Assembly (NCBI RefSeq): GCF_014678725.1
Contig: NZ_CP061497.1
Location: 186,001 to 250,000, forward strand
Length of the DNA: 64,000 bases
Source of the DNA: Thermomonas sp. XSG
Lineage (GTDB): Bacteria > Pseudomonadota > Gammaproteobacteria > Xanthomonadales > Xanthomonadaceae
Direction: 5' to 3'
The notes beneath the pieces were generated by a model. The model searched no databases. It was given only the letters and a program-made list of their open reading frames with translations, and had not been told where the DNA came from. Of the stretch, positions 1 through 64,000 are shown one piece after another. Positions within the stretch are counted from its first letter, which is position 1, and each line of letters begins with the position of its first letter. Both the position numbers and the translations under genes were made by a program.

Positions 1-109
1 GGGGGTCAACGCAGGCCGTCAAGAATACCAGAGCCCCCGCCACAGCCCGCGCCGCTGCGATGCCTAGCAAGCCACGGCACATTTCCTGCATGGAAGGACA
101 CAACGCCAT
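1..109 (-). CDS. Partial lipoprotein gene (5' end, cut by the left edge)
   Basis: Read leftward, this strand opens with three in-frame ATGs (positions 109, 91 and 82) and then encodes a basic residue, a hydrophobic stretch and the lipobox-like end F-L-T-A-C followed by V-D-P, just before the window ends. That is the layout of a lipoprotein signal peptide cleaved before Cys by signal peptidase II. It is divergent from the diguanylate cyclase gene that starts at 122, so the two would share a very short promoter region. Only about 27 to 36 codons are visible, so the mature protein is unknown. The start is uncertain: ATG at 82 has an AGGA very close upstream, and ATG at 109 has a GGACGGA-like site. 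Confidence 0.5.
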   Translation of the reverse strand, partial: MALCPSMQEMCRGLLGIAAARAVAGALVFLTACVDP

Positions 110-121
110 TATTCCGTCCCC

Positions 122-1153
122 ATGCGCATCCTTGCCGCTCTCGTCCTGCTGCTGGCGTCATTGCCGCTGTCCGCGGCCACCGGCACCCCTGCCCCGTCGC
201 CGCAGGTTGCGGAAAGCGACAGCCAGCCCGCCCAATGCATTCGCCTGCAGGGCAGCCTGTCCCGTCAGACCACCGCGCTGGCGGAACTGCAGGCGCGCAG
301 CCAGGCACTGTCTTCCCAGCGCGAGCTGGAGCGGATGCGCAACGAAAGCCGTATCCAGGCGCTGGAGAACGAAAAGGCAAGGCTGCTGTCGGCCGCGGTG
401 ATCGCGGTGCTGATCCTGCTGTTGGCGGCGGCGACCGCATTCGGACTGCTGCTGCGCAAGCGCCATCGGCAGCTGCGGCGGCTCAGTGAAATCGACGTGC
501 TGACCGGCCTGGGCAACCGCCGCGCAGCCGCACGCAAACTCGACGCGATGGCGATCCAGCGCGGCCCGGAGGGCACCCGCCACGTGCTGTTCCTGATCGA
601 TGTCGATCATTTCAAGCAGATCAACGACAGCCATGGCCACCACGTCGGCGACGAGGTACTGGTCGCCCTGGCGGCGAGGCTGAAGACGGCCTGCCGTCCC
701 ACCGACCTGGTGGCGCGCTGGGGCGGCGAGGAATTTCTGGTCGCCTGCACCAACCTGACCCGCGAACAGGCCGAACAGGTCGCCGCACGCCTGCGCCGGG
801 CAATGGCCTACACGCTGGAAACCCCATATGCCAACCGCCCGGTCACGGTGTCGCTGGGATTGGCGCCGATCCCGTTCTTCGACGGCGGCAACGACCCCGC
901 GGCCGCCAGCTGTTGGGACTACGCGCTGCGCATGGCCGACCGCGCCCTCTACGCCGCCAAGCGCCATCGCGACGCCTGGGTGGGCTACTGGGGGGCGCAG
1001 CTGCCCGACAACGCCACCGCCGAGGCGGTGCTGGAGCAGCCGGAGGCGGCCGATGGCATCGTCACCGTGATGTCCAGCGTGCCGCGGATCGTCGCAACCT
1101 CACTGACGGCCGCCCGCGCGCGCAGCCTCAGGGCACTGCGCGCGCAGGGGTGA
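122..1153 (+). CDS. Membrane-anchored diguanylate cyclase (GGDEF domain)
   Basis: 343 residues. Predicted to make cyclic-di-GMP from two GTP on the cytoplasmic side. Order: signal-like hydrophobic N-terminus (about 1-19), a short periplasmic part with a heptad-like helix (about 45-88), a membrane helix (about 91-111), then a GGDEF domain from about 120. The catalytic motif is GGEEF (201-205), preceded by the substrate segment DVDHFKQIND and an inhibitory-site RxxD (R192, D195) five residues before it, so the enzyme is probably active and product-inhibited. About 65 residues follow the domain without a recognised fold. It ends seven bases from the convergent prfB. In Xanthomonas I recall lysS downstream of prfB; here this gene occupies that place. 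Confidence 0.9.
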   Translation: MRILAALVLLLASLPLSAATGTPAPSPQVAESDSQPAQCIRLQGSLSRQTTALAELQARSQALSSQRELERMRNESRIQALENEKARLLSAAVIAVLILLLAAATAFGLLLRKRHRQLRRLSEIDVLTGLGNRRAAARKLDAMAIQRGPEGTRHVLFLIDVDHFKQINDSHGHHVGDEVLVALAARLKTACRPTDLVARWGGEEFLVACTNLTREQAEQVAARLRRAMAYTLETPYANRPVTVSLGLAPIPFFDGGNDPAAASCWDYALRMADRALYAAKRHRDAWVGYWGAQLPDNATAEAVLEQPEAADGIVTVMSSVPRIVATSLTAARARSLRALRAQG

Positions 1154-1159
1154 TCGCGC

Positions 1160-2288
1160 TCAGACCGCGTCGTTACGCTTGGCGCCGGCCTCCAGGCCCG
1201 ATTTGAGGCTGGCTTCGACGAATTCGTCGAGGTCTCCGTCCAACACCTTCTGGGTATCGCTGCGCTCGATGCCGGTGCGCAGGTCCTTGATCCGGCTCTG
1301 GTCCAGCACATAGTTCCGGATCTGGCTGCCCCAGCCCACGTCGGACTTGGTCGCTTCCAGCGCGTCCCTCTCGGCATTGCGCTTCTGCACTTCCAGCTCG
1401 TAGAGCTTGGCCGCCAGCATCTTCATCGCGCGGTCGCGGTTCGCGTGCTGACTGCGCTCGGTCTGGCAGGCCACCACCACGCCGGATGGCACGTGGGTAA
1501 TACGCACCGCCGACTCGGTCTTGTTGACGTGCTGGCCGCCCGCACCGGATGAGCGGTACACGTCGGTCTTGAGGTCGGCCGGATTGATCTCGATGTCGAT
1601 GTCATCGTCCACTTCCGGCGACACGAACACACTGGTGAAGCTCGTGTGGCGGCGATTGTCGGAGTCGAACGGCGACTTGCGCACCAGCCGGTGCACGCCG
1701 ATCTCGGTCTTCAGCCAGCCATAGGCGTATTCGCCCTCCACCCGGAAGGTAGCGGACTTGATGCCGGCCACGTCGCCGCCGGAGGCTTCCAGCAGCTCGG
1801 TTTTCCAGCCGCGCGACTCGCACCAGCGCAGGTACATGCGCAGCAGCATTTCCGCCCAGTCCTGCGCTTCGGTGCCACCGGCGCCGGCCTGGATGTCGAC
1901 AAACGCGTTGCAGCTGTCCATCTGCCCAGAGAACATGCGCTGGAACTCGATCGCCTCCACGCCCTTTTCGTACTGGTCGACGTCGGCTACCACGGCCTGC
2001 GCGGTGTCCTCGTCGTCTTCCATCTCGGCCAGTTCCAGCAGCTCGCCCGCGCCGACCAGGCCATCAGTCAGATTGCGGATGCCGTTGACGGTCTTGTCCA
2101 GCAGCGAACGCTCGCGCCCCAGCGCCTGCGCACGGGCCGGGTCGTTCCAGACGTCCGGATGTTCCAGTTCGCGTTCTACTTCTTCCAGGCGCTCGCGCTT
2201 GGTGTCGTAGTCAAAGATACCCCCGGAGCGCATCGAGCCGACCGGTCAGGTCGGCGATGCGGGCTCGGATGGGATTGAGCTCAATCAT
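1160..2288 (-). CDS. prfB: Peptide chain release factor 2 (programmed +1 frameshift)
   Basis: RF2 terminates translation at UGA and UAA. The protein is split over two frames: 25 codons from ATG at 2288 to CTT at 2214, an in-frame TGA at 2213-2211, then the main frame resuming with GAC at 2212 and running to 1160, about 375 residues after a +1 shift. This is the classic RF2 autoregulatory frameshift: scarce RF2 lets ribosomes slip past the TGA. The main part has the SPF stop-codon recognition tripeptide (in RKSPFDS) and the GGQ peptidyl-hydrolysis motif (in [10 protein letters not shown]). Calling the gene from the downstream ATG at 2233 gives a false N-terminus beginning MRSGG. A TAAAAT hexamer at 2325-2320 is a possible -10. 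lysS is not next to it. Confidence 0.97.
2210..2225 (-). promoter_or_regulatory. RF2 recoding site (internal Shine-Dalgarno, slippery CTT, TGA, C)
   Basis: Read on the minus strand the site is CGGGGGTATCTTTGAC. It contains a G-rich internal Shine-Dalgarno-like run placed as in E. coli RF2, the slippery CTT codon, the in-frame TGA and the following C that makes TGA a weak stop. The E. coli RF2 site differs only in the first base of this stretch. It lets ribosomes shift +1 in inverse proportion to RF2 supply. Confidence 0.95.
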
Positions 2289-2468
2289 GGGGAAAACCGA
2301 AGATTCGGGTGAATGCGACATTTTAACAGTGCGTGGCGCCTCTTACGCCGGGGCAATAGTGCCGCCGGCTTTCCGCGCACAGGTTCGCAATGTATGCGGA
2401 AGAAGCGCGAAGGCTGGTGACGCGCGCATCATGGAGGGGGCCGGGTCGGAGAATGGACCCGGCAGGCC

Positions 2469-3347
2469 TCAACCCTCCAGCCCGGCTCGCTGCCGCAGGT
2501 CGGCGCGGTAGGTGCGGCTGCACGGCAGCTTCGCGCCATCCCGCATGTGCACACGCGCATCGCCGGTTTCCAGCGGTTCGATGGAGGCGATGTGGTCGAG
2601 GTTGACCATGTAGCTGCGGTGCACGCGGGCGAAGCGGGCCGGGTCCAAACGCGCCTCGATGCCACCCAGGGTGCTGCGCAGCGGGTAGTCGTGGCCGCGC
2701 ACCCGCAGGTTCACGTAGTTGCCCGAGGCCTGCAGCCACTCGATGTCGTTGGCCGCCACCAGAAATTCCCGGCCCAGCTTGCGCACCAGAAAGCGCTCGG
2801 GCCGGTCCACCGGCTCGACCGGCGGGCCTTCGTCCGGCAGTGCGAGCAGCATGGCCTCGCCCTGCAGACGGCGCAGCAGCAAACGATAGCCCTCGATGGT
2901 CAGGACCACGCCGGCATAGGAGCGGACGTCCTTCAGGTATTCGTAGCCGAACTCCCACCACCAGGGGGTGAAGTCATAGCTGTCGCCGACGCTGGCGTAG
3001 GCAGCCTTGCGCAGGGCCACCATCCCGGCCACGTGCAGGATCGACCACACCAGGCTACCCAGCACGTGCAGTGCCAGCACCCGCCGCCAGTCGTCGAGCC
3101 GCAACGGGAACCGGCGGGTGAACCAGGCCACCGCCGGCACCAGTGCCAGGGCGACCAGCGCCGAACTGGTTTCCCAGACCGCCGGCTGCCATGCGCTGAA
3201 TCCCAGGTGCAGCCGGCGCACGTCCATGTTCACGGTGATGCTGTTGGCCAGCGCCGACACCAGGTATTGGACGACCCAGAACCCGGCCTCGACGCCGCGG
3301 CGCCACGGCTGGTAACGCTGGTAGAGAGTCGGGACGACTTGTTGCAT
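2469..3347 (-). CDS. rpfD: LytTR-family membrane regulator, RpfD-like
   Basis: 292 residues from ATG 3347. The N-terminal half has about four hydrophobic helices and no receiver domain. The C-terminal 100 or so residues are a LytTR DNA-binding domain (begins RFLVRKLGREFLVAANDIEWL; conserved RVHRSYMVNLDHI). LytTR proteins bind DNA through beta-strands, so this is likely a membrane-bound transcription regulator. Its place between prfB and recJ matches rpfD in the Xanthomonas rpf cluster as I recall it; the symbol rests on that synteny plus fold. It is divergent from the acyltransferase gene at 3500. The upstream extension to 3488 reads as non-coding-like Pro/Arg sequence, and a TACAAT hexamer six bases before ATG 3347 supports the shorter start. 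Confidence 0.8.
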   Translation of the reverse strand: MQQVVPTLYQRYQPWRRGVEAGFWVVQYLVSALANSITVNMDVRRLHLGFSAWQPAVWETSSALVALALVPAVAWFTRRFPLRLDDWRRVLALHVLGSLVWSILHVAGMVALRKAAYASVGDSYDFTPWWWEFGYEYLKDVRSYAGVVLTIEGYRLLLRRLQGEAMLLALPDEGPPVEPVDRPERFLVRKLGREFLVAANDIEWLQASGNYVNLRVRGHDYPLRSTLGGIEARLDPARFARVHRSYMVNLDHIASIEPLETGDARVHMRDGAKLPCSRTYRADLRQRAGLEG

Positions 3348-3359
3348 CCGCGCATTGTA
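3345..3359 (-). promoter_or_regulatory. Putative leaderless promoter of the LytTR gene
   Basis: Minus strand: TACAAT (3359-3354), six bases, then ATG (3347-3345). TACAAT is one base from the sigma-70 -10 consensus, and transcription would begin at or next to the A of ATG. No clear -35 was identified. No Shine-Dalgarno is present in the gap. Confidence 0.5.
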
Positions 3360-3499
3360 GGGGGCGGGCCGGGCGTTCCGTCCCCGGTTCGTCCCCGGGT
3401 TCCGCGGCCCGTCCCAAACCCGCGTCGCACGGTCACTACGGGGTGGCGGGCCCGCCTGTGCGACGGAAGGCTGGCGGTTCCTTCGCAACGGCCATTCCC

Positions 3500-4699
3500 A
3501 TGCAACGCCGCCTCGACATCGACCGGGTACGCGTCCTCGCCTTCGGCCTGCTGGTTCTGTACCACGTGGGCATGTACTACGTGAGCTGGGACTGGCACGT
3601 CAAAAGCCCACATGCCGGCCCCGCGCTGGAACCGCTGATGCTGCTGACCAGCCCATGGCGGATGTCGCTGCTGTTCGTGGTCTCGGGCGTGGCTACCGCC
3701 TTCCTGCTGGCCAAGGCGAACCGTGGCGACGGGCGCTTCCTCGGCCGGCGCTCGTGGCGGCTGCTGCTGCCGCTGCTGTTCGGCATGTATGTGGTGGTGC
3801 CGCCGCAGGTCTACTACGAACTGGTCGAAAAAGTGCCGGGCGGCTTCCACGCCAGCTACGCCGCATTCATGGCCACCTACCTGCGCGGCGGCGACTTCTA
3901 TTGCGCGGCCCCCGGCGACTGCGTGGACGCGCCGACCTGGAACCACCTGTGGTTCCTCGCCTACCTGTGGACCTATACCGTCGCCCTCTGGCTGCTGCTG
4001 AAACTGGCGCCGGCGGCGATGCAATCGGTCGGTGGCTGGCTCGGGCGGCGGCTGTCGGGCCCGGGCGCGCTGTTGTGGCCGATGGCGTGGCTGGCGCTGG
4101 CAAGGCTGGCGTTGGCGGGGCGCTTCGAGTCCACCCATGACCTGGTGGACGACTGGTACAACCACGCCCAATACCTGCCCATGTTCCTGCTGGGCTACCT
4201 GCTGGCGTTCTCGGCCGGGTTCTGGGAAGCGCTGCAGCGCCACCGCAAAGTCGCGCTGGGCATCGCCCTCGCCGGCTACGCCGTGATCACCGGCGTCTGG
4301 TATTTCTCCGGCTACAGCGACGAAGTGCCGCCGCCCGAGGGCCTGCGCATGCTGTTGCGGCTTGTGTGGGGCATTAACCAGTGGTGCGCGATCGCGGCCA
4401 TGTTCGGCTACGCCTACCGCCTGCGCGATGTCGACAGCCCCGCTTTGCGCTACCTCACCCCGGCGGTATTCCCGGTCTACATCCTGCACCAGACCGTCAT
4501 CGTCGCACTGGCGCACGGCGCCAAACCGCTGGCCCTGCCGCCGCTGCTGGAAGGTCCGCTGCTGGTGGTGCTGACCTTCGCGGCGTGTTTCGGCGGTTAC
4601 GAGCTGATCCGGCGGATCCCTGTGCTGCGGCCGCTGTTTGGCCTCAGGCGGGAACCGACGCGGCTGCCGCTTCCCGATGCACCACCACGAGCTGGATAG
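3500..4699 (+). CDS. Acyltransferase 3 family membrane protein (OpgC/MdoC-like)
   Basis: 399 residues from ATG 3500; an upstream ATG at 3443 would add 19 residues unlike the family. It has about ten hydrophobic segments throughout. The N-terminus RRLDIDRVRVLAFGLLVLYHVGMYY carries the R-x10-H pattern typical of the acyltransferase-3 family, which transfers acyl groups such as succinyl or acetyl to extracytoplasmic glycans; the closest type by eye is the glucan-modifying OpgC kind. The substrate is unknown. Its 3' end overlaps the convergent recJ by 56 bases, so the two transcripts are complementary there. The start of the divergent LytTR gene is 152 bases away. Confidence 0.85.
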   Translation: MQRRLDIDRVRVLAFGLLVLYHVGMYYVSWDWHVKSPHAGPALEPLMLLTSPWRMSLLFVVSGVATAFLLAKANRGDGRFLGRRSWRLLLPLLFGMYVVVPPQVYYELVEKVPGGFHASYAAFMATYLRGGDFYCAAPGDCVDAPTWNHLWFLAYLWTYTVALWLLLKLAPAAMQSVGGWLGRRLSGPGALLWPMAWLALARLALAGRFESTHDLVDDWYNHAQYLPMFLLGYLLAFSAGFWEALQRHRKVALGIALAGYAVITGVWYFSGYSDEVPPPEGLRMLLRLVWGINQWCAIAAMFGYAYRLRDVDSPALRYLTPAVFPVYILHQTVIVALAHGAKPLALPPLLEGPLLVVLTFAACFGGYELIRRIPVLRPLFGLRREPTRLPLPDAPPRAG

Positions 4700-6341
4700 C
4701 ATCGCCGCCGCGATAATCGTCGGGCGCGAGCCGATACGCGACATGGATCCGTCGACCCGGCTCCTCGCCGTTCCAGCCGTTGAAGTGGATGGCGTTGCAA
4801 CGGCGTCCGCCGAGCTCGAGTTCCAGCTTGAGATGGCGTTCCTTCAGCACGCGGAAGCCCAGCACCTCGAACTCGCCGTCGAACAGCGGCTCGGGGTAGC
4901 CCTGGCCCCAATGCCCACCGTCGCGCAGCGCCAGCGCGACATCCGCCCGCAAGTCGTCCGCACGCAGCTCACCATCGCTGTGCAGTTCCTCGGTCAGCAG
5001 CACGGGGTCCAGCCACTCGCGCGCGACCTGCACGAACGCCTCGCGGAACGTAGGGAAGGCGTCTCGCGGCAGGCTCAGGCCCGCCGCCATCGCATGCCCG
5101 CCGAAGCGCGGCACCAGCCCGGGGTGGCGGGCATCCACCAGCGCCAGCGCATCGCGAACGTGGAAGCCGGGAATCGAACGCGCCGAGCCCCGCAGCATGT
5201 CGCCGTCCGGCTCCGCCGGGGCGAAAGCGATGGCGGGCCGGTGCAGGCGCTCCTTCAGCTTGGACGCCACCAGCCCGACCACGCCGGGATGCCAGTCGGG
5301 GTCGAACAGGCAGGCCGCGTGGCTGGCATCGATGTCGTCCAGCCGGGTGTCGGCCACGTCCTGCATGTCGGCCTGCAGCGCACGGCGCTCGTCGTTGATG
5401 CCATGCAGTATGGCCGCCAGTTCGCGCGCCTGCGTCGCGTGGTCGGTGAGCAGGCATTCGATGCCGATGCCCATGTCCTCCAGCCGCCCCGCCGCGTTGA
5501 TGCGCGGGCCGATGGCAAAGCCGATGTCGACGGTGGACAGGGTGGCGTCGCGCCGGCCCGAGACCTCGATCAGGGCGCGCAGCCCGGCGCTGCCCTGCCC
5601 GGCCCGCAACCGCCGCAGCCCGGCCCCGACCAGGGCGCGGTTGTTGGCATCCAGCGGCACCATGTCGGCCACGGTGCCCACGGCGACCAGATCCAGCAGC
5701 ACGGAAAGATCGGCCTTCGATTCCAGAGCGGCGCGCAGCGCCAGCAGCACGTAGAACATCACCCCGACGCCGGCCAGCACCTTGCTCGGGAAGCCGCAGC
5801 CGGGCTGGTTTGGATTGACGATGGCATCGGCCGGCGGCAGCGTTGGCCCAGGCAGATGGTGGTCGGTGACCAGCACCTGCCAGCCTTGCGCCTTGGCCGC
5901 CCGGATACCGGCATGGCAGGCGATGCCGTGGTCCACCGTGACCACAAGGTCGGGCTGCAGCGCCGCCAGTTCCTCCACCAGTCCGGGGGTCAGGCCGTAG
6001 CCATGGACGATGCGGTTGGGCACCGCATGGGAGACCCGACGTGCACCCAGCAGGCGCAGGCCGCGTACGCCCACCGCGCAGGCGGTGGCGCCGTCGCAGT
6101 CGAAATCGCCGACAACAAGGATATGCGCGTCCGCATCGATCGCCGCGCGCAGCAACCGCACCGCCGCGTCGATGCCCAGCAGGTCCGAAGGCGGCAGCAG
6201 GTCGGCCAACCGCGGCATCGCCGCGCGCGCATCGCTGCCGCGCGCGGCGTGCACCCGGCGCAGCAGTTCGGGCCAGTGCGCGGGCCAGTCGCCAACCGGT
6301 TCGGAAGGCGGCCGGCGGACGATGCGGCGGACCGCAGTCAT
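4644..6341 (-). CDS. recJ: Single-stranded-DNA-specific exonuclease RecJ
   Basis: 565 residues, about the usual RecJ length. RecJ degrades single-stranded DNA 5' to 3' in recombinational and mismatch repair. DHH-superfamily metal motifs are visible: VVGDFDCDGATA near residue 95, TVDHGI near 140, VTDHHLPG near 155, and the later DHH-associated GGHAMAAGLSL. It is the last gene of a tightly packed minus-strand series. Its ATG overlaps the rpfE stop by four bases (ATGA), implying translational coupling. The recJ-rpfE-greA order is that of xanthomonads. Confidence 0.96.
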   Translation of the reverse strand: MTAVRRIVRRPPSEPVGDWPAHWPELLRRVHAARGSDARAAMPRLADLLPPSDLLGIDAAVRLLRAAIDADAHILVVGDFDCDGATACAVGVRGLRLLGARRVSHAVPNRIVHGYGLTPGLVEELAALQPDLVVTVDHGIACHAGIRAAKAQGWQVLVTDHHLPGPTLPPADAIVNPNQPGCGFPSKVLAGVGVMFYVLLALRAALESKADLSVLLDLVAVGTVADMVPLDANNRALVGAGLRRLRAGQGSAGLRALIEVSGRRDATLSTVDIGFAIGPRINAAGRLEDMGIGIECLLTDHATQARELAAILHGINDERRALQADMQDVADTRLDDIDASHAACLFDPDWHPGVVGLVASKLKERLHRPAIAFAPAEPDGDMLRGSARSIPGFHVRDALALVDARHPGLVPRFGGHAMAAGLSLPRDAFPTFREAFVQVAREWLDPVLLTEELHSDGELRADDLRADVALALRDGGHWGQGYPEPLFDGEFEVLGFRVLKERHLKLELELGGRRCNAIHFNGWNGEEPGRRIHVAYRLAPDDYRGGDAIQLVVVHREAAAASVPA

Positions 6342-7261
6342 GCCGACAGCGCCGGCAGCGGCCGGCGCCAGATCCGCCAGCGCTGGCTGGAGCTCAGTGC
6401 GAACGACAGACCATCGGCAAAATCGAAGTCCGCCTCGCCGCGCGCGGCAGCCGGCGCCAGCCAGCGATCCAGAAGCGCGCGCGGATCGCGCTGGCCGCGC
6501 AGGTCGACCAGCGCATCACCCTCTACTTGGTCGATTGCGGGCAGCGGCATGCCCTGCAGCTTGCCCAACCGGGCCGCACCCAGCACCGCGGGATCATCGG
6601 AATACACGGTCGGCGCAGTGGCCGATACCGCATCGGGCAGGTTGCCGCCGCCCCAGAACCACAGCGCATTCACTGGCACCCGGCCCGAAGCCAGTCGCGC
6701 GGCGTTGTGCGGATGGTTGTGCAGGGTGATCTGCAGCTCGCTTTCCAGCGCCCGCCAGCGGCGCGCCGCGTCGCCACGCGGCGCGTGGTCGAACACGTCG
6801 TCGCCCAGCGCCTGGTCGGGCGAGACGAAGGCCGGCAATGGCGTCCCGCCGGGCAGGCGCAGGTACCAGCGCGTCGGATGCGGCGCATCCAGCGCGAAGC
6901 CGGCATCACCGAACAGCGGCCGCAGCGCCGGCAGCAGCGCGTCCACGTCGGCCTGGTCCATGCCCAGGTTGGCACCGATACCGAGCAGGCGCGCGCCGTT
7001 GATGTCGGGACGGATGTGGGCGGGATCGGCGCGCAGCCAGGTCGCGCCACGCGCCTCGCCCTCGCCCGCGTCCAGCAGCCGCGTCATTGCGGCCGCAGGC
7101 CAGCCGCGCGGGCGCAGGTCGAAGTGGCGGGCCAGCAACTCCGGCTCACCGGGGTCCGCCTGCCTGCGGTCGGCGCGACCCAGCGCCTTCGCCAATGCGG
7201 GCGGCAGGGCTATGCCGGCGAACCGCGAGGCCGCCGGCAGCAGCAGCGTCAGCCGCGCCAC
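6338..7261 (-). CDS. rpfE: RpfE family protein (function unknown)
   Basis: 307 residues. It belongs to the family annotated in Xanthomonas as regulatory protein RpfE, sometimes labelled a phosphoglycerate-mutase-like protein; no biochemical activity is established to my knowledge. Visible features are a Leu/Ala-rich N-terminus (MARLTLLLPAASRFAG), segments RPDINGARLLGIGANLGM and LWFWGGGNLP, and no signal peptide or membrane helix, so it is probably cytoplasmic. The start is three bases after the greA stop and its end overlaps the recJ start. The assignment rests on sequence character plus position between greA and recJ. No enzyme motif was recognised. Confidence 0.8.
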   Translation of the reverse strand: MARLTLLLPAASRFAGIALPPALAKALGRADRRQADPGEPELLARHFDLRPRGWPAAAMTRLLDAGEGEARGATWLRADPAHIRPDINGARLLGIGANLGMDQADVDALLPALRPLFGDAGFALDAPHPTRWYLRLPGGTPLPAFVSPDQALGDDVFDHAPRGDAARRWRALESELQITLHNHPHNAARLASGRVPVNALWFWGGGNLPDAVSATAPTVYSDDPAVLGAARLGKLQGMPLPAIDQVEGDALVDLRGQRDPRALLDRWLAPAAARGEADFDFADGLSFALSSSQRWRIWRRPLPALSA

Positions 7262-7264
7262 GGC

Positions 7265-7740
7265 TCAGCCCTTGTAGGCGACCGAAACGATCTCGTACTC
7301 GCGGGTGCCGCCCGGCGCTTCGATGGTGATGGCGTCGCCCTCGTTCTTGCCGATCAGCGCGCGCGCCACCGGCGAGGAAATCGCGATCAGCCCCTGCTTG
7401 ATGTCGGCCTCGAGGTCGCCGACGATCTGGTAGGTCTTCTCCTCGTCGGTATCGCAATCCACCACGACCACGGTCGCGCCGAACACCACCTTGTCGCCGG
7501 CATCCAGCTTCGAAACGTCGATGACCTGGGCGTGCGACAGCTCCGCCTCCAGCTGTTTGATGCGGCCTTCGATGAAGCCCTGCTGCTCGCGCGCGGCATG
7601 GTACTCGGCGTTCTCCTTGAGATCGCCATGGGCGCGGGCCTCGGCGATCGCCTCGATCACCGCGGGACGCTTGACCGACTTCAGTTCTTCCAGTTCCGCG
7701 CGCAGGCGCTGCGCGCCCTTGGCGGTGATGGGTGCACGGC

Positions 7741-7744
<4 letters not shown>
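7265..7744 (-). CDS. greA: Transcription elongation factor GreA
   Basis: 159 residues, the normal GreA length. GreA enters the secondary channel of RNA polymerase and stimulates cleavage of backtracked transcripts. The N-terminal coiled coil carries the acidic tip ([16 protein letters not shown], residues about 36-52), and the C-terminal globular domain has the family pattern [16 protein letters not shown]. The ATG overlaps the carB stop by four bases (ATGA), so greA is probably translated from the carAB message. Linkage of greA to carB is common in gammaproteobacteria; here rpfE and recJ follow without a gap. Confidence 0.98.
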
Positions 7745-10981
<3,237 letters not shown>

Positions 10982-10989
<8 letters not shown>

Positions 10990-12133
10990 TGTTGTTCTTC
11001 TCCATCAACGCAACGAAACGATCGAACAGGGGCGACACGTCCTGCGGCCCCGGGCTGGCTTCCGGGTGGCCCTGGAAGCTGAACGCCGGCGCGTCGGTCA
11101 ATTCGATGCCCTGGTTGGTGCCGTCGAACAGCGAGCGGTGGGTGACCCGCGCGTTCGACGGCAGGCTGGCTTCGTCGATGCAGAAGCCATGATTTTGCGA
11201 GGTGATCAGTACCCGGCCGCTGTCGAGGTCCTGCACCGGATGGTTGGCGCCATGGTGGCCGTGCGGCATCTTCATGGTGCGCGCGCCGACCGCCAGACCC
11301 AGCAGCTGGTGCCCGAGGCAGATGCCGTACAAAGGGATCCTGGCGTTGATGAATTCGCGGATCGCGCCGATCGCGTAGTCGCAGGGCGCGGGGTCGCCCG
11401 GGCCGTTGGACAGGAACACGCCGTCGGGCTGCATTGCCAGCACCTCGGCCGCAGGCGTCTGCGCAGGCACCACGTGCACATCGCAACCGCGTTCGGCCAG
11501 CATGCGCAGGATGTTGCGCTTGGCACCGAAGTCGTAGGCAACGACCTTGAACTTCGACTCCGCGCGCACGAACGTGTTGCTATCGAGGTCCAGCTGACCT
11601 TCGCCCCAGCGGTAGGGTTCGGTGGTGCTGACCACCTTGGCCAGGTCCATGTCCTTCAGGCCGGGGAACTTGCGCGCCGCCTCGATGGCGTGTTCGACGT
11701 CCAACACCTCATCGTGGCTGGCCGCCGCCAGCAGCGCCGCGTTCTGCGAGCCGCGCTCGCGCAGGATGCGGGTCAGCTTGCGGGTGTCGATGCCGGCGAT
11801 CGCGCGGATCCCGCGCGCCTGCAGCCACTCCGGCAGCGCCACCTGGCTGCGCCAGTTGCTGGGCCGGCGCGGCACGTCGCGCACGATCAACCCGGCGGCC
11901 CAGGCCTGCGCGGCCTCGTCGTCCTGGTCGGTGCAGCCGGTGTTGCCGATATGCGGATAGGTCAGCATGACCAGCTGGCGGGCGTAGGAAGGATCGGTGA
12001 GGATCTCCTGGTAGCCGGTCATCGCGGTGTTGAACACCGCTTCGCCCACGGACAGGCCGGGGGCGCCCACGGAAATGCCCTCGAAGACCGTACCGTCTTC
12101 AAGCGCGAGAATGGCGGGATTATTCAAGTGCAT
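10982..12133 (-). CDS. carA: Carbamoyl-phosphate synthase small (glutaminase) subunit
   Basis: 383 residues. It hydrolyses glutamine and channels ammonia to CarB. The N-terminal small-subunit domain ([26 protein letters not shown]) is followed by a class I glutamine amidotransferase domain with the nucleophile Cys in [12 protein letters not shown] and the catalytic His-Glu in [11 protein letters not shown]. It is the first gene of the overlapping carA-carB-greA-rpfE-recJ series. The 185 bases to dapB hold a TACAAT hexamer (12214-12209) that could be the -10 of a promoter giving a leader of about 70 bases, but no good -35 is seen, so promoter control by pyrimidines or arginine cannot be judged. 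Confidence 0.98.
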
Positions 12134-12318
12134 CGCCCTGCGTCAGGTTGCAAGAAAGCGCCGAAGCGGGGCTACCGGTTCGGAGCTGAGGGGGTTAGGC
12201 GAGCGGGAATTGTACCGATGCGGCCGCGCTGGCGCCAGCGTTGCAGCGCTCCCCGGCGGGCTCCCGGATGCAGGGCAGCCGCAGCGCCGGTTGCCGCGCG
12301 GGGCGGCGCGGCACTCCG

Positions 12319-13032
12319 CTACAGCAGCTCGGCCACCCGATAGCGCCCGGCATTGCGGCCGCGCAGGCGCGTGGCGACATGCAATGCCCCGCGCGCGAAG
12401 ATGTCGCGGTTGCTGGCGCGGTGCACCAGCTCGATGCGTTCCCCCGCTGCCGTGAACTGCACGAGGTGCTCACCGACGATGTCGCCGGCGCGGATCGAGG
12501 CGTAATGCGGCTGCGCGCCCCCCGCCTGCGCCGCGGCACCCAGCGTCAGGGCGGTTCCGGAAGGTGCATCCAGTTTGCGGGTGTGGTGGGCCTCGACGAT
12601 GTCGCAGTCCCAGCCCGGCAGGAGCGCTGCGGCGCGCTCCACCAGCTCGTGCAGCACCGCCACGCCAAGGCTGAAGTTGCTGGCCCATGCCACCGGGATC
12701 GTGGCGGATGCGGCGTCCAGTTGCACCCTCTGTGCATCGGACAACCCGGTGGTACCGGACACCAGTCCCGCACCGCGAGCAACGCAAAGCGACAGGATGG
12801 CGTCAAAGCCCTCCGGCAGGCTGAAATCGATGGCCACGTCGAACGCCGGCACGCCCGCCAGCTCGGCGGCAGCGAACTGCGGCACCCCATCCACCACCCG
12901 CGCACCGACCTGGCGCGCGACCGCCGCCACCACTTCGCAGCCGGAATCCTGTTCGCGGCACAGGCGCAACAGCGTCTGCCCCATCCTGCCCGTGGCCCCA
13001 TGGATCAACAGTCGTACCGGCATCGTCGTCAT
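12319..13032 (-). CDS. dapB: 4-hydroxy-tetrahydrodipicolinate reductase
   Basis: 237 residues, short but normal for the family. It reduces hydroxy-tetrahydrodipicolinate with NAD(P)H in lysine and diaminopimelate synthesis. The N-terminal Rossmann motif is GATGRMG (about residues 11-17). The catalytic and substrate segment IVEAHHTRKLDAPSGTA contains the His pair and Lys of the family. Two ATGs fit (13032 and 13023). TAGCCT lies six bases before the first, a weak leaderless-promoter match. It is on the same strand as carA but 185 bases away, so it may be a separate unit. Confidence 0.96.
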   Translation of the reverse strand: MTTMPVRLLIHGATGRMGQTLLRLCREQDSGCEVVAAVARQVGARVVDGVPQFAAAELAGVPAFDVAIDFSLPEGFDAILSLCVARGAGLVSGTTGLSDAQRVQLDAASATIPVAWASNFSLGVAVLHELVERAAALLPGWDCDIVEAHHTRKLDAPSGTALTLGAAAQAGGAQPHYASIRAGDIVGEHLVQFTAAGERIELVHRASNRDIFARGALHVATRLRGRNAGRYRVAELL

Positions 13033-13115
13033 CGGCGCAGGCTAGCCCGCGTCGATGGCAGCAGCAAGCCGGCGCGCGTTCGTCCAGCGCCGGATATCGA
13101 ACCGAATGACCCGGT

Positions 13116-15317
13116 TCAGCCCTTGCCAGATGCGCTCTGCAGGCGCCCTACCACCTGATGCATGGCATCTTCAAAGGCGGTTTCGCCGTCGCGCACGATC
13201 ACCCGATCGAGCTTGGCCATGACAGCCAGCTCTTCTACCGACGCAACCAGCACGCGGATGCCGCGGCGATTCACCAACAGCAAGCGTGCCGAGATCGGGC
13301 TGATCCACGACACCTTGGCCGGGGCGAAATGACCGTCGGCCGCGGCAAGCTGGATCCAGTCGCCGATCTGCAGCTTGCGGATGCGTTCCAGCATGGCCGC
13401 GTCATAGTCGAGGCTCGCGGAACCGGCCACGACCTCCAGCTGCGGCTCCGGCTCGGGGGCCGGCTCGGCTGCCGCTACCTGCACCGGCATGCGCGCGTCG
13501 TCCTCAAGCGCCGCCTGCCCTGCCAGCAGCCTCGACAGCGCGTCGCGCAACGCATCCAGCGCAGCCTGCGTGGCTTCGCCTACACAACCGGCGCTGGCCA
13601 GGATCGCGCGCAGCCCATCATCCGGCTGCAACGCCGCCGACGCGGACGCTACTCCGGCCGCCGCCTCGTCGAACGCCGCCAGCAATTGCTCCACGGCGCG
13701 CAGTGCTTCCTCGTAGCGCGGCGCGCCGCGACCATCGCGCAACGCTACCTGGGTGAGATGGTGGCTGGCGTGCCGGGACAGGAAGTCGCCGATTACCGGT
13801 GGCAGCAACCTGTCAGCACGCAATCGATCCAGATCTTCGGCAGCGACCTTGCGCGCATGCTCCAGCCGCTCGCGGCCACGCTGCGCCTCGGCGGTGCGCT
13901 TTTCGGCCAGTTCGAACCGCTTGCGGTGCTGTGCCATGTAGGCACGCAGCTCCTGCTCCAGCGTCTCGAAAATCGCAACATCTTCGTTGAATTCGGCGAC
14001 CAGGCGGTCGATCGTGTGATCGACGCGGGTCAGCAGCTCGCGCTCTTGGGGCGCCTCGCCGCGGTTGCCCTCGCAGGCCTCGGCGACGGTGTTCAGCAGC
14101 TTGCGCGCCGGATGTTCCTTCAACATGAACATGCGGCGATCCTTCACCGCGACCTTCACGTAGGGCACCAGCATCCGCCCGATCTTCTGGCGGATCTGGG
14201 TGTCGTATTGCGGGCCGTCGAGCAGCACGTCGAACAGCAGGGCGACCAGATCGACGGCATCGCCGTCCAGCCCGTCCAGATTGATGTTGTCGCCGCGGAC
14301 GCCGAGCTTGCGCGCGCTTTGGGTCATCTGCTGGCGCAGCTGGCCGGCCAGCGACTGCTCGGCCTCGCCGGCGGGGGTGAAGCGCGCGCTGCCATCGTGC
14401 TGCATCAGCGACAGGATCGACATCAGGTCCTGGGTGGGCAGCACGGGTCCGGCCCCGGCCGGGCCGGCAGGCGCTGCCAGGCCCATCGCGGAGCGCCAGC
14501 CCTGCAGCATCCCGAGCATGTTGGCGAACTCGGCCTGCTCCGCGCCGCTGATTGGCATCGCCGCGGCGCCGCCGTCGAGGTTCGCAGGCGGGCCCTCGTG
14601 CCCGCCCGCGGCGGACGGAGCCTGCGCCGCGCCCGCCCCGGCCCGGGCCGCGCGTGGCGGTACCCGGCCGCTGGTCCGCAGCTCAGGCAAGATGCCAGCC
14701 GCCGCCATAAGCGTGTTGCAGCGCTCGTAGATGTCGCCCAGCGCGCTTGTCAGCTCGCGTTCGAAGAACTTGAAGACGACGATGCGCAGATCCGGCTCGA
14801 GGTCCAGCTTGCTCATCGCCTGGCCAAGCGCACTGGCAAGGAAAACCGGGCCAAGCGGATTTTCGAGCGGCGGCAGCTCGCCCTGTCCGGCGACCACGGA
14901 AAACCGCTTGCTCGCCACTTCGAACGCGGATGCGTGCGTGCGCAGGACCGCCGCGGCCAACTGTTCCACCGCCAACTGCTCTTCCAGGTCCTGGTCGGAC
15001 AGGAGGCTGAGACCGGCGTCGTCGCCATCGCCCACCGCGCTTCCTGCGCGCAGCCCCCGGAACCGGTTCAGCACCGCCTGGCGGAACCGCTGGATGATTT
15101 CGCCGCGCGCACGCCGCATGTCGCGCAGGGCCATCAACCCCAGCGATTCCTCGCCGGACTGGCTGCGGTCGAACAGGTAATCATCGAGATCGGCCAGCGC
15201 ACGGTCCAGTGCCGGCACCGCGCGATCGATCACGTGCTTCTGCAGCGCGTCGAGCAGCGGGCCGTTGGCGCGCGAAGGCATCGGGATCGGGGATTCCGCG
15301 GGGGAACGGAAATTCAT
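13116..15317 (-). CDS. DUF1631 family protein
   Basis: About 733 residues from ATG 15317; an ATG at 15371 would add 18 residues, but a GATAAT hexamer lies in that stretch, so the shorter start is preferred. It resembles the large DUF1631 proteins of xanthomonads and pseudomonads, whose function is not established. Features: helical N-terminus, a low-complexity Ala/Gly/Pro stretch near 235-280, a long charged helical region near 460-540 likely to form a coiled coil, and a C-terminal beta domain (IGDWIQLAAADGHFAPAKVSWI; LLLVNRRGIRVL) reminiscent of PilZ-type barrels, without a clear RxxxR motif. No signal peptide is seen. It lies between tyrA and dapB on the same strand. Confidence 0.8.
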   Translation of the reverse strand: MNFRSPAESPIPMPSRANGPLLDALQKHVIDRAVPALDRALADLDDYLFDRSQSGEESLGLMALRDMRRARGEIIQRFRQAVLNRFRGLRAGSAVGDGDDAGLSLLSDQDLEEQLAVEQLAAAVLRTHASAFEVASKRFSVVAGQGELPPLENPLGPVFLASALGQAMSKLDLEPDLRIVVFKFFERELTSALGDIYERCNTLMAAAGILPELRTSGRVPPRAARAGAGAAQAPSAAGGHEGPPANLDGGAAAMPISGAEQAEFANMLGMLQGWRSAMGLAAPAGPAGAGPVLPTQDLMSILSLMQHDGSARFTPAGEAEQSLAGQLRQQMTQSARKLGVRGDNINLDGLDGDAVDLVALLFDVLLDGPQYDTQIRQKIGRMLVPYVKVAVKDRRMFMLKEHPARKLLNTVAEACEGNRGEAPQERELLTRVDHTIDRLVAEFNEDVAIFETLEQELRAYMAQHRKRFELAEKRTAEAQRGRERLEHARKVAAEDLDRLRADRLLPPVIGDFLSRHASHHLTQVALRDGRGAPRYEEALRAVEQLLAAFDEAAAGVASASAALQPDDGLRAILASAGCVGEATQAALDALRDALSRLLAGQAALEDDARMPVQVAAAEPAPEPEPQLEVVAGSASLDYDAAMLERIRKLQIGDWIQLAAADGHFAPAKVSWISPISARLLLVNRRGIRVLVASVEELAVMAKLDRVIVRDGETAFEDAMHQVVGRLQSASGKG

Positions 15318-15411
15318 GGCTCGGCCTGCCTGGAGTGGCCCAAGTCGGACATTATCCCAATTCAGGAACATGATGAGTGATCGCCGTCATGGATCGGGGG
15401 ATCGCTGGCGC

Positions 15412-16533
15412 TCAGCCCGGCAACATCCGTCCAATGCCCGTCCGCGCCAGCTCCGCCACCGCGTCCTCCAGCTGCCCCGCCTGCGTGCCCGGGCTGAATC
15501 CAAGCCGGAAGTGCAGTTCACCGGCCGGGGTACGCGAGGAATGCAGCGACGCGATGTTGACCCCGTGACGCTCGAACACGTGCAGCAGGGCGCGCAGCGA
15601 ACCCGGCCGGTCTTCCGGCAGATGGATGCCGAGGCTGCGGGCATCGGAGAGGTCCGCCAGCAGATAGCCAAGGCGCTCGTAGGTGTAATTGCCGGCGGCC
15701 AACGCCGCTTGCCCGAGGCCCTCGCGGTTGGCCTCCAGGAACTCCGTGCGGAACCCCGCGCGGGCGGCATCGTCTCCCTGCCCAACCAGCGTGGCGAGCC
15801 GCGACAGCTGCGCCGACAGCGCGCGCAGCGCTTCCGGCGCATGCGGATTGCCGAACTGGATGTCCTCGTAGATCGCGGGGTTCAGCGACAGGATGCGGGC
15901 GGCGACGGCGGCATCCATCTCGAACGATGCCGAGCGCAGCGAGAGCAGGCCGGCCAGACCGCCCACGTCCCCTGCATGCTCGCGCAGCACCCCTGCCTGG
16001 GCCAGGTGCGAGGCGTGCACCATCGCCTGCACCAGCGCCATCGCCCGGTCGTGGCGTTCCGGCGTGGCCCGCACGCATTCGGCTTCCAGCGCCGCCAGCA
16101 GCGCTTCCAGCCACGGCCGCCACGCCTGCAGCCGCGCTTCGCAGACCACCAGCACGCGTCCTTTCAGGGTGGGCGATTTCGGCGGCGCCGTCATCGGGTG
16201 CAGGCCGGCCACTTCCGCCTGCGAGCCCAACATCGCGGCAACAGGGGCGGCCTTGACCGAGGTGATGTCCAGCCACAGGCGGCCCGCCTCGCGGCCGGCA
16301 GAGCGCTGCGCGTAGCGCCCGATCAGCTCGGGCGTGTGCCGGATCGGCGCGGAAAACAGCAGTACATCGGCCTGCTCCAGCAGCGCCTCCTCGCTGGCGG
16401 AAGCCGGATCCGCGGGATCGTGGCCGATGACCGCCAGCCCCATGCGGGATTCGAAGAACGTGCGCAGCCAGCGCCCGTAGGCGCCGGCACTGCCGACGAT
16501 GCCGATGCGTGGGCGCTGTGGGGGACCGGACAA
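15412..16533 (-). CDS. tyrA: Prephenate dehydrogenase with C-terminal ACT domain
   Basis: 373 residues. It converts prephenate to 4-hydroxyphenylpyruvate in tyrosine synthesis. The N-terminus has the dinucleotide-binding motif GIVGSAGAYGRWL, then LWLDITSVKAAPV and LHPMTAPPKSPTLKG typical of prephenate dehydrogenases. The last 80 or so residues (GIHLPEDRPGSLRALLHVFERHGVNIASLHS) form an ACT domain, as a rule the site of feedback binding by tyrosine. The apparent start is TTG at 16533 with GGAG eight bases upstream. It is a monofunctional form without a chorismate mutase domain. dnaJ lies upstream on the same strand. Confidence 0.9.
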   Translation of the reverse strand: MSGPPQRPRIGIVGSAGAYGRWLRTFFESRMGLAVIGHDPADPASASEEALLEQADVLLFSAPIRHTPELIGRYAQRSAGREAGRLWLDITSVKAAPVAAMLGSQAEVAGLHPMTAPPKSPTLKGRVLVVCEARLQAWRPWLEALLAALEAECVRATPERHDRAMALVQAMVHASHLAQAGVLREHAGDVGGLAGLLSLRSASFEMDAAVAARILSLNPAIYEDIQFGNPHAPEALRALSAQLSRLATLVGQGDDAARAGFRTEFLEANREGLGQAALAAGNYTYERLGYLLADLSDARSLGIHLPEDRPGSLRALLHVFERHGVNIASLHSSRTPAGELHFRLGFSPGTQAGQLEDAVAELARTGIGRMLPG

Positions 16534-16650
16534 GGAACGGACTCCGCGAAGGAGCCCGGATTCTACGCAAGCATGCGCCGGCGCAGGGCGTTGGTTGCCC
16601 GCGACACCATCGACCCTTGGTGCCGCCCGGCTTGCGCCATATGCCGGCGA

Positions 16651-17793
16651 TCAGGACACCATGCGGTCCCAGAACCCCTTGACGCCATCGAGGAAGGTGC
16701 TGGATTTCGGCGAATGGCGGCGCGCCCCTTCGCCGACGAAGGTGGCTTCGAACTGCTCCAGCAGCTGGCGCTGCTCGGGGGTCAGGTTGACCGGCGTCTC
16801 CACCACCGCCCTGCAGTACAGGTCGCCCGGCTGACGGCTGCGCACCGACTTCACCCCGCGGTCGCGCAGCCGGAACACCTTGCCGGTCTGGGTTTCGGCC
16901 GGAATGCGAAGCTCCACTTCGCCGCCCAGCGTGGGCACCCGCACGATGTCGCCCAGCGCCGCTTGCGAAATGCGGATCGGCACCTCGCAGTGGAGGTCGT
17001 CGCCATCGCGCTCGAAGATTTCGTGCGGGCGCACCCGCACCTCGACGTACAGATCGCCCGGGGGCGCCCCTGCGGGGCCGGCTTCGCCCTCGCCCGCCAG
17101 GCGGATGCGGTCGCCGCTGTCCACGCCCGCCGGGACCTTCACCACCAGGGTCTTTTCCTGCTCGACCCGGCCATTGCCGTTGCAGAGCTTGCACGGGCTG
17201 GCGATGGTCTTGCCTGCGCCATCGCAGTGCGGGCACGGCGCCTGCATCATGAACGGGCCGCGCTGCATGCGGACCTGGCCGCGACCCTGGCAGGTGGCGC
17301 AGGTTTCCACCTTGCCGTCCTCCGAACCGCTGCCCTTGCAGGGCTCGCAGTTGGCCATGGTGGGGATGTGGATGGTCTTCTCGACCCCGGCGACCGCCTC
17401 CTCCAGGTCCAGCTCCATCATGTAGCCGACGTCGGCGCCGCGGCGCGGGCCCTGCTGGCGCGCCCCGCCACCGAAGATGTTGCCGAAGATGTCGCCGAAG
17501 ATGTCGCCCATGTCGGCGCCGCCGAAACCGCCGAAGCCCGGGCCGGCGTTGCCGCCGCCCATGCCGTGCTCGAAGGCGGCGTGCCCGTGCTGGTCGTACA
17601 GGCGGCGCTTGCCGCCGTCGCTCAGCACCTCGTAGGCCTCCTTGCACTCCTTGAACGCGGCCTCGGCACTCTTGTCGCCGGGGTTGCGGTCGGGGTGGTG
17701 CTTCATCGCGCAGCGGCGGTAGGCCTTCTTCAGATCCTCCTCGCTGGCGTTGCGGGCCACGCCCAGGACTTCGTAGTAATCGCGCTTGCTCAT
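16651..17793 (-). CDS. dnaJ: Chaperone protein DnaJ
   Basis: 380 residues. Co-chaperone that stimulates DnaK ATPase and delivers substrates. J domain with HPD ([10 protein letters not shown], near residue 33), a Gly/Phe-rich linker (about 75-115), four CxxCxGxG-type zinc repeats (first CEPCKGSG near 148; also [24 protein letters not shown]) and the C-terminal substrate domain ([19 protein letters not shown]). It follows dnaK by 70 bases, most of which is a strong hairpin. Confidence 0.98.
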
Positions 17794-17816
17794 CGGGCCA
17801 ACCTGTTCCCTTCACG

Positions 17817-17847
17817 GCGACGGGCAGACCACCGGCCTGCCCGTCGC
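17817..17847 (-). other. Perfect hairpin between dnaK and dnaJ
   Basis: An 11-base perfect stem (GCGACGGGCAG with CTGCCCGTCGC) around a nine-base loop sits in the dnaK-dnaJ gap. On the minus strand no T-run follows, so it is unlikely to be an efficient intrinsic terminator. It more likely protects the dnaK 3' end or lowers dnaJ expression relative to dnaK. Confidence 0.7.
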
Positions 17848-17863
17848 ATTGCATGCCTGGCGA

Positions 17864-19777
<1,914 letters not shown>

Positions 19778-19830
19778 GACGATATCCTCTTGAATCCCGA
19801 TGTCTGGTGGCGCCGCGCGCCGATGATTGC

Positions 19831-19859
19831 TATCTGGGGATGCCGCGCCGGCCTTCAAG
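19831..19859 (-). promoter_or_regulatory. Sigma-32-like heat-shock promoter of dnaK
   Basis: Minus strand: CTTGAA (19859-19854), 14 bases, then CCCCAGATA (19839-19831). This matches the RpoH pattern CTTGAA-N11-16-CCCCATNT with one substitution. Transcription would start near 19824, about 47 bases before the dnaK ATG. Confidence 0.65.
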
Positions 19860-19889
19860 AGCCGCGCGGCATCGTGCGTGCACGCCGTT

Positions 19890-20393
19890 TCAGTCCTGCT
19901 TGGCCACGATCACCAGCGCCGGGCGCAGCAGCCGGCCGTTGAGCAGGTAGCCCTTCTGGAACACGGTGATGACGTGGCCGGGGGCCACGCCCTCCGATTC
20001 GCCCTGGCTGATCGCCTGATGGTGCTCGGGGTTGAACGCCTGCCCGGCGGGATCCAGCACTTCCATGCCGTTGTCCGCGGCGACCTTCAGCAACTGCTTG
20101 TAGGTCAGCTCCAAGCCCTGGCGCAGCGCGCCCGCATCTTCGCCAGCTGCAGCCAGACCCGCATCGAGGCTGTCGAACACCGGCAGCAGGTCGGACAGCA
20201 GGCGCTCGTTGGCGAACCTGCGGGCGCTGTCGATGTCACGGGCCAGCCGCTTGCGCTGGTTCTCAAGATCGGCGCGCTCCAGCAGCGATTGCGCCCGGAG
20301 CTGCTCGACTTCGGCGCGCAGCGCCTCCAGCTCGTCCTGCTGCGCCATCTCGTCGGCGCCTTCGTTCACTTCCTGCGTCGGGTCGTTGCTCAT
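19890..20393 (-). CDS. grpE: Nucleotide exchange factor GrpE
   Basis: 167 residues from ATG 20393; a GTG two codons upstream (20399) is the alternative. GrpE releases ADP from DnaK. Acidic N-terminus, a long helix (about 18-75, [30 protein letters not shown]), and a C-terminal beta domain ending [17 protein letters not shown] with the conserved GY.L..R.LRPA pattern. It lies between hrcA and dnaK on the same strand, with a heat-shock promoter just upstream. Confidence 0.97.
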
Positions 20394-20436
20394 GTCCACG
20401 GATCGATTGGCGGCGGGATGCCGCTTCCGACTCCGG

Positions 20437-20466
20437 CTATGGGGCCATCGCCGCCGCGATTCAAGG
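20437..20466 (-). promoter_or_regulatory. Sigma-32-like heat-shock promoter of grpE
   Basis: Minus strand: CCTTGAA (20466-20460), 15 bases, CCCCATAG (20444-20437). This is a near-perfect RpoH promoter in the 81-base gap between the hrcA stop and the grpE start. Transcription would begin near 20430. No CIRCE inverted repeat (TTAGCACTC/GAGTGCTAA) is present here or before hrcA. Confidence 0.75.
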
Positions 20467-20474
20467 CACCGCGT

Positions 20475-21527
20475 TCAGGCGCCCCCGTCCAGCGCCGCCC
20501 CCAGCGCCGCTGCGGTGGCCTCCACCACCGGGATCACCCGCTCGTAGGCCATCCGGCTCGGGCCGATGACGCCCAGCACCCCCAGCACCTGGCCGTCGCG
20601 ACCGTAAGGCGCGCTCACCAGCGACATCCCTTCCAGCGGCGCCAACCCGGTTTCCTCGCCGATAAACACACGCAGGCCGGGCGCCTTCGCGGTGCGCTCC
20701 AGCAGTTGCAGCAGCTCGCGCTTCTCGGCGAAGGCTTCGAACAGCCCGCGCAGGCGGTCCAGATCCCCCAGTTCCTGCAGGCCCAGCAGCCGGGTCTGCC
20801 CGGCCACCAGCATGTCGTCCTCGCGGGCAGGCGCGAATGCCTGCTCGGCAAGCTCGATGGAATTCGCCAGCAGCCGCTCCATCTCGCTGCGGGCATCACG
20901 CAACTCGCGCAGCAGCGCTGCCCGGATCAGCGCAAGCGACCGCCCGGCGAAATGGGCGTTGAGGTAATTCGCCGCCTGCTCGAGTTCGGAGGGCGAAAAC
21001 GCCCGCCGCACCTGCACCACCCGGTTCTGCACCTCGCCATCGGCGAACACCAGGATCGCCAGCACCCGCTGCGGGTCCAGCGCGACGAAATCGATCTGCC
21101 GGAACGCGAAGCTCTCGCGCTTCGGCACGCTGACCATGCCGGCGAAGTGGGTCATCGCCGAGAGCAGTTCCGAGGTGCTGCCCAGCAGGGCCTGCGTGCC
21201 GGCGCCCGCCGGCAGGCCGCTGCGCAGGCGATCCACGTCCTGCGCCGCCAGCGGCTTGACCTGCAGCAGGGAATCCACGAACAGCCGATAACCCTGCGCG
21301 GTGGGCACGCGTCCGGCCGAGCTGTGCGGCGCGGCCAGTAGACCGGCATCCTCCAGCGAAGCCAGGATGTTGCGGATGGTGGCCGGGCTGACGTCCAGCC
21401 CTGAATGCTTGGCCAAGGTCTGCGAACCGACCGGCTCGCCATCGCGGATGTGCCGCGACACCAGCGTGCGCAGCAACTGCCGCGCACGCGGGTCGAGGGC
21501 GATATCCGGGGTCGGGCGGCGGGCCAT
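20475..21527 (-). CDS. hrcA: Heat-inducible transcription repressor HrcA
   Basis: 350 residues. HrcA normally represses groESL and related genes by binding CIRCE elements. N-terminal winged-helix region (RARQLLRTLVSRHIRDGEPVGS, then SPATIRNILASLEDAGLL) followed by the GAF-like and insert domains, ending FIGEETGLAPLEGMSLVSAPYG and VLGVIGPSRMAYERVI. ATG 21527 has TACAAC six bases upstream, a weak leaderless-type match. It is divergent from recN. The operators it controls are not in this window. Confidence 0.96.
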   Translation of the reverse strand: MARRPTPDIALDPRARQLLRTLVSRHIRDGEPVGSQTLAKHSGLDVSPATIRNILASLEDAGLLAAPHSSAGRVPTAQGYRLFVDSLLQVKPLAAQDVDRLRSGLPAGAGTQALLGSTSELLSAMTHFAGMVSVPKRESFAFRQIDFVALDPQRVLAILVFADGEVQNRVVQVRRAFSPSELEQAANYLNAHFAGRSLALIRAALLRELRDARSEMERLLANSIELAEQAFAPAREDDMLVAGQTRLLGLQELGDLDRLRGLFEAFAEKRELLQLLERTAKAPGLRVFIGEETGLAPLEGMSLVSAPYGRDGQVLGVLGVIGPSRMAYERVIPVVEATAAALGAALDGGA

Positions 21528-21603
21528 GCGCAGGTTGTAAGCGCAGTCCGCCACGCATGCAACCGCTTCCGGGCAATCGCCCACGCAGGCACAATGCGCA
21601 GCC

Positions 21604-23262
21604 ATGCTGACCCGCCTTTCGATCCGTGATTTTGCCGTCGTCGCCCATGCCGAACTGGACTTCGGCGCGGGCCTGACCGTCGTATCCGGCGAAACCGGCG
21701 CCGGCAAATCGCTGCTGGTGGATGCGCTGGGCTTCCTGTCCGGCGCCCGCGGCGATGCCGGGGCGGTGCGCCACGGCGCGCAGCGTGCGGAACTGTCCGC
21801 CGAGTTCGCGCTGGACGACTGCCCTGCCGCCACCTGCTGGCTCGCCGAAGCCGACCTGGACGACGACGGCGCCTGCCAGCTGCGGCGCACCCTGCGCGCC
21901 GACGGCGGCTCCAAGGCCTGGATCAACGGGCGCAGCGTCACCATCGCCCAGCTGTCGGAACTGGCCGCGCTGCTGGTGGAAATCCACGGCCAGCACGCCC
22001 AACAGGCGCTGCTGGTGCGCCCGCAGCAGACCCGCCTGCTCGACGACTTCGCCCGCCATCCGGACCTGCTGGCCGCCACCGGCGAATCGGCGCGGCGCTG
22101 GAAGGCATTGCAGCAGGAACGCGACGCCCTGCTCGCCCGCGGCGACGTTGCCGAGCGCCAGGGCTGGCTGCAGCACCAGCTGGACGAACTGCAGGCGCAG
22201 CCGCTGGAACCGGCGGTGCTGGCCGAACTCGACGCCAGCCATCGCCGCCAAGCCCACGCCGCCTCGCTGATCGCCGCCTGCGATGCGGCGCTGGACGCAC
22301 TGGGTGGCGATGACGCGCTCACAGGCCGCCTGCAGCAGCTGCGCAATGGCCTGCAACGGGAAACCACGCACGAGCCGCGCCTGGTGGAAGTCGATGCGAT
22401 GCTCGACTCCGCCGCCATCCAGCTCGACGAAGCACTGGCGCTGATGCAGCGCATCCGCGACGACCTGGACCTTGATCCGGACGCACTGGCCGAAATCGAG
22501 CGCCAGCTTGTCCGCGTGCAGGACCTGGCGCGCAAGCATCGGGTCACTCCCGACAAGCTGGCCGCGCATCGCGACGCGCTGGCCGCAGAACTGGAGTCGT
22601 TGGCGGATGCCGATGCGCGCCTGCAGCGGCTGGATCGCGACATTGCCGTCGCGCTGGCGGCGTGGCGCACTGCCGCCACCGCCCTCGCCGCCTCGCGCCG
22701 CAAGGCGGGCGACGCGCTCGGGGCCGCCATCACCGCACTGATAGGCGAGCTGGGTATGCAGGGTGGCCGCTTCGAAGTGGCGCTGGAAGCCAACGCCAGC
22801 GACAGCCCCGACCCGAACGGCGGCGAGCGTGCGGAATTCCTGGTCTCCGCCAACCCCGGCCAGCCGCCGCGTCCACTGCGCAAGGTCGCTTCCGGCGGCG
22901 AGCTCTCGCGTGTTTCGCTGGCCATCGAAGTGGCCACGCAGGGACAGGATGCGGCCGCGACGCTGGTGTTCGACGAAGTCGATGCCGGCATCGGCGGCGC
23001 GGTGGCCGCCGCGGTCGGCGCCAAGCTGCGCGCGCTGGGCGCATCGAAGCAGGTGCTGTGCGTGACCCACCAGCCGCAGGTCGCCGCCGCCGGCCACGCG
23101 CAGTACCGTGTCAGCAAGGCCGCGCAGGACGGCATCACCCAGTCCTCGGTGGCCGCGCTGGACGCCGCCGGGCGCGTGGACGAGATCGCCCGCATGGTCG
23201 GCGGCGCCGATGTCAGCAAGGAAGCCCGCGCCGCGGCGAAGAAGCTGCTGGACGGTCACTGA
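21604..23262 (+). CDS. recN: DNA repair protein RecN
   Basis: 552 residues. SMC-like ATPase for double-strand break repair. Walker A GETGAGKS (about 30-37), two coiled-coil arms (about 155-225 and 285-375), ABC-type signature SGGELSRVSLAIEVA near 433 and Walker B TLVFDEVDAGIGG near 455, then VTHQPQVAAAGH. It is complete and divergent from hrcA. No LexA-type operator was seen in the 76-base gap, though the xanthomonad LexA box differs from that of E. coli, so SOS control is undecided. Confidence 0.97.
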   Translation: MLTRLSIRDFAVVAHAELDFGAGLTVVSGETGAGKSLLVDALGFLSGARGDAGAVRHGAQRAELSAEFALDDCPAATCWLAEADLDDDGACQLRRTLRADGGSKAWINGRSVTIAQLSELAALLVEIHGQHAQQALLVRPQQTRLLDDFARHPDLLAATGESARRWKALQQERDALLARGDVAERQGWLQHQLDELQAQPLEPAVLAELDASHRRQAHAASLIAACDAALDALGGDDALTGRLQQLRNGLQRETTHEPRLVEVDAMLDSAAIQLDEALALMQRIRDDLDLDPDALAEIERQLVRVQDLARKHRVTPDKLAAHRDALAAELESLADADARLQRLDRDIAVALAAWRTAATALAASRRKAGDALGAAITALIGELGMQGGRFEVALEANASDSPDPNGGERAEFLVSANPGQPPRPLRKVASGGELSRVSLAIEVATQGQDAAATLVFDEVDAGIGGAVAAAVGAKLRALGASKQVLCVTHQPQVAAAGHAQYRVSKAAQDGITQSSVAALDAAGRVDEIARMVGGADVSKEARAAAKKLLDGH

Positions 23263-23285
23263 GCTCAACCCGCGCGCATTGGCCC

Positions 23286-23300
23286 TAGAATCGGGCCATG
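23286..23300 (+). promoter_or_regulatory. Putative leaderless promoter of the kynurenine operon
   Basis: TAGAAT (23286-23291), six bases, ATG at 23298. TAGAAT is one base off the -10 consensus. No Shine-Dalgarno lies between it and the ATG. The gap to recN is only 35 bases. Confidence 0.5.
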
Positions 23301-24308
23301 CTCAAGATCGACACCCACGCCCACTACCTGCCGCGCGACTGGCCGGACCTCGCCAGCAAGTACGGCGACAACCGCTTCCCGGTGATCCACCACGGCGACG
23401 ACGGCCGCCACCGTATCTACAAGGACGGCAAGTTCTTCCGCGAGATATGGCCGAAGACCTGGGACCCGCAGATCCGCATCGACGACTACGCCGGCTTCGG
23501 CGTGCAGGTGCAGGTGCTGTCCACGGTGCCGGTGATGTTCAGCTACTGGGCCAGGGCGCACCAGGCGCTGGAGCTGCACCGCGCGCTCAACGACCACTTG
23601 GCGCAGACCTGCCGCGATTTCCCACGCCATTACGCGGGCATCGGCACGGTGCCGCTGCAGTCGCCGCAGCTCGCCGTGCGCGAGCTGGAGCGTTGCATGG
23701 ACGAGCTGGGCCTACAGGGCGTGCAGATCGGCAGCCATGTCGAAGCCATGAACCTGGACGCGCCGGAGCTGTTAGAATTTTTCGAGGCGGCCAGCGAGCT
23801 GGGCGCCGCCATCCTCGTGCACCCCTGGGACATGATGGGCGCCGAGTCGATGCCGAAGTACTGGCTGCCGTGGCTGGTCGGCATGCCGGCGGAGCAGTCG
23901 CGTGCCGCCTGCTGCCTGGTGTTCGGCGGCGTGCTGGAACGCCTGCCGAAGCTGCGCATCGCGCTGGCCCACGGCGGCGGCAGCTTCCCCTACACCATCG
24001 GCCGGATCGAGCACGGGTTCAACATGCGCCCCGACCTCGTCGCCACCGACAATTTCCGCAATCCGCGCGAGTATCTGAAGCGCCTGTACTTCGATTCCTG
24101 GGTGGCCGATGACGCCGCGCTGCGCTACCTGCTCGAAGTCTGCGGCAGCGAGCGGGTGATGCTGGGCACCGACTATCCGTTCCCGCTGGGCGAACAGGTG
24201 CCTGGCGAAGGCATCGAACGGCTCGACCTGGCCGACGCGCAGCGCGCACGGCTTTACCACGGCACCGCGCTGGAATGGCTGGGCCTGTCCGCATCGAGGT
24301 TTACATGA
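23298..24308 (+). CDS. 2-amino-3-carboxymuconate-6-semialdehyde decarboxylase (ACMSD)
   Basis: 336 residues. Amidohydrolase-fold, metal-dependent decarboxylase that diverts the 3-hydroxyanthranilate oxidation product away from quinolinate (and NAD) towards 2-aminomuconate catabolism. Metal ligands are visible: HAHYLP (about 7-12), [11 protein letters not shown] near 175, [10 protein letters not shown] near 225, and the catalytic-type Asp in [10 protein letters not shown] near 290. Length equals the family. Its TGA overlaps the kynU ATG (ATGA at 24305), so it is coupled to kynureninase, which supports ACMSD over other amidohydrolases. 3-hydroxyanthranilate dioxygenase is not in the window. Confidence 0.9.
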
Positions 24309-25579
24309 CCGAGCTCTACACCGACCACCACGCGTCCGCGCTCGATGCGGCCGACCCGCTGCGCCACTTCCGCGACGAGTTCCACCTGCCGCTGCACGAC
24401 GGCGCGCCACAGGCCTACTTCGTCGGCAACTCGCTGGGCCTGCAGCCGAAGGGCGCCCGCGCCCATGTCGAGGAGGTGCTGGACAAATGGGCGCGCGAGG
24501 CGGTGGAAGGCCATTTCACCGGCAGCGCGCAATGGATGCCCTACCACGAACTGGTGCGCGACCCGCTGGCGCGGGTGGTCGGCGCGCAGCCATCGGAAGT
24601 GGTGGCGATGAACTCGCTGACCGCCAACCTGCATTTCATGCTGGTCAGCTTCTACCGCCCCACCCGCGAGCGGCCGGTGCTGCTGATGGAGGCCGGCGCA
24701 TTCCCGTCCGACCGCTACGCGCTGGAATCGCAGGTGCGCTTCCATGGCTTCGATCCGGCCGAGGCGCTGGTCGAAGTGGCGCCGGACAACGCCGACGGCA
24801 CTTTCTCGATGGCCGCGATCGAGCGCGCCATCGCCGAGCATGGCCCGCGCCTTGCCACCATCGTCTGGCCGGGCGTGCAGTACCGCACCGGGCAGGCCTT
24901 CGACCTCAGGGAAATCGCGCGGCTGGGGCACGCGGCCGGCGCGGTGGTGGGCTTCGACCTCGCCCACGGCGTCGGCAACCTGCCGCTGCAATTGCACGAT
25001 GCCGACGCCGACTTCGCGGTCTGGTGCCACTACAAATACATGAACGCCGGTCCCGGCGCGGTGGCCGGCTGCTTCGTCCACGAACGCCATGCCCGCACCG
25101 ACCGCCCGCGCTTCGCCGGCTGGTGGGGCAACGATGCGTCGGTGCGCTTCAAGATGGGCCCGCAGTTCTCGCCCACGCCGGGCGCCGACGGCTGGCAGCT
25201 GTCCAACCCGCCGATCCTTGGCCTGGCGCCGCTGCGCGCCTCGCTGGAGCAGTTCGACCGCGCCACGTTGCCGGCGCTGCGGGCGAAATCGGAACAGCTC
25301 ACCGGCTACCTCGAGCAACTGATCGACACCGGCCTGCGCGACGTGCTGCAGGTGGCCACGCCGCGCGACCCCGTGCAGCGCGGCTGCCAGCTTTCCATCC
25401 GCGTGATCGGCGGCCGTGAGCGCGGTCGCGAACTGTTCGATTTCCTCGCCGCGCGCGGCGTGCTTGGCGACTGGCGCGAGCCGGACGTGATCCGCATCTC
25501 GCCGGTGCCGCTGTACAACAACTTTGCCGACGTGCTGCGCTTCGCCCGCACCGTCAAGGAGTGGCGCGATGGGCGCTGA
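24305..25579 (+). CDS. kynU: Kynureninase
   Basis: 424 residues from ATG 24305, chosen for the four-base overlap with the preceding stop. PLP enzyme cleaving (3-hydroxy)kynurenine to (3-hydroxy)anthranilate and alanine. Family signatures: [14 protein letters not shown] (about 33-46), [13 protein letters not shown] near 220, and the PLP lysine in [18 protein letters not shown] near 246. Middle gene of the ACMSD-kynU-kmo operon; kmo starts inside its last codons. Confidence 0.97.
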
Positions 25580-26915
25580 GCGCGATATCACCATCATCGG
25601 CGGCGGCCTGGCCGGCGCCCTGCTTGCCATCCTGCTGGCCCGGCGCGGCTGGTCGGTGGACGTGTTCGAGCGACGCGGCGACCCGCGCGTGGACGGCTAC
25701 GCCGGCGGTCGCTCGATCAACCTCGCGTTGGCCGAACGCGGATTGCACGCACTGCGCCAGGCCGGTGCCGACGACGCGGTGCTGCAGCAGGCGGTGATGA
25801 TGCGTGGCCGCTACGTGCATCCGCTGCACGGCGAGCCCGGCCTGCAGCGCTACGGCCGCGACGATTCGGAAGTGATCTGGTCGATCAACCGCGGCGAGCT
25901 GAATATCGTGCTGCTGACCATCGCCGAATCCCACGGCGCGCGCCTCCACTTCGACCACGCACTGGAGCGGGTGGACTTCATCGACCGCATCGCCTCCTTC
26001 CGCCACCACGAGCAGCAGGTGAAGCGGCCGTTCCAGGCGCTGGTCGGCGCGGACGGTGCCGGCTCCACCCTGCGCGCGGAAATGGCGAAAGTGCAGCCGC
26101 TGGGCGAGCGCACCGAATGGCTGGACCACGGCTACAAGGAACTGGAAATCCCGCCGGCCGCCGACGGCGGCTTCCGCATCGAGCCCAACGCGCTGCATAT
26201 CTGGCCGCGCGGCCACTACATGTGCATCGCCCTGCCCAACGACGAGCGCACCTTCACGGTGACGCTGTTCATGCCGCATGCGGGCAGCTACCCCAGCTTC
26301 GAGCAGGTCCAGACCGGCGACGATGCGCTGGAGCTCTTCCGGCGTGACTTCCCCGACGCCCTGCCGCTGATCCCCGCGCTGCGCCACGATTACGATGCCA
26401 ATCCGGTCGGCAGCCTGGCCACGCTCTACCTCGACCATTGGCACGTGGGCGGCCACGCGATGCTGCTGGGCGATGCCGCGCACGCGATGGTGCCCTTCCA
26501 CGGTCAGGGCATGAACTGCGCGTTCGAGGACTGCGTGGCATTGGCCGAACATATGGAACGCGCGCCGGCGCTGGGCCATGCATTCGCCGCATTCGAGGCC
26601 GAGCGCAAGCCGAATGCCGAGGCGATCCAGAAGATGGCGCTGGAGAACTACATCGAGATGCGCGACAAGGTGGACGATGCGGACTTCCTGCTCCAGCGCG
26701 ATCTGGAGCTGGCCCTGCAGGAACGCCACCCCGGCCGTTTCGTGCCGCACTACGCCATGGTCACCTTCATGCGCATCCCCTATGCCACCGCCCTGCATCG
26801 CAGCGAAGTGCAGCGCGGGATCCTGGTCGAGGCAACGCGTGGACTCAACTCGCTGGACGAGATGGATTGGGCCGCAGTGGATGCCGACGTGCTGGCGAAA
26901 CTCGACGTCCTGTAG
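25569..26915 (+). CDS. kmo: Kynurenine 3-monooxygenase
   Basis: 448 residues. FAD/NADPH hydroxylase making 3-hydroxykynurenine. FAD motif ITIIGGGLAGALLAILLARRG at the N-terminus, GYAGGRSINLALAERG near 40, and the second FAD motif MLLGDAAHAMVPFHGQGMNCAFEDC near 300. The ATG at 25569 has AAGGAG upstream and overlaps the kynU end by 11 bases. Bacterial KMO lacks the mitochondrial anchor, as here. The TAG stop lies inside the GTAG head of a REP element (26912-26915). Confidence 0.97.
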   Translation: MGAERDITIIGGGLAGALLAILLARRGWSVDVFERRGDPRVDGYAGGRSINLALAERGLHALRQAGADDAVLQQAVMMRGRYVHPLHGEPGLQRYGRDDSEVIWSINRGELNIVLLTIAESHGARLHFDHALERVDFIDRIASFRHHEQQVKRPFQALVGADGAGSTLRAEMAKVQPLGERTEWLDHGYKELEIPPAADGGFRIEPNALHIWPRGHYMCIALPNDERTFTVTLFMPHAGSYPSFEQVQTGDDALELFRRDFPDALPLIPALRHDYDANPVGSLATLYLDHWHVGGHAMLLGDAAHAMVPFHGQGMNCAFEDCVALAEHMERAPALGHAFAAFEAERKPNAEAIQKMALENYIEMRDKVDDADFLLQRDLELALQERHPGRFVPHYAMVTFMRIPYATALHRSEVQRGILVEATRGLNSLDEMDWAAVDADVLAKLDVL

Positions 26916-26990
26916 GAGCGCACGGAACGGGCGCGAACGCTGCCGCAGGATCACGCAAAGAGCATCGCGCCCCTGCGGTGCACTCCTACA
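26911..26990. repeat. REP doublet (GTAG/SMAG-like), inverted pair
   Basis: Two inward-facing copies: TGTAGGAGCGCAC at 26911-26923 and GTGCACTCCTACA at 26978-26990, 12 of 13 bases complementary. They match the GTAGGAG-headed REP elements known from Stenotrophomonas (SMAG) and Xanthomonas. The left copy supplies the kmo stop codon, and the right copy supplies four bases of the sbcB -10 box. The hairpin could also stop or stabilise the kmo transcript. No second copy was noticed in the window. Confidence 0.8.
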
Positions 26991-27001
26991 ATAGTGCGAT
27001 G
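26987..27001 (+). promoter_or_regulatory. Putative leaderless promoter of sbcB
   Basis: TACAAT (26987-26992), six bases (AGTGCG), ATG at 26999. The TACA comes from the end of the REP doublet. There is no Shine-Dalgarno in the gap. Confidence 0.5.
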
Positions 27002-28447
27002 GCCGCTTCCTTCCTCTTCTACGACCTCGAAACCTTCGGCACCGACCCGCGCCGCAGTCGCATCGCGCAGTTCGCCGCGATCCGCACCGACCTTGAACTG
27101 AACGAGATCGATGCGCCGATTGACGTGCTGGTGCGGCCCGCCGATGACCTGCTGCCCTCGCCCGGCGCCAGCATGGTCACCGGGCTGACGCCGCAGGCGT
27201 TGCTGCGCGATGGCGTCAACGAAGCCACCGCATTCGCCCGCATCGCCGACGAGATGGGCCAGCCCGACACCTGCAGCGTGGGCTACAACTCGCTGCGCTT
27301 CGATGACGAATTCGTCCGCTACGGCCTGTACCGCAATTTCCACGATCCGTACGAACGGGAGTGGCGCGGCGGCAATTCGCGCTGGGACCTGCTCGATGCA
27401 CTGCGGCTGATGCACGCGCTTCGCCCGGACGGCCTGGTCTGGCGCCAGCGCGAGGACGGCAAGGGCACCAGCTTCCGGCTGGAACACCTTGCAGAGGACA
27501 ACGGGCTGCGCGAAGGCATGGCGCACGAAGCCCTGAGCGACGTACGCGCGCTGATCGGGGTGGCGCGTCGTTTCAAACAGGCCCAGCCGCGCCTGTGGGA
27601 CTACGCCCTGCGCCTGCGCGACAAGCGCTTTGCCGCCTCGCTGCTGGACACGGTGGCGATGACGCCCTTGCTGCACGTCTCGCAGCGCTACCCCGCCGCG
27701 CGCCTGTGCGCCGCACCGGTGTTGCCGCTTGCACGGCATCCGCAGATCGACTCTCGGGTGGTGGTGTTCGACCTCGACGCCGATCCGGAACCGCTGCTGG
27801 CGCTGGACGCCGACGCCATCGCCGCGCGCCTGTACGTCCGGCAGGAGGACCTGCCCGAAGGCGAGCTGCGCATTCCGCTGAAGGAAGTGCATACCAACAG
27901 GTGTCCGGCGCTGGTGCGCTGGGACCATCTGCGCCCGGACGATTTCGCCCGGCTCGGCGTCGACGCCGGCCTCGCCGAAGCACGCGCGCAGCGCCTGCGC
28001 GCAGCCGGCCCCGCGCTGGCGGAAAAAGTCCGCCGCGTATACGCACGAGAGCGGCAGGCCGCGGCGGCCGACCCGGATGCCGCCCTGTACGACGGCTTCC
28101 TCGGCGAGGGCGACAAGCGGCTGTTCGCCCAGCTGCGGGGAACCCCGCCGCAACTGCTGGGGCGCGCAAGCTTCGCCTTCCGTGACCCGCGCCTGCCCGA
28201 ACTCCTGTTCCGCTACCGCGCGCGCAACTGGCCGGAGACCCTGCTGCCGGCGGAGCGCGCTGACTGGGACGCCTATCGCCGCCGCCGGCTGCTGACCGAT
28301 GCGGGCCTGTCGGAACTGACCTTGGCGCAATACCGCGAGGACATCGCGCGGCTGCGCGACGAGCACGCCAATGCCCCCGACCGGCTGGCCCTGCTCGACC
28401 AGCTCTCGGCCTGGGGTGACCAGCTCGCCGCCGGGCTGGGCGGCTGA
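26999..28447 (+). CDS. sbcB: Exodeoxyribonuclease I
   Basis: 482 residues. Processive 3' to 5' single-strand exonuclease of the DEDDh group. Exo I motif FLFYDLETFGTDPRRSRIAQF (residues 5-25), VGYNSLRFDDEFVRYGLYRNF near 100, and the third motif MAHEALSDVRALIGVA near 175; then the SH3-like and C-terminal helical regions (TNRCPALV near 300). The frame is open far upstream, but the protein family begins at this ATG. Confidence 0.96.
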   Translation: MAASFLFYDLETFGTDPRRSRIAQFAAIRTDLELNEIDAPIDVLVRPADDLLPSPGASMVTGLTPQALLRDGVNEATAFARIADEMGQPDTCSVGYNSLRFDDEFVRYGLYRNFHDPYEREWRGGNSRWDLLDALRLMHALRPDGLVWRQREDGKGTSFRLEHLAEDNGLREGMAHEALSDVRALIGVARRFKQAQPRLWDYALRLRDKRFAASLLDTVAMTPLLHVSQRYPAARLCAAPVLPLARHPQIDSRVVVFDLDADPEPLLALDADAIAARLYVRQEDLPEGELRIPLKEVHTNRCPALVRWDHLRPDDFARLGVDAGLAEARAQRLRAAGPALAEKVRRVYARERQAAAADPDAALYDGFLGEGDKRLFAQLRGTPPQLLGRASFAFRDPRLPELLFRYRARNWPETLLPAERADWDAYRRRRLLTDAGLSELTLAQYREDIARLRDEHANAPDRLALLDQLSAWGDQLAAGLGG

Positions 28448-28482
28448 CCGCTACACTGATACAGGACTTCCGGAGCCGCGCC

Positions 28483-29022
28483 GTGTCGAAGAAGCTGAAG
28501 TGGATCCTGGCCATCGCCATCGGCCTGCTGCTGGCCCTGTTCGCGTATGCGGCGGCGGGCCCCTACCTGGCCGTCAACGGCATCCGCAACCTCGTCGCCA
28601 GCAACCGGTACGACGAGCTGTGGCGTTTCGTCGACTTCGACCGCCTGCGCGAGGACCTGCGTCCGCAGGTGCAGGAACGGATCGCCCGCGGCATCATCGG
28701 TCGCGTCAGTCCTGGCCAGGCCGACAAGGCGGTTGGCGAGCTCACTGCGATGGTCGCGAAGCCGGCGGTCGATGCGATGGTATCGCCGCAGGGCATCAGC
28801 ACCCTGCTCACCGGTAGCGCCTTGGCGCGCCAGATGGCGGGCAAGGTGGAACCCGACGGCAAGGCGCGCGCCGCGGACCCGCTGAAGGACGCGCAGACCC
28901 GGTTCGAATCGCCCTCGCTGTTCACCGCCACGGTGTCGAATGCCGAAGGCAAGCCGGTGGTGTTCGAGTTCCATCGCGATGGGCTGTCCTGGAAACTCGC
29001 GGGATTGCGCCTGCCTGAGTAA
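28483..29022 (+). CDS. DUF2939 domain protein
   Basis: 179 residues from a GTG start with CGGAG about nine bases upstream. An N-terminal membrane anchor (KKLKWILAIAIGLLLALFAYAAAGPY) is followed by a periplasmic domain of the DUF2939 type, with repeated family features YLAVNGIRNLVASNRYDELWRFVDF and a C-terminal beta portion (FEFHRDGLSWKLAGLRLP). Function unknown. It follows sbcB by 35 bases on the same strand and ends 21 bases from the convergent polymerase gene. Confidence 0.8.
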   Translation: MSKKLKWILAIAIGLLLALFAYAAAGPYLAVNGIRNLVASNRYDELWRFVDFDRLREDLRPQVQERIARGIIGRVSPGQADKAVGELTAMVAKPAVDAMVSPQGISTLLTGSALARQMAGKVEPDGKARAADPLKDAQTRFESPSLFTATVSNAEGKPVVFEFHRDGLSWKLAGLRLPE

Positions 29023-29043
29023 CGCGAGCGCGCGCCGGCTCTC

Positions 29044-30432
29044 TCACCCGACGCCAGCGCGCGTTCCTTCGGTATCGCCAGTCGTCGCAGCGGCACCACT
29101 GCGGCGGGAGCCGCGGGGACTGGCATCCGCGAGACTGGCCAGCATCAACCCCGCCAGTGCCCCGGTCGTCGACATCAACGCAAGCGTGCGCAAGGGATAG
29201 TCCGCCCACGAATGCGCCAGTACGGCGCAGATGGCGACAAAACAGCCGGCCGCGAGCGCGGCGCTGCGCCCCTCACTCCGGACGAGCTGCCAGCCCGAGA
29301 CCGCCAGCAGTCCGAGAACCAGCGCCAGCACCGCCATCCCCACCCAACCGGTGGCCAGCCACCACTGGGCATACTCGTTGTGGGCGTGGTTGACGTAACT
29401 GGCCAGCTGCAGCTGCGGCGGCGCAGCCTGCGCGAATACCGGAATAAATGCGCCAATGCCGGCACCCAGCGGCGCCTGGGCCTGGCCCGCCTTGAGCGTG
29501 GCAGCCGCCATGACGTGTCGCAGCTCCTCCGCCTGGTCGACCGCCATCCAGCCCATTGCCGCGCGCACGCCGATCACGGCCAACACTGCCACGCCCGCCA
29601 CGAGCAGCGCGGAACGCCTGCTGCGTCCGATCTCGCGCAACCGCAGCGCTCCCGTGAGCAGCAACGCCAGCGCCAGCGCCGGCAGTGCGATCGCCATGCC
29701 GGCACGCGAAGTGGACAGAGGCACCATCAGCAGGAAGAAGCCCGCCAGGCCCAGATACCACCAACGGCGATGCGGATGGGCCTGGCCACGCCGCGCGCGC
29801 AGGCGGGCCTCTGCCGCCAACCCCACCGCCAGCGCCATGCCGATGATGCAGGCAGTCGCCTGGTGGTTGGTATTGGCAAGCAGGCCGCCAAACCCGGCGT
29901 TGAAGTCCTGGTAAAGGCGCAGCGCGCTGTCGCGCGGCAGTCCGGCCTGGAAGAATGCAAACAGTACGTTGGCGGCCAGCACCACCACGACAGCCTGCAC
30001 CAGTCGCCGCCGCTGCGACTGGCTCAGTGCGGCCGCGGCGAGGAACGCCGCCACTGCCGGCAACAGCGCCCACAGTCCCTGCTCGGTCGCGAACGGCGAC
30101 AGGCTCCAGCGCGGCGCCGCCGCGACGCCTGCACTGGCCAGATCCGCGTGCAGCAGCTGGCGCGCCGGGGCAATCGCGCCGCCAGCAACCGGCAGCAGCT
30201 GCATGATCGGCACCAGCAGCACCAACGACACCGCAACGACGCCCCAGGCCACCGGCCCCGGCAAACCATCTTCGACGAGCACGCCCACCGCCAGCAGCAG
30301 CACCGGCAGCGCCAGCAGCTGCAGCCACTCATCAATGGCGGTGTCATCGGCGGTCACCCCGCCACCCAGCCAGCAGGCAATCAGCAGGATGAGGGTGGCA
30401 GGCAGCAGCAGGCGACGGGCAGATGCTTGCAT
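29044..30432 (-). CDS. O-antigen ligase/polymerase-type membrane protein
   Basis: 462 residues from ATG 30432. About 11 to 12 hydrophobic helices. The Wzy_C signature region is visible: VPLSTSRAGMAIALPALALAL near 235 and the long periplasmic loop with YVNHAHNEYAQWWLATGWVG near 355, the conserved His/Asn motif of polymerases that join lipid-linked sugar units. The upstream cytoplasmic motif NTNHQATACIIGMALA fits exopolysaccharide polymerases. Last gene of the exopolysaccharide locus; separated from the small secreted protein by an intrinsic terminator, so its dose depends on read-through or an unseen promoter. Confidence 0.88.
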   Translation of the reverse strand: MQASARRLLLPATLILLIACWLGGGVTADDTAIDEWLQLLALPVLLLAVGVLVEDGLPGPVAWGVVAVSLVLLVPIMQLLPVAGGAIAPARQLLHADLASAGVAAAPRWSLSPFATEQGLWALLPAVAAFLAAAALSQSQRRRLVQAVVVVLAANVLFAFFQAGLPRDSALRLYQDFNAGFGGLLANTNHQATACIIGMALAVGLAAEARLRARRGQAHPHRRWWYLGLAGFFLLMVPLSTSRAGMAIALPALALALLLTGALRLREIGRSRRSALLVAGVAVLAVIGVRAAMGWMAVDQAEELRHVMAAATLKAGQAQAPLGAGIGAFIPVFAQAAPPQLQLASYVNHAHNEYAQWWLATGWVGMAVLALVLGLLAVSGWQLVRSEGRSAALAAGCFVAICAVLAHSWADYPLRTLALMSTTGALAGLMLASLADASPRGSRRSGAAATTGDTEGTRAGVG

Positions 30433-30465
30433 CGGTGAACGGACTCCGACGAAGGGGAAACGAAA

Positions 30466-30491
30466 CAGGGCAGGTCTCTCGACCTGCCCTG
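30466..30491 (-). terminator. Intrinsic terminator after the FecR-like gene
   Basis: Perfect 11-base stem CAGGGCAGGTC/GACCTGCCCTG with a four-base loop, followed on the minus strand by TTTCGTTTCC. It lies 36 bases after the stop at 30527 and before the polymerase ATG at 30432. Confidence 0.8.
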
Positions 30492-30526
30492 CTGTGTTCG
30501 ACACGAGGCGCGCAAGCGCGCTGCCA

Positions 30527-30943
30527 TCAGAAGTGGCGGATACCGGTGCTCAGCGGACCAGCCGGCGTCTTGTCTTCGTTTTCGATCACGCCGGCTGCGA
30601 CCAGCGCGGAGATCGCGATGATGCCGGCATTCATGGCCGAGCTGCCACCGGTCTGACCCGGCACCGCGTTGCACTGGCTCGGCACGGTGTAGATGCCCGG
30701 CTGGTCGAGCTTGATCTTGCAGCCATTGCCGTAGGTCAGGAAGCCGCTGGAGCCGGCGTTGACCATGACCTTCTGACCCGCAGCCAGAGACTGGCCGCTG
30801 CTGGCGGATGCGTATTCGCCGCCGGCGCTGGTCATGATCGAACCACTCTCGACCTGCAAGGTGGCGCTGACGGGCTCCTGGGCAAACGCGGGGGTGGCGA
30901 ATGCAGCGGCGGCGGCAAGCAGTGCGGCGGCGATCTTGGTCAT
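30527..30943 (-). CDS. Small secreted FecR-like protein of the exopolysaccharide locus
   Basis: 138 residues from ATG 30943 with AAGGATG upstream. Signal peptide MTKIAAALLAAAAAFATPAFA, then a short beta-rich stretch (VSATLQVESGSIMTSAGGE, SLAAGQKVMVNAGSSGFLTYG, KIKLDQPGIYTVP) resembling the FecR fold, with two Cys (in GNGCKIKL and PSQCNAVP) that could pair. A C-terminal hydrophobic segment (NAGIIAISALVAAGVI) may anchor it. Function unknown. It has its own promoter and a strong terminator, so it is probably made at a different level from its neighbours; secreted structural or regulatory roles are both possible. Confidence 0.8.
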   Translation of the reverse strand: MTKIAAALLAAAAAFATPAFAQEPVSATLQVESGSIMTSAGGEYASASSGQSLAAGQKVMVNAGSSGFLTYGNGCKIKLDQPGIYTVPSQCNAVPGQTGGSSAMNAGIIAISALVAAGVIENEDKTPAGPLSTGIRHF

Positions 30944-30992
30944 GGCATCATCCTTGTTGGCGGTAGGGTCGGGGGAGGATCCCTCCGTCCCG

Positions 30993-31021
30993 AGGGTATC
31001 GGAAATTGCGGATCTTTGCAA
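30993..31021 (-). promoter_or_regulatory. Putative promoter of the FecR-like gene
   Basis: Minus strand: TTGCAA (31021-31016), 17 bases, TACCCT (30998-30993). It lies between the TPR gene stop (31037) and the ATG at 30943, giving a leader of about 45 bases. Confidence 0.45.
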
Positions 31022-31036
31022 TACGAAACATGACAC

Positions 31037-32260
31037 TCATTCAGGTTGCCGCTTCAACCGGAAGCCGGTCAGCCACAGGTCACCCGCAACCTGCTGCCCT
31101 GCCCCACTGGGCACGGGATTTTCCAGACGGAGCCATTGTCCGGGACACCCTACAGGAGGCACCGTGAATTCCATGTCGACATCCATCCAGTCGAAACTCC
31201 CTTGGAGCGCCTCACTCCTTCCCACCACGCGCGCCGGCCCGGCACAGGCAATGCGCCATTGCAGCCCCATTTCGCTCCGCACCGCTCGGGCACGAGCACG
31301 CAAGAGCATCCGATAACGCCCGGGTGCGAGCATCAATGCCTGCTCCAGTCCGGCATTCGGCACGCGCCGACCAAGGAACTGCAGGTGGACGATCCGGCTG
31401 CCGGCCTCTTTCCCTGGCTCGAACTCCATGAGCACGCCAGGCACGCGCCGGCGACGCCAGTCAAACCCGGTGCCGGACGGATCCAATGCAAAGTCGCCGT
31501 TGTAGAGGAGTGGCAATCGGCCGCCGGGTTTGTTGGCGCTGCTCGCCCAGCGTGCATACGCTTCGCCCCAACGCCCTTGACTGATCAGGCCATCAAGCCA
31601 GCGCGAGTACTCATCCGCCGACAATCCACCCTCGTCCTGCAGGGCCTGCATCACCTGCCCTGCAGCCAAGGGACTGCCGGTTTTCGGATGGCGCAGCGCC
31701 GCCAACACGCCTGCGCGCCACGGGGGATCGCTGCGCAGGACCTGCGCCAGCGCCTTTGCAAACACGGCATCCTGCGCCATCTGTACCAAGGCAGGATGGA
31801 CCTTGTCGGTACGCCATGGCGCCACCCGCAGCAACGCATCGATCTGCACCAGCGCCTGCGGATAGTCGCCCTGCTGCAGGAAGTGTCGCGCCAGCCAGGC
31901 GCGCGTTGCCTGGTCGCGCGGCGCGCGGCGCGCGGCGATCTGGTAAAGCTGCAGCGCCCGCTCCTGGTCGCCCTCCCGCTCGCTGGTAGCAGCGAGGATC
32001 CGGAATGCCTGTCCCTGCAATGGCTCGCGCTCCAGCAGCCGCGTGGCGGTCACTCTCGCCGCGGCCGCATTGCCGTCTGCCAACTGGCGTTCGGCCAATC
32101 CGAGCAGTGCGGCGGGATCACCTGGGCGCCAGCGCAGGGCGCGCAGCGGATCGCTTGATGCGTAGCGCTCCGCCTGCATCTGGCCCACCACGCGCCACCC
32201 GGCAAAAAGGCATGCCAAGGCAACCGCCGCCAGCACAAGCCGGCCTGACAACACCCTCAT
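31037..32260 (-). CDS. Membrane-anchored TPR protein with C-terminal jelly-roll-like domain
   Basis: 407 residues from ATG 32260, whose ATGA overlaps the stop of the J-domain gene. N-terminal membrane anchor (MRVLSGRLVLAAVALACLFAGWRVV), TPR-like helical repeats (about 40-170: PAALLGLAERQLADGNAAAA, QAFRILAATSEREGDQERAL, ATRAWLARHFLQQGDYPQAL), then a region that begins LLYNGDFALDPSGTGFDWR near 255 and alternates strands to the end (YRMLLRARARAVRSEMGLQW). The last part resembles galactose-binding or carbohydrate-binding jelly rolls by eye. Probably periplasmic, perhaps bridging polymer and the assembly machine. No family name is certain. Confidence 0.75.
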   Translation of the reverse strand: MRVLSGRLVLAAVALACLFAGWRVVGQMQAERYASSDPLRALRWRPGDPAALLGLAERQLADGNAAAARVTATRLLEREPLQGQAFRILAATSEREGDQERALQLYQIAARRAPRDQATRAWLARHFLQQGDYPQALVQIDALLRVAPWRTDKVHPALVQMAQDAVFAKALAQVLRSDPPWRAGVLAALRHPKTGSPLAAGQVMQALQDEGGLSADEYSRWLDGLISQGRWGEAYARWASSANKPGGRLPLLYNGDFALDPSGTGFDWRRRRVPGVLMEFEPGKEAGSRIVHLQFLGRRVPNAGLEQALMLAPGRYRMLLRARARAVRSEMGLQWRIACAGPARVVGRSEALQGSFDWMDVDMEFTVPPVGCPGQWLRLENPVPSGAGQQVAGDLWLTGFRLKRQPE

Positions 32261-33645
32261 CGGGTCGACTCCATGTCCATTCCTGTCACCAGCCAGTAGC
32301 CATCGCGCCAGCGCAGACGCGCAGTCAACACGCCACCGCGCGGCGCACGCCCCGCAACAACCGCGGATTCGAGCACTGCATTGTCGCTGCCGATCCGCCA
32401 TTGCGCTTCGCCGAGCCGCACCCGTCCCTCGGCGTGCAATTCTTGCCGCAAGCGCGCGGCGTCCGTCTCGACGGCCGGACTGCTCCAGATCGGCGGTGCC
32501 GGCCTGCGCGGCGCACGGAGATAGTCGAGGAGCTGCGCCCCGGTCAAGCGGGCCGACTCCACCTTTGCGAATTCCGGTTGCACCACAGATGGAGAAGCTG
32601 GCGATGTCTCCGTCGGCACCGACGCCTGATTGCCGACGGCAGCCGGACGCTGCGTGACGGCCTGCTGGTGTTGATGGGCAGAAATGCTTACCGCCCGACC
32701 TGCGGCAAGTGCAGGTTGGTGGGCGATAGCGCCGGGGAGGCTGGGCGCTCCGGACCCTGCAGCGTCGCTGGCGGGATACCGGCCAGCCATTGGAATGGAG
32801 GACGCCTGTTCGGCTTGCGGAAGCGCGCTGACGCCGATCCGTGATTCCGTCGGATGCGGATTGGCCGGCTGCCTTTCCACGCTGGCGTTCTCGCCCTGGC
32901 GCGGAGTCGGCGAGAGCTGCCGCTTGGACACCGCGTCCGCGTCCGCGCCCGGGCTGGGCAGCAGCGATGCGATCGGTTCGGGCTCACGCCTGTGCCCGGC
33001 ATCTGGCGTGACCTGCGAGGCCTCCCATTCCGCATCGGCCCGCTCCATGTCACGCAGCGCCAGCAGCGCAAGCACGCCGCACAGGGCCAGCAATGCCAGC
33101 GCGGGCCAGCGCCGCCGCCACGGCGAAGGCGGCACGACCGGCTCGGCTGCCGGCACCCAGGTCCGCACACTGCGCAGCGCGCCACTGCTGTCGAAGATCT
33201 CCGGCGGCCGCGCTGCCCGCAACGCGTCGTCATACGCCCGCCGCCGCTCGGCACTACGCAGACGGTTCCAGGCACTGTTGACCCGCGCGGCGAACACCAC
33301 GTCGTCCTCGCTACGGGTGCGATCCGGATGCAGCCACAGCTGCAACAGGCGGTAATGACCCTTGATGGTGTCGGCGCTGGCCTGGGGATCGACGCCGAGC
33401 ACCCGGTAGGCATCTGCCTGCGGATGGAACAGGACCTCGCGGGCGTAGAAGCGGGCGGCCTCCAGCACCTGCGCTTCGCTTTCGCCAAACCGCCGCGCCT
33501 GTTCGGCAAGGACTTCAGGCGCTGCACCGGCGGCGATGCCCAGCAACTCCTCCATGCCCTCCTGCGGCAGCGGACGCTGCCGCAATACATGCCGTTCGCC
33601 AGGCGCCCTCAGCAAGGCCAAGGCCCACTCCAGCGCGCTCCCCAT
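32257..33645 (-). CDS. Membrane-tethered J-domain protein of the exopolysaccharide locus
   Basis: About 462 residues from ATG 33645; a GTG at 33657 would add four. A helical N-terminus is followed by a J domain (roughly 80-140 of the shorter form) with YRVLGVDPQASADTIKGHY, the HPD motif in LWLHPDRT and the closing RRRAYDDAL. Next come a single membrane helix (RWPALALLALCGVLALLAL, about 180-198), a long Pro/Ser/Gln-rich linker, and a C-terminal beta-rich domain (RVRLGEAQWRIGSDNAVLE, LRWRDGYWLVTGMDME). The J part should be cytoplasmic and able to recruit DnaK; the tail periplasmic. It starts right after the kinase stop and overlaps the TPR gene, so it belongs to this operon. Role unknown. Confidence 0.82.
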   Translation of the reverse strand: MGSALEWALALLRAPGERHVLRQRPLPQEGMEELLGIAAGAAPEVLAEQARRFGESEAQVLEAARFYAREVLFHPQADAYRVLGVDPQASADTIKGHYRLLQLWLHPDRTRSEDDVVFAARVNSAWNRLRSAERRRAYDDALRAARPPEIFDSSGALRSVRTWVPAAEPVVPPSPWRRRWPALALLALCGVLALLALRDMERADAEWEASQVTPDAGHRREPEPIASLLPSPGADADAVSKRQLSPTPRQGENASVERQPANPHPTESRIGVSALPQAEQASSIPMAGRYPASDAAGSGAPSLPGAIAHQPALAAGRAVSISAHQHQQAVTQRPAAVGNQASVPTETSPASPSVVQPEFAKVESARLTGAQLLDYLRAPRRPAPPIWSSPAVETDAARLRQELHAEGRVRLGEAQWRIGSDNAVLESAVVAGRAPRGGVLTARLRWRDGYWLVTGMDMESTR

Positions 33646-33660
33646 CGCGCCGCCCACTCC

Positions 33661-35958
33661 TCAGCCCTTGGTCAGCCGCGGCTTGTCGCCGTAGGAGTAG
33701 TACGCGTAGGCGCCACCGTAGCCATAGCCGTAGCCATAACCGGCGGCGCGGGCGTCGTACTTGGTCAGCAGTCCACCCAGGAGGCGCGCACGCGCGGCAT
33801 ACAGTCGCTTGAGCGCGGCCTGCGCGGCGCCGATCTTGGTCTTGGCACTGTTGACGACCAGCAGGGTGCCATCAATCGCGTTGGCCAAGATCGGGGCATC
33901 GGCCAAGCCCAGTACCGGCGGTCCGTCGATGATCACGTGGTCGTATCGCTCCGTGCCGACCGTCAGCAGCGACACCAGCTTCGAGCCGGACAGCAGCTCC
34001 GCCGGGTTGGGCGGCAGGGGCCCGGCAAGGATGACGTGCAGGCGCTCGTCCTCCGTGCGCTGGACGGCTGCGCCGAACGTGCAACCGCCGGCGAGGAGAT
34101 GGCTGAGCCCCGACTCGGCCTTCAATCCGAGCGTCTTGTGCAGCGATGGTTTGCGCAGGTCCGCATCCACCAGCAGCACGCGCTTGCCGAGTTGGGTGAG
34201 GTTGCGCGCCAGCGCCAGGGCGGTGGTCGACTTGCCTTCACCGGGGCCACTGCTGGTGACCAGCAGGCTCTTGGGTACGCCGTGGTCGGTGGCGAACTGC
34301 AGCGCGGTGCGTACCGAACGGTAGGCCTCGGAGAACGAGGACTGCAGGTCGGAGGCAACGTCACTCAGGTTGTCCTTGGGGCCAAGCTTGGGAATGATCC
34401 CCAGCACCGGCAGCTTGAGCTTCTGTTCGACATCGTCTGGCGTCTTGATGGTGTCGTCGAGGAACTCCAGCAGGAACGCGGCCAGCACGCCCAGCATCGC
34501 CCCGAGCAGCAGCCCGATGGCGAGGTTGAGGGTGAGGTTGGGCTTGAAGCGCCAGCGCGGCACTTCCGCTCGATCGATGATGGAGATGTTGTTGGCGCGG
34601 ACGTCGCCAGCCACGCCGACTTCCTTGAAGCGCTGCAGCAGGCCGTCGTAGAGCTGGCGGTTGGTGTCGACCTCGCGCTTGAGGATGTTGTACTGGATGC
34701 TGCGGCCGTCCACGTCCAGGGCCTGGGTACGCAGCGCGGCGATCTGCTGGGTCAGCATCTGCTCCTGCGCGGCGGCGGCATCGTACTCGGCGCGGACGGA
34801 GGCACGCACGCCGGCGGTTTCCTTGACAATCTGCCGGTCCAGCTCATCGATCTGGCTCTTGAGCTGCTGCATCTCCGGATAGTCAGGCTTGAAGGTCTGC
34901 AGCTTCAGCTGGTACTGCGACTGCAGTTCTCCCTTCTGCTGCTGCAGCACCCGGATGTTGGAGTTGCCGATCATGTCGGCCGGCATCGCCCCCGACGACG
35001 CCTGCCGCCAGCGCGCCTGCGCGCGGATGCGCTGGTCCTGCGCCGTGGCCAGCGCGGCGTTGAGCTGGGTCAGGTTCTGCACCGCGAGCGACTGCCCGTT
35101 TTCGCCGGTGTTGATCAGGTTTTCCTGCTGGGCGAACTGCACCAGCTTGCGCTCGGAATCCTCCAGCTTGGCCTTGGTGAGCTTCAGCTGGTCTTCCAGA
35201 TAGGTCTTTGCGTAGGACGAAGCACCGAACCGTCGCTCCAGCCCGGAGGCGATGTAACCCTCCGCAATGGCGTTGGCCGCACGCGCCGAAAATTGCGGCG
35301 AAGGGCTGTCGAAATTGATCTTGACAAGCCGGGAGTTGCGCACCGGCTCGATGCTCAGGCTGTTGCCGATCAGTGTGGCGGCGTCGCGCAGCTCGGCTGC
35401 CGCATCGCTTGTGGACGCGATTGCCTGCTTGTTTTCTTCCTGCTTGCCCTTCGGCTTCAGCAACGCCAGCATCCGCCCCAGCCAGCCCGGCTCACTGAGC
35501 CGGTCCAGCGCAGCCCGGTCCAGCCCCAGTTCGTTCGCCACGCGCTCGGCGAGCGAACGGCTCTTGATCAACTCGTACTGGGTCTGCAGGAACGCCGGAT
35601 CAAAGCCGCGGTCATCGCCGGGCTGGATGCCGTCCACCTGGACTACCTGGATGCCTTCCTTGTCCAGCTGCAGGAGGGTCGTGGCGCGGTAGATCGGCGT
35701 CGCGGTAAGGGTTGCCAGCAACGCGACCGCAACCACCCCGGCCAGCACGCTGGCGATCAGGCGGCGGCGCTTGACCAGGATCCGCCAGTAGGCAAGCAGA
35801 TCAATTTCGTCGTCATCGTGGCGTTCCTCCTGTGCCTCCAGCACCAGAGCGGTACCGCCGCGATGCAGGTCGACCCCGCCCGCCCTGCCCACCTCGGCGC
35901 GCGCCGGCAGGCCTCGTTTGTCGTCGGCCGGCCCCGCCGGCAGGTTTTCGTCAGTCAT
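33661..35958 (-). CDS. Polysaccharide co-polymerase/tyrosine autokinase (Wzc/GumC type)
   Basis: 765 residues. Inner-membrane BY-kinase controlling chain length and export. An N-terminal Wzz domain opens with EIDLLAYWRILVKRRRLIASVLAG (first helix about 63-85), a periplasmic coiled coil (about 240-430), and a second helix near 490 (LTLNLAIGLLLGAMLGVLAAFLLEF). The kinase follows: Walker A SSGPGEGKSTTA near 570, Walker A' LLVDADLRKPS near 597, Walker B HVIIDGPPVLG near 680, and a Tyr-rich tail with eight Tyr in YGYGYGYGGAYAYYSYG, the usual autophosphorylation cluster. It lies 21 bases after the export gene. Confidence 0.95.
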   Translation of the reverse strand: MTDENLPAGPADDKRGLPARAEVGRAGGVDLHRGGTALVLEAQEERHDDDEIDLLAYWRILVKRRRLIASVLAGVVAVALLATLTATPIYRATTLLQLDKEGIQVVQVDGIQPGDDRGFDPAFLQTQYELIKSRSLAERVANELGLDRAALDRLSEPGWLGRMLALLKPKGKQEENKQAIASTSDAAAELRDAATLIGNSLSIEPVRNSRLVKINFDSPSPQFSARAANAIAEGYIASGLERRFGASSYAKTYLEDQLKLTKAKLEDSERKLVQFAQQENLINTGENGQSLAVQNLTQLNAALATAQDQRIRAQARWRQASSGAMPADMIGNSNIRVLQQQKGELQSQYQLKLQTFKPDYPEMQQLKSQIDELDRQIVKETAGVRASVRAEYDAAAAQEQMLTQQIAALRTQALDVDGRSIQYNILKREVDTNRQLYDGLLQRFKEVGVAGDVRANNISIIDRAEVPRWRFKPNLTLNLAIGLLLGAMLGVLAAFLLEFLDDTIKTPDDVEQKLKLPVLGIIPKLGPKDNLSDVASDLQSSFSEAYRSVRTALQFATDHGVPKSLLVTSSGPGEGKSTTALALARNLTQLGKRVLLVDADLRKPSLHKTLGLKAESGLSHLLAGGCTFGAAVQRTEDERLHVILAGPLPPNPAELLSGSKLVSLLTVGTERYDHVIIDGPPVLGLADAPILANAIDGTLLVVNSAKTKIGAAQAALKRLYAARARLLGGLLTKYDARAAGYGYGYGYGGAYAYYSYGDKPRLTKG

Positions 35959-35979
35959 GCGGGAATCGTCCTTGATCTG

Positions 35980-36690
35980 TCAGAACCAGCGGAACACGCC
36001 GATCGCCGGCACGGCTTCGATGAAGCGGCGGAACGCCGATTTGCTGCCGGACTGCTCCACCACGATGATGTCGTCCCCGTATACCTGCGGGTCGTCGATC
36101 ATCCCCTTCCGCACCAGGCGCAGGTCGAAGACCGCGGCCTGGCGCTTGCCCTCCACCTGGCGCATCAGCACGATGCCGCCGAGGTCGGCGATCTTGTCGT
36201 CCACGCCTTCCGCAAGCGCAATGGCCTGCAGCAGGCTGGTCCTGCCGGTGATGGGATAGATGCCCGGTTTCTTCACCGCCCCCTCCAGCGTAATCCGCTG
36301 GCTCGAGTATTCCTTGACGAAGACACTGACCTGGGGGTTCTGCAGGAACCCATCCGCGTATTTCTTCGCCAGCTCCGCTTCCAGTTCGGGGATGGTGCGG
36401 CCACCGGCCATCACCCCACCCACCAGCGGCAGCGAAATCTGGCCGTTGGAATTGACCCGCACTTCCTTGTCCAGGTCCTGCACGCCGAACACGCTGATCT
36501 GCAGCAAATCCATCGCGCCGATGCGGTAGTCGGTCGCACCCTCGTAGGCGCCCGAGGCTGCTGTGGTGTCGGGCGGCGGCAGCGTGGTTACCGCAGACGC
36601 GGCGGCGTCCCGGGGGCCACCGCTGCTGGCGCACGCCGCCAGTAGCAGAACCAGGGTCGATGTCAGCAAGCCACGCATCCAGTTGCGCAT
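35980..36690 (-). CDS. Outer-membrane polysaccharide export lipoprotein (Wza/GumB type)
   Basis: 236 residues. Signal peptide with lipobox LLLAAC (Cys about 20). Poly_export domain YRIGAMDLLQISVFGVQDLDKEV near 54, then SLBB-type repeats (RITLEGAVKKPGIYPI near 130; VYGDDIIVVEQS near 205). It forms the outer-membrane exit pore with the Wzc-type partner encoded next. It has GGAGGA before ATG 36690 and a promoter upstream, so it heads the locus. No wzb-type phosphatase or glycosyltransferase gene follows within the window. Confidence 0.94.
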   Translation of the reverse strand: MRNWMRGLLTSTLVLLLAACASSGGPRDAAASAVTTLPPPDTTAASGAYEGATDYRIGAMDLLQISVFGVQDLDKEVRVNSNGQISLPLVGGVMAGGRTIPELEAELAKKYADGFLQNPQVSVFVKEYSSQRITLEGAVKKPGIYPITGRTSLLQAIALAEGVDDKIADLGGIVLMRQVEGKRQAAVFDLRLVRKGMIDDPQVYGDDIIVVEQSGSKSAFRRFIEAVPAIGVFRWF

Positions 36691-36716
36691 GCACGATCCT
36701 CCGCGGTTGAACCGGC

Positions 36717-36744
36717 ATTATGCGTGGCAGGCAAGCCTGCGCAA
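36717..36744 (-). promoter_or_regulatory. Putative exopolysaccharide promoter with spacer palindrome
   Basis: Minus strand: TTGCGC (36744-36739), 16 bases, CATAAT (36722-36717), about 27 bases before the export-gene ATG. Between the hexamers lies a palindrome, GCAGGC-AA-GCCTGC (36727-36740), which could be an operator. Upstream, TGTGA (within 36754-36760) resembles one half of a Clp/CRP site, but the second half is poor. Confidence 0.5.
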
Positions 36745-36825
36745 CCACACAGAATTCACACGCCGCGAGGTCGGTGCCTCCCGCCCCATTCATGCGATAG
36801 GGAAGCGGGTGGGACGCACCAACAA

Positions 36826-36850
36826 AAAAGCCGGCGCATGGCCGGCTTTT
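36826..36850 (-). terminator. Intrinsic terminator downstream of tRNA-Val
   Basis: AAAAGCCGGC, loop GCATG, GCCGGCTTTT: a 10-base perfect stem with T-rich ends in both directions, 13 bases after the tRNA 3' end on the minus strand. It should separate the tRNA transcript from the exopolysaccharide locus. Confidence 0.85.
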
Positions 36851-36862
36851 CTTGCTTGGATC

Positions 36863-36937
36863 TGGTGGGCGGTGCAGGGTTCGAACCTGCGACCCTTGCC
36901 GTGTGAAGGCAATGCTCTACCGCTGAGCTAACCGCCC
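36863..36937 (-). tRNA. tRNA-Val (anticodon CAC)
   Basis: 75 bases with encoded CCA. Acceptor GGGCGGT/ACCGCCC, D arm GCTC-AGCGGTA-GAGC, anticodon stem TTGCC/GGCAA with loop TTCACAC (CAC reads GTG), and T arm GCAGG-TTCGAAC-CCTGC. All stems pair. It is followed by a terminator and preceded by a good promoter. Confidence 0.97.
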
Positions 36938-36950
36938 GAAGGAGCCGCGT

Positions 36951-36978
36951 ATTCTACATGAACGCGGCCGGCAGGCAA
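36951..36978 (-). promoter_or_regulatory. Promoter of tRNA-Val
   Basis: Minus strand: TTGCCT (36978-36973), 16 bases, TAGAAT (36956-36951); transcription would begin about seven bases before the tRNA. Confidence 0.6.
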
Positions 36979-37060
36979 TAGTCTGCGCAGCCCGGCAAAC
37001 CACGGCCGCGCCGGTACCGGGCAGCATCGCCGAACCCGGCCTGCAACTCGACCGCGCCGG

Positions 37061-38908
37061 TCACGCCGCCACAGCACCCACGCCGGCTGGGGCCCCGGTC
37101 CGCAACGCCGGTGCACCCGGCGAGGCGGCGATACCGTCGTCCTCCGGCACCGACATGAGGTGCACGCCAACGTTCAGCCGCTTGGCCTGCCGCTTGGCGG
37201 CGGCGGCCTGCGAAGCCACCTCCTCGGCGGTGGCGAAGCGTCCCGGCGCGGCCGGGGTCACCCCGATGGTCAGCGTTGTCAGCGGGAACGTGGCGTAACG
37301 CCCGGCACGGTCCTCCCCTTCCAGCACCCCGCGGGCCAAGTCGGCCGGATCGAACAGGGTATGGCTGGCGGCATTGAACTCAGCCACCATATCGGCGCAG
37401 CGACGTTCCCAGTCGTCGCTCTGGAAAAGCACGACGAAATCGTCGCCACCGACATGGCCGACGAAATCCCAACGCGGCTCCGCATGCCGGACCAGCGTAT
37501 TGGCCACCAGCCGGATCATGCGATCTCCACGGAAATAGCCGTACTGGTCGTTATACGGCTTGAAGTGGTTGAGATCGCAATACGCGGCCATGAACGGCTG
37601 GCCGGCGTCGATCAGCCGCGCGATGTGCTCGGCGATGGGAATGTTGCCGGGCAGCAGGGTCAACGGATTGGCGTACCGCGCCGCCTCGATGCGCAGCTCG
37701 GTCACCCGCCGGACGAGCGCCTCGCCGGTACCCACGCCGGCATAACGACCGCCCCGGGTGATGATGAAGCCGTCGGCCAGATAGCGCTGGTCCTCGCCCA
37801 GCAGGATCTCCGACATCGCATCGATGCTCTGCGAGACATCGGCCATGATCGGAGAGGGATGCATCAGCTGGATGCAGGGCTTGCGGCCGAGCAGTTCGCG
37901 CGCGAAAGGCATCGCCATCCGCTCGTTGAAGACGCGGCGGTTGATCAGCCCCTGCGGAAAACCCTCCATGTCGACAACCGGCAGCGCCGGCAGGTGCGGG
38001 TGCTGGCGGAACAGCTGCTCGGCTTCGAAATTGCTGGCCTGCTCGTTGATGGACGGCGCCTCGACCAGCAGGTGTGCAGCGGTCACCCTCGGGAATGCGT
38101 GGCGCTGCCCGTTGACCGGCCACACCGGCAGCTTTTCGCTGGAGGCCTGCAGGGCCTCCCCGGCCACGGTCTCGGCCACCGCCGGCTGCGGACGACCGAG
38201 CAGGAACCCCTGCGCATAGCGGATGCCGAGGTCCTGGATGATCGCCAGGTCCTGGATCCGTTCGACGCCTTCGGCGATCAGGTCGGTCCCCAGGCTGTCC
38301 GCCACCTGCACCAGCGCCCGGACGATGCTGAGGCGGCCGGGGCTCTGGGCGATGTCGTGCACCAGGTAACGGTCGATCTTGACGTAGTCGGGGCCCAGCT
38401 CGTGCCAGAGCTCGAAGTTGGAGTGGCCGTTACCGAAGTCGTCCAGCGCGATCTGCACGCCGGCCGCGCGCAGGTAGCCCAGCGCATCGGCCAGACGACC
38501 GACGTCCTCGACGATGTCGCGCTCGGTGATCTCGATGACGAACCTGCTGAGGTCCTGGCCGGCCGATTGCAGGCTGCACAGGACCTGCTGCGGGCGCAGG
38601 TCTCCCTGCAGGATGGCGTGCGCGCTCAGGTTGACCAGCAGCCGCCCGCCACGGATGAAGTCGAAGGCCTGCGCCAGAGTGCTGGCGGCGTGGGTTTCCA
38701 GCTCGCCCAGGCGGCCCGTGCGCCGCGCATGGTCGAGCAGGCGCAGAGGCGGCACGTCCGCGTGCGCATGGCGCATCAGGCCCTCATGCGCCACCACCTT
38801 GCGGTCTTCCAGCCGGACGATCGGCTGGAACAGGGCGCGCAGGCCGTGGGGCCGCAGGGCGGCGGCAAGCAACGCATCGGACGGATCAGGCAATGGGGCG
38901 GCGCACAT
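37061..38908 (-). CDS. EAL-CBS-GGDDF cyclic-di-GMP protein
   Basis: 615 residues. The N-terminal EAL phosphodiesterase domain (about 20-245) has EGL in place of EAL (E42) but keeps N93, E126 (EITE), D156-D157 (LDDFGNGHSN), K177 (VKID), E213 (EGVE) and Q233, so hydrolysis of cyclic-di-GMP is likely. A CBS pair follows (about 272-400; LPALPVVDMEGFPQGLINRR). The C-terminal diguanylate-cyclase-type domain has GGDDF (487-491), preceded by DLNHFKPYNDQYGYFRGD; the family keeps Asp/Glu at the third position, so synthesis is possible but it may instead sense GTP. No membrane segment or signal peptide: a soluble protein. It stands alone between tRNA-Val and the cys genes. Confidence 0.92.
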   Translation of the reverse strand: MCAAPLPDPSDALLAAALRPHGLRALFQPIVRLEDRKVVAHEGLMRHAHADVPPLRLLDHARRTGRLGELETHAASTLAQAFDFIRGGRLLVNLSAHAILQGDLRPQQVLCSLQSAGQDLSRFVIEITERDIVEDVGRLADALGYLRAAGVQIALDDFGNGHSNFELWHELGPDYVKIDRYLVHDIAQSPGRLSIVRALVQVADSLGTDLIAEGVERIQDLAIIQDLGIRYAQGFLLGRPQPAVAETVAGEALQASSEKLPVWPVNGQRHAFPRVTAAHLLVEAPSINEQASNFEAEQLFRQHPHLPALPVVDMEGFPQGLINRRVFNERMAMPFARELLGRKPCIQLMHPSPIMADVSQSIDAMSEILLGEDQRYLADGFIITRGGRYAGVGTGEALVRRVTELRIEAARYANPLTLLPGNIPIAEHIARLIDAGQPFMAAYCDLNHFKPYNDQYGYFRGDRMIRLVANTLVRHAEPRWDFVGHVGGDDFVVLFQSDDWERRCADMVAEFNAASHTLFDPADLARGVLEGEDRAGRYATFPLTTLTIGVTPAAPGRFATAEEVASQAAAAKRQAKRLNVGVHLMSVPEDDGIAASPGAPALRTGAPAGVGAVAA

Positions 38909-38983
38909 GCAACAAATGGTGTGAGCAGGCGATGACAGCTTCGTGTCACCGCACGCGCCATCGCCACCATTAGCCCGCGCCGA

Positions 38984-40885
38984 TCAGGTCGCGGTGTCGT
39001 ACCACTCCAACGCCAGCGCAGCGATGACCTCGTCCGCAAGCGCTGCCACATCGGCCCCCAGCGTATGCAGGTGCAGTTCCGGCGCCTGCGGCGGCTCGTA
39101 GGGCGAATCGATGCCGGTGAAGTTGCGCAGCTCGCCGCGGCGCGCCTTGGCGTACAGGCCCTTGACGTCGCGGCGCTCCGCTTCGGCCAGCGGGGTATCG
39201 ACGAACACCTCAAGGAATTCGCCAGGTTCGAACAGCGAGCGCGCCATCTCGCGTTCGGCGCGGAACGGGCTGATGAAGCTGACCAGCACGATCAGCCCGG
39301 CGTCGGTCATCAGCCTGGCCACCTCGGCGACGCGACGGATGTTCTCCACCCGGTCCTCGGCGGTGAACCCGAGGTCCTTGTTGAGGCCGTGGCGGACGTT
39401 GTCGCCATCCAGCAGATAGGTGTGCCGACCCTGCGACAGCAGCTTCTTCTCCACCAGGTTGGCGATGGTGGACTTGCCGGCACCGGACAGGCCTGTGAAC
39501 CAGAGGCAGCGCGGCGTCTGGTGCTTGACCGCGGCGCGCGCGGCCTTGTCCACGTCCAGGTGCTGCCAGTGGATGTTGGCGGCGCGACGCAGCGCGAAGT
39601 CCAGCGTGCCGGCCGCAACGGTGGCATTGCTCTGCCGGTCGATCAGGATGAAGGCGCCCAGCGCGCGGTTCTCGGCGTAGGCGCTGAAGGGCACCGGCTG
39701 GTCCAGGTGCAAGTTGCAGTAGCCGACCTCGTTCAGGTCGAGGTGCTTGGCGGCCAGCTGGTCCTGGGTATTGACGTCGACCTTGTGCTTGATTTCGGTG
39801 ACTGATGCGCCGACGGTGCGGCTGCCGATCTGCAGCAGGTACGGCCGCCCCGGCAGCAGCCGCGCATCGCCCATCCACAGCAGGTGGGCGGCGAACTGGT
39901 CGGCCACCTCCGGCGGATTGGCGGCGCTGGCGATCACGTCGCCGCGACTGACGTCGATCTCGTCGCGCAGGGTCAGGGTGACCGCCTGCCCTGCACTCGC
40001 TTCCGCCAGTTCGCCATCGGCGGTGACGATGGCAGCGATCCGCGAGCGGCGCCCGGACGGCAGCACCACGATGTCGTCGCCCGGCTTGGCCGTGCCTGCC
40101 GCGATGGTGCCGGCAAAGCCGCGGAAATCCTGGTTCGGCCGGCACACCCACTGCACCGGCATCCGCAGCGCGGCATCACCCGCGGCGCGCGCAAGCGGTA
40201 CCGTTTCCAGCAGCTCCAGCAGCGCCGGCCCGCCATACCAGGGCGTGTTAAGCGAGCGCTCGATCATGTTGTCGCCACGCAGCGCGGACAGCGGGATGCA
40301 GTCCACGTGGGCGATGCCCAGCTGTGCCGCCAGCGCGCGGTATTCGTCGGCGATGCGATCGAACACGGCCTCGTCGAAGCCGACCAGGTCCATCTTGTTG
40401 ACTGCCAGCAACACGCGCTCGATCCCCAGCAGCTTCACGATGTAGCTGTGGCGGCGGGTCTGGGTGAGCAGGCCCTTGCGCGCGTCCACCAGCACCACCG
40501 CCAAGTCCGCGGTGGACGCGCCGGTGGCCATGTTGCGGGTGTACTGCTCGTGGCCGGGACAGTCGGCGACGATGAACTTGCGGCGCTCGGTATCGAAGAA
40601 GCGGTAGGCCACGTCGATGGTGATGCCCTGCTCGCGCTCGGCGGCCAGGCCGTCGACCAGCAGGGCGAAATCGATTTCGTCGCCCTGGGTCCCGTGCCTG
40701 CGGCTGTCGGCTTCCAGCGCGCTGACCTGGTCATCCAGCAGCAGCCGGGTGTCGTGCAGCAGCCGGCCGATCAGGGTGCTCTTGCCGTCGTCCACGCTGC
40801 CGCAGGTGATGAAGCGCAGCAGGTCCTTGGTTTCATGCTGCCGCAGGTAGGCGGCGACCTGTGCATCCGCGTCGTCCATGCGCAT
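38984..40885 (-). CDS. cysNC: Sulfate adenylyltransferase subunit 1 fused to adenylylsulfate kinase
   Basis: 633 residues. The N-terminal CysN GTPase ([15 protein letters not shown] near 32, [15 protein letters not shown] near 110, NKMDLV near 165) drives APS synthesis by CysD. The C-terminal CysC kinase ([17 protein letters not shown] near 460, [15 protein letters not shown]) phosphorylates APS to PAPS. The NodQ-type fusion is common in xanthomonads. The ATG shares one base with the cysD TGA (TGATG), so the two are translationally coupled. Confidence 0.97.
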
Positions 40886-41790
40886 CAGAAGTAGCCCTCC
40901 TGCTTCTTCTTCTCCATCGAGGCGGTCGGATCGTGGTCGATCACCCGGCCTTGCCGTTCCGACGTGGTGGCCACCAGCATTTCGGCGATGATCTTCTCCA
41001 GCGTATCGGCCCCGGATTCGATGGCGCCGGTCAGCGGGTAGCAGCCGAGGGTACGGAAACGCACCTGCCGCATGGCCGGCACTTCGCCCTCGCGCAGCGG
41101 CAGGCGCTCGTCATCGACCATGATCAGGGCGCCATCGCGTTCCACCACGGGACGCTCGGCGGCGAAATACAGCGACGGCACCGGGATCTTCTCGCGGTAG
41201 ATGTAGAGCCAGATGTCCAGTTCGGTCCAGTTGGACAGCGGGAACGCACGCACCGACTCGCCCCTGTGGATGCGCGCGTTGTAGAGATTCCACAGCTCCG
41301 GGCGCTGGTTCTTAGGGTCCCAGCGGTGCTGCGCGTTGCGGAAGCTGAAGATGCGCTCCTTGGCGCGCGACTTTTCCTCGTCGCGGCGGGCACCGCCGAT
41401 GGCGGCATCGAAGCCGAACCGGTCCAGCGCCTGCTTCAGCGCCTGCGTCTTCATCACGTCGGTGTGCACGGTGGCGCCGTGGCTGACCGGACCGATGCCC
41501 TGTGCCAGCCCGTCGGGATTGGTGTGCACGTGCAGGGTGACGCCGGTCTCGGCGGCGCGGCGGTCGCGGAAGTCGATCATTTCGCGGAACTTCCACGTGG
41601 TGTCCACGTGCAGCAGCGGGATCGGCGGACGCGCGGGATGGAACGCCTTCAGCAGCAGATGCAGCAGCACCGAACTGTCCTTGCCCACGGAGTACAGCAG
41701 CACCGGATTGCGGAACCCGGCGGCGACTTCGCGGAGGATGTGGATGCTTTCGGCTTCCAGCCGGTCGAGGTGGGACAGGGCTGCGTTCAA
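40885..41790 (-). CDS. cysD: Sulfate adenylyltransferase subunit 2
   Basis: 301 residues. Adenylates sulfate with ATP in a complex with CysN. N-terminus [19 protein letters not shown], then the ATP-pyrophosphatase loop [15 protein letters not shown] and [13 protein letters not shown], as in E. coli CysD. The apparent start is TTG at 41790 ([11 protein letters not shown]); no ATG fits the conserved N-terminus. Upstream are only 36 bases to the stop of the flavoprotein gene, so cysDNC may be co-transcribed with it. No cysH, cysI, cysJ or cysG lies beside it here. Confidence 0.97.
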
Positions 41791-41826
41791 GGCTGCGGTG
41801 CTGCGTCAACGAAGGCGCACAGCGTA

Positions 41827-43467
41827 TCAGCTGGCCTTGCTGTCCCGAAGCCGCGCGACATGCGCAGGCGGCATGAAGGCATCGCTGCGCGCTTGCTGCC
41901 AGAACTCGCGGAACACCGCGTGTTCGGGCAGGCGCCCGCCGAGCAGTTCGCCAGGCTGGAGGTAGCGGTACAGCGCCGACAGCGAGCGCACCTCCACCGG
42001 CGAGACGCGGCGCAGGATGTGTTCCGGGCCCAGCTGGTCCGGGTGCTGCAGCCCGGCCGCGCAAAGCAGGTCACGCAGCGCGCGCAGGGTATTGGCGTGG
42101 AAGGTGGCCACGCGCACAGACTTGTCGGCCACGTCCAGCTGCTTCCAGCGCGCCGGATCCTGGGTAGCGATGCCGGTGGGGCAGCGGTTGGTATGGCAGC
42201 TCAGTGACTGGATGCAGCCCAGCGCGAACATGTAGCCGCGGGCGGCATTGCACCAGTCCGCACCCATCGCCAGCGCGCGGGCGATGTCGAAGGCGCTGAC
42301 GATCTTGCCTGCTGCGCCGATTTTTATCCGGTCGCGCAGACCCAGCCCGACCAGGGTGTTGTGCACAAGCATCAGGCCTTCGTGCATCGGGACGCCGACG
42401 TGATCGACGAACTCCGCCGGTGCCGCGCCGGTGCCACCCTCGGCACCATCGACGACGATGAAGTCCGGCAGCAGTTCCGGATTGGCCTCGGCCTGCTCCT
42501 GCATCGCCTTGGCGATCCCGAACCATTCCCACGGATGCCCGATCGCCAGCTTGAAGCCCACCGGTTTCCCGTCCGACAGCTTGCGCAGCCGTGCCACGAA
42601 CTGCAGCAGCCCCAGCGGCGTGGAAAAGGCCGAATGCGCGGCCGGGGACACGCAGTCCTGCCCCATCGGCACGCCGCGGGTGGCGGCAATCTCCGCGCTG
42701 AGCTTGGCCGCCGGCAACATGCCGCCGTGGCCGGGCTTGGCGCCCTGCGAGAGCTTCACCTCGATCATCTTCACCTGCGGGTCGACGGCCTGCGCCGCGA
42801 ACCGCTCCTCGCTGAAGCTGCCGTCGTCGTTGCGGCATCCGAAGTAGCCGGAACCCAGTTCCCACACCAGGTCGCCGCCGCCCTCGCGGTGGTAGGGGGA
42901 AATCGAGCCCTCGCCGGTATCGTGGTAGAACCCGCCGCGCTTCGCGCCGGCGTTGAGCGCATGGATGGCAGCGGCGGACAGCGCGCCGAAGCTCATCGCC
43001 GAAATGTTGAACACGCTGGCGCTGTACGGGCGGGCGCGACCCGCGCCTATGACGATGCGGAAGTCATGGTCCGGGATCGCCGTGGGCGCCAGCGAATGGT
43101 TGATCCATTCGTAGTCGAGGCCGTACACGTCCTGCAGCGTGCCGAACGGACGCACGTCGTTGACGTGCTTGGCGCGCTGGTAGACCAGCGCGCGCTGCTC
43201 GCGCGAAAACGGCACCTCGGCGGTGTCGGACTGGATGAAGTACTGGCGCATTTCCGGGCCGATGGTTTCCAGCCCGTAGCGGAAGTGCGCCAGCAGCGGA
43301 TAGTTGCGGCGCAGCGTGCTCTTGCGTTGCAGCAGATCGGCGGTGCCGAGCGCCGCCAACGCGCCGAATCCCGCCACGCCCCACCACCAGTGCGGATCAG
43401 TGGTGGCCAGCAGCAGTGCCAGCAGGGCCAGGACAATGCTGGCCAGGTAGGCGGAGTATCGGATCAC
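41827..43467 (-). CDS. FMN-binding glutamate-synthase family protein (membrane-anchored)
   Basis: 546 residues from GTG 43467. N-terminal hydrophobic helices (MIRYSAYLASIVLALLALLLA and WWWGVAGFGALAALG) precede a glutamate-synthase-type FMN barrel: ISAMSFGALSAAAIHALNAGA, VKLSQGAKPGHGGMLPAAKL, VDGAEGGTGAAPAEF, and the Cys cluster in CIQSLSCHTNRCPTGIATQ, which in GltB binds a 3Fe-4S centre. The glutaminase domain of GltB is absent, so it is probably not a complete glutamate synthase; the electron acceptor and substrate are unknown. The gene begins 21 bases downstream of tRNA-Leu on the same strand and may be read from the tRNA promoter. Confidence 0.88.
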   Translation of the reverse strand: MIRYSAYLASIVLALLALLLATTDPHWWWGVAGFGALAALGTADLLQRKSTLRRNYPLLAHFRYGLETIGPEMRQYFIQSDTAEVPFSREQRALVYQRAKHVNDVRPFGTLQDVYGLDYEWINHSLAPTAIPDHDFRIVIGAGRARPYSASVFNISAMSFGALSAAAIHALNAGAKRGGFYHDTGEGSISPYHREGGGDLVWELGSGYFGCRNDDGSFSEERFAAQAVDPQVKMIEVKLSQGAKPGHGGMLPAAKLSAEIAATRGVPMGQDCVSPAAHSAFSTPLGLLQFVARLRKLSDGKPVGFKLAIGHPWEWFGIAKAMQEQAEANPELLPDFIVVDGAEGGTGAAPAEFVDHVGVPMHEGLMLVHNTLVGLGLRDRIKIGAAGKIVSAFDIARALAMGADWCNAARGYMFALGCIQSLSCHTNRCPTGIATQDPARWKQLDVADKSVRVATFHANTLRALRDLLCAAGLQHPDQLGPEHILRRVSPVEVRSLSALYRYLQPGELLGGRLPEHAVFREFWQQARSDAFMPPAHVARLRDSKAS

Positions 43468-43488
43468 GGCGCTCCTTCGTCGTCAGGC

Positions 43489-43575
43489 TGGTGCCCGGAG
43501 TCGGGGTCGAACCGACATGGCCTTGCGGCCGAGGGATTTTAAGTCCCTTGCGTTTACCAGTTTCGCCATCCGGGC
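43489..43575 (-). tRNA. tRNA-Leu (anticodon TAA)
   Basis: 87 bases with encoded CCA and a long variable arm (CGGCCGCAAGGCC region). Acceptor GCCCGGA/TCCGGGC, anticodon stem AGGGA/TCCCT with loop CTTAAAA (TAA reads TTA), and T arm GTCGG-TTCGACC-CCGAC. No terminator separates it from the next gene. Confidence 0.96.
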
Positions 43576-43629
43576 GGCACGGCAAAGCTTACGCGATCGT
43601 GCGGGCGGCTTCGTCGCCGCTGGTCCGGC

Positions 43630-44493
43630 CTATTCCAGTTGCGACTGCGCAAAGGCCGCGTCCAGCGCTTCCATCGCGTCCAGCGGCTTGGCCTGCGCGG
43701 CCTTTTCGTAGGCAGCAGCGGCAGCATCCTCGTTGCGGCGTTCGTCCAGCAACAGCAGCACGTTGCCGTGCTCGATATGGGCGATCGGCGAGGCGGGCGT
43801 CAGCTTCAGCGCTTCCCTGATGTGCTTTTCCGCCTCGGAGGCCTTGGCGCCGTAAGTCAGGCCGCCGATCATCGCGCCAATCTTGCCGATGATCTCGGCG
43901 TGGTACAGCGCCAGCGCGGTGTGTGCCTCGGCGTGCCTGGGCGCCAGCTCCAGCGCGGCGTCCAGCGAGGCGCGCACCTTGCCGGCGATGCCCTGTTTCA
44001 GCGCCTTGGCGATCGACAGGCCCTGGCTGTACCGACCCAGCGCGAACGCATGGCGGTAGTGGCTGTTGGCCTCGCCCGGCAGCGCCTTGATCGCCGCCTC
44101 CGCCAGCGCAGCCGCGCGCTCGAAGCGCTTCAGCTTCTCGTCCTCGTCATCGACCAGGTAAGTGGCGTGGATGCCGATGGCCTTCGCCGCCACCGAGGCG
44201 CCCACCGGCCCCAGCGCTTCGCCGGCCTCGAACGCGGCCTTGAAGTCGCCGCGATGGAAGGCTCGCCACGCTTCCTGCAGCGCCGTGGCGAGGGCGTCGG
44301 CATCGAGCTTCGGCGCGGCCTTGCCGGCCGCCTTCAGCAGCGCCGCGGCGCGCTTGGCATCGGGAAACGGCTCGCAGTCGCCGGCATGGAGCTTCGGCCA
44401 GGCCTTCTTCAGCGCGTCGCCGGCATGGGTAAAGCCCTTGGCGTCGAATGGAAATGCAGCCCAGGCGGAAGCGGCGGATTTCTTGCTGGCCAT
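43630..44493 (-). CDS. TPR-like repeat protein
   Basis: 287 residues from ATG 44493; the open frame extends 46 codons upstream without protein-like sequence. Alpha-helical Ala/Lys-rich repeats, the C-terminal part clearly TPR-like (SLDAALELAPRHAEAHTALALYHAEI; ALKLTPASPIAHIEHGNVLLLL). No signal peptide, so cytoplasmic. Related hypothetical proteins occur in xanthomonads; partner and role unknown. It stands alone between tRNA-Leu and a small doubtful ORF. Confidence 0.75.
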   Translation of the reverse strand: MASKKSAASAWAAFPFDAKGFTHAGDALKKAWPKLHAGDCEPFPDAKRAAALLKAAGKAAPKLDADALATALQEAWRAFHRGDFKAAFEAGEALGPVGASVAAKAIGIHATYLVDDEDEKLKRFERAAALAEAAIKALPGEANSHYRHAFALGRYSQGLSIAKALKQGIAGKVRASLDAALELAPRHAEAHTALALYHAEIIGKIGAMIGGLTYGAKASEAEKHIREALKLTPASPIAHIEHGNVLLLLDERRNEDAAAAAYEKAAQAKPLDAMEALDAAFAQSQLE

Positions 44494-44621
44494 GCGCGAT
44501 GCCCTGGTTGAGGTCCGGCGGCCAGCATCCCGCCAGCCGCGGGTCCTGACAAGGGGGCGATAGTGTGTTTGCTCGACCGCGCCGGCCCAGCCTGCGCACA
44601 TCCGCCGCCCCGGAACACGCC

Positions 44622-44777
44622 ATGCCAGCACGCCGGAAGCCCCCTTCCCGCCGCGCCCCAGCGGTGTTCTTCACGCCGACGCCGCGCCATCTGTGGCTGG
44701 CCGCGCTGGGCCTGCTGGCGACCGTGCGTCGGCTGTTGCCAACGACCGGCGCGCATCGCGGCAGGCCGCGCAAGTAG
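44622..44777 (+). CDS. Possible small basic membrane protein
   Basis: 51 codons from ATG 44622, or 70 from a GTG at 44565. The product is Arg/Pro-rich at both ends with one hydrophobic stretch (RHLWLAALGLLATVRRLLP). It ends 22 bases before the convergent TetR-gene stop. No clear Shine-Dalgarno and no recognised family. The surrounding 305 bases (44494-44798) hold nothing else, so either this is real or the stretch is non-coding. Confidence 0.3.
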   Translation: MPARRKPPSRRAPAVFFTPTPRHLWLAALGLLATVRRLLPTTGAHRGRPRK

Positions 44778-44798
44778 CGCGGCCCCGCGCCACCGCGC

Positions 44799-45425
44799 TC
44801 AGTCGAGGTAGGCGCTGGTCAGGGTGTTGAGGTGCACGCGCTCCGCGTCGCGCAGGAACGGCGCGATCAACATCATCACCTGCACGATTCCGTCGCGGAT
44901 CGAGGCCTGTTCGTCCTTGTCGCCGCGCGCCGCCGCGTAGTTCATCCAGAAAGTGGCGATCACCAGCACGTTGGTGGCGGCCGCGTCCAGCTCGACGGCG
45001 GAAGCGCGCATCACGCCCGCCTGGACCAGCCCGCGCATCACCGTGTGGGCCTGCTCGTCGGCGCGTTTGAGGATTCGGGCGAAACGCAGGCGCAGGCGGC
45101 GGTTGCGACTGAGGATGTCGACCAGGTCGCGGTAGAGGAAGCGGTAATCCCAGATGCACTCGAACACCAGGTGCAGCTGCAGCCACACGTCTTCCAGTCC
45201 CGGCAACCGCCCTTCCGGCGCCGACAACGCTGCATCCATCCGCACTTCGTAGCCGGCGAACAGCTGCTCGATGATGTCGTCCTTGTTGCGGAAGTGGTAG
45301 TACAGGTTGCCCGGGCTGATCTCCAGCTCGTCGGCGATGTGGTTGGTGGTGACGTTCGGCTCGCCCTGCGCATTGAACATCGAGAGGGACGCATCGAGGA
45401 TGCGCTGGCGGGTCTGCCTTGCCAT
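44799..45425 (-). CDS. TetR family transcriptional regulator
   Basis: 208 residues. N-terminal helix-turn-helix typical of TetR: TRQRILDASLSMFNAQGEPNVTTNHIADELEISPGNLYYHFRNKDDIIEQLF (residues 5-56). The C-terminal ligand domain has the pattern WDYRFLYRDLVDILSRNRRLRLRF common in regulators of fatty-acid-type genes. It begins 11 bases after the acyl-CoA-binding-protein gene on the same strand, so the two form an operon divergent from the large reductase. An acyl-CoA ligand is a reasonable inference, not shown. Confidence 0.92.
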   Translation of the reverse strand: MARQTRQRILDASLSMFNAQGEPNVTTNHIADELEISPGNLYYHFRNKDDIIEQLFAGYEVRMDAALSAPEGRLPGLEDVWLQLHLVFECIWDYRFLYRDLVDILSRNRRLRLRFARILKRADEQAHTVMRGLVQAGVMRASAVELDAAATNVLVIATFWMNYAAARGDKDEQASIRDGIVQVMMLIAPFLRDAERVHLNTLTSAYLD

Positions 45426-45436
45426 GCCGGACTCCG

Positions 45437-45694
45437 TCAGGCGGTGAGCTTGCGGACCAGGTCCACGTAGTGCTGCATCGCCTGTTCCTGCGCGGTGCCC
45501 TTGAGCTTGGCCCAGGCCTCGTACTTGGCGGTGCCCACGAAGTCGAAGAAGCCGGGCTTGGGTCCGCTGACGTCGCCTTCCGAGCCCTGCTTGTAGAGGG
45601 CATACAGGCGCAGCAGCGTGTCGTTGTCGGGACGCTCGGTCAGCGCATGCACGTCCTTGGCGGCTTGCTCGAACAGGGCTTTCAGGTCGGCCAT
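45437..45694 (-). CDS. Acyl-CoA-binding protein
   Basis: 85 residues from ATG 45694, the exact size of the ACBP family. Binds medium and long acyl-CoA as a carrier. Conserved features: LKALFEQAAKDVHAL, RLYALYKQGSEGDVSGPKPGFFDFVGTAKYEAWAKLKG, with the Tyr/Lys ligand residues. ACBP is mainly eukaryotic but patchily present in proteobacteria. It heads an operon with the TetR regulator and is divergent (145 bases) from the acyl-CoA-reductase-like gene. Confidence 0.95.
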   Translation of the reverse strand: MADLKALFEQAAKDVHALTERPDNDTLLRLYALYKQGSEGDVSGPKPGFFDFVGTAKYEAWAKLKGTAQEQAMQHYVDLVRKLTA

Positions 45695-45839
45695 CGCGTA
45701 TCCCCTAGCGTGAGGCGGCCATCTGACCATGCGTCCCGGCACCGGTCAATACGGCGGGGAATTGTCGCGCGCGCGCAGCTCTGGCAACGTAGCAGGCCGC
45801 GGGCGCGCAACGCGCCGGGCAAGCCTGAGGGGATGCGCA

Positions 45840-47828
45840 ATGGCTTATTTCGTGACCGGCGGCACCGGGTTCATCGGCCGTTTCCTGATCGACAACCTGC
45901 TCAAGCGCAAGGGCACGATCCACGTGCTGGTGCGCAAGGATTCGATGAAGAAGTTCGAGGCGCTGGCGAAGCAGCGCGGCTGGGACCGCAAGCGCGTGCT
46001 GCCGGTGGCCGGCGAGATGACCGCGCCGAAATGCGGGCTGTCCGCCGCACAGCTGCGCGCGCTGTCCGGCAAGGTAAAGCACTTCTTCCATCTGGCCGCG
46101 ATCTACGACATGGCCGCCAAACCGGACGCCCTGCATGCGGCCAACATCGACGGCACCCGCAACGCGCTGGACCTGGCCGTGGCGATCGACGCCGGGTGTT
46201 TCCACCACACCAGTTCGATCGCCGCCGCAGGCATGTACCCCGGCGTGTTCCGCGAAGACATGTTCGAGGAGGCCGAAGGACTGGACGATCCCTACCTGCG
46301 CACCAAGCACGACTCGGAAGGCCTGGTGCGCGCGGAGAAGCGGATCAGGTGGCGGATCTACCGTCCCGGCATGGTGGTCGGCCATTCGAAGACCGGCGAG
46401 ATCGACAAGATCGACGGCCCCTACTACTTCTTCACCTTTCTCAAGAAGCTGCGGCAGGCGCTGCCGCCGTGGATGCCGACGCTGGGCATCGAAGGCGGCC
46501 GGGTCAACATCGTGCCGGTGGATTTCGTCGCCGACGCGATGGACCACATCGCCCACAAGCCGCGCCTGGATGGCCACTGCTTCCACCTGACCGACCCGGA
46601 GCCGCTGCGCGTCGGAGAGGCGATGAACACCTTCGCCCGCGCCGGCCACGCACCGGAGATGACCATGCGCATCGACGCACGCATGTTCGCCTTCCTGCCC
46701 GGCAGCGTGCGCATGGCGGTGGGCAGCCTGCCGCCGGTGCGGCGCTTTGTCGGCATGCTGCTGCGCGACTTCAAGATCCCGAAGGAAACCCTGAAGTTCA
46801 TCACCTACCCCACCCGCTTCGACAACCGCGAGGCCGAACGCGCGCTCAAGGGCAGCGGGATCGCGGTGCCGCGGCTGGAGGACTACGCCTGGCGGCTGTG
46901 GGATTACTGGGAGCGCCACCTCGACCCCGACCTGTTCATCGACCGCAGCCTCAAGGGCAAGGTCCGCAACAAGGTGGTGGTGATCACCGGGGGTTCGTCC
47001 GGGATTGGTTTGGCCACTGCCGAGAAGGTGGCGGCGGCCGGCGCGGTCACGGTGATCGTGGCACGCGGCGAGGAAGAGCTGTTCAAGGCGCGCGATGCGA
47101 TGAAGGCCGCCGGCGGCAAGGTATTCGCCTACACCGCCGACCTGTCGGACATGGCCGACTGTGACCGGCTGGTGGCGACGATCCTGCAGGAACACGGCCA
47201 GGTGGACGTGCTGGTCAACAACGCCGGGCGTTCGATCCGGCGTTCGATCGAGGCCAGCTACGACCGCTTCCACGATTTCGAGCGGACCATGCAGCTAAAC
47301 TACTTCGGCAGCATCCGCCTGATCATGGGCTTCATGCCGTCGATGACCCACCGCCGCAAGGGCCACATCATCAACATCAGTTCGATCGGGGTGCTGGCCA
47401 GTTCGCCGCGCTTCGCCGCCTACGTCGCCAGCAAGGCCGCGCTGGATGCGTTCAGCCGCTGCGCGCAGGGCGAACTGTCCGGCAAGGGGATCAGCTTCAC
47501 CACCATCAACATGCCGCTGGTGAAGACCCCGATGATCGCGCCGACCAAGATGTACGACAGCGTGCCCACCCTGACCTCGGAGGAAGCGGCCGACTTGGTG
47601 GTGAAGGGCATCATCGAGCGCCCCAGCCGGATCGCCACGCGCCTGGGCATCTTCGCGGCACTGGTCAACGCGGTGGCGCCGAAGGCCTACGAGGCGGTGA
47701 TGAGCACCGCCTTCGAGCTGTTCCCGGATTCGGCCGCAGCCAAGGGCGACAAACAGGCGCTGCGCGACCAGACGCCCAGCCAGGAACAGATCGCCTTCGC
47801 CTCCCTGATGCGCGGCGTGCATTGGTAG
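45840..47828 (+). CDS. Two-domain SDR, fatty acyl-CoA reductase-like
   Basis: 662 residues from ATG 45840. The N-terminal extended SDR of the NAD-binding-4 type has YFVTGGTGFIGRFLIDNLL, HTSSIAAAGMYPG and the catalytic YLRTK. The C-terminal classical SDR (from about 375) has VVVITGGSSGIGLATAEKV, NNAG and YVASK. This arrangement and length match long bacterial fatty acyl-CoA reductases as I recall them (Marinobacter about 660, mycobacterial AcrA1 about 650), which reduce acyl-CoA to aldehyde or alcohol. Substrate is not proven here. Next to ACBP and a TetR regulator on the opposite strand, a fatty-alcohol or wax-related role is plausible. Confidence 0.85.
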   Translation: MAYFVTGGTGFIGRFLIDNLLKRKGTIHVLVRKDSMKKFEALAKQRGWDRKRVLPVAGEMTAPKCGLSAAQLRALSGKVKHFFHLAAIYDMAAKPDALHAANIDGTRNALDLAVAIDAGCFHHTSSIAAAGMYPGVFREDMFEEAEGLDDPYLRTKHDSEGLVRAEKRIRWRIYRPGMVVGHSKTGEIDKIDGPYYFFTFLKKLRQALPPWMPTLGIEGGRVNIVPVDFVADAMDHIAHKPRLDGHCFHLTDPEPLRVGEAMNTFARAGHAPEMTMRIDARMFAFLPGSVRMAVGSLPPVRRFVGMLLRDFKIPKETLKFITYPTRFDNREAERALKGSGIAVPRLEDYAWRLWDYWERHLDPDLFIDRSLKGKVRNKVVVITGGSSGIGLATAEKVAAAGAVTVIVARGEEELFKARDAMKAAGGKVFAYTADLSDMADCDRLVATILQEHGQVDVLVNNAGRSIRRSIEASYDRFHDFERTMQLNYFGSIRLIMGFMPSMTHRRKGHIINISSIGVLASSPRFAAYVASKAALDAFSRCAQGELSGKGISFTTINMPLVKTPMIAPTKMYDSVPTLTSEEAADLVVKGIIERPSRIATRLGIFAALVNAVAPKAYEAVMSTAFELFPDSAAAKGDKQALRDQTPSQEQIAFASLMRGVHW

Positions 47829-47982
47829 GTAGGCGACCGAACCCGAGCCTCTCAAGCGTTGCCGCTCGTGGGGCACCCGCTTCTGGACACACGCCGTGGA
47901 TACGGCATGCAGGACCTTCGGCGACATCCCGGTCGCCGATGGTCTCCGGATGCAGGCACACCGCGAGGGGCAACGCGCCCTG

Positions 47983-49713
47983 TCAGCGTTTCGCTGCAGC
48001 CGCCGCCTTCGCCCGCGCCGCGGCATCCTTCTGGTACTCGGCCATGTGCGGCAACTCGCGCAGCACCTTCGAGTGCGGGTCGAGGGTGAAGCTTTCGCCC
48101 GCGGCAAGCGTTATCCGGCCGCGCCCATCCGTCATCGGCACCTCCACGACGCGATCGCCCGCGCGCACCTGCACCGGCATCGGGAACGGCTTGTCGCCTT
48201 CGGTCTTCCAGCGCAGCTCGAGGCCACCGGGGTCGCGGGTGGCGACCAGCTCCGGCAGCTTCACCGAACGCAGGTAGACATCGAAGAACCAGCCGTAGTC
48301 CTTGCCGGTGATCCGGTTCACCAGCGCGACATAGTCCGAAGTCGAGGCGTAGCGCGGGCGGAAGTTGCCCGGCTTCGGCGCATCGGTGCTGTAGACCAGT
48401 TCGCGGGTGGCGCGGAAGAAGGCCTCGTCGCCAACCAGGCCGCGCAGGGTGTGCAGCATCAGTGCACCCTTGTAGTAGACGTCGTTGCCGGGCCCGCGGT
48501 CGGCGCTGGAGACATCCTTCTCCACCATGCTGCGGCCAGCGACCACAGGATGACGCAGCATCAGGGTGGCGCGCATCTTCATCAGTGCTGCCATGTATTC
48601 CATGTCGCCGCGCAGCCACTGCAGGTACAGCGGCTGCATGTAGGTCCCGTAGCCTTCGTGCAGCCAGAAGTCGTCCCAGTCGACGTTGGTCAGCTGGTTG
48701 CCGAACCACTCGTGGGCGAACTCGTGCTGCAGCAGCCAGTCGTAGCCGGTCTCCGCCTTTTTGTAGTCGTTGCCGTAGGCATTGATGGTCTGGTGCTCCA
48801 TGCCCAGGTGCGGGGTTTCGACCACGCCCATCTTCTCGTCGGCGAACGGATACGGACCGATCACTTCCTCGAAAAAATCCAGCATCGGCGCGAACTCGGC
48901 GAACAGGCCCTCGGCCTTGGCCTTGTTGCCTTTCAGGTACCAGAAGCGCAGCGGGATGGTGTTGCCGAAGCGCGAGGTGTAGTCGGCCCGCAGCAGTTCG
49001 TAAGGACCGATGTTCAGGGCGATCGCATAGGTGTCGGGAAGCTTTGCGCGCCAGTGGTAGGTGCGCCAGCCATCGCGTTCGTCCATGCCCTCGGCGATCC
49101 CGTTGCCCGCCGCCACCAGGGGACTTGGCACGGTGATGTGCTGCACCACCTCCAGCGGCTTGCCCATCGGATGGTCGATGCAGGGCCACAGCAGGTCGCA
49201 GCCCTCGCCCTGCACTGCCGTGGCGATCCACGGCTCGCCGGTCGGGGCCTTGGCCCAGACGATGCCGCCATCCCACGGCGCCTTCTTCGCCTCGTGTGGC
49301 TGGCCGCCGTAGCGGATGCGCAGTTCCGCCTGCCCGCCCGCCGCCAGCGGCCGTGGCAGGTCCACCTGCATCCGCCCTTCGGGGTTGCGCCAGCGCGCGG
49401 CATCCACGGGCATGCCGTCGACCTCGACGCGTTCGATGGCGTAGTTGCGGTCCAGGTCCACCACCAGCCGCTGCACCTGTTGCGAGACCCGCAGGCGCAG
49501 GGTGGCATCGCCTTCCAGTCGTTTCTTCGCGGGATCAACGCGGAAAGACAGCTCGGCCTTTTCGATGACCGTGGCCAGCTGTTCGGGAGTGCGCGGCAGG
49601 CCGGTCGCCGCGGTGGTCGGCGTCAATCCCGGCTGCTGGGCAAGCGCGGCTACCGGCGCGAGGGCCGCGGCCAGAGCCAGGACGAGGACGGAACCATGGG
49701 CGTGGGCAGGCAT
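47983..49713 (-). CDS. M1 family metallopeptidase (secreted aminopeptidase)
   Basis: 576 residues from ATG 49713, or 584 from 49737. Signal peptide (HGSVLVLALAAALAPVAALA). The M1 zinc motif HEFAHEW with the third ligand in LHEGYGTYM is present near residue 330, and the substrate-binding GxMEN motif appears as LGMEHQ near 300. The N-terminal beta domain (AELSFRVDPAKKRLEGDATLRL) is normal, but the ERAP-type C-terminal domain is lacking, so it is a short form. It ends in an Ala/Lys-rich tail. Periplasmic peptide degradation is likely. The 154 bases to the convergent reductase gene hold no clear terminator. Confidence 0.9.
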   Translation of the reverse strand: MPAHAHGSVLVLALAAALAPVAALAQQPGLTPTTAATGLPRTPEQLATVIEKAELSFRVDPAKKRLEGDATLRLRVSQQVQRLVVDLDRNYAIERVEVDGMPVDAARWRNPEGRMQVDLPRPLAAGGQAELRIRYGGQPHEAKKAPWDGGIVWAKAPTGEPWIATAVQGEGCDLLWPCIDHPMGKPLEVVQHITVPSPLVAAGNGIAEGMDERDGWRTYHWRAKLPDTYAIALNIGPYELLRADYTSRFGNTIPLRFWYLKGNKAKAEGLFAEFAPMLDFFEEVIGPYPFADEKMGVVETPHLGMEHQTINAYGNDYKKAETGYDWLLQHEFAHEWFGNQLTNVDWDDFWLHEGYGTYMQPLYLQWLRGDMEYMAALMKMRATLMLRHPVVAGRSMVEKDVSSADRGPGNDVYYKGALMLHTLRGLVGDEAFFRATRELVYSTDAPKPGNFRPRYASTSDYVALVNRITGKDYGWFFDVYLRSVKLPELVATRDPGGLELRWKTEGDKPFPMPVQVRAGDRVVEVPMTDGRGRITLAAGESFTLDPHSKVLRELPHMAEYQKDAAARAKAAAAAKR

Positions 49714-49913
49714 TTGGAGCCTCCGGTGGGCGATCACCTAACATCGCACGGCGTGCCCCGCGGCGGGCCTGTCGTTGGTCATGCCGGGGCGAAACTGAAT
49801 CCCTGCTGGCGCCCCCTTCGTCGAGGGGAAAACCTCAGCTTCGATTCATCGCGCAAACCGTTAACTGCAAGTGAGGGCGGCGAATGGTTCGCGCGCCGCG
49901 GAGAAAAGAAGCT

Positions 49914-51128
49914 ATGAACCGCATCCCCAAGTCGCACACCCTGACCGCCGCCCTGCTGGGCCTCGCGCTCACCGCGGGCGCCGTGCTGCCTGCCGCTGCC
50001 CAGGACGGCAATGACCGCCGGGCTGAGCGCCAGGAGCGCCGCCTGCAGAAGGCCCGCGGCAACGCGAACGCGCCGGAACCCGCGGCAGCGGCGGAAACCC
50101 GCAGCGATCCGCCACGACGCTTCGAACGCGTCGAACGTCCCTCCCCCGCCCCCCGCAGCAGCGACGCGGAGCGCCGCGAGAACTGGGGTGAACTGGCCCG
50201 CCAGCAGCGCGAGCGGCAGGCCGCGCAGGATTCGCGCGGCCCGTGGCAGCAGCGCGAACGCGTACAGCCGCGTGCGCCCGAGCCGCGCATCGCCGAACAG
50301 CGCGAACTGCACCGCCCGCAGGCGGACGAGCGCCAGCTGGAACAGCGGCAGCGTCTTGCCGAGCAGCGTGATCGCCGGCGGGAATCCGAGGACCGGCAGC
50401 GCGAGCAGGCGGCCGCCAGCAGCCCGCAGGCGCGGGTCATCGCCGAAGCGCGGGAGCGCGAAGCCAGCCGCGATCGGCGTGACGATCGCAACGACCGCCG
50501 TGACTGGCGCGATGGCGACCGCGATGGCCGCGTGTCGCGCGATCAGCAGCGTCACCGGATCGAGGAACAGCGTCGCCAGCAGGCGCAGTGGCTGCGGGAC
50601 GACGATCGTCGTCGCAGCGAGCATGACCGCCATCGCCACCAGCTGGAGCGCCAGCGCCGCAACGCGCAATACCGCTACCAGCAGGACTACTGGCGGCGCT
50701 GGCTGGCCGCACAGGCCCGCTGGAACCAGCAGCGCTTCGACTACGACCGCGACCCGTTCTTCTCCACCCCGTACAACTACCGCTACAGCTATGGCGGACG
50801 CTGGTACAGCACCAACAGCTACGGTGCCCAGATCCTGCGCGAGGCGGTGCGCGATGGCTACCGTGAAGGCTGGTATGCCGGACAGGCCGATCGCATGGAC
50901 CGCTGGCAGTTCGACTACCGCAACAACTACGGCTGGCTGGACGGCAGCTACGGCTACGCTGGCCGCTATGTCAGCCAGAGCGACTACCGATGGTACTTCC
51001 GCCAGGGCTTCGAACGCGGCTACCGCGATGGCTACTACGGGCGCAGCCAGTACGGCCGTTACGACAATGGCAGCGCGATGATCCTGCCGGCCATCCTCGG
51101 CATGATCCTGTCCTTCAACATCGACTGA
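49914..51128 (+). CDS. Secreted Arg/Gln-rich protein with aromatic C-terminus
   Basis: 404 residues from ATG 49914 with GAGAAAAGAAG upstream. Signal peptide MNRIPKSHTLTAALLGLALTAGAVLPAAAQ. The middle (about 30-260) is almost all Arg, Gln, Glu, Asp and Ala, highly charged and probably extended or helical (RQQRERQAAQDSRGPWQQ). The last 140 residues are Tyr/Gly/Arg-rich with repeated YR-D/E-G-W/Y patterns (REAVRDGYREGWYAGQADRM; FERGYRDGYYGRSQYG) and a hydrophobic end (MILPAILGMILSFNID). No known domain was recognised. A cell-surface or polymer-binding role is only a guess. A terminator follows. Confidence 0.75.
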   Translation: MNRIPKSHTLTAALLGLALTAGAVLPAAAQDGNDRRAERQERRLQKARGNANAPEPAAAAETRSDPPRRFERVERPSPAPRSSDAERRENWGELARQQRERQAAQDSRGPWQQRERVQPRAPEPRIAEQRELHRPQADERQLEQRQRLAEQRDRRRESEDRQREQAAASSPQARVIAEAREREASRDRRDDRNDRRDWRDGDRDGRVSRDQQRHRIEEQRRQQAQWLRDDDRRRSEHDRHRHQLERQRRNAQYRYQQDYWRRWLAAQARWNQQRFDYDRDPFFSTPYNYRYSYGGRWYSTNSYGAQILREAVRDGYREGWYAGQADRMDRWQFDYRNNYGWLDGSYGYAGRYVSQSDYRWYFRQGFERGYRDGYYGRSQYGRYDNGSAMILPAILGMILSFNID

Positions 51129-51151
51129 TCCGCCCCTGTCGCGCACCACCC

Positions 51152-51176
51152 GACGCCCGGCCTCGCGCCGGGCGTC
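51152..51176 (+). terminator. Terminator after the Arg/Gln-rich gene
   Basis: GACGCCCGGC, loop CTCGC, GCCGGGCGTC, then CTGTTTG: a 10-base perfect stem 23 bases after the stop, with a weak T tract. Confidence 0.6.
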
Positions 51177-51218
51177 CTGTTTGCGCGCGGTGGCAACGGC
51201 GGCAGCCCGCGGACGACC

Positions 51219-51485
51219 TCAGCGCAGCTGGCTGTCCTTGCTGCCGCGACGGTTGTAGCCGGCAAAGGCCGCATCTTCGGCATCCTGCGCCTGCTGACAA
51301 GCCAGGCACAGGCGCACCCCGGGCACGGCCTTGCGACGGCCTTCCGGGATTGGCGCATCGCATTCCTCGCAGCGCTCCAGGGACGCTCCACTGGGCAGCC
51401 GGCTGCGCGCCCTCGCGATGCCGTCCTTCACGGTCGCGTCGATCTGCTCCTGTACCGCGCCATCGCCTGCCCAACCGGTGGCCAT
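51219..51485 (-). CDS. DksA/TraR-type zinc-finger protein (YbiI-like)
   Basis: 88 residues from ATG 51485. Contains a C4 zinc finger: CEEC at about 39-42 and CLAC at about 60-63, in the pattern LERCEECDAPIPEGRRKAVPGVRLCLACQQ, as in short TraR/YbiI proteins. It lacks the long DksA coiled coil, so any RNA polymerase effect would differ from true DksA. The C-terminus (YNRRGSKDSQLR) fits the YbiI family. Monocistronic, divergent from the diguanylate cyclase region. Confidence 0.9.
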   Translation of the reverse strand: MATGWAGDGAVQEQIDATVKDGIARARSRLPSGASLERCEECDAPIPEGRRKAVPGVRLCLACQQAQDAEDAAFAGYNRRGSKDSQLR

Positions 51486-51596
51486 GCCTGCCTCCTTCCC
51501 GCACCCTTGTTGCCATCGAATCCCGACGATACACCGCTCCCGCTGGCGCGGCGGGAACAGCTCGCTCACACTTGCCACTGCGGCGCAGGGGGAATG

Positions 51597-52673
51597 ATGG
51601 GCGAACACGGCAACCGACAGGCTCGGGACGGACTGGACGCGGCCACGCGTCTGGGCGATCTGTAACGTCGCACCTATCGCCTGCGCACGCTGGGGATGGG
51701 GCTGGGCCTGCTGCCTGTGGCGATGGTGCTGCAGGAACGCCACGCGGGCATCGCTGCCTGGGCATGGGCCTTCTTCTGCGGCCTGGTCTGGCCGCACCTG
51801 GCCTACAGGCTTGCCGCGCGCAGCCGCGATGCCTACCGCACCGAGCTGCAGAACCTGGTGATCGACTCGGCGCTGGCCGCCTCGCTGGTACCGCTGATGC
51901 ACTTCAGCCTGCTGCCCTCGGTCATGCTGGTATCGGTGACCACCGCCGACAAGATCAGCAGCGGCGTGCGCGGACTGTGGCGGCGCTCGCTGCTGCCGAT
52001 GCTGGCGGCGCTGCTGGTATCGGGTCTGCTGAACGGATTTGGGGTGGATGTCAGCACCAGCATGAACACCCTGCTGGCCTGCCTGCCGATCATGGTCATC
52101 CACACGCTGGCAGTCAGTGCCAGCAGCTACCAGCTGGTGCGCAGGGTACAGGCGCAGAACCTGCAGCTGGACAAATTGAGCCGCTTCGACAGTCTGACCG
52201 GGTTGGGCAGCCGCGCGCACTGGGAGGCCATGGCCTCCGGCCTGCTGCAGCCGGCCGGGCGGCCCGCGACCCTGATGCTGGTCGACGTGGACCGCTTCAA
52301 GGACACCAACGACCGCCACGGCCACGCCGTCGGCGACGATCTGCTGCGGGCGATCGCTTCCTGCATCCAGTCGGTGCTGCCGGCTGACGGCCACGCCGGC
52401 CGACTCGGTGGCGACGAATTCGTGGTGGCGCTGCCGCTACCCCCCGTCGACGCCGCGCGCATCGCCGAGAGCCTGCTGGCGCAGGTGCAGGCGCTGGAGT
52501 TCCCGCGCGCGCCCGGCCTGCGGGGCTCCATCAGCATCGGGCTGGCGGCTCCGCCCGCCGGCACCTGCGACCTGCGCGCATGGCTGGAAGCCGCCGATCG
52601 TGCGCTATACCTGGCGAAAGCCAACGGGCGTGGCCGCCTGCAGGTGTTCGCTGCCGGGCCGGGCGCTGCCTGA
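51597..52673 (+). pseudogene. MASE2 diguanylate cyclase with in-frame TAA near its start
   Basis: The intact part is 325 residues from ATG 51696: MASE2-type membrane region (WAFFCGLVWPHLAYRLAARS, about five helices), then a GGDEF domain (DVDRFKDTNDRHGHAVGDD and GRLGGDEF) without an RxxD inhibitory site. The same frame reads 22 codons from ATG 51597 to a TAA at 51663, and directly after the stop encodes RRTYRLRTLG, which looks like the usual start of MASE2 proteins. Either translation begins at 51696 and loses the first basic segment, or the gene is inactivated or read through. No Shine-Dalgarno precedes 51696. A sequencing error cannot be excluded. Confidence 0.65.
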
Positions 52674-52754
52674 CCCAGCCAGTGGGCGCGACACGCCCGC
52701 GCAGGAGAGCCGGAAACGGCGCTAAAGTGGCGCACCCCCCGTCAGGAACCCGCC

Positions 52755-53300
52755 ATGCGCCGTCTCGCCGCTTCCGCCCTGCTGTTGATCTGCGCCACTC
52801 CGGTGTTCGCCGCGCTCAAGCCTGGCGCAGTGGCGCCGACCTTCACCGCGCCTGCCTATATGGCCGGCCAGCCGTACACCTTCGACCTGAAGGCCTCGCT
52901 GGCGAAGGGCCCGGTGGTGCTGTACTTCTTCCCGGCCGCGTTCACCCCGGGCTGCAACGCCGAAGCCGCAGCCTTCTCGCAGGCGATCGACAAATTCAAG
53001 GCGCAGGGCGCCAGCGTGGTGGGCGTGACCGCGGGCAATACCGAGCGCCTCGCCGAGTTTTCGAAGGACACGGAAAAATGCGCCGGCAAGTTCCCGGTGG
53101 CGGCCGATGAGGGCGCCAGGATCGCCAAGTCCTACGACGCCACCATGACGATGAAGCCGGACCTGTCCAGCCGTACGTCCTATGTCATCGGCAAGGACGG
53201 CAAGGTTGTCTTCGCCTTCGACTCGATGAACCCGAACCTGCACGTCAGGGAAACGCTGGCGGCGCTGGCGACGATGAAGACGAAGCGCGCCGGCAAGTAA
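52755..53300 (+). CDS. Periplasmic peroxiredoxin (AhpC/TSA, Bcp-like)
   Basis: 181 residues with AGGAA upstream. Signal peptide MRRLAASALLLICATPVFA, then a thioredoxin-like fold. The peroxidatic Cys is C67 in AAFTPGCNAEAAAF (motif TPGC). The Arg and Trp/Phe positions of Bcp follow (SYVIGKDGKVVFAFDS). A second Cys (EKCAGKF) is not in the usual resolving position, so the recycling partner is unclear. It reduces peroxides in the periplasm. Bcp proteins are usually cytoplasmic; exported forms occur in xanthomonads. Confidence 0.9.
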   Translation: MRRLAASALLLICATPVFAALKPGAVAPTFTAPAYMAGQPYTFDLKASLAKGPVVLYFFPAAFTPGCNAEAAAFSQAIDKFKAQGASVVGVTAGNTERLAEFSKDTEKCAGKFPVAADEGARIAKSYDATMTMKPDLSSRTSYVIGKDGKVVFAFDSMNPNLHVRETLAALATMKTKRAGK

Positions 53301-53340
53301 GCGGATTGATGCAGCGCGGCGGCGGCCGCGCTGGCTTGCC

Positions 53341-53826
53341 TCAGGGTGTCGGGCGCACCAGCTTTTCGTGCAGTTCGCCAGTGAGCATGGTCGCGGCCGA
53401 GCCGTACCAGCTGTGGTAGTCGGCCACCATTTCGCCCTGCTGGATCACCGGATCGGTGGCGACCAGCGCTTTCGCTTCATCGATGTCGTCGGTGGCGAAC
53501 ACGAACAGGCCGCGCCAGTCGCCGGCGGCATCGCCGAACGGCCCCGCCAGCGCAAGCTTGCCCGCCTTCGCCAGCCGCTGGATGTTGGCCATGTGGCCGG
53601 CGAACATCGCCTTGCGCGCGTCAGCGTCCTTCACCGGCGTGGGCCCGGTACGCAGGATCACCAGCACGTAGCGGCGCATGCCGCGTTCGTCGGCGCCGGT
53701 GCGCTGCGCAAGCGCCGCGTCGTAGGCAAGAGCCGGTGGCGTGGCGTCTTGCGCGGCGGGTTCGGCCGCCCATGCGGCGCCGAAGGCACCGGTGGCGGCG
53801 AGCATCAGGGCAAGGAAACGGCGCAT
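53341..53826 (-). CDS. Exported YciI-family protein
   Basis: 161 residues from ATG 53826 with AGGAG upstream. Signal peptide MRRFLALMLAATGAFGAAWA followed by a YciI-like ferredoxin fold (MRRYVLVILRTGPTPV, HMANIQRLAKAGKLALAGPFG, GLFVFATDDIDEAKALVATDPV), with the conserved His and Asp of the family. Enzyme activity is not assigned in general; exported versions are uncharacterised. It ends 40 bases after the convergent peroxiredoxin stop. Confidence 0.85.
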   Translation of the reverse strand: MRRFLALMLAATGAFGAAWAAEPAAQDATPPALAYDAALAQRTGADERGMRRYVLVILRTGPTPVKDADARKAMFAGHMANIQRLAKAGKLALAGPFGDAAGDWRGLFVFATDDIDEAKALVATDPVIQQGEMVADYHSWYGSAATMLTGELHEKLVRPTP

Positions 53827-53854
53827 CGTGCGGCTCCTGTCGCGGGATTCTGCA

Positions 53855-54439
53855 TCAAGGATCGAGGGACAGTGCATCGCGTTGCGTCCTGCCCAGCACC
53901 AGCGGCTCGCGCAACGGCAGGCCATCTGTGTCGAACAGCAACCTGTTGCGGCGACCGCGCAGGCGCGCCGAAAGCACGCCTGCGACTATGCGCAAAGTAC
54001 CGGCCAGCCGGGCCAGGGGTGGCGAGGCGACCGGCACGGTTGCCGAGCCGGCATTGACCGCGATATGCCCACGCGGCCCGAATGCGCCCTCGATGACATC
54101 CGCTGGCTCCGCGATGGCGGATACAGGCACCCCGAGGTAATACAGCTTGGGATCGCGCGGGACGTTGCCCAGTGGCGTGCGGCAGCAGCTGGCGTACCAG
54201 CGCAGCAGCCCGCGCGGCCCCAGCGACATGCATGCCATTTTCTCGAAGCCGCGGGTGATCTGCAGCCCGTCCGGCGCCATCGCCAGGATGTCGGAGCCGC
54301 CGGCGACGTCCAGCAACCCGGCGCCACCCAGCCAGCGCGCAAACGCCCGACAGTCGCGGCAGTAGCAGCTCGCGCGCGCATGCACGCGGCGCGGATCGAT
54401 CCGCCCCTCCACCGGGCCGCAGCGGCACGCCAGCTTCAT
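53855..54439 (-). CDS. GFA-like zinc-binding protein (DUF6151-type)
   Basis: 194 residues. N-terminal Cys pattern of the glutathione-dependent formaldehyde-activating (Mss4-like) group: CRCGP near 5, SCYCRDCRAFARWLG near 24, and a later Cys pair in YASCCRTPLGN near 83. The zinc site seems complete, but the Gfa substrate activity is not proven. The C-terminus (RLRGRRNRLLFDTDGLPLREPLVLG) is characteristic of xanthomonad relatives. It lies in the same direction as the YciI gene 28 bases upstream of it and may be co-transcribed. Confidence 0.78.
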   Translation of the reverse strand: MKLACRCGPVEGRIDPRRVHARASCYCRDCRAFARWLGGAGLLDVAGGSDILAMAPDGLQITRGFEKMACMSLGPRGLLRWYASCCRTPLGNVPRDPKLYYLGVPVSAIAEPADVIEGAFGPRGHIAVNAGSATVPVASPPLARLAGTLRIVAGVLSARLRGRRNRLLFDTDGLPLREPLVLGRTQRDALSLDP

Positions 54440-54482
54440 TCCGCGCCATTCCCCGGGGATTTACCGGAGGCACAATAACGGA

Positions 54483-54510
54483 AACGGGCGGTCCCTGGGG
54501 CCCGCCCGTT
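54483..54510 (-). terminator. Terminator after the M13 peptidase gene
   Basis: Minus strand: AACGGGCGG, ten-base loop able to pair further (GGTCCC/GGGCCC), CCGCCCGTT, followed by TCCGTTATTG. It lies 24 bases after the stop at 54534. Confidence 0.6.
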
Positions 54511-54533
54511 CGGTGCTGCAGCCGGGTCGGCGC

Positions 54534-56594
54534 TTACCAGATCTGCACGCGCTTCTCCGGCGCCAGGTACATGGCGTCGCCCTGCTTCACCTCGAACGCC
54601 TTGTACCAGCCGTCCAGGTTGCGCAGCGGGCCGTTGGCGCGGTACATGCCGGGCGAATGCGGATCGGTCTTGAGCTGGCGCAGCAGCGTTTCGTCGCGGT
54701 ACTTGCTCTTCCACACCTGCGCCCAGGCCAGATAGAAGCGCTGATCGCCGGTCAGGCCGTCGATCACCGGCGCCGGCTTGCCGCCCAGGCTCAGCTGGTA
54801 GGCCGTGTAGGCCATCGACACGCCGCCCAGGTCGCCGATGTTCTCGCCCATGGTCAGCCCGCCGTTGACGCACTGTCCTTCCAGCGGGCAATAGGCGTCG
54901 TACTGCGCGCCCAGTGCCTTGGTCAGCTGTTCGAAACGGGCGCGGTCCTCGTCGGTCCACCAGTTGCGCTGGATGCCGTCGGCATCCGACTTGCTGCCCT
55001 GGTCATCGAAGCCGTGGCCCATCTCGTGGCCGATCACGGCACCGATGCCCCCGTAGTTCACCGCGGCATCGGCGTGCACATCGAAGAACGGCGGCTGCAG
55101 GATCGCCGCCGGGAACACGATCTCGTTGAATGCCGAGTTGTAGTAGGCATTCACCGTCTGCGGGGTCATGCCCCACTCCTCGCGGTCGGTCTTCTGGCCG
55201 ACGCGACGGTTCTGGTCGGCGCGGTTGAACTCGCGCATCGCCACCGCGTTGCCCAGCAGGTCGTCGGCCTTGATGGTGACGCTGGAATAGTCCTTCCACT
55301 TCGACGGGTAACCGATCTTCGGGCGGAAGCTGGCCAGCTTGCGGTAGGCCTCGGCCTTGGTCGCCTCCCCCATCCAGCCGATCTGCTCGATGTTGCTGCG
55401 CAGCGCGGTGCGCAGGTTCTCGACCAGCTGGTCCATCGCCGCCTTGGCTTCCGGCTTGAAGTAGCGCGCCACGTACAGCTCACCAAGTGCTTCGCCGAGG
55501 CCGCCGCGGCCACCGACCAGCGCCAGCGCCCGCTTCCAGTCCTCGCGCTGGGCCTTCTGCCCGCCCAGCACCTTGCCGTTGAACTCGAACGAAGCAGCAT
55601 CGATCTCGCTGCTCAGGAGGTCGGCGTTGCCGTCGACAGCGTGGAACGCAAGATAGTCGCGCCAGGTGGCCAGCGGGGTGGCGTTGACGATGTCGATCAC
55701 CGGCTGGATCACGTCCGGGGTGGTGATGTTGAGTTTGTCGGGCTGCGGCATGCCCTGCGCGCGCAACTGCGCGGCCCAGTCGTAGCCGGGGAACTTCTGC
55801 TGCAGCTCGGCATAGGTGAACTGGTTGTAGGTCTTGTCGCGGTCGCGCAGCTTGACCCGCTCCCACTGCGGCTTGGCCAGCGCGGTTTCAAGCGCCAGCA
55901 CCGCTTCGGCACGCGCCTTCGCATCGGCGCCGCTGACGCCGGCAAAGCCCAGCATGCGCTGGATGTGCGCCAGGTAGGCCTCGCGGATCTTGACGAAGCG
56001 CGCGTCCTGGTTGAGGTAGTAGTCGCGGTCCGGCAGGCCCAGCCCGCCCACGCCCAGGCCCACCTGGTACTGGTTCGGGTCCTTGCGGTCGATGCCCACG
56101 CCCATGCCGAACGGCGCGCTGCTGCCGTCGATGCCGGCGTTGCCGAAGGCGGCAATCAGCTTGTCCTTCGAATCGATCTTCGCGATCCGGTCCAGCACCG
56201 GCTGCAGTGGCTTGATCCCGGCGGAATCGCGGCCGGCGCGGTCCATGAAGCTGGCGTAGAAATCGCGCAGCTTGCGGCCATTGCTGCCGGCGGCGAGATT
56301 CTTGCTGGCCAGCAGCTCGTCCATCAGCGCGCGGGTCTGCTCCTCGGCACGGTCGCGCAGCTGGTTGAACGAGCCGTAGTTGGTCTCGTAATCCTTGAGC
56401 ACGTAGGTGTCGATCCACTGGCCGCTGGCGTAGCGGTTGAAGTCATCGCCCGGCTTGACCGTCAGGTCGCGCGCGGTGAGGTCGACACCGAAGCTGCCCA
56501 GCTGGGCCTTGCCGGAGGGCGCGGCGGCGGTGGCGGTGGAGACGGCGACAGTAAGGGCGCCGGCGATGCCGAGGCCGAGCAGGGAACGCTTCAT
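54534..56594 (-). CDS. M13 family metallopeptidase (neprilysin-like)
   Basis: 686 residues from ATG 56594. Signal peptide MKRSLLGLGIAGALTVAVSTATA. Zinc motif VIGHEMGHGFDDQGSK near residue 525 and the third ligand in ENIGDLGG near 590; the upstream substrate motif NAYYNSAFNEIVFPAAIL near 490 and C-terminal NxxxF-type ending (EKRVQIW) are typical. A secreted or periplasmic oligopeptidase, full length. Xanthomonads carry several such paralogues. It is followed by a terminator and stands alone. Confidence 0.95.
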   Translation of the reverse strand: MKRSLLGLGIAGALTVAVSTATAAAPSGKAQLGSFGVDLTARDLTVKPGDDFNRYASGQWIDTYVLKDYETNYGSFNQLRDRAEEQTRALMDELLASKNLAAGSNGRKLRDFYASFMDRAGRDSAGIKPLQPVLDRIAKIDSKDKLIAAFGNAGIDGSSAPFGMGVGIDRKDPNQYQVGLGVGGLGLPDRDYYLNQDARFVKIREAYLAHIQRMLGFAGVSGADAKARAEAVLALETALAKPQWERVKLRDRDKTYNQFTYAELQQKFPGYDWAAQLRAQGMPQPDKLNITTPDVIQPVIDIVNATPLATWRDYLAFHAVDGNADLLSSEIDAASFEFNGKVLGGQKAQREDWKRALALVGGRGGLGEALGELYVARYFKPEAKAAMDQLVENLRTALRSNIEQIGWMGEATKAEAYRKLASFRPKIGYPSKWKDYSSVTIKADDLLGNAVAMREFNRADQNRRVGQKTDREEWGMTPQTVNAYYNSAFNEIVFPAAILQPPFFDVHADAAVNYGGIGAVIGHEMGHGFDDQGSKSDADGIQRNWWTDEDRARFEQLTKALGAQYDAYCPLEGQCVNGGLTMGENIGDLGGVSMAYTAYQLSLGGKPAPVIDGLTGDQRFYLAWAQVWKSKYRDETLLRQLKTDPHSPGMYRANGPLRNLDGWYKAFEVKQGDAMYLAPEKRVQIW

Positions 56595-56704
56595 GCGGGA
56601 GGTCTGGTGACGGAAGGAAACCCGAGAGTAGCCTGCATTCCCATCCGGCCGCGCGTGACTTTGGTTGGCCCGCGCGTGCGCTGCTTCGCGGTTGCGCGGC
56701 GGGA

Positions 56705-57049
56705 TCAGACCACCGCGGTCACCACGATCTCCACCTTCCAGTCCGGATTGGCCAGCCTGGCTTCCACGGTGGCACGGGCCGGGGCCCGGCCCGGGGCCAC
56801 CCACGCGTCCCACGCCCGGTTCATGCCGGCAAAATCGGCGATGTCGGCAAGGAAGATCTGCGCACGCAGGATCCGGGTCTTGTCGCTGCCGGCCTGCGCC
56901 AGCAGCGCATCGATGGCCTCCAGCACCTCGCGGGTCTGGGTTTCGATGTCGGCACCCGCGGTCTCCGGGACCTGCCCAGCCAGATAGGCGATGCCGCCGT
57001 GGATGCAGGCTTCGGACATGCGGGGGCCGGCGTCGATGCGTTCGATCAT
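56705..57049 (-). CDS. RidA family protein (imine/enamine deaminase-like)
   Basis: 114 residues from ATG 57049. YjgF/RidA fold: IDAGPRMSEACIHGGIAYLAGQVPE, then IDALLAQAGSDKTRILRAQIFLADIADFAGMNRAWDAWVAPG and a C-terminal Val-rich strand (WKVEIVVTAVV). The Arg of the active site in canonical RidA (in CxR near 105) seems absent here, with Ala/Arg positions instead at RAPARATVEARL, so subgroup and activity are uncertain. Located between the M13 gene and the XRE regulator. Confidence 0.88.
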   Translation of the reverse strand: MIERIDAGPRMSEACIHGGIAYLAGQVPETAGADIETQTREVLEAIDALLAQAGSDKTRILRAQIFLADIADFAGMNRAWDAWVAPGRAPARATVEARLANPDWKVEIVVTAVV

Positions 57050-57123
57050 GGGGAATTCTTCCGATGCGGGGCACGCACCATCACCCAGCGCCGCGATGCG
57101 CGCAAGCCCCGCGGCGCGCACCC

Positions 57124-57369
57124 TCAGCCCTCGGCCTCCTCATCCGCGCCGCGCAGGTCGTCGGGGTCGAAGTCGTAATCGAGCAGGTCGCCCGGCACGC
57201 AGTCCAGCGCCGCGCACAACCGCGCCAGGGTACGGAAGCGGATGCCCTTGACCTTGCCACTGCGGAACAGCGACATCTGCGTTTCGCTGATGCCCACCGT
57301 GGCCGCCAGCTCGCGGGCGGTCATGCCGCGCCGGGCCAGCATCAGGTCCAGCGTGATCCGGACCGGCAT
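57124..57369 (-). CDS. XRE/Cro-type small DNA-binding regulator
   Basis: 81 residues. Helix-turn-helix from residue 6 (DLMLARRGMTARELAATVGISETQMSLFRSGKVKGIRFRTLARLCAALDCVPGDLLDYD), with an acidic C-terminal tail. The ATG shares one base with the stop of the DUF2975 gene (TGATG), so the pair is coupled. XRE proteins of this size paired with DUF2975 membrane proteins are common. The gene is in the operon divergent from the ABC transporter and may bind the inverted repeat in their shared promoter. Confidence 0.92.
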   Translation of the reverse strand: MPVRITLDLMLARRGMTARELAATVGISETQMSLFRSGKVKGIRFRTLARLCAALDCVPGDLLDYDFDPDDLRGADEEAEG

Positions 57370-57854
57370 CAGACGATCTCGTCCAGTTCGGCCTGGAGCG
57401 CGCGGGCGCTGTCGACCACCCGCGCCAGCAGCACCAGCGCCGCGCCGACCACGCCCAGCACGATCCCGGACAGGTCGAAATAGGCCACCCCGCCCTGCCC
57501 GCCCTGGATCAGGCGCGTCAGGTTGGTGATGGCGAACACGCTGAGCAGCGCGCCCACCAGCACGCCCACGCCGATGTGGCGGATCGCCCGCGCCACCGCT
57601 GCGTGAAACAGGCGGCCGGCGGCCAGGTCCCCCAGCGCCCGCTGCACCGCCCAAAGCGCCCACAGATAGCCCAGACCGGGCGACAGCCGGACCAGCATCA
57701 GCAGGGCCGTGCTGCCGCCGCCGGCGCCAGCCTCGCGCGTCCACGGCAGGGTGCTGGCGCCCAGGCCCAGCAGCAGCGCCAGCCCGGCAAAGACCAGCAG
57801 GGTGGCGGCGCGCAGCCAGCGGCACTGGTGGCGGAAGCGTTCGGGAAGCGCCAT
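57369..57854 (-). CDS. DUF2975 membrane protein
   Basis: 161 residues with four hydrophobic helices (about 17-35, 50-70, 95-112 and 128-146). Typical DUF2975 pattern: RLSPGLGYLWALWAVQRALGDLAAGRLFHAAVARAIRHIG, then LSGIVLGVVGAALVLLARVVDSARAL. Function unknown; usually paired with a small XRE regulator, as here, and thought to sense something at the membrane for it. First gene of this minus-strand pair. Confidence 0.88.
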   Translation of the reverse strand: MALPERFRHQCRWLRAATLLVFAGLALLLGLGASTLPWTREAGAGGGSTALLMLVRLSPGLGYLWALWAVQRALGDLAAGRLFHAAVARAIRHIGVGVLVGALLSVFAITNLTRLIQGGQGGVAYFDLSGIVLGVVGAALVLLARVVDSARALQAELDEIV

Positions 57855-57881
57855 CGGCGGACTCTCGGCAGGCGGAGGAAC

Positions 57882-57916
57882 TTTAAGCTTGACTTAAATC
57901 TTCTCCCATGTAAAAA
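57882..57916 (+). promoter_or_regulatory. Divergent promoter with inverted-repeat operator (ABC exporter side)
   Basis: TTGACT (57889-57894), 16 bases, TAAAAA (57911-57916) forms a plausible promoter for the ABC genes. An inverted repeat TTTAAG-CTTGA-CTTAAA (57882-57898) overlaps the -35. This AT-rich 99-base gap stands out in a GC-rich window and is a likely binding site for the XRE regulator. Confidence 0.6.
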
Positions 57917-57953
57917 CTTTATGCGAGAGTTAAATTACGGGAGCACGACAACC

Positions 57954-58874
57954 ATGTCATCCGCCATCGAAACCCGCGGCCTGAGCCGCCGCTTCGGAGA
58001 CCGCCTGGCGGTCGACCGCATCGATATGCACGTGCCGGAGCGCAGCATCTACGGCTTCCTCGGCCGCAATGGCGCCGGCAAGACGACCACCATCCGCCTG
58101 CTGCTGGGACTGTTGCGCCCGGATGCCGGCCAGGCGCGGATCGCCGGCATCGACGTGGCGCGCAATCGCATGGCGGCCGCGCGCAAGGTCGGGGCGCTGC
58201 TGGAGGCGCAAGGCTTCCACCCGCATCTGAATGGACGCGAGAACCTGGACCTGAGCCGGCGGCTGCTGGGCCTGCCCGCGACCGAGGTCGAGCGCGTGCT
58301 GGAGGTGGTGGAAATGACGCCGCACGCGCGCCGGCGGGTCGGCGACTATTCGCTGGGCATGCGCCAGCGGCTGGGGCTGGCGCGGGCGATGCTGGGCGCA
58401 CCGCCGGTGCTGGTACTGGACGAGCCCACCAACGGGCTGGATCCGGAAGGCATCGCCGACATGCGCCGGTTCCTGCGCGCGCTGCCGGAGCGGGCCAACG
58501 CGACCGTGCTGCTATCCAGCCACCTGCTGGGCGAGATCGAACAGACCGCCACCCACGTCGGCATCCTCAGCCAGGGCCGACTGGTGCTGGAAGGTGCGCT
58601 GGCCGACCTGAAGGCCGGGCTGGCCGCCGCGGTGGAAGTGGGCACGGATGCACCGGAGCGGGCCATGGCCATCGCCAGCGCCCATGGCTTCGAGGTCGAG
58701 CGCGCCGACGAGGCCGTGGTGGTGTACATCGCCGCGGACGAGGAGCCGCGCGACGCCACCGCCGCACTGAACCGCGCGCTGTGCGCGGCCGGCGTCCGGG
58801 TGCATGCACTGGCCCCGCGCCAGTGCAGCCTGGAAACCCTGTACCGCAACGCCGCCCAGCCGGCCTTGGCCTGA
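57954..58874 (+). CDS. ABC transporter ATP-binding protein
   Basis: 306 residues. ABC-2 exporter ATPase: Walker A GRNGAGKTTT (about 39-48), Q-loop LLEAQGFHPHLNGRENL, signature YSLGMRQRLGLA near 127, and Walker B VLVLDEPTNGLDPEG near 147; the switch His is in LLSSHLLGE. A C-terminal extension of about 90 residues (from GALADLKAGLAAAVEV) resembles the regulatory tail of bacitracin or lantibiotic-type transporters. GGAG lies before the ATG. It precedes the permease by 11 bases. Confidence 0.95.
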   Translation: MSSAIETRGLSRRFGDRLAVDRIDMHVPERSIYGFLGRNGAGKTTTIRLLLGLLRPDAGQARIAGIDVARNRMAAARKVGALLEAQGFHPHLNGRENLDLSRRLLGLPATEVERVLEVVEMTPHARRRVGDYSLGMRQRLGLARAMLGAPPVLVLDEPTNGLDPEGIADMRRFLRALPERANATVLLSSHLLGEIEQTATHVGILSQGRLVLEGALADLKAGLAAAVEVGTDAPERAMAIASAHGFEVERADEAVVVYIAADEEPRDATAALNRALCAAGVRVHALAPRQCSLETLYRNAAQPALA

Positions 58875-58885
58875 GGAGAATTCCG

Positions 58886-59650
58886 ATGTCCACCCATACC
58901 TGTGTGTTCGCTCCCCCGCGCCTGCGCACCGCGCTGGCGGTCGAGGCCTACAAGCTCCGCCGGTCGCTGGCGCTGCTGCTTGCCGCGATTGCGCCGCTGC
59001 TGATCGCGGTTTTCATGTTCTTCAACCTCACCCGCTTCGACAAACCCGGCTCCTGGGCAATGGCGCTGCAGTCTTCCGCCGCGATCTGGGCGTTCTTCAT
59101 GCTGCCGATGTGCACCACCGCGCTGACCGCGCTGATGGCGCAGGCCGAGCATGGTCCGCGCACCTGGGAGCACCTGCGTGCCCTGCCGGTGCCGCGCTGG
59201 CATCTGTACGCCGCCAAGGCCATCTGCGCGCTGGCCATGGTGGTGCTGATGAGCCTGCTGCTGGCGGTGCTGGCGCCGCTGGCCGTGCTGGCGGCCGGCT
59301 GGGCCAAGCCGGCCGCGGCGGTCGCCGATGCGCCCGATTTCGCCGCCTACCTGCTGCTGCTCGGGCGCATCTTCCTGGCCGCATGGCTGATGGTGGCGGT
59401 GCAGCTGTGGATGGCACTGCGCCATGCCAGCTTCGTGCCGGCATTGGCGCTGGGCATCGGCGGCACCTTCTTCGCCGTAGTCGCCACCTCGGCCAAGGTC
59501 GGCGTGCTGATGCCCTGGCAGACGCCTGTCAACCAGCTGGCCAGCGACCCCTCGCGCGCGGCCTTGGCGCTGGCAGTGGGTTTCTTCGGCGGCTGCGCCG
59601 CTTTCACGCTGATGCTGTGGCGGATGAGCCGCCGCGAGATGCCGGCCTGA
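58886..59650 (+). CDS. ABC-2 type permease
   Basis: 254 residues with six hydrophobic helices (first LRRSLALLLAAIAPLLIAVFMFF near 24-46). GAGGAGAA lies before the ATG. Similar in layout to BcrB/LanFEG-type permeases: MLPMCTTALTALMAQAEHGPRTWEHLRALPVPRW is the conserved coupling region. With the ATPase it would export or expel a small hydrophobic compound or peptide; self-protection against an antibiotic is one possibility. No substrate gene is beside it. Confidence 0.88.
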   Translation: MSTHTCVFAPPRLRTALAVEAYKLRRSLALLLAAIAPLLIAVFMFFNLTRFDKPGSWAMALQSSAAIWAFFMLPMCTTALTALMAQAEHGPRTWEHLRALPVPRWHLYAAKAICALAMVVLMSLLLAVLAPLAVLAAGWAKPAAAVADAPDFAAYLLLLGRIFLAAWLMVAVQLWMALRHASFVPALALGIGGTFFAVVATSAKVGVLMPWQTPVNQLASDPSRAALALAVGFFGGCAAFTLMLWRMSRREMPA

Positions 59651-59675
59651 GCCTGCCGCTTGTCCGCGCTGGCGC

Positions 59676-60590
59676 TCAGCGATGCGCCAGCGCGAAGTCC
59701 AGCGCCGCGCGCACCGCCGCCGCTTGGGCGTCGTTGCACTGCTGCGGGTTGGCGCGGGGGCTGTCGGGATAGACCTCGGTGGTGGTGACGAAGCGCGCGT
59801 CGGTGATGCCGGCGCACAGCCCGAGCGCGCGGCAGTCGTACTCGATCACGCCCGGCGCCACCACGGGGGAGCCGATGATGGTGCCGTCCGGGTCGGCCGG
59901 CGCGATGTGGGTCACCTTCGCCACCTCGGCGTTGATCGCCTGCTGGAAGGCCGGCTCCGGGCGGGCGCTGTCGGCGCACAGGTAGAAGCCGTCGGGGATC
60001 GTGCCGGGCTCGAACGGCTTGCCATCGCGCGCGGCCAGCGACGGGCGGAATTCGGTTTCGTCGCTGTCGGTGGTTTCGTGCAGGTCGATGTGCACCAGCA
60101 CGCGATCGCCAAGCGAACGCAGCAGCGCCCACAGCGCGGCCGATTCGGTGGCCGGGCTGTCGGCACGGAAGTTGCGGTTGGGATCCAGCGCCTGTGCGTT
60201 CCAGCGGTGGATGCGCTCGTACGCCCACGGGCTGACGCAGGGCGCGACCAGCAAGTTGGCGCGGCCTGCATACCCGGCCGCGTGGCGCTCCGCGAACTGC
60301 AGCGCGCCGTGCACGCCGCTGGTCTCGTAGCCGTGCACCCCGCCGGTCACCACCGCCACCGGCAGTGCTTCGTCCCAGTTGCGGCTGCGCATCGCGAACA
60401 GCGGATAGCGGCCATCGGCGCCGCAGTCCACCTCGCCGTACTGCGCGACGTCGAAGCGGCTACGCAGCGCATCGATCCGGCCCAGCACCTCGTCGGCATA
60501 GCTGCGCTTCTTCGCCTGCAGCGCGCGCCACTGCGCTTTTTCCGCATCGCCCCAGGGCTGGCCCGGGGTGCCGATCGTGTATGCGTCCAT
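59676..60590 (-). CDS. M14 family zinc carboxypeptidase-like protein
   Basis: 304 residues from ATG 60590. Zinc ligands are visible: VTGGVHGYETSG near 84 (H..E) and HIDLHETTDSD near 164 (third His). Catalytic Glu probably lies in the late segment RFVTTTEVYPDSP. The NRNFRA substrate motif (LDPNRNFRADSPA near 141) matches succinylglutamate desuccinylase/aspartoacylase-like members. No signal peptide, so cytoplasmic. Substrate unknown. It ends 25 bases after the convergent permease stop. Confidence 0.85.
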   Translation of the reverse strand: MDAYTIGTPGQPWGDAEKAQWRALQAKKRSYADEVLGRIDALRSRFDVAQYGEVDCGADGRYPLFAMRSRNWDEALPVAVVTGGVHGYETSGVHGALQFAERHAAGYAGRANLLVAPCVSPWAYERIHRWNAQALDPNRNFRADSPATESAALWALLRSLGDRVLVHIDLHETTDSDETEFRPSLAARDGKPFEPGTIPDGFYLCADSARPEPAFQQAINAEVAKVTHIAPADPDGTIIGSPVVAPGVIEYDCRALGLCAGITDARFVTTTEVYPDSPRANPQQCNDAQAAAVRAALDFALAHR

Positions 60591-60736
60591 CGCGTCTTCC
60601 CTGCAATCGAATCGATCCGCATTTTCGCACCTCGCGAGGGGCCGCGGCCGCGACTTCAATTCCGCTTCACGCACGCGCCATCGCCGGTTCGCGCCTGGAT
60701 CCCATCTTGGGGGGCCTCCCTGCCACCGAGCACCCC

Positions 60737-61837
60737 ATGTGGAATGCCAGCGAATTCGATTTCGACCTGATCGTGGTCGGCGCCAGTTTCGCCGGCGCTG
60801 CCTGCGCCATTGCCGCCGCCAGGCGCGGGCTGCGCGTCTGCGTGCTGGAACGCAAGCGCGACCCCGGCGACAAGCTGCGCACCACCGGCATCATCGTGAA
60901 GGAAGCGGCGGAACGCACGCTGTTGCAACGGATCCCGGCGTCGCTGACGCGCCGCACCGAAGCGGTGCGCCTGTACGCGCCCAGCCTGAAGCAGGTGGCG
61001 CTGGCCGCGCCCGGCTGCTACTTCCTGACCACCGACACGCCGGCGGTGATGCGCTGGCTGGCCGGGCAGCTGCGCGAACACGGCGCCGAGTTGCGACTGG
61101 GCTGTGCGTTCACCGATGCGGCGCGCATCGACGGCGGCTGGCAGGTGCAGGGCGTGGGCCGCAGCCGCTATCTGGTCGGCGCCGACGGGGCGCGTTCGCG
61201 GGTGGCGCGGCGCTGCGGACTGGGGGAGGTGCGGCAGTTCCTCTACGGGATCGAGTACGAGTTTCCGGGTGCGAAGCTGGCCGATCCCGAGGCCCTGCAC
61301 TGCTTCATCAGCAAGCGCTATGCGCCCGGCTACATCGGCTGGCTGGCGCAGAACCCACGCGGCGTGCAGGCGGGCCTGGCACTGCGCCACGATCCCGCCA
61401 ACGCGCGGGTACCGGACATCGACGGCTTCCTGCTGCGGGTGGGCATCGCCGGCGGCCTGCCGCGCCACCTGCGGGCCGGCCATACCCGCGCGGGGCTGAT
61501 TCCCTGCAGCGGGCCGGTGGACTGCATCGCCCGCGACGGCGCCATGCTTGTCGGCGACGCGGCCGGGATCGTCTCGCCGGTCACGGCCGGTGGGATCCAT
61601 TCGGCATGGGAGCATGGCGACGCGGTCGGCGCCGCCATCGCCGCGCACCTGCGCGATGGCGGCCCACCGCCGGAAGAGGTGGCCATCGATGCGGCGCCGC
61701 GCTTCCGCGCCAAGCGCGCGTTGCGCTGGATGTACGACCGCCTCCAGTTCGACTGGCCGTTCGACCTGCTGCTGCATTCACCGCCGTTGCGCTGGGTGGC
61801 CGAACAGGTGTACTTCCACAGGCGCGGCGCCGGCTGA
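60737..61837 (+). CDS. FAD-dependent oxidoreductase (geranylgeranyl-reductase-like)
   Basis: 366 residues from ATG 60737; the long upstream extension is not family-like. FAD motif LIVVGASFAGAACAIAAARRGLRVCVLERK at 10-39, the segment DKLRTTGIIVKEAAE, and the second FAD motif GAMLVGDAAGIVSPVTAGGIHSAWEHGD near 270. This set fits the GGR/TIGR-type flavoproteins that reduce prenyl chains, but halogenase-like or hydroxylase roles cannot be excluded; no Trp.W.I.P halogenase motif is seen. The substrate is unknown. Ends 16 bases before the convergent small gene. Confidence 0.82.
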   Translation: MWNASEFDFDLIVVGASFAGAACAIAAARRGLRVCVLERKRDPGDKLRTTGIIVKEAAERTLLQRIPASLTRRTEAVRLYAPSLKQVALAAPGCYFLTTDTPAVMRWLAGQLREHGAELRLGCAFTDAARIDGGWQVQGVGRSRYLVGADGARSRVARRCGLGEVRQFLYGIEYEFPGAKLADPEALHCFISKRYAPGYIGWLAQNPRGVQAGLALRHDPANARVPDIDGFLLRVGIAGGLPRHLRAGHTRAGLIPCSGPVDCIARDGAMLVGDAAGIVSPVTAGGIHSAWEHGDAVGAAIAAHLRDGGPPPEEVAIDAAPRFRAKRALRWMYDRLQFDWPFDLLLHSPPLRWVAEQVYFHRRGAG

Positions 61838-61852
61838 GCGCGCAAGCACCGC

Positions 61853-62092
61853 TCAGCCGCTGCAATCGCCACAACACAGCGAAGCTAGCTGCTCCACTTC
61901 GGCGGGCGGATAGCCCGCCTGCGCCAGCACCGACGCCAGTTGGTCGCCGCTCATCCACACCGTGGCGCGCAACGCGCCATCGGCGGGGTCGCGGTCCACG
62001 ATCGCTGCCGGATCAACCTCGTGCAGCGCATCGTCGATCACCGCCATGTCCGGCGCATCCGCCGCCAGCCGGATCCTGAATTCCATGGGCAT
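61853..62092 (-). CDS. Small HMA-like protein with Cys tail
   Basis: 79 residues from ATG 62092, or 77 from ATG 62086. Strand-helix-strand-strand-helix pattern (MEFRIRLAADAPDMAVIDDALH, ALRATVWMSGDQLASVLAQAGY) resembles a heavy-metal-associated domain without the N-terminal CxxC. Three Cys are instead at the C-terminus (SLCCGDCSG). The family is not recognised; metal binding by the tail is a possibility. It lies 89 bases downstream of the cytochrome b561 gene on the same strand. Confidence 0.6.
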   Translation of the reverse strand: MPMEFRIRLAADAPDMAVIDDALHEVDPAAIVDRDPADGALRATVWMSGDQLASVLAQAGYPPAEVEQLASLCCGDCSG

Positions 62093-62181
62093 CTCCAACG
62101 CGCGCCACCACGGCGCCATCGGGGCATCCTGCGCCGCGCCGGCCTGCCCCGCCCTGACGGAGGTCAAGCCACTACATCCGC

Positions 62182-62721
62182 TTACAACATCCGCTTCAGC
62201 GTGTCGTCGCGACGGAAGGCGTGGTGCCAGATCGCCGCCAGCACGTGCAGGCCGATCACCCAGTAGAACGCTTCGCCGATGGTGCCGTGCAGGTCTTCCA
62301 GCGTGTGCGCCAGCGCTTCGTTCTCGGGCAGCAGCGCCGGCAGCGCCAGCCCGGTGAACGGGATCATCACCGCCTTGCCATCGCTCCATGCGGTGGCCAT
62401 GCCCAGCAACGGCATGACGATGAAGAACGCATACAGCGCCAGGTGGATCAGCTTCGATGCCAGCGCGCTGAAGCGGTCCAGCGGCGGCGTCACCGGCGGC
62501 GCCGGGTTGCGCACGCGACCGGCCAGCCGCCACCACACCAGCAGGAACACCGCGATGCCGACCCAGAAATGCCCCTGCACCATCGCCGCGCGCCCGTCGC
62601 TGCCGCGCGGGAACAGGCCGCGCTGCTCGATCAGCAGGTAAGCGGCAAGGATCAGCAGCGCCATCAGCCAATGCAGGCGGCGCAGGACGGGGGCGTAACG
62701 CGGGCGGGCGATGGCGTTCAT
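62182..62721 (-). CDS. Cytochrome b561
   Basis: 179 residues with four membrane helices. Haem-ligand His candidates lie in each helix: RRLHWLMALLILAAYLL near 15, VQGHFWVGIAVFLLVWW near 50, KLIHLALYAFFIVMPLLG near 90, and DLHGTIGEAFYWVIGLHVLAAIWHHAF near 145-165. A standard b561-type quinol or superoxide-linked electron carrier of the inner membrane. Followed by the small Cys-tailed protein gene. Confidence 0.93.
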   Translation of the reverse strand: MNAIARPRYAPVLRRLHWLMALLILAAYLLIEQRGLFPRGSDGRAAMVQGHFWVGIAVFLLVWWRLAGRVRNPAPPVTPPLDRFSALASKLIHLALYAFFIVMPLLGMATAWSDGKAVMIPFTGLALPALLPENEALAHTLEDLHGTIGEAFYWVIGLHVLAAIWHHAFRRDDTLKRML

Positions 62722-62784
62722 GGCGCGGCTCCTGCAGTGATGACCGGACTATGCGCCGGTCGGGCATGGAAGTCTTGACTTCGA

Positions 62785-63693
62785 TCAATTACGCCCATCG
62801 CCCGGCGCGGCTGAGGTAGCCCCTAGCAGCGCGGCCAGATCCTCGTCCTTTTCGCGCCACAGGCCGTTCATCCACTGCTGGAAGCGCACCCGGAACTCGC
62901 GATCGCCCTGGTAATCGCCCCCAACCAATTCGGTCGGGATCGGCCGCTGCCGCACCTGCACCCGCACCTCGGGCACGCGGTCGGCCAGCAGGTCTACCAG
63001 CGAAGGCCGCCCGGCCGGATAGGCGATGGAGACATCCAGGATCGCGTGCAGGCCCTCGCCCATCGCGTCCAGCACGAACGCCACCCCGCCGGACTTCGGC
63101 TTGAGCAGGTGGCGGTATGGCGAGCCCTGCTTGGCATGCTTGTCGTCGGTGAAGCGGGTGCCTTCGACGAAATTCATGATCGCCACCGGAATCGCCCGGA
63201 ACTTGTCGCAGGCACGGCGGGTGGCTTCGATGTCGCGCCCGGCCAGCGCCGGGTTTTTCGCCACCTGCCGCGGCGTGTAGCGGCCCATGAACGGGAAATC
63301 CAGCGCCCACCATGCCAGTCCCAGCAACGGCACCCAGAACAACTGGCGCTTGAGGAAGAAACGCAGCAGCGGGATGCGCCGGTTGAACACCTTCTGCAGC
63401 ACCAGGATGTCGACCCAGCTCTGGTGATTCGCAAGCACCAGATAGTGGCCATCGAGCTGCAGGTCGGCGTCGCCACGCAGGCTCAGCCGGGTACGGGTGA
63501 AGGTATCCCACAGCCAGTTGTTGAAGCCGATCCAGCTTGCCGCAAGTCCGGTCAGCAGCGGATTGCAGGCGGCGCGCAGGCGCGGCAGCGGCAGCACCAC
63601 CTTCAGCAGCGCGATAGCGAGCAGCGGGATGACGTGCAGCACGGTGCTGGCGGCGATCAGCAGGAACAGCAGCGCAAGACGGAACGGCAGCAT
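62785..63693 (-). CDS. 1-acyl-sn-glycerol-3-phosphate acyltransferase-like (PlsC family)
   Basis: 302 residues. N-terminal membrane helix (ALLFLLIAASTVLHVIPLLAIALL), the HX4D motif in LANHQSWVDIL near 91, FPFMGRYT near 133, and EGTRFT near 178. The length and the long C-terminal part resemble the YihG-type acyltransferase group rather than the short PlsC. Likely acylates lysophosphatidic acid in the inner membrane, possibly with distinct acyl preference. Confidence 0.92.
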   Translation of the reverse strand: MLPFRLALLFLLIAASTVLHVIPLLAIALLKVVLPLPRLRAACNPLLTGLAASWIGFNNWLWDTFTRTRLSLRGDADLQLDGHYLVLANHQSWVDILVLQKVFNRRIPLLRFFLKRQLFWVPLLGLAWWALDFPFMGRYTPRQVAKNPALAGRDIEATRRACDKFRAIPVAIMNFVEGTRFTDDKHAKQGSPYRHLLKPKSGGVAFVLDAMGEGLHAILDVSIAYPAGRPSLVDLLADRVPEVRVQVRQRPIPTELVGGDYQGDREFRVRFQQWMNGLWREKDEDLAALLGATSAAPGDGRN

Positions 63694-63760
63694 CGGTGGG
63701 CAAGGCGACGGAACCAGCGCTCATTGTCGCGGAAAACCAGGCGATATTTCAGCCCGCCGG

Positions 63761-63775
63761 TATCATGCGCGCATG
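63761..63775 (+). promoter_or_regulatory. Putative leaderless promoter of the right-edge gene
   Basis: TATCAT (63761-63766), six bases, ATG at 63773, with no Shine-Dalgarno in between. The 79-base gap to the divergent acyltransferase gene holds both promoters. Confidence 0.45.
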
Positions 63776-64000
63776 TCCACGCCGAACGCGCCGCGCTATG
63801 CCGGCCCCCTGCTCACGCGCGCCACGGGCGACGCACTGACCGCCGCGCATGCGGCCGGCCACGCCACCTGGCGGGGGTCGCTGGACCTGGGGCGCAGCCA
63901 CGGCGAGGCGCAACTGGGCGCCGAACACTGGCATTGGCAGGACATCGCCTACCCCTACCCCGGCAAGCTCAAGGACCGCACCCTGTACTGGTGGGACGGC
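63773..64000 (+). CDS. Partial gene at the right edge (5' end, 76 codons)
   Basis: An open frame from ATG 63773 to the end of the window, with no stop. The protein begins MSTPNAPRYAGPLLTRATG and includes LDLGRSHGEAQLGAEHWHWQDI and YPYPGKLKDRTLYWWDG. The Trp/Tyr-rich last part is reminiscent of the N-terminus of some spermidine-synthase-like methyltransferases, but I cannot identify the family from this fragment. No signal peptide. Confidence 0.65.
   Translation, partial: MSTPNAPRYAGPLLTRATGDALTAAHAAGHATWRGSLDLGRSHGEAQLGAEHWHWQDIAYPYPGKLKDRTLYWWDG

Follow-up and report, generated by a model that had tools for sequence, protein, structure and literature searches.

A putative membrane-anchored J-domain protein encoded beside a Wzc-type tyrosine autokinase in Thermomonas sp. 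XSG

Disassembly and resetting of the Wzc ring is a central step in capsule and exopolysaccharide export. In the accessible parts of the literature, the C-terminal tail of Wzc is described as clamping the octamer and phosphorylation as taking it apart, and the published models set out there rely on autophosphorylation and a phosphatase. The available text of the Wzc structure papers does not contain the term "chaperone", nor does "DnaK" occur in those searched for that term. J proteins acting at membranes are described elsewhere: E. coli DjlA loosens the IgaA-RcsD interaction in an HPD-dependent manner, and Caulobacter DjlA acts with the AcrAB-NodT envelope machine, according to the portions of those reports available. 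DnaK itself is described, in similarly partial sources, as preferring Leu, Ile or Met centrally with flanking basic residues. A literature search found no paper describing the J protein considered here, which is encoded next to Wzc; what could its role be?

The J-domain gene and its cassette

The window is a stretch of 64,000 nucleotides from Thermomonas sp. XSG (contig NZ_CP061497.1, positions 186,001 to 250,000). Its relevant features are as follows.

35980..36690, minus strand: Wza/OPX-type polysaccharide export protein (Poly_export 83.2 bits)
33661..35958, minus strand: Wzc-type tyrosine autokinase, directly upstream of the J gene (Wzz, GNVR, AAA_31; TIGR01007 161.6 bits, cut-off 108.05)
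33664..33753, minus strand: Wzc C-terminal tyrosine cluster and tail GDKPRLTKG (sequence and comparison among relatives)
32257..33657, minus strand: J-domain protein gene (466 aa, GTG start; Pfam PF00226 46.6 bits)
33430..33636, minus strand: N-terminal five-helix domain, aa 8-76, without a Pfam name (AlphaFold model and conserved columns of alignment A6)
33229..33414, minus strand: J domain, aa 82-143 (Pfam DnaJ match)
33322..33330, minus strand: HPD motif, aa 110-112 (read from the sequence)
33043..33108, minus strand: single transmembrane helix, aa 184-205 (AlphaFold model and sequence analysis)
32593..33042, minus strand: Pro/Ala/Ser/Thr-rich linker, presumed periplasmic (low pLDDT and composition)
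32263..32577, minus strand: NTF2-like domain, aa 361-465, presumed periplasmic (pLDDT 92.1 and Foldseek)
31037..32260, minus strand: TPR protein, apparently with a membrane segment at its N-terminus (TPR_19)
30527..30943, minus strand: small cassette protein, probably secreted (no Pfam match; a LapA-retention match under its cut-off)
29044..30504, minus strand: Wzy/O-antigen-ligase-type polymerase (PF04932 52.6 bits)
19890..20399, minus strand: grpE (GrpE 153.6 bits)
17864..19858, minus strand: dnaK, presumed partner of the J protein (HSP70 875 bits)
16651..17793, minus strand: dnaJ, housekeeping (profile match)

By profile matches the cassette holds Wza, Wzc and Wzy together; the correct frame of the export gene before Wzc is 35980-36690, and an overlapping one at 35951-36793 was rejected. 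Among the six operon genes scanned there is no Wzx flippase, glycosyltransferase, initiating transferase or phosphatase, and no regulator. PF02397 has no match anywhere in the genome at E<=1e-5, PF00953 matches at three places, all outside the cassette, and PF01943 has one match, at 1098018.

The original prediction placed the J gene at 32257-33645. The stop end stands, but the relatives favour a GTG start at 33657, three bases past the Wzc stop. At the other end, the ATG of the TPR gene (32260-32258) overlaps the J TGA (32259-32257) in a four-base ATGA, bearing out the earlier argument from gene overlap to operon membership.

The J domain scores well over the curated Pfam DnaJ cut-off of 27.8 bits (E 3.7e-12), its match to residues 82-143 covering the whole 63-position model, and the J domain of CbpA is the best Foldseek match to the whole protein model (E 4.6e-4). 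The AlphaFold model has five helices in residues 8-76, J-domain helices in 83-149 and a membrane helix at 184-205, then a linker modelled with low confidence and, at 361-465, a tail of alpha+beta structure. Pfam matched DnaJ alone in this protein, with no DnaJ_C or zinc domain, and these class A/B features are likewise absent from the 15 rows of alignment A1, all of which match DnaJ at E<=0.1 (L027, whose J frame contains stop codons, and L037, whose J frame is short, were dropped). The best explanation is a class C J protein that is anchored in the membrane and probably dedicated to the export machine driven by Wzc.

The original prediction did not mention the conserved domain at the N-terminus, which spans some 80 residues and has pLDDT block means of 92-98 from residue 11 on. 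The single membrane helix and linker proposed there agree with the model; in 45 of 57 proteins the flank on the N-side of the helix carries more positive charge than the other, which fits this topology. The J domain is thus presumably cytoplasmic and the tail periplasmic. The tail, described there as beta-rich, is an NTF2-like alpha+beta domain. Its Foldseek matches include NTF2-like proteins, the CaMKII hub and the ARC6 IMS domain; the best has E 1.9e-3, so that no match reaches 1e-3. The ARC6 IMS structures 5d9r and 5had rank 10 and 17, with E of 5.9e-3 and 9.3e-3, and this likeness is one of fold only.

Distribution, conservation and selection

Of 395 family genomes, 70 contain J relatives by a manual count at E<1e-20. 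Wzc lies directly upstream in 103 of the 111 distinct relatives with room upstream, and a TPR gene follows in 62 of 72; the position between wzc-type and TPR genes, proposed earlier as the point to check, is therefore the usual one, and neither a sub-threshold J domain in the window nor a gene scattered away from polysaccharide loci turned up. The Wzc-J-TPR order is a lasting one, and the predicted link to the cytoplasmic face of Wzc is likely. Relatives are spread over gamma-, beta- and probably alphaproteobacteria, with Candidatus Competibacter, Thiobacillus and Dechloromonas among the carriers; these are organisms of wastewater and of other environments in which polymers of this kind are important. 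Four alpha-like relatives (L121, L124, L128 and L185) are only 205-255 aa long and have no NTF2-like match, yet still lie behind Wzc; their J domains score low in Pfam, at 26.2 bits for L124 and 22.6 for L121 (part of the model), both under 27.8, and 27.9 for L185.

The J gene is not universal to the cassette. It is absent from 15 of 79 family genomes that have the TPR gene and from 10 of 11 cassette loci fetched after a phylum search, and these sister cassettes keep homologous Wza, Wzc, TPR and mostly Wzy. Because such cassettes persist in many genomes, Wzc can evidently run without the J protein. This bears on a rather unlikely alternative, that the protein is a folding or insertion helper bringing DnaK to the membrane for new Wzc, TPR protein and Wza, as proposed for Caulobacter DjlA. 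The coupled gene position fits such a helper, as does the precedent that AcrA aggregated less under DjlA overexpression (in the part of that report available), but the sister cassettes manage their homologous components without J, and a general helper would not be so bound to a single operon. The same cassettes would also suit a passenger gene with no role in the polysaccharide system, an idea that lasting synteny and purifying selection make hardly credible.

For the N-domain and J domain together, dN/dS is 0.07-0.28 (computable in six of seven pairs), and for the linker 0.35-0.64 (seven pairs). The former is below the linker in 6/6 computed pairs and below the tail in 5/6, the exception being L134-L140, in which the tail is the slower. 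The J reading frame is under purifying selection and its cytoplasmic half is slow-evolving. A chance J match was rejected on profile score, synteny and purifying selection.

Of the 104 Wzc-adjacent copies, 102 have the HPD motif. A script identified 101 of these; L104 was added by hand, since its sequence reads WLHPDR and the script had picked a weaker in-frame match upstream. Three more copies at contig edges, their neighbourhood out of view, have it too, as do 54 of the 57 rows of alignment A4, made by removing truncated, duplicate and most distant copies. Positions that correspond to the DnaK contacts R22, K26, D35 and R36 of E. coli DnaJ stay basic or identical in this alignment: across the 57 rows the R22 site is K/R in 54, the K26 site R in 51, the D35 site D in 56 and the R36 site R in 53.

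The motif is missing from two Wzc-adjacent copies, L151 and L155, and from all eight distant copies away from Wzc, each of which retains a J-like fold by profile; some members of the family therefore have, or once had, a role independent of Hsp70. Such a role would suit a scaffold of the ZipN/Ftn2/ARC6 kind, in which J fold, membrane helix and NTF2-like domain span the two compartments, cytoplasm and periplasm, and keep the machine in place with no need of Hsp70. The order of parts matches, ARC6 IMS and CaMKII hub domains are among the structural matches of the tail, and ARC6 is described in the available text as J-like and Hsp70-independent. The near-constant HPD beside Wzc is hard to explain without Hsp70, and the short alpha-like forms dispense with the NTF2-like domain; a scaffold is accordingly judged unlikely.

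L151 also carries an internal response-regulator receiver domain, which would fit a regulator in which J protein and DnaK act on a signalling or stress pathway setting polysaccharide output. Precedents, from partial sources, are the induction of Rcs by DjlA overproduction and the need of hormogonium polysaccharide for cyanobacterial DnaK1-DnaJ3-GrpE. The constant neighbour is nevertheless Wzc, and the six scanned cassette genes include no regulator; this reading is very improbable.

A possible role at the Wzc C-terminal tail

The preferred reading, with a probability of roughly 65%, is that the J protein is a DnaK co-chaperone acting in some way on the Wzc machine. That it acts on Wzc itself has even odds, and that the Wzc C-terminal tail is the point of action is rather less likely than not. 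Function, including DnaK binding and any effect on the Wzc ring or its phosphorylation, is something we infer. Substitution for the phosphatase, Wzb being missing from the cassette, was rejected: PF01451, the low-molecular-weight phosphatase family, occurs in 20 of 24 chosen genomes (10/11 with J, 10/13 without), so the missing Wzb does not explain J.

The tail was examined with a motif rule that was set before the unseen loci were fetched: beyond the last Tyr of Wzc there must be an aliphatic residue with basic flanks. The motif is found in 64/71 Wzc proteins with J and 0/13 without in the defining set, and in 29/29 and 3/10 in unseen loci, leaving out L231, whose frames are broken, and nine loci that repeat earlier ones; the Wzc of L187 has no Tyr in the tested stretch. 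The first Leu is preceded by K or R in 65 of 93 distinct tails accompanied by J. The Wzc proteins of L124 and L128 end in RRERLTNTRANG and RREQLTNSQASG, and each retains only a single Tyr among its final 30 residues. The motif is loose, satisfied by 36-59% of Wza, TPR and Wzy C-termini, and since 81% of shuffled J-associated tails also pass, composition and not order drives it (these control counts included repeat loci; those with and without J were redone without repeats). On the Wzc tree the J label changes three times, giving one (supported branches) to three independent contrasts; the association of tail and J therefore cannot reach significance, and motif and J share history. Where J is missing, Wzc mostly also lacks the short basic/Leu tail past the tyrosines, a DnaK-like site, a pattern that reflects no more than one to three independent events.

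In the preferred reading, the N-domain would dock on the cytoplasmic kinase ring and the J domain bring DnaK-ATP to it; DnaK would grip the basic/Leu tail past the tyrosine cluster (GDKPRLTKG in the window) and, by pulling or holding it, free it from the neighbour's active site. Chaperone ATPase would in this way assist disassembly of the octamer, or keep monomers fit for reassembly once they are released, and so set the cycle of polymerisation and export. The NTF2-like domain may keep the J protein in position, or detect polymer or the state of assembly, and would thereby link the periplasm to chaperone delivery.

A more far-reaching form of this mechanism is doubtful: the J protein would pass the Wzc tail to DnaK, and the cycle between octamer and monomer would be powered by chaperone ATPase as well as by phosphorylation and Wzb, under a gate from a periplasmic NTF2-like sensor. 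If this is true, a bacterial tyrosine-kinase ring would have its own Hsp70 disassembly or recycling factor, a bacterial counterpart of auxilin/Hsc70 uncoating. A conserved, operon-borne DnaK co-chaperone beside Wzc, shared by several lineages of proteobacteria, would give export a further, ATP-driven step that depends on a chaperone, and the sister cassettes with and without J offer a natural comparison.

Comparison with known systems

DjlA, in the accessible descriptions, is likewise membrane-linked with a cytoplasmic J domain, and cooperates with DnaK at complexes in the membrane and at trans-envelope machines. In E. coli DjlA the membrane segment lies near the N-terminus and the J domain at the C-terminus, and there is a TerB-like domain, whereas here the membrane helix follows the J domain and a large domain lies beyond. 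The window protein has no TerB match in Pfam and scores 18.7 bits against the NCBIfam DjlA cut-off of 162.

ZipN/Ftn2 and ARC6, as far as the sources at hand describe them, share an N-terminal J or J-like domain, one membrane helix and a domain beyond the membrane, and by model and Foldseek an NTF2-like domain is present beyond the helix of the window protein. They tether FtsZ (Anabaena ZipN has 798 residues), whereas here HPD is kept and Wzc is the neighbour. The likeness is of layout and fold: the window protein matches no ARC6-type Pfam family up to E 1 and no NCBIfam one up to 0.1, and the A1 rows match none up to 0.1.

Cyanobacterial DnaK1-DnaJ3-GrpE resembles the co-chaperone reading in being a dedicated Hsp70 system tied to polysaccharide. 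Its targets, however, are type IV pilus motors, its DnaJ3 contains TPRs, and the available text states no link to Wzc. From Wzx/Wzy export through Wza-Wzc-Wzb the locus differs in being a six-gene cassette without glycosyltransferase, Wzx or phosphatase; what it shares with that system is Wza, a tyrosine-tailed Wzc and a Wzy-type polymerase.

Cassette setting and anatomy of the J protein

The gene for the membrane-tethered J-domain protein (hereafter the J gene) lies in a cassette made up of the following genes:

36690-35980, minus strand, Wza-type exporter
35958-33661, minus strand, Wzc, the tyrosine autokinase encoded directly before the J gene
33657-32257, minus strand, J gene
32260-31037, minus strand, TPR protein
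30943-30527, minus strand, small protein, probably secreted
30504-29044, minus strand, Wzy/ligase-type polymerase

Three bases separate the Wzc stop from the start of the J gene and, as first described, the J gene overlaps its successor, an ATGA being common to its end and the TPR start. No glycosyltransferase, flippase or initiating transferase was found within the cassette (29044-36690), nor PF02397 in the whole genome. An EAL-GGDEF protein is encoded upstream on the same strand (37061-38908); this linkage is not conserved, since weak matches occur near just two of 16 relatives (L035, L036). Alignment of the TPR proteins (A3) reveals invariant Trp and Cys columns in the C-terminal half (gene at 31037-32260), possibly a glycan-binding domain. 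DnaJ-family matches (E<=0.01) occur at five places in the genome (3.05 Mb, one contig), four of them, including the J gene, over the cut-off, and grpE, dnaK and dnaJ lie within the same window ~12-16 kb away.

The original prediction of a J domain followed by one membrane helix is borne out. The protein scores 46.6 bits against Pfam DnaJ (cut-off 27.8), and a full-length model (57-row alignment, mean pLDDT 76.6) places five helices in a domain at the N terminus, followed by the J domain, a transmembrane helix (residues 184-205), a flexible linker and the tail; the first and last of these parts are modelled with confidence. A single transmembrane helix is predicted in 54/57 J proteins, and its N-terminal flank is more positive than its C-terminal flank in 45/57. 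The tail, described at first as β-rich, is instead an NTF2-like α+β domain: modelled alone (47 rows) it reaches a pLDDT of 92.1, and Foldseek likens it to NTF2-like proteins, CaMKII hubs and the ARC6 intermembrane-space domain. As the best E value is only 1.9e-3, this is a likeness of fold, with kinship unproven. Weak Pfam matches (E<=0.1) to SnoaL_2 and DUF4440 occur in nine and five rows, respectively, of a 15-row alignment of J proteins (A1); in L107, the sole row with its position shown, a match of this type sits in the tail. For five of the six pairs compared, dN/dS is lower in the half comprising the N-terminal and J domains than in the tail. The J frame is interrupted in locus L027 and cut short in L037, through decay or sequence error.

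Distribution of the J gene and cassettes that lack it

A protein search recovered J relatives in 17/149 family genomes, this one included. In a profile search the best score per genome separates the J family (at least 79 bits) from ordinary DnaJ (52 bits or less) by a clear gap. By hand tally 70/395 family genomes carry the J family at E<1e-20, including all 25 own or same-genus rows among the matches listed, with 29 no-match genomes outside that list. At E<=1e-16 the profile matched 19/151 genomes of the order and 17/229 of the class, some matches being to the tail only. A scan of named genomes gave 64 loci, including Arenimonas, Tahibacter, Candidatus Competibacter, Contendobacter, Thiobacillus and Dechloromonas; L142 and L143 score only weakly on the J profile, lack cassette genes and are probably chance matches.

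The first-fetched relatives hold Wza, Wzc and J in order in 16/16 cases, the TPR gene in 15/16 (not L037) and Wzy in 14/16 (not found in L037, or in L038, where the contig ends). Among 115 distinct J cores from all fetched loci, Wzc lies directly upstream in 103 of the 111 with room, and the TPR gene downstream in 62 of the 72 with room there; those without it are L037, L123 and eight distant copies. The original observation holds, and the association is much stronger and more widespread than could be known from the first sequence.

Not every such cassette carries the J gene. The TPR profile matched 79/395 family genomes, 64 with J and 15 without, and a further six have J and no TPR match. Loci were fetched from all 15 genomes lacking J: 13 (L165-L171, L175-L180) encode Wza, Wzc and TPR consecutively on a single strand without an intervening J match, the TPR start in L165 falling within some 30 bases of the Wzc stop; L231 has broken frames, and L232 holds Wza-Wzc-TPR without J. 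On a Wzc tree whose root was not inferred by the method, the 14 usable family rows lacking J form one supported clade inside rows with J, and so their state fits a single loss. The TPR gene was found in 6/229 genomes at class level (own included) and 12/249 at phylum level; 11 loci from ten of the latter hold J in L185 only, and G405 is known separately to carry it (L158).

Distant homologues and the HPD motif

Eight distant homologues (L145, L146, L149, L150, L152, L153, L154, L156) do not follow a Wzc of this type. Polysaccharide genes of other kinds lie close to six of them. Pfam scans identified CpsB/CapC (L145), Poly_export/SLBB (L146), YjbH together with Poly_export and Wzz (L156), and a sugar transferase with a malectin protein (L154); L150 is counted here for its scores on the Wza and Wzc profiles, which are like those of its congener L156, and L153 for neighbours similar in size to those of its congener L154. 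None were seen among the few neighbours scanned for L149 and L152. The J part of L146 scores 67 bits with our profile and has no Pfam match.

The HPD motif is found in the J fold of none of these eight and in 102/104 copies behind Wzc (101 by script; L104 on inspection, the script having picked a weaker upstream match in the same frame). It is truly absent from Wzc-adjacent L151 and L155. In L151 (8085-10598) HPD has become YQD despite the Wzc neighbour, and a response-regulator receiver domain follows the J domain. L155 (9071-11464) carries two J-like stretches in tandem, HPD in neither, and its Wzc lacks the basic/Leu tail described below. An AAA_22 ATPase is fused to a J-like domain in L152 (7757-10414) and joined to weakly matched NTF2-like stretches in L146 (7147-10413); the module seems to be exchanged between cytoplasmic heads of ATPase and of chaperone type.

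In alpha-like genomes, the J proteins that follow Wzc in L121, L124, L128 and L185 are short and lack the NTF2-like domain. Their J domains are comparatively divergent (Pfam: L124 26.2 bits, below cut-off; L185 27.9; L121 22.6 over part of the model), and a possible membrane helix in L121, seen by eye, is under the prediction threshold. The Wzc of L124 and L128 has almost lost its tyrosine cluster and ends in an R-x-LTN or Q-LTN stretch. That these proteins still follow Wzc without the tail suggests that the J protein acts at the cytoplasmic face.

The Wzc tail as a candidate client

In Wzc encoded with J, a few basic and Leu residues usually follow the tyrosine cluster at the C-terminus (KPRLTKG, KKLARR, AQLTKQ), whereas family Wzc without J ends directly after the tyrosines (GDGRA, GPKS, GKKAA). 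A loose rule for this tail, set down before unseen loci were fetched, described 64/71 Wzc with J and 0/13 without in the defining set, and 29/29 and 3/10 among unseen loci, whose rows are related and whose tails were visible before the count. The J state changes three times on the Wzc tree, and one to three independent contrasts are too few for the link to reach significance; the rule also fits unrelated C-termini from the operons in 36-59% of cases, and 81% of shuffled tails from Wzc with J. The split rests mostly on the presence of any aliphatic residue after the tyrosines (96/100 distinct Wzc with J vs 4/23 without).

In published structures the Wzc octamer is held by each tyrosine tail inserting in its neighbour's active site, and phosphorylation dismantles it (PMC8285477, PMC11986026, PMC12881504); DnaK prefers Leu, Ile or Met with flanking basic residues (PMC2717214). 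A J protein at the Wzc tail could hand that tail to DnaK, which may in turn affect the ring. Established are the protein's parts, its position and the HPD pattern; delivery of DnaK, the tail as its client and any effect on the ring are inferred.

A search of the open-licence literature found no report of a J-domain protein tied to Wzc. Related cases are Caulobacter DjlA, whose support of the AcrAB-NodT pump is HPD-dependent (PMC10754441), E. coli DjlA, which loosens IgaA-RcsD if its J domain is functional (PMC11709261), and cyanobacterial DnaK1-DnaJ3-GrpE, needed for motility polysaccharide (PMC9239167, PMC12288463); none of the three is known to concern a Wzc operon. The protein belongs to a known kind, the J proteins, and would serve in a new role; its architecture is unusual, and its putative client can be put to the test.
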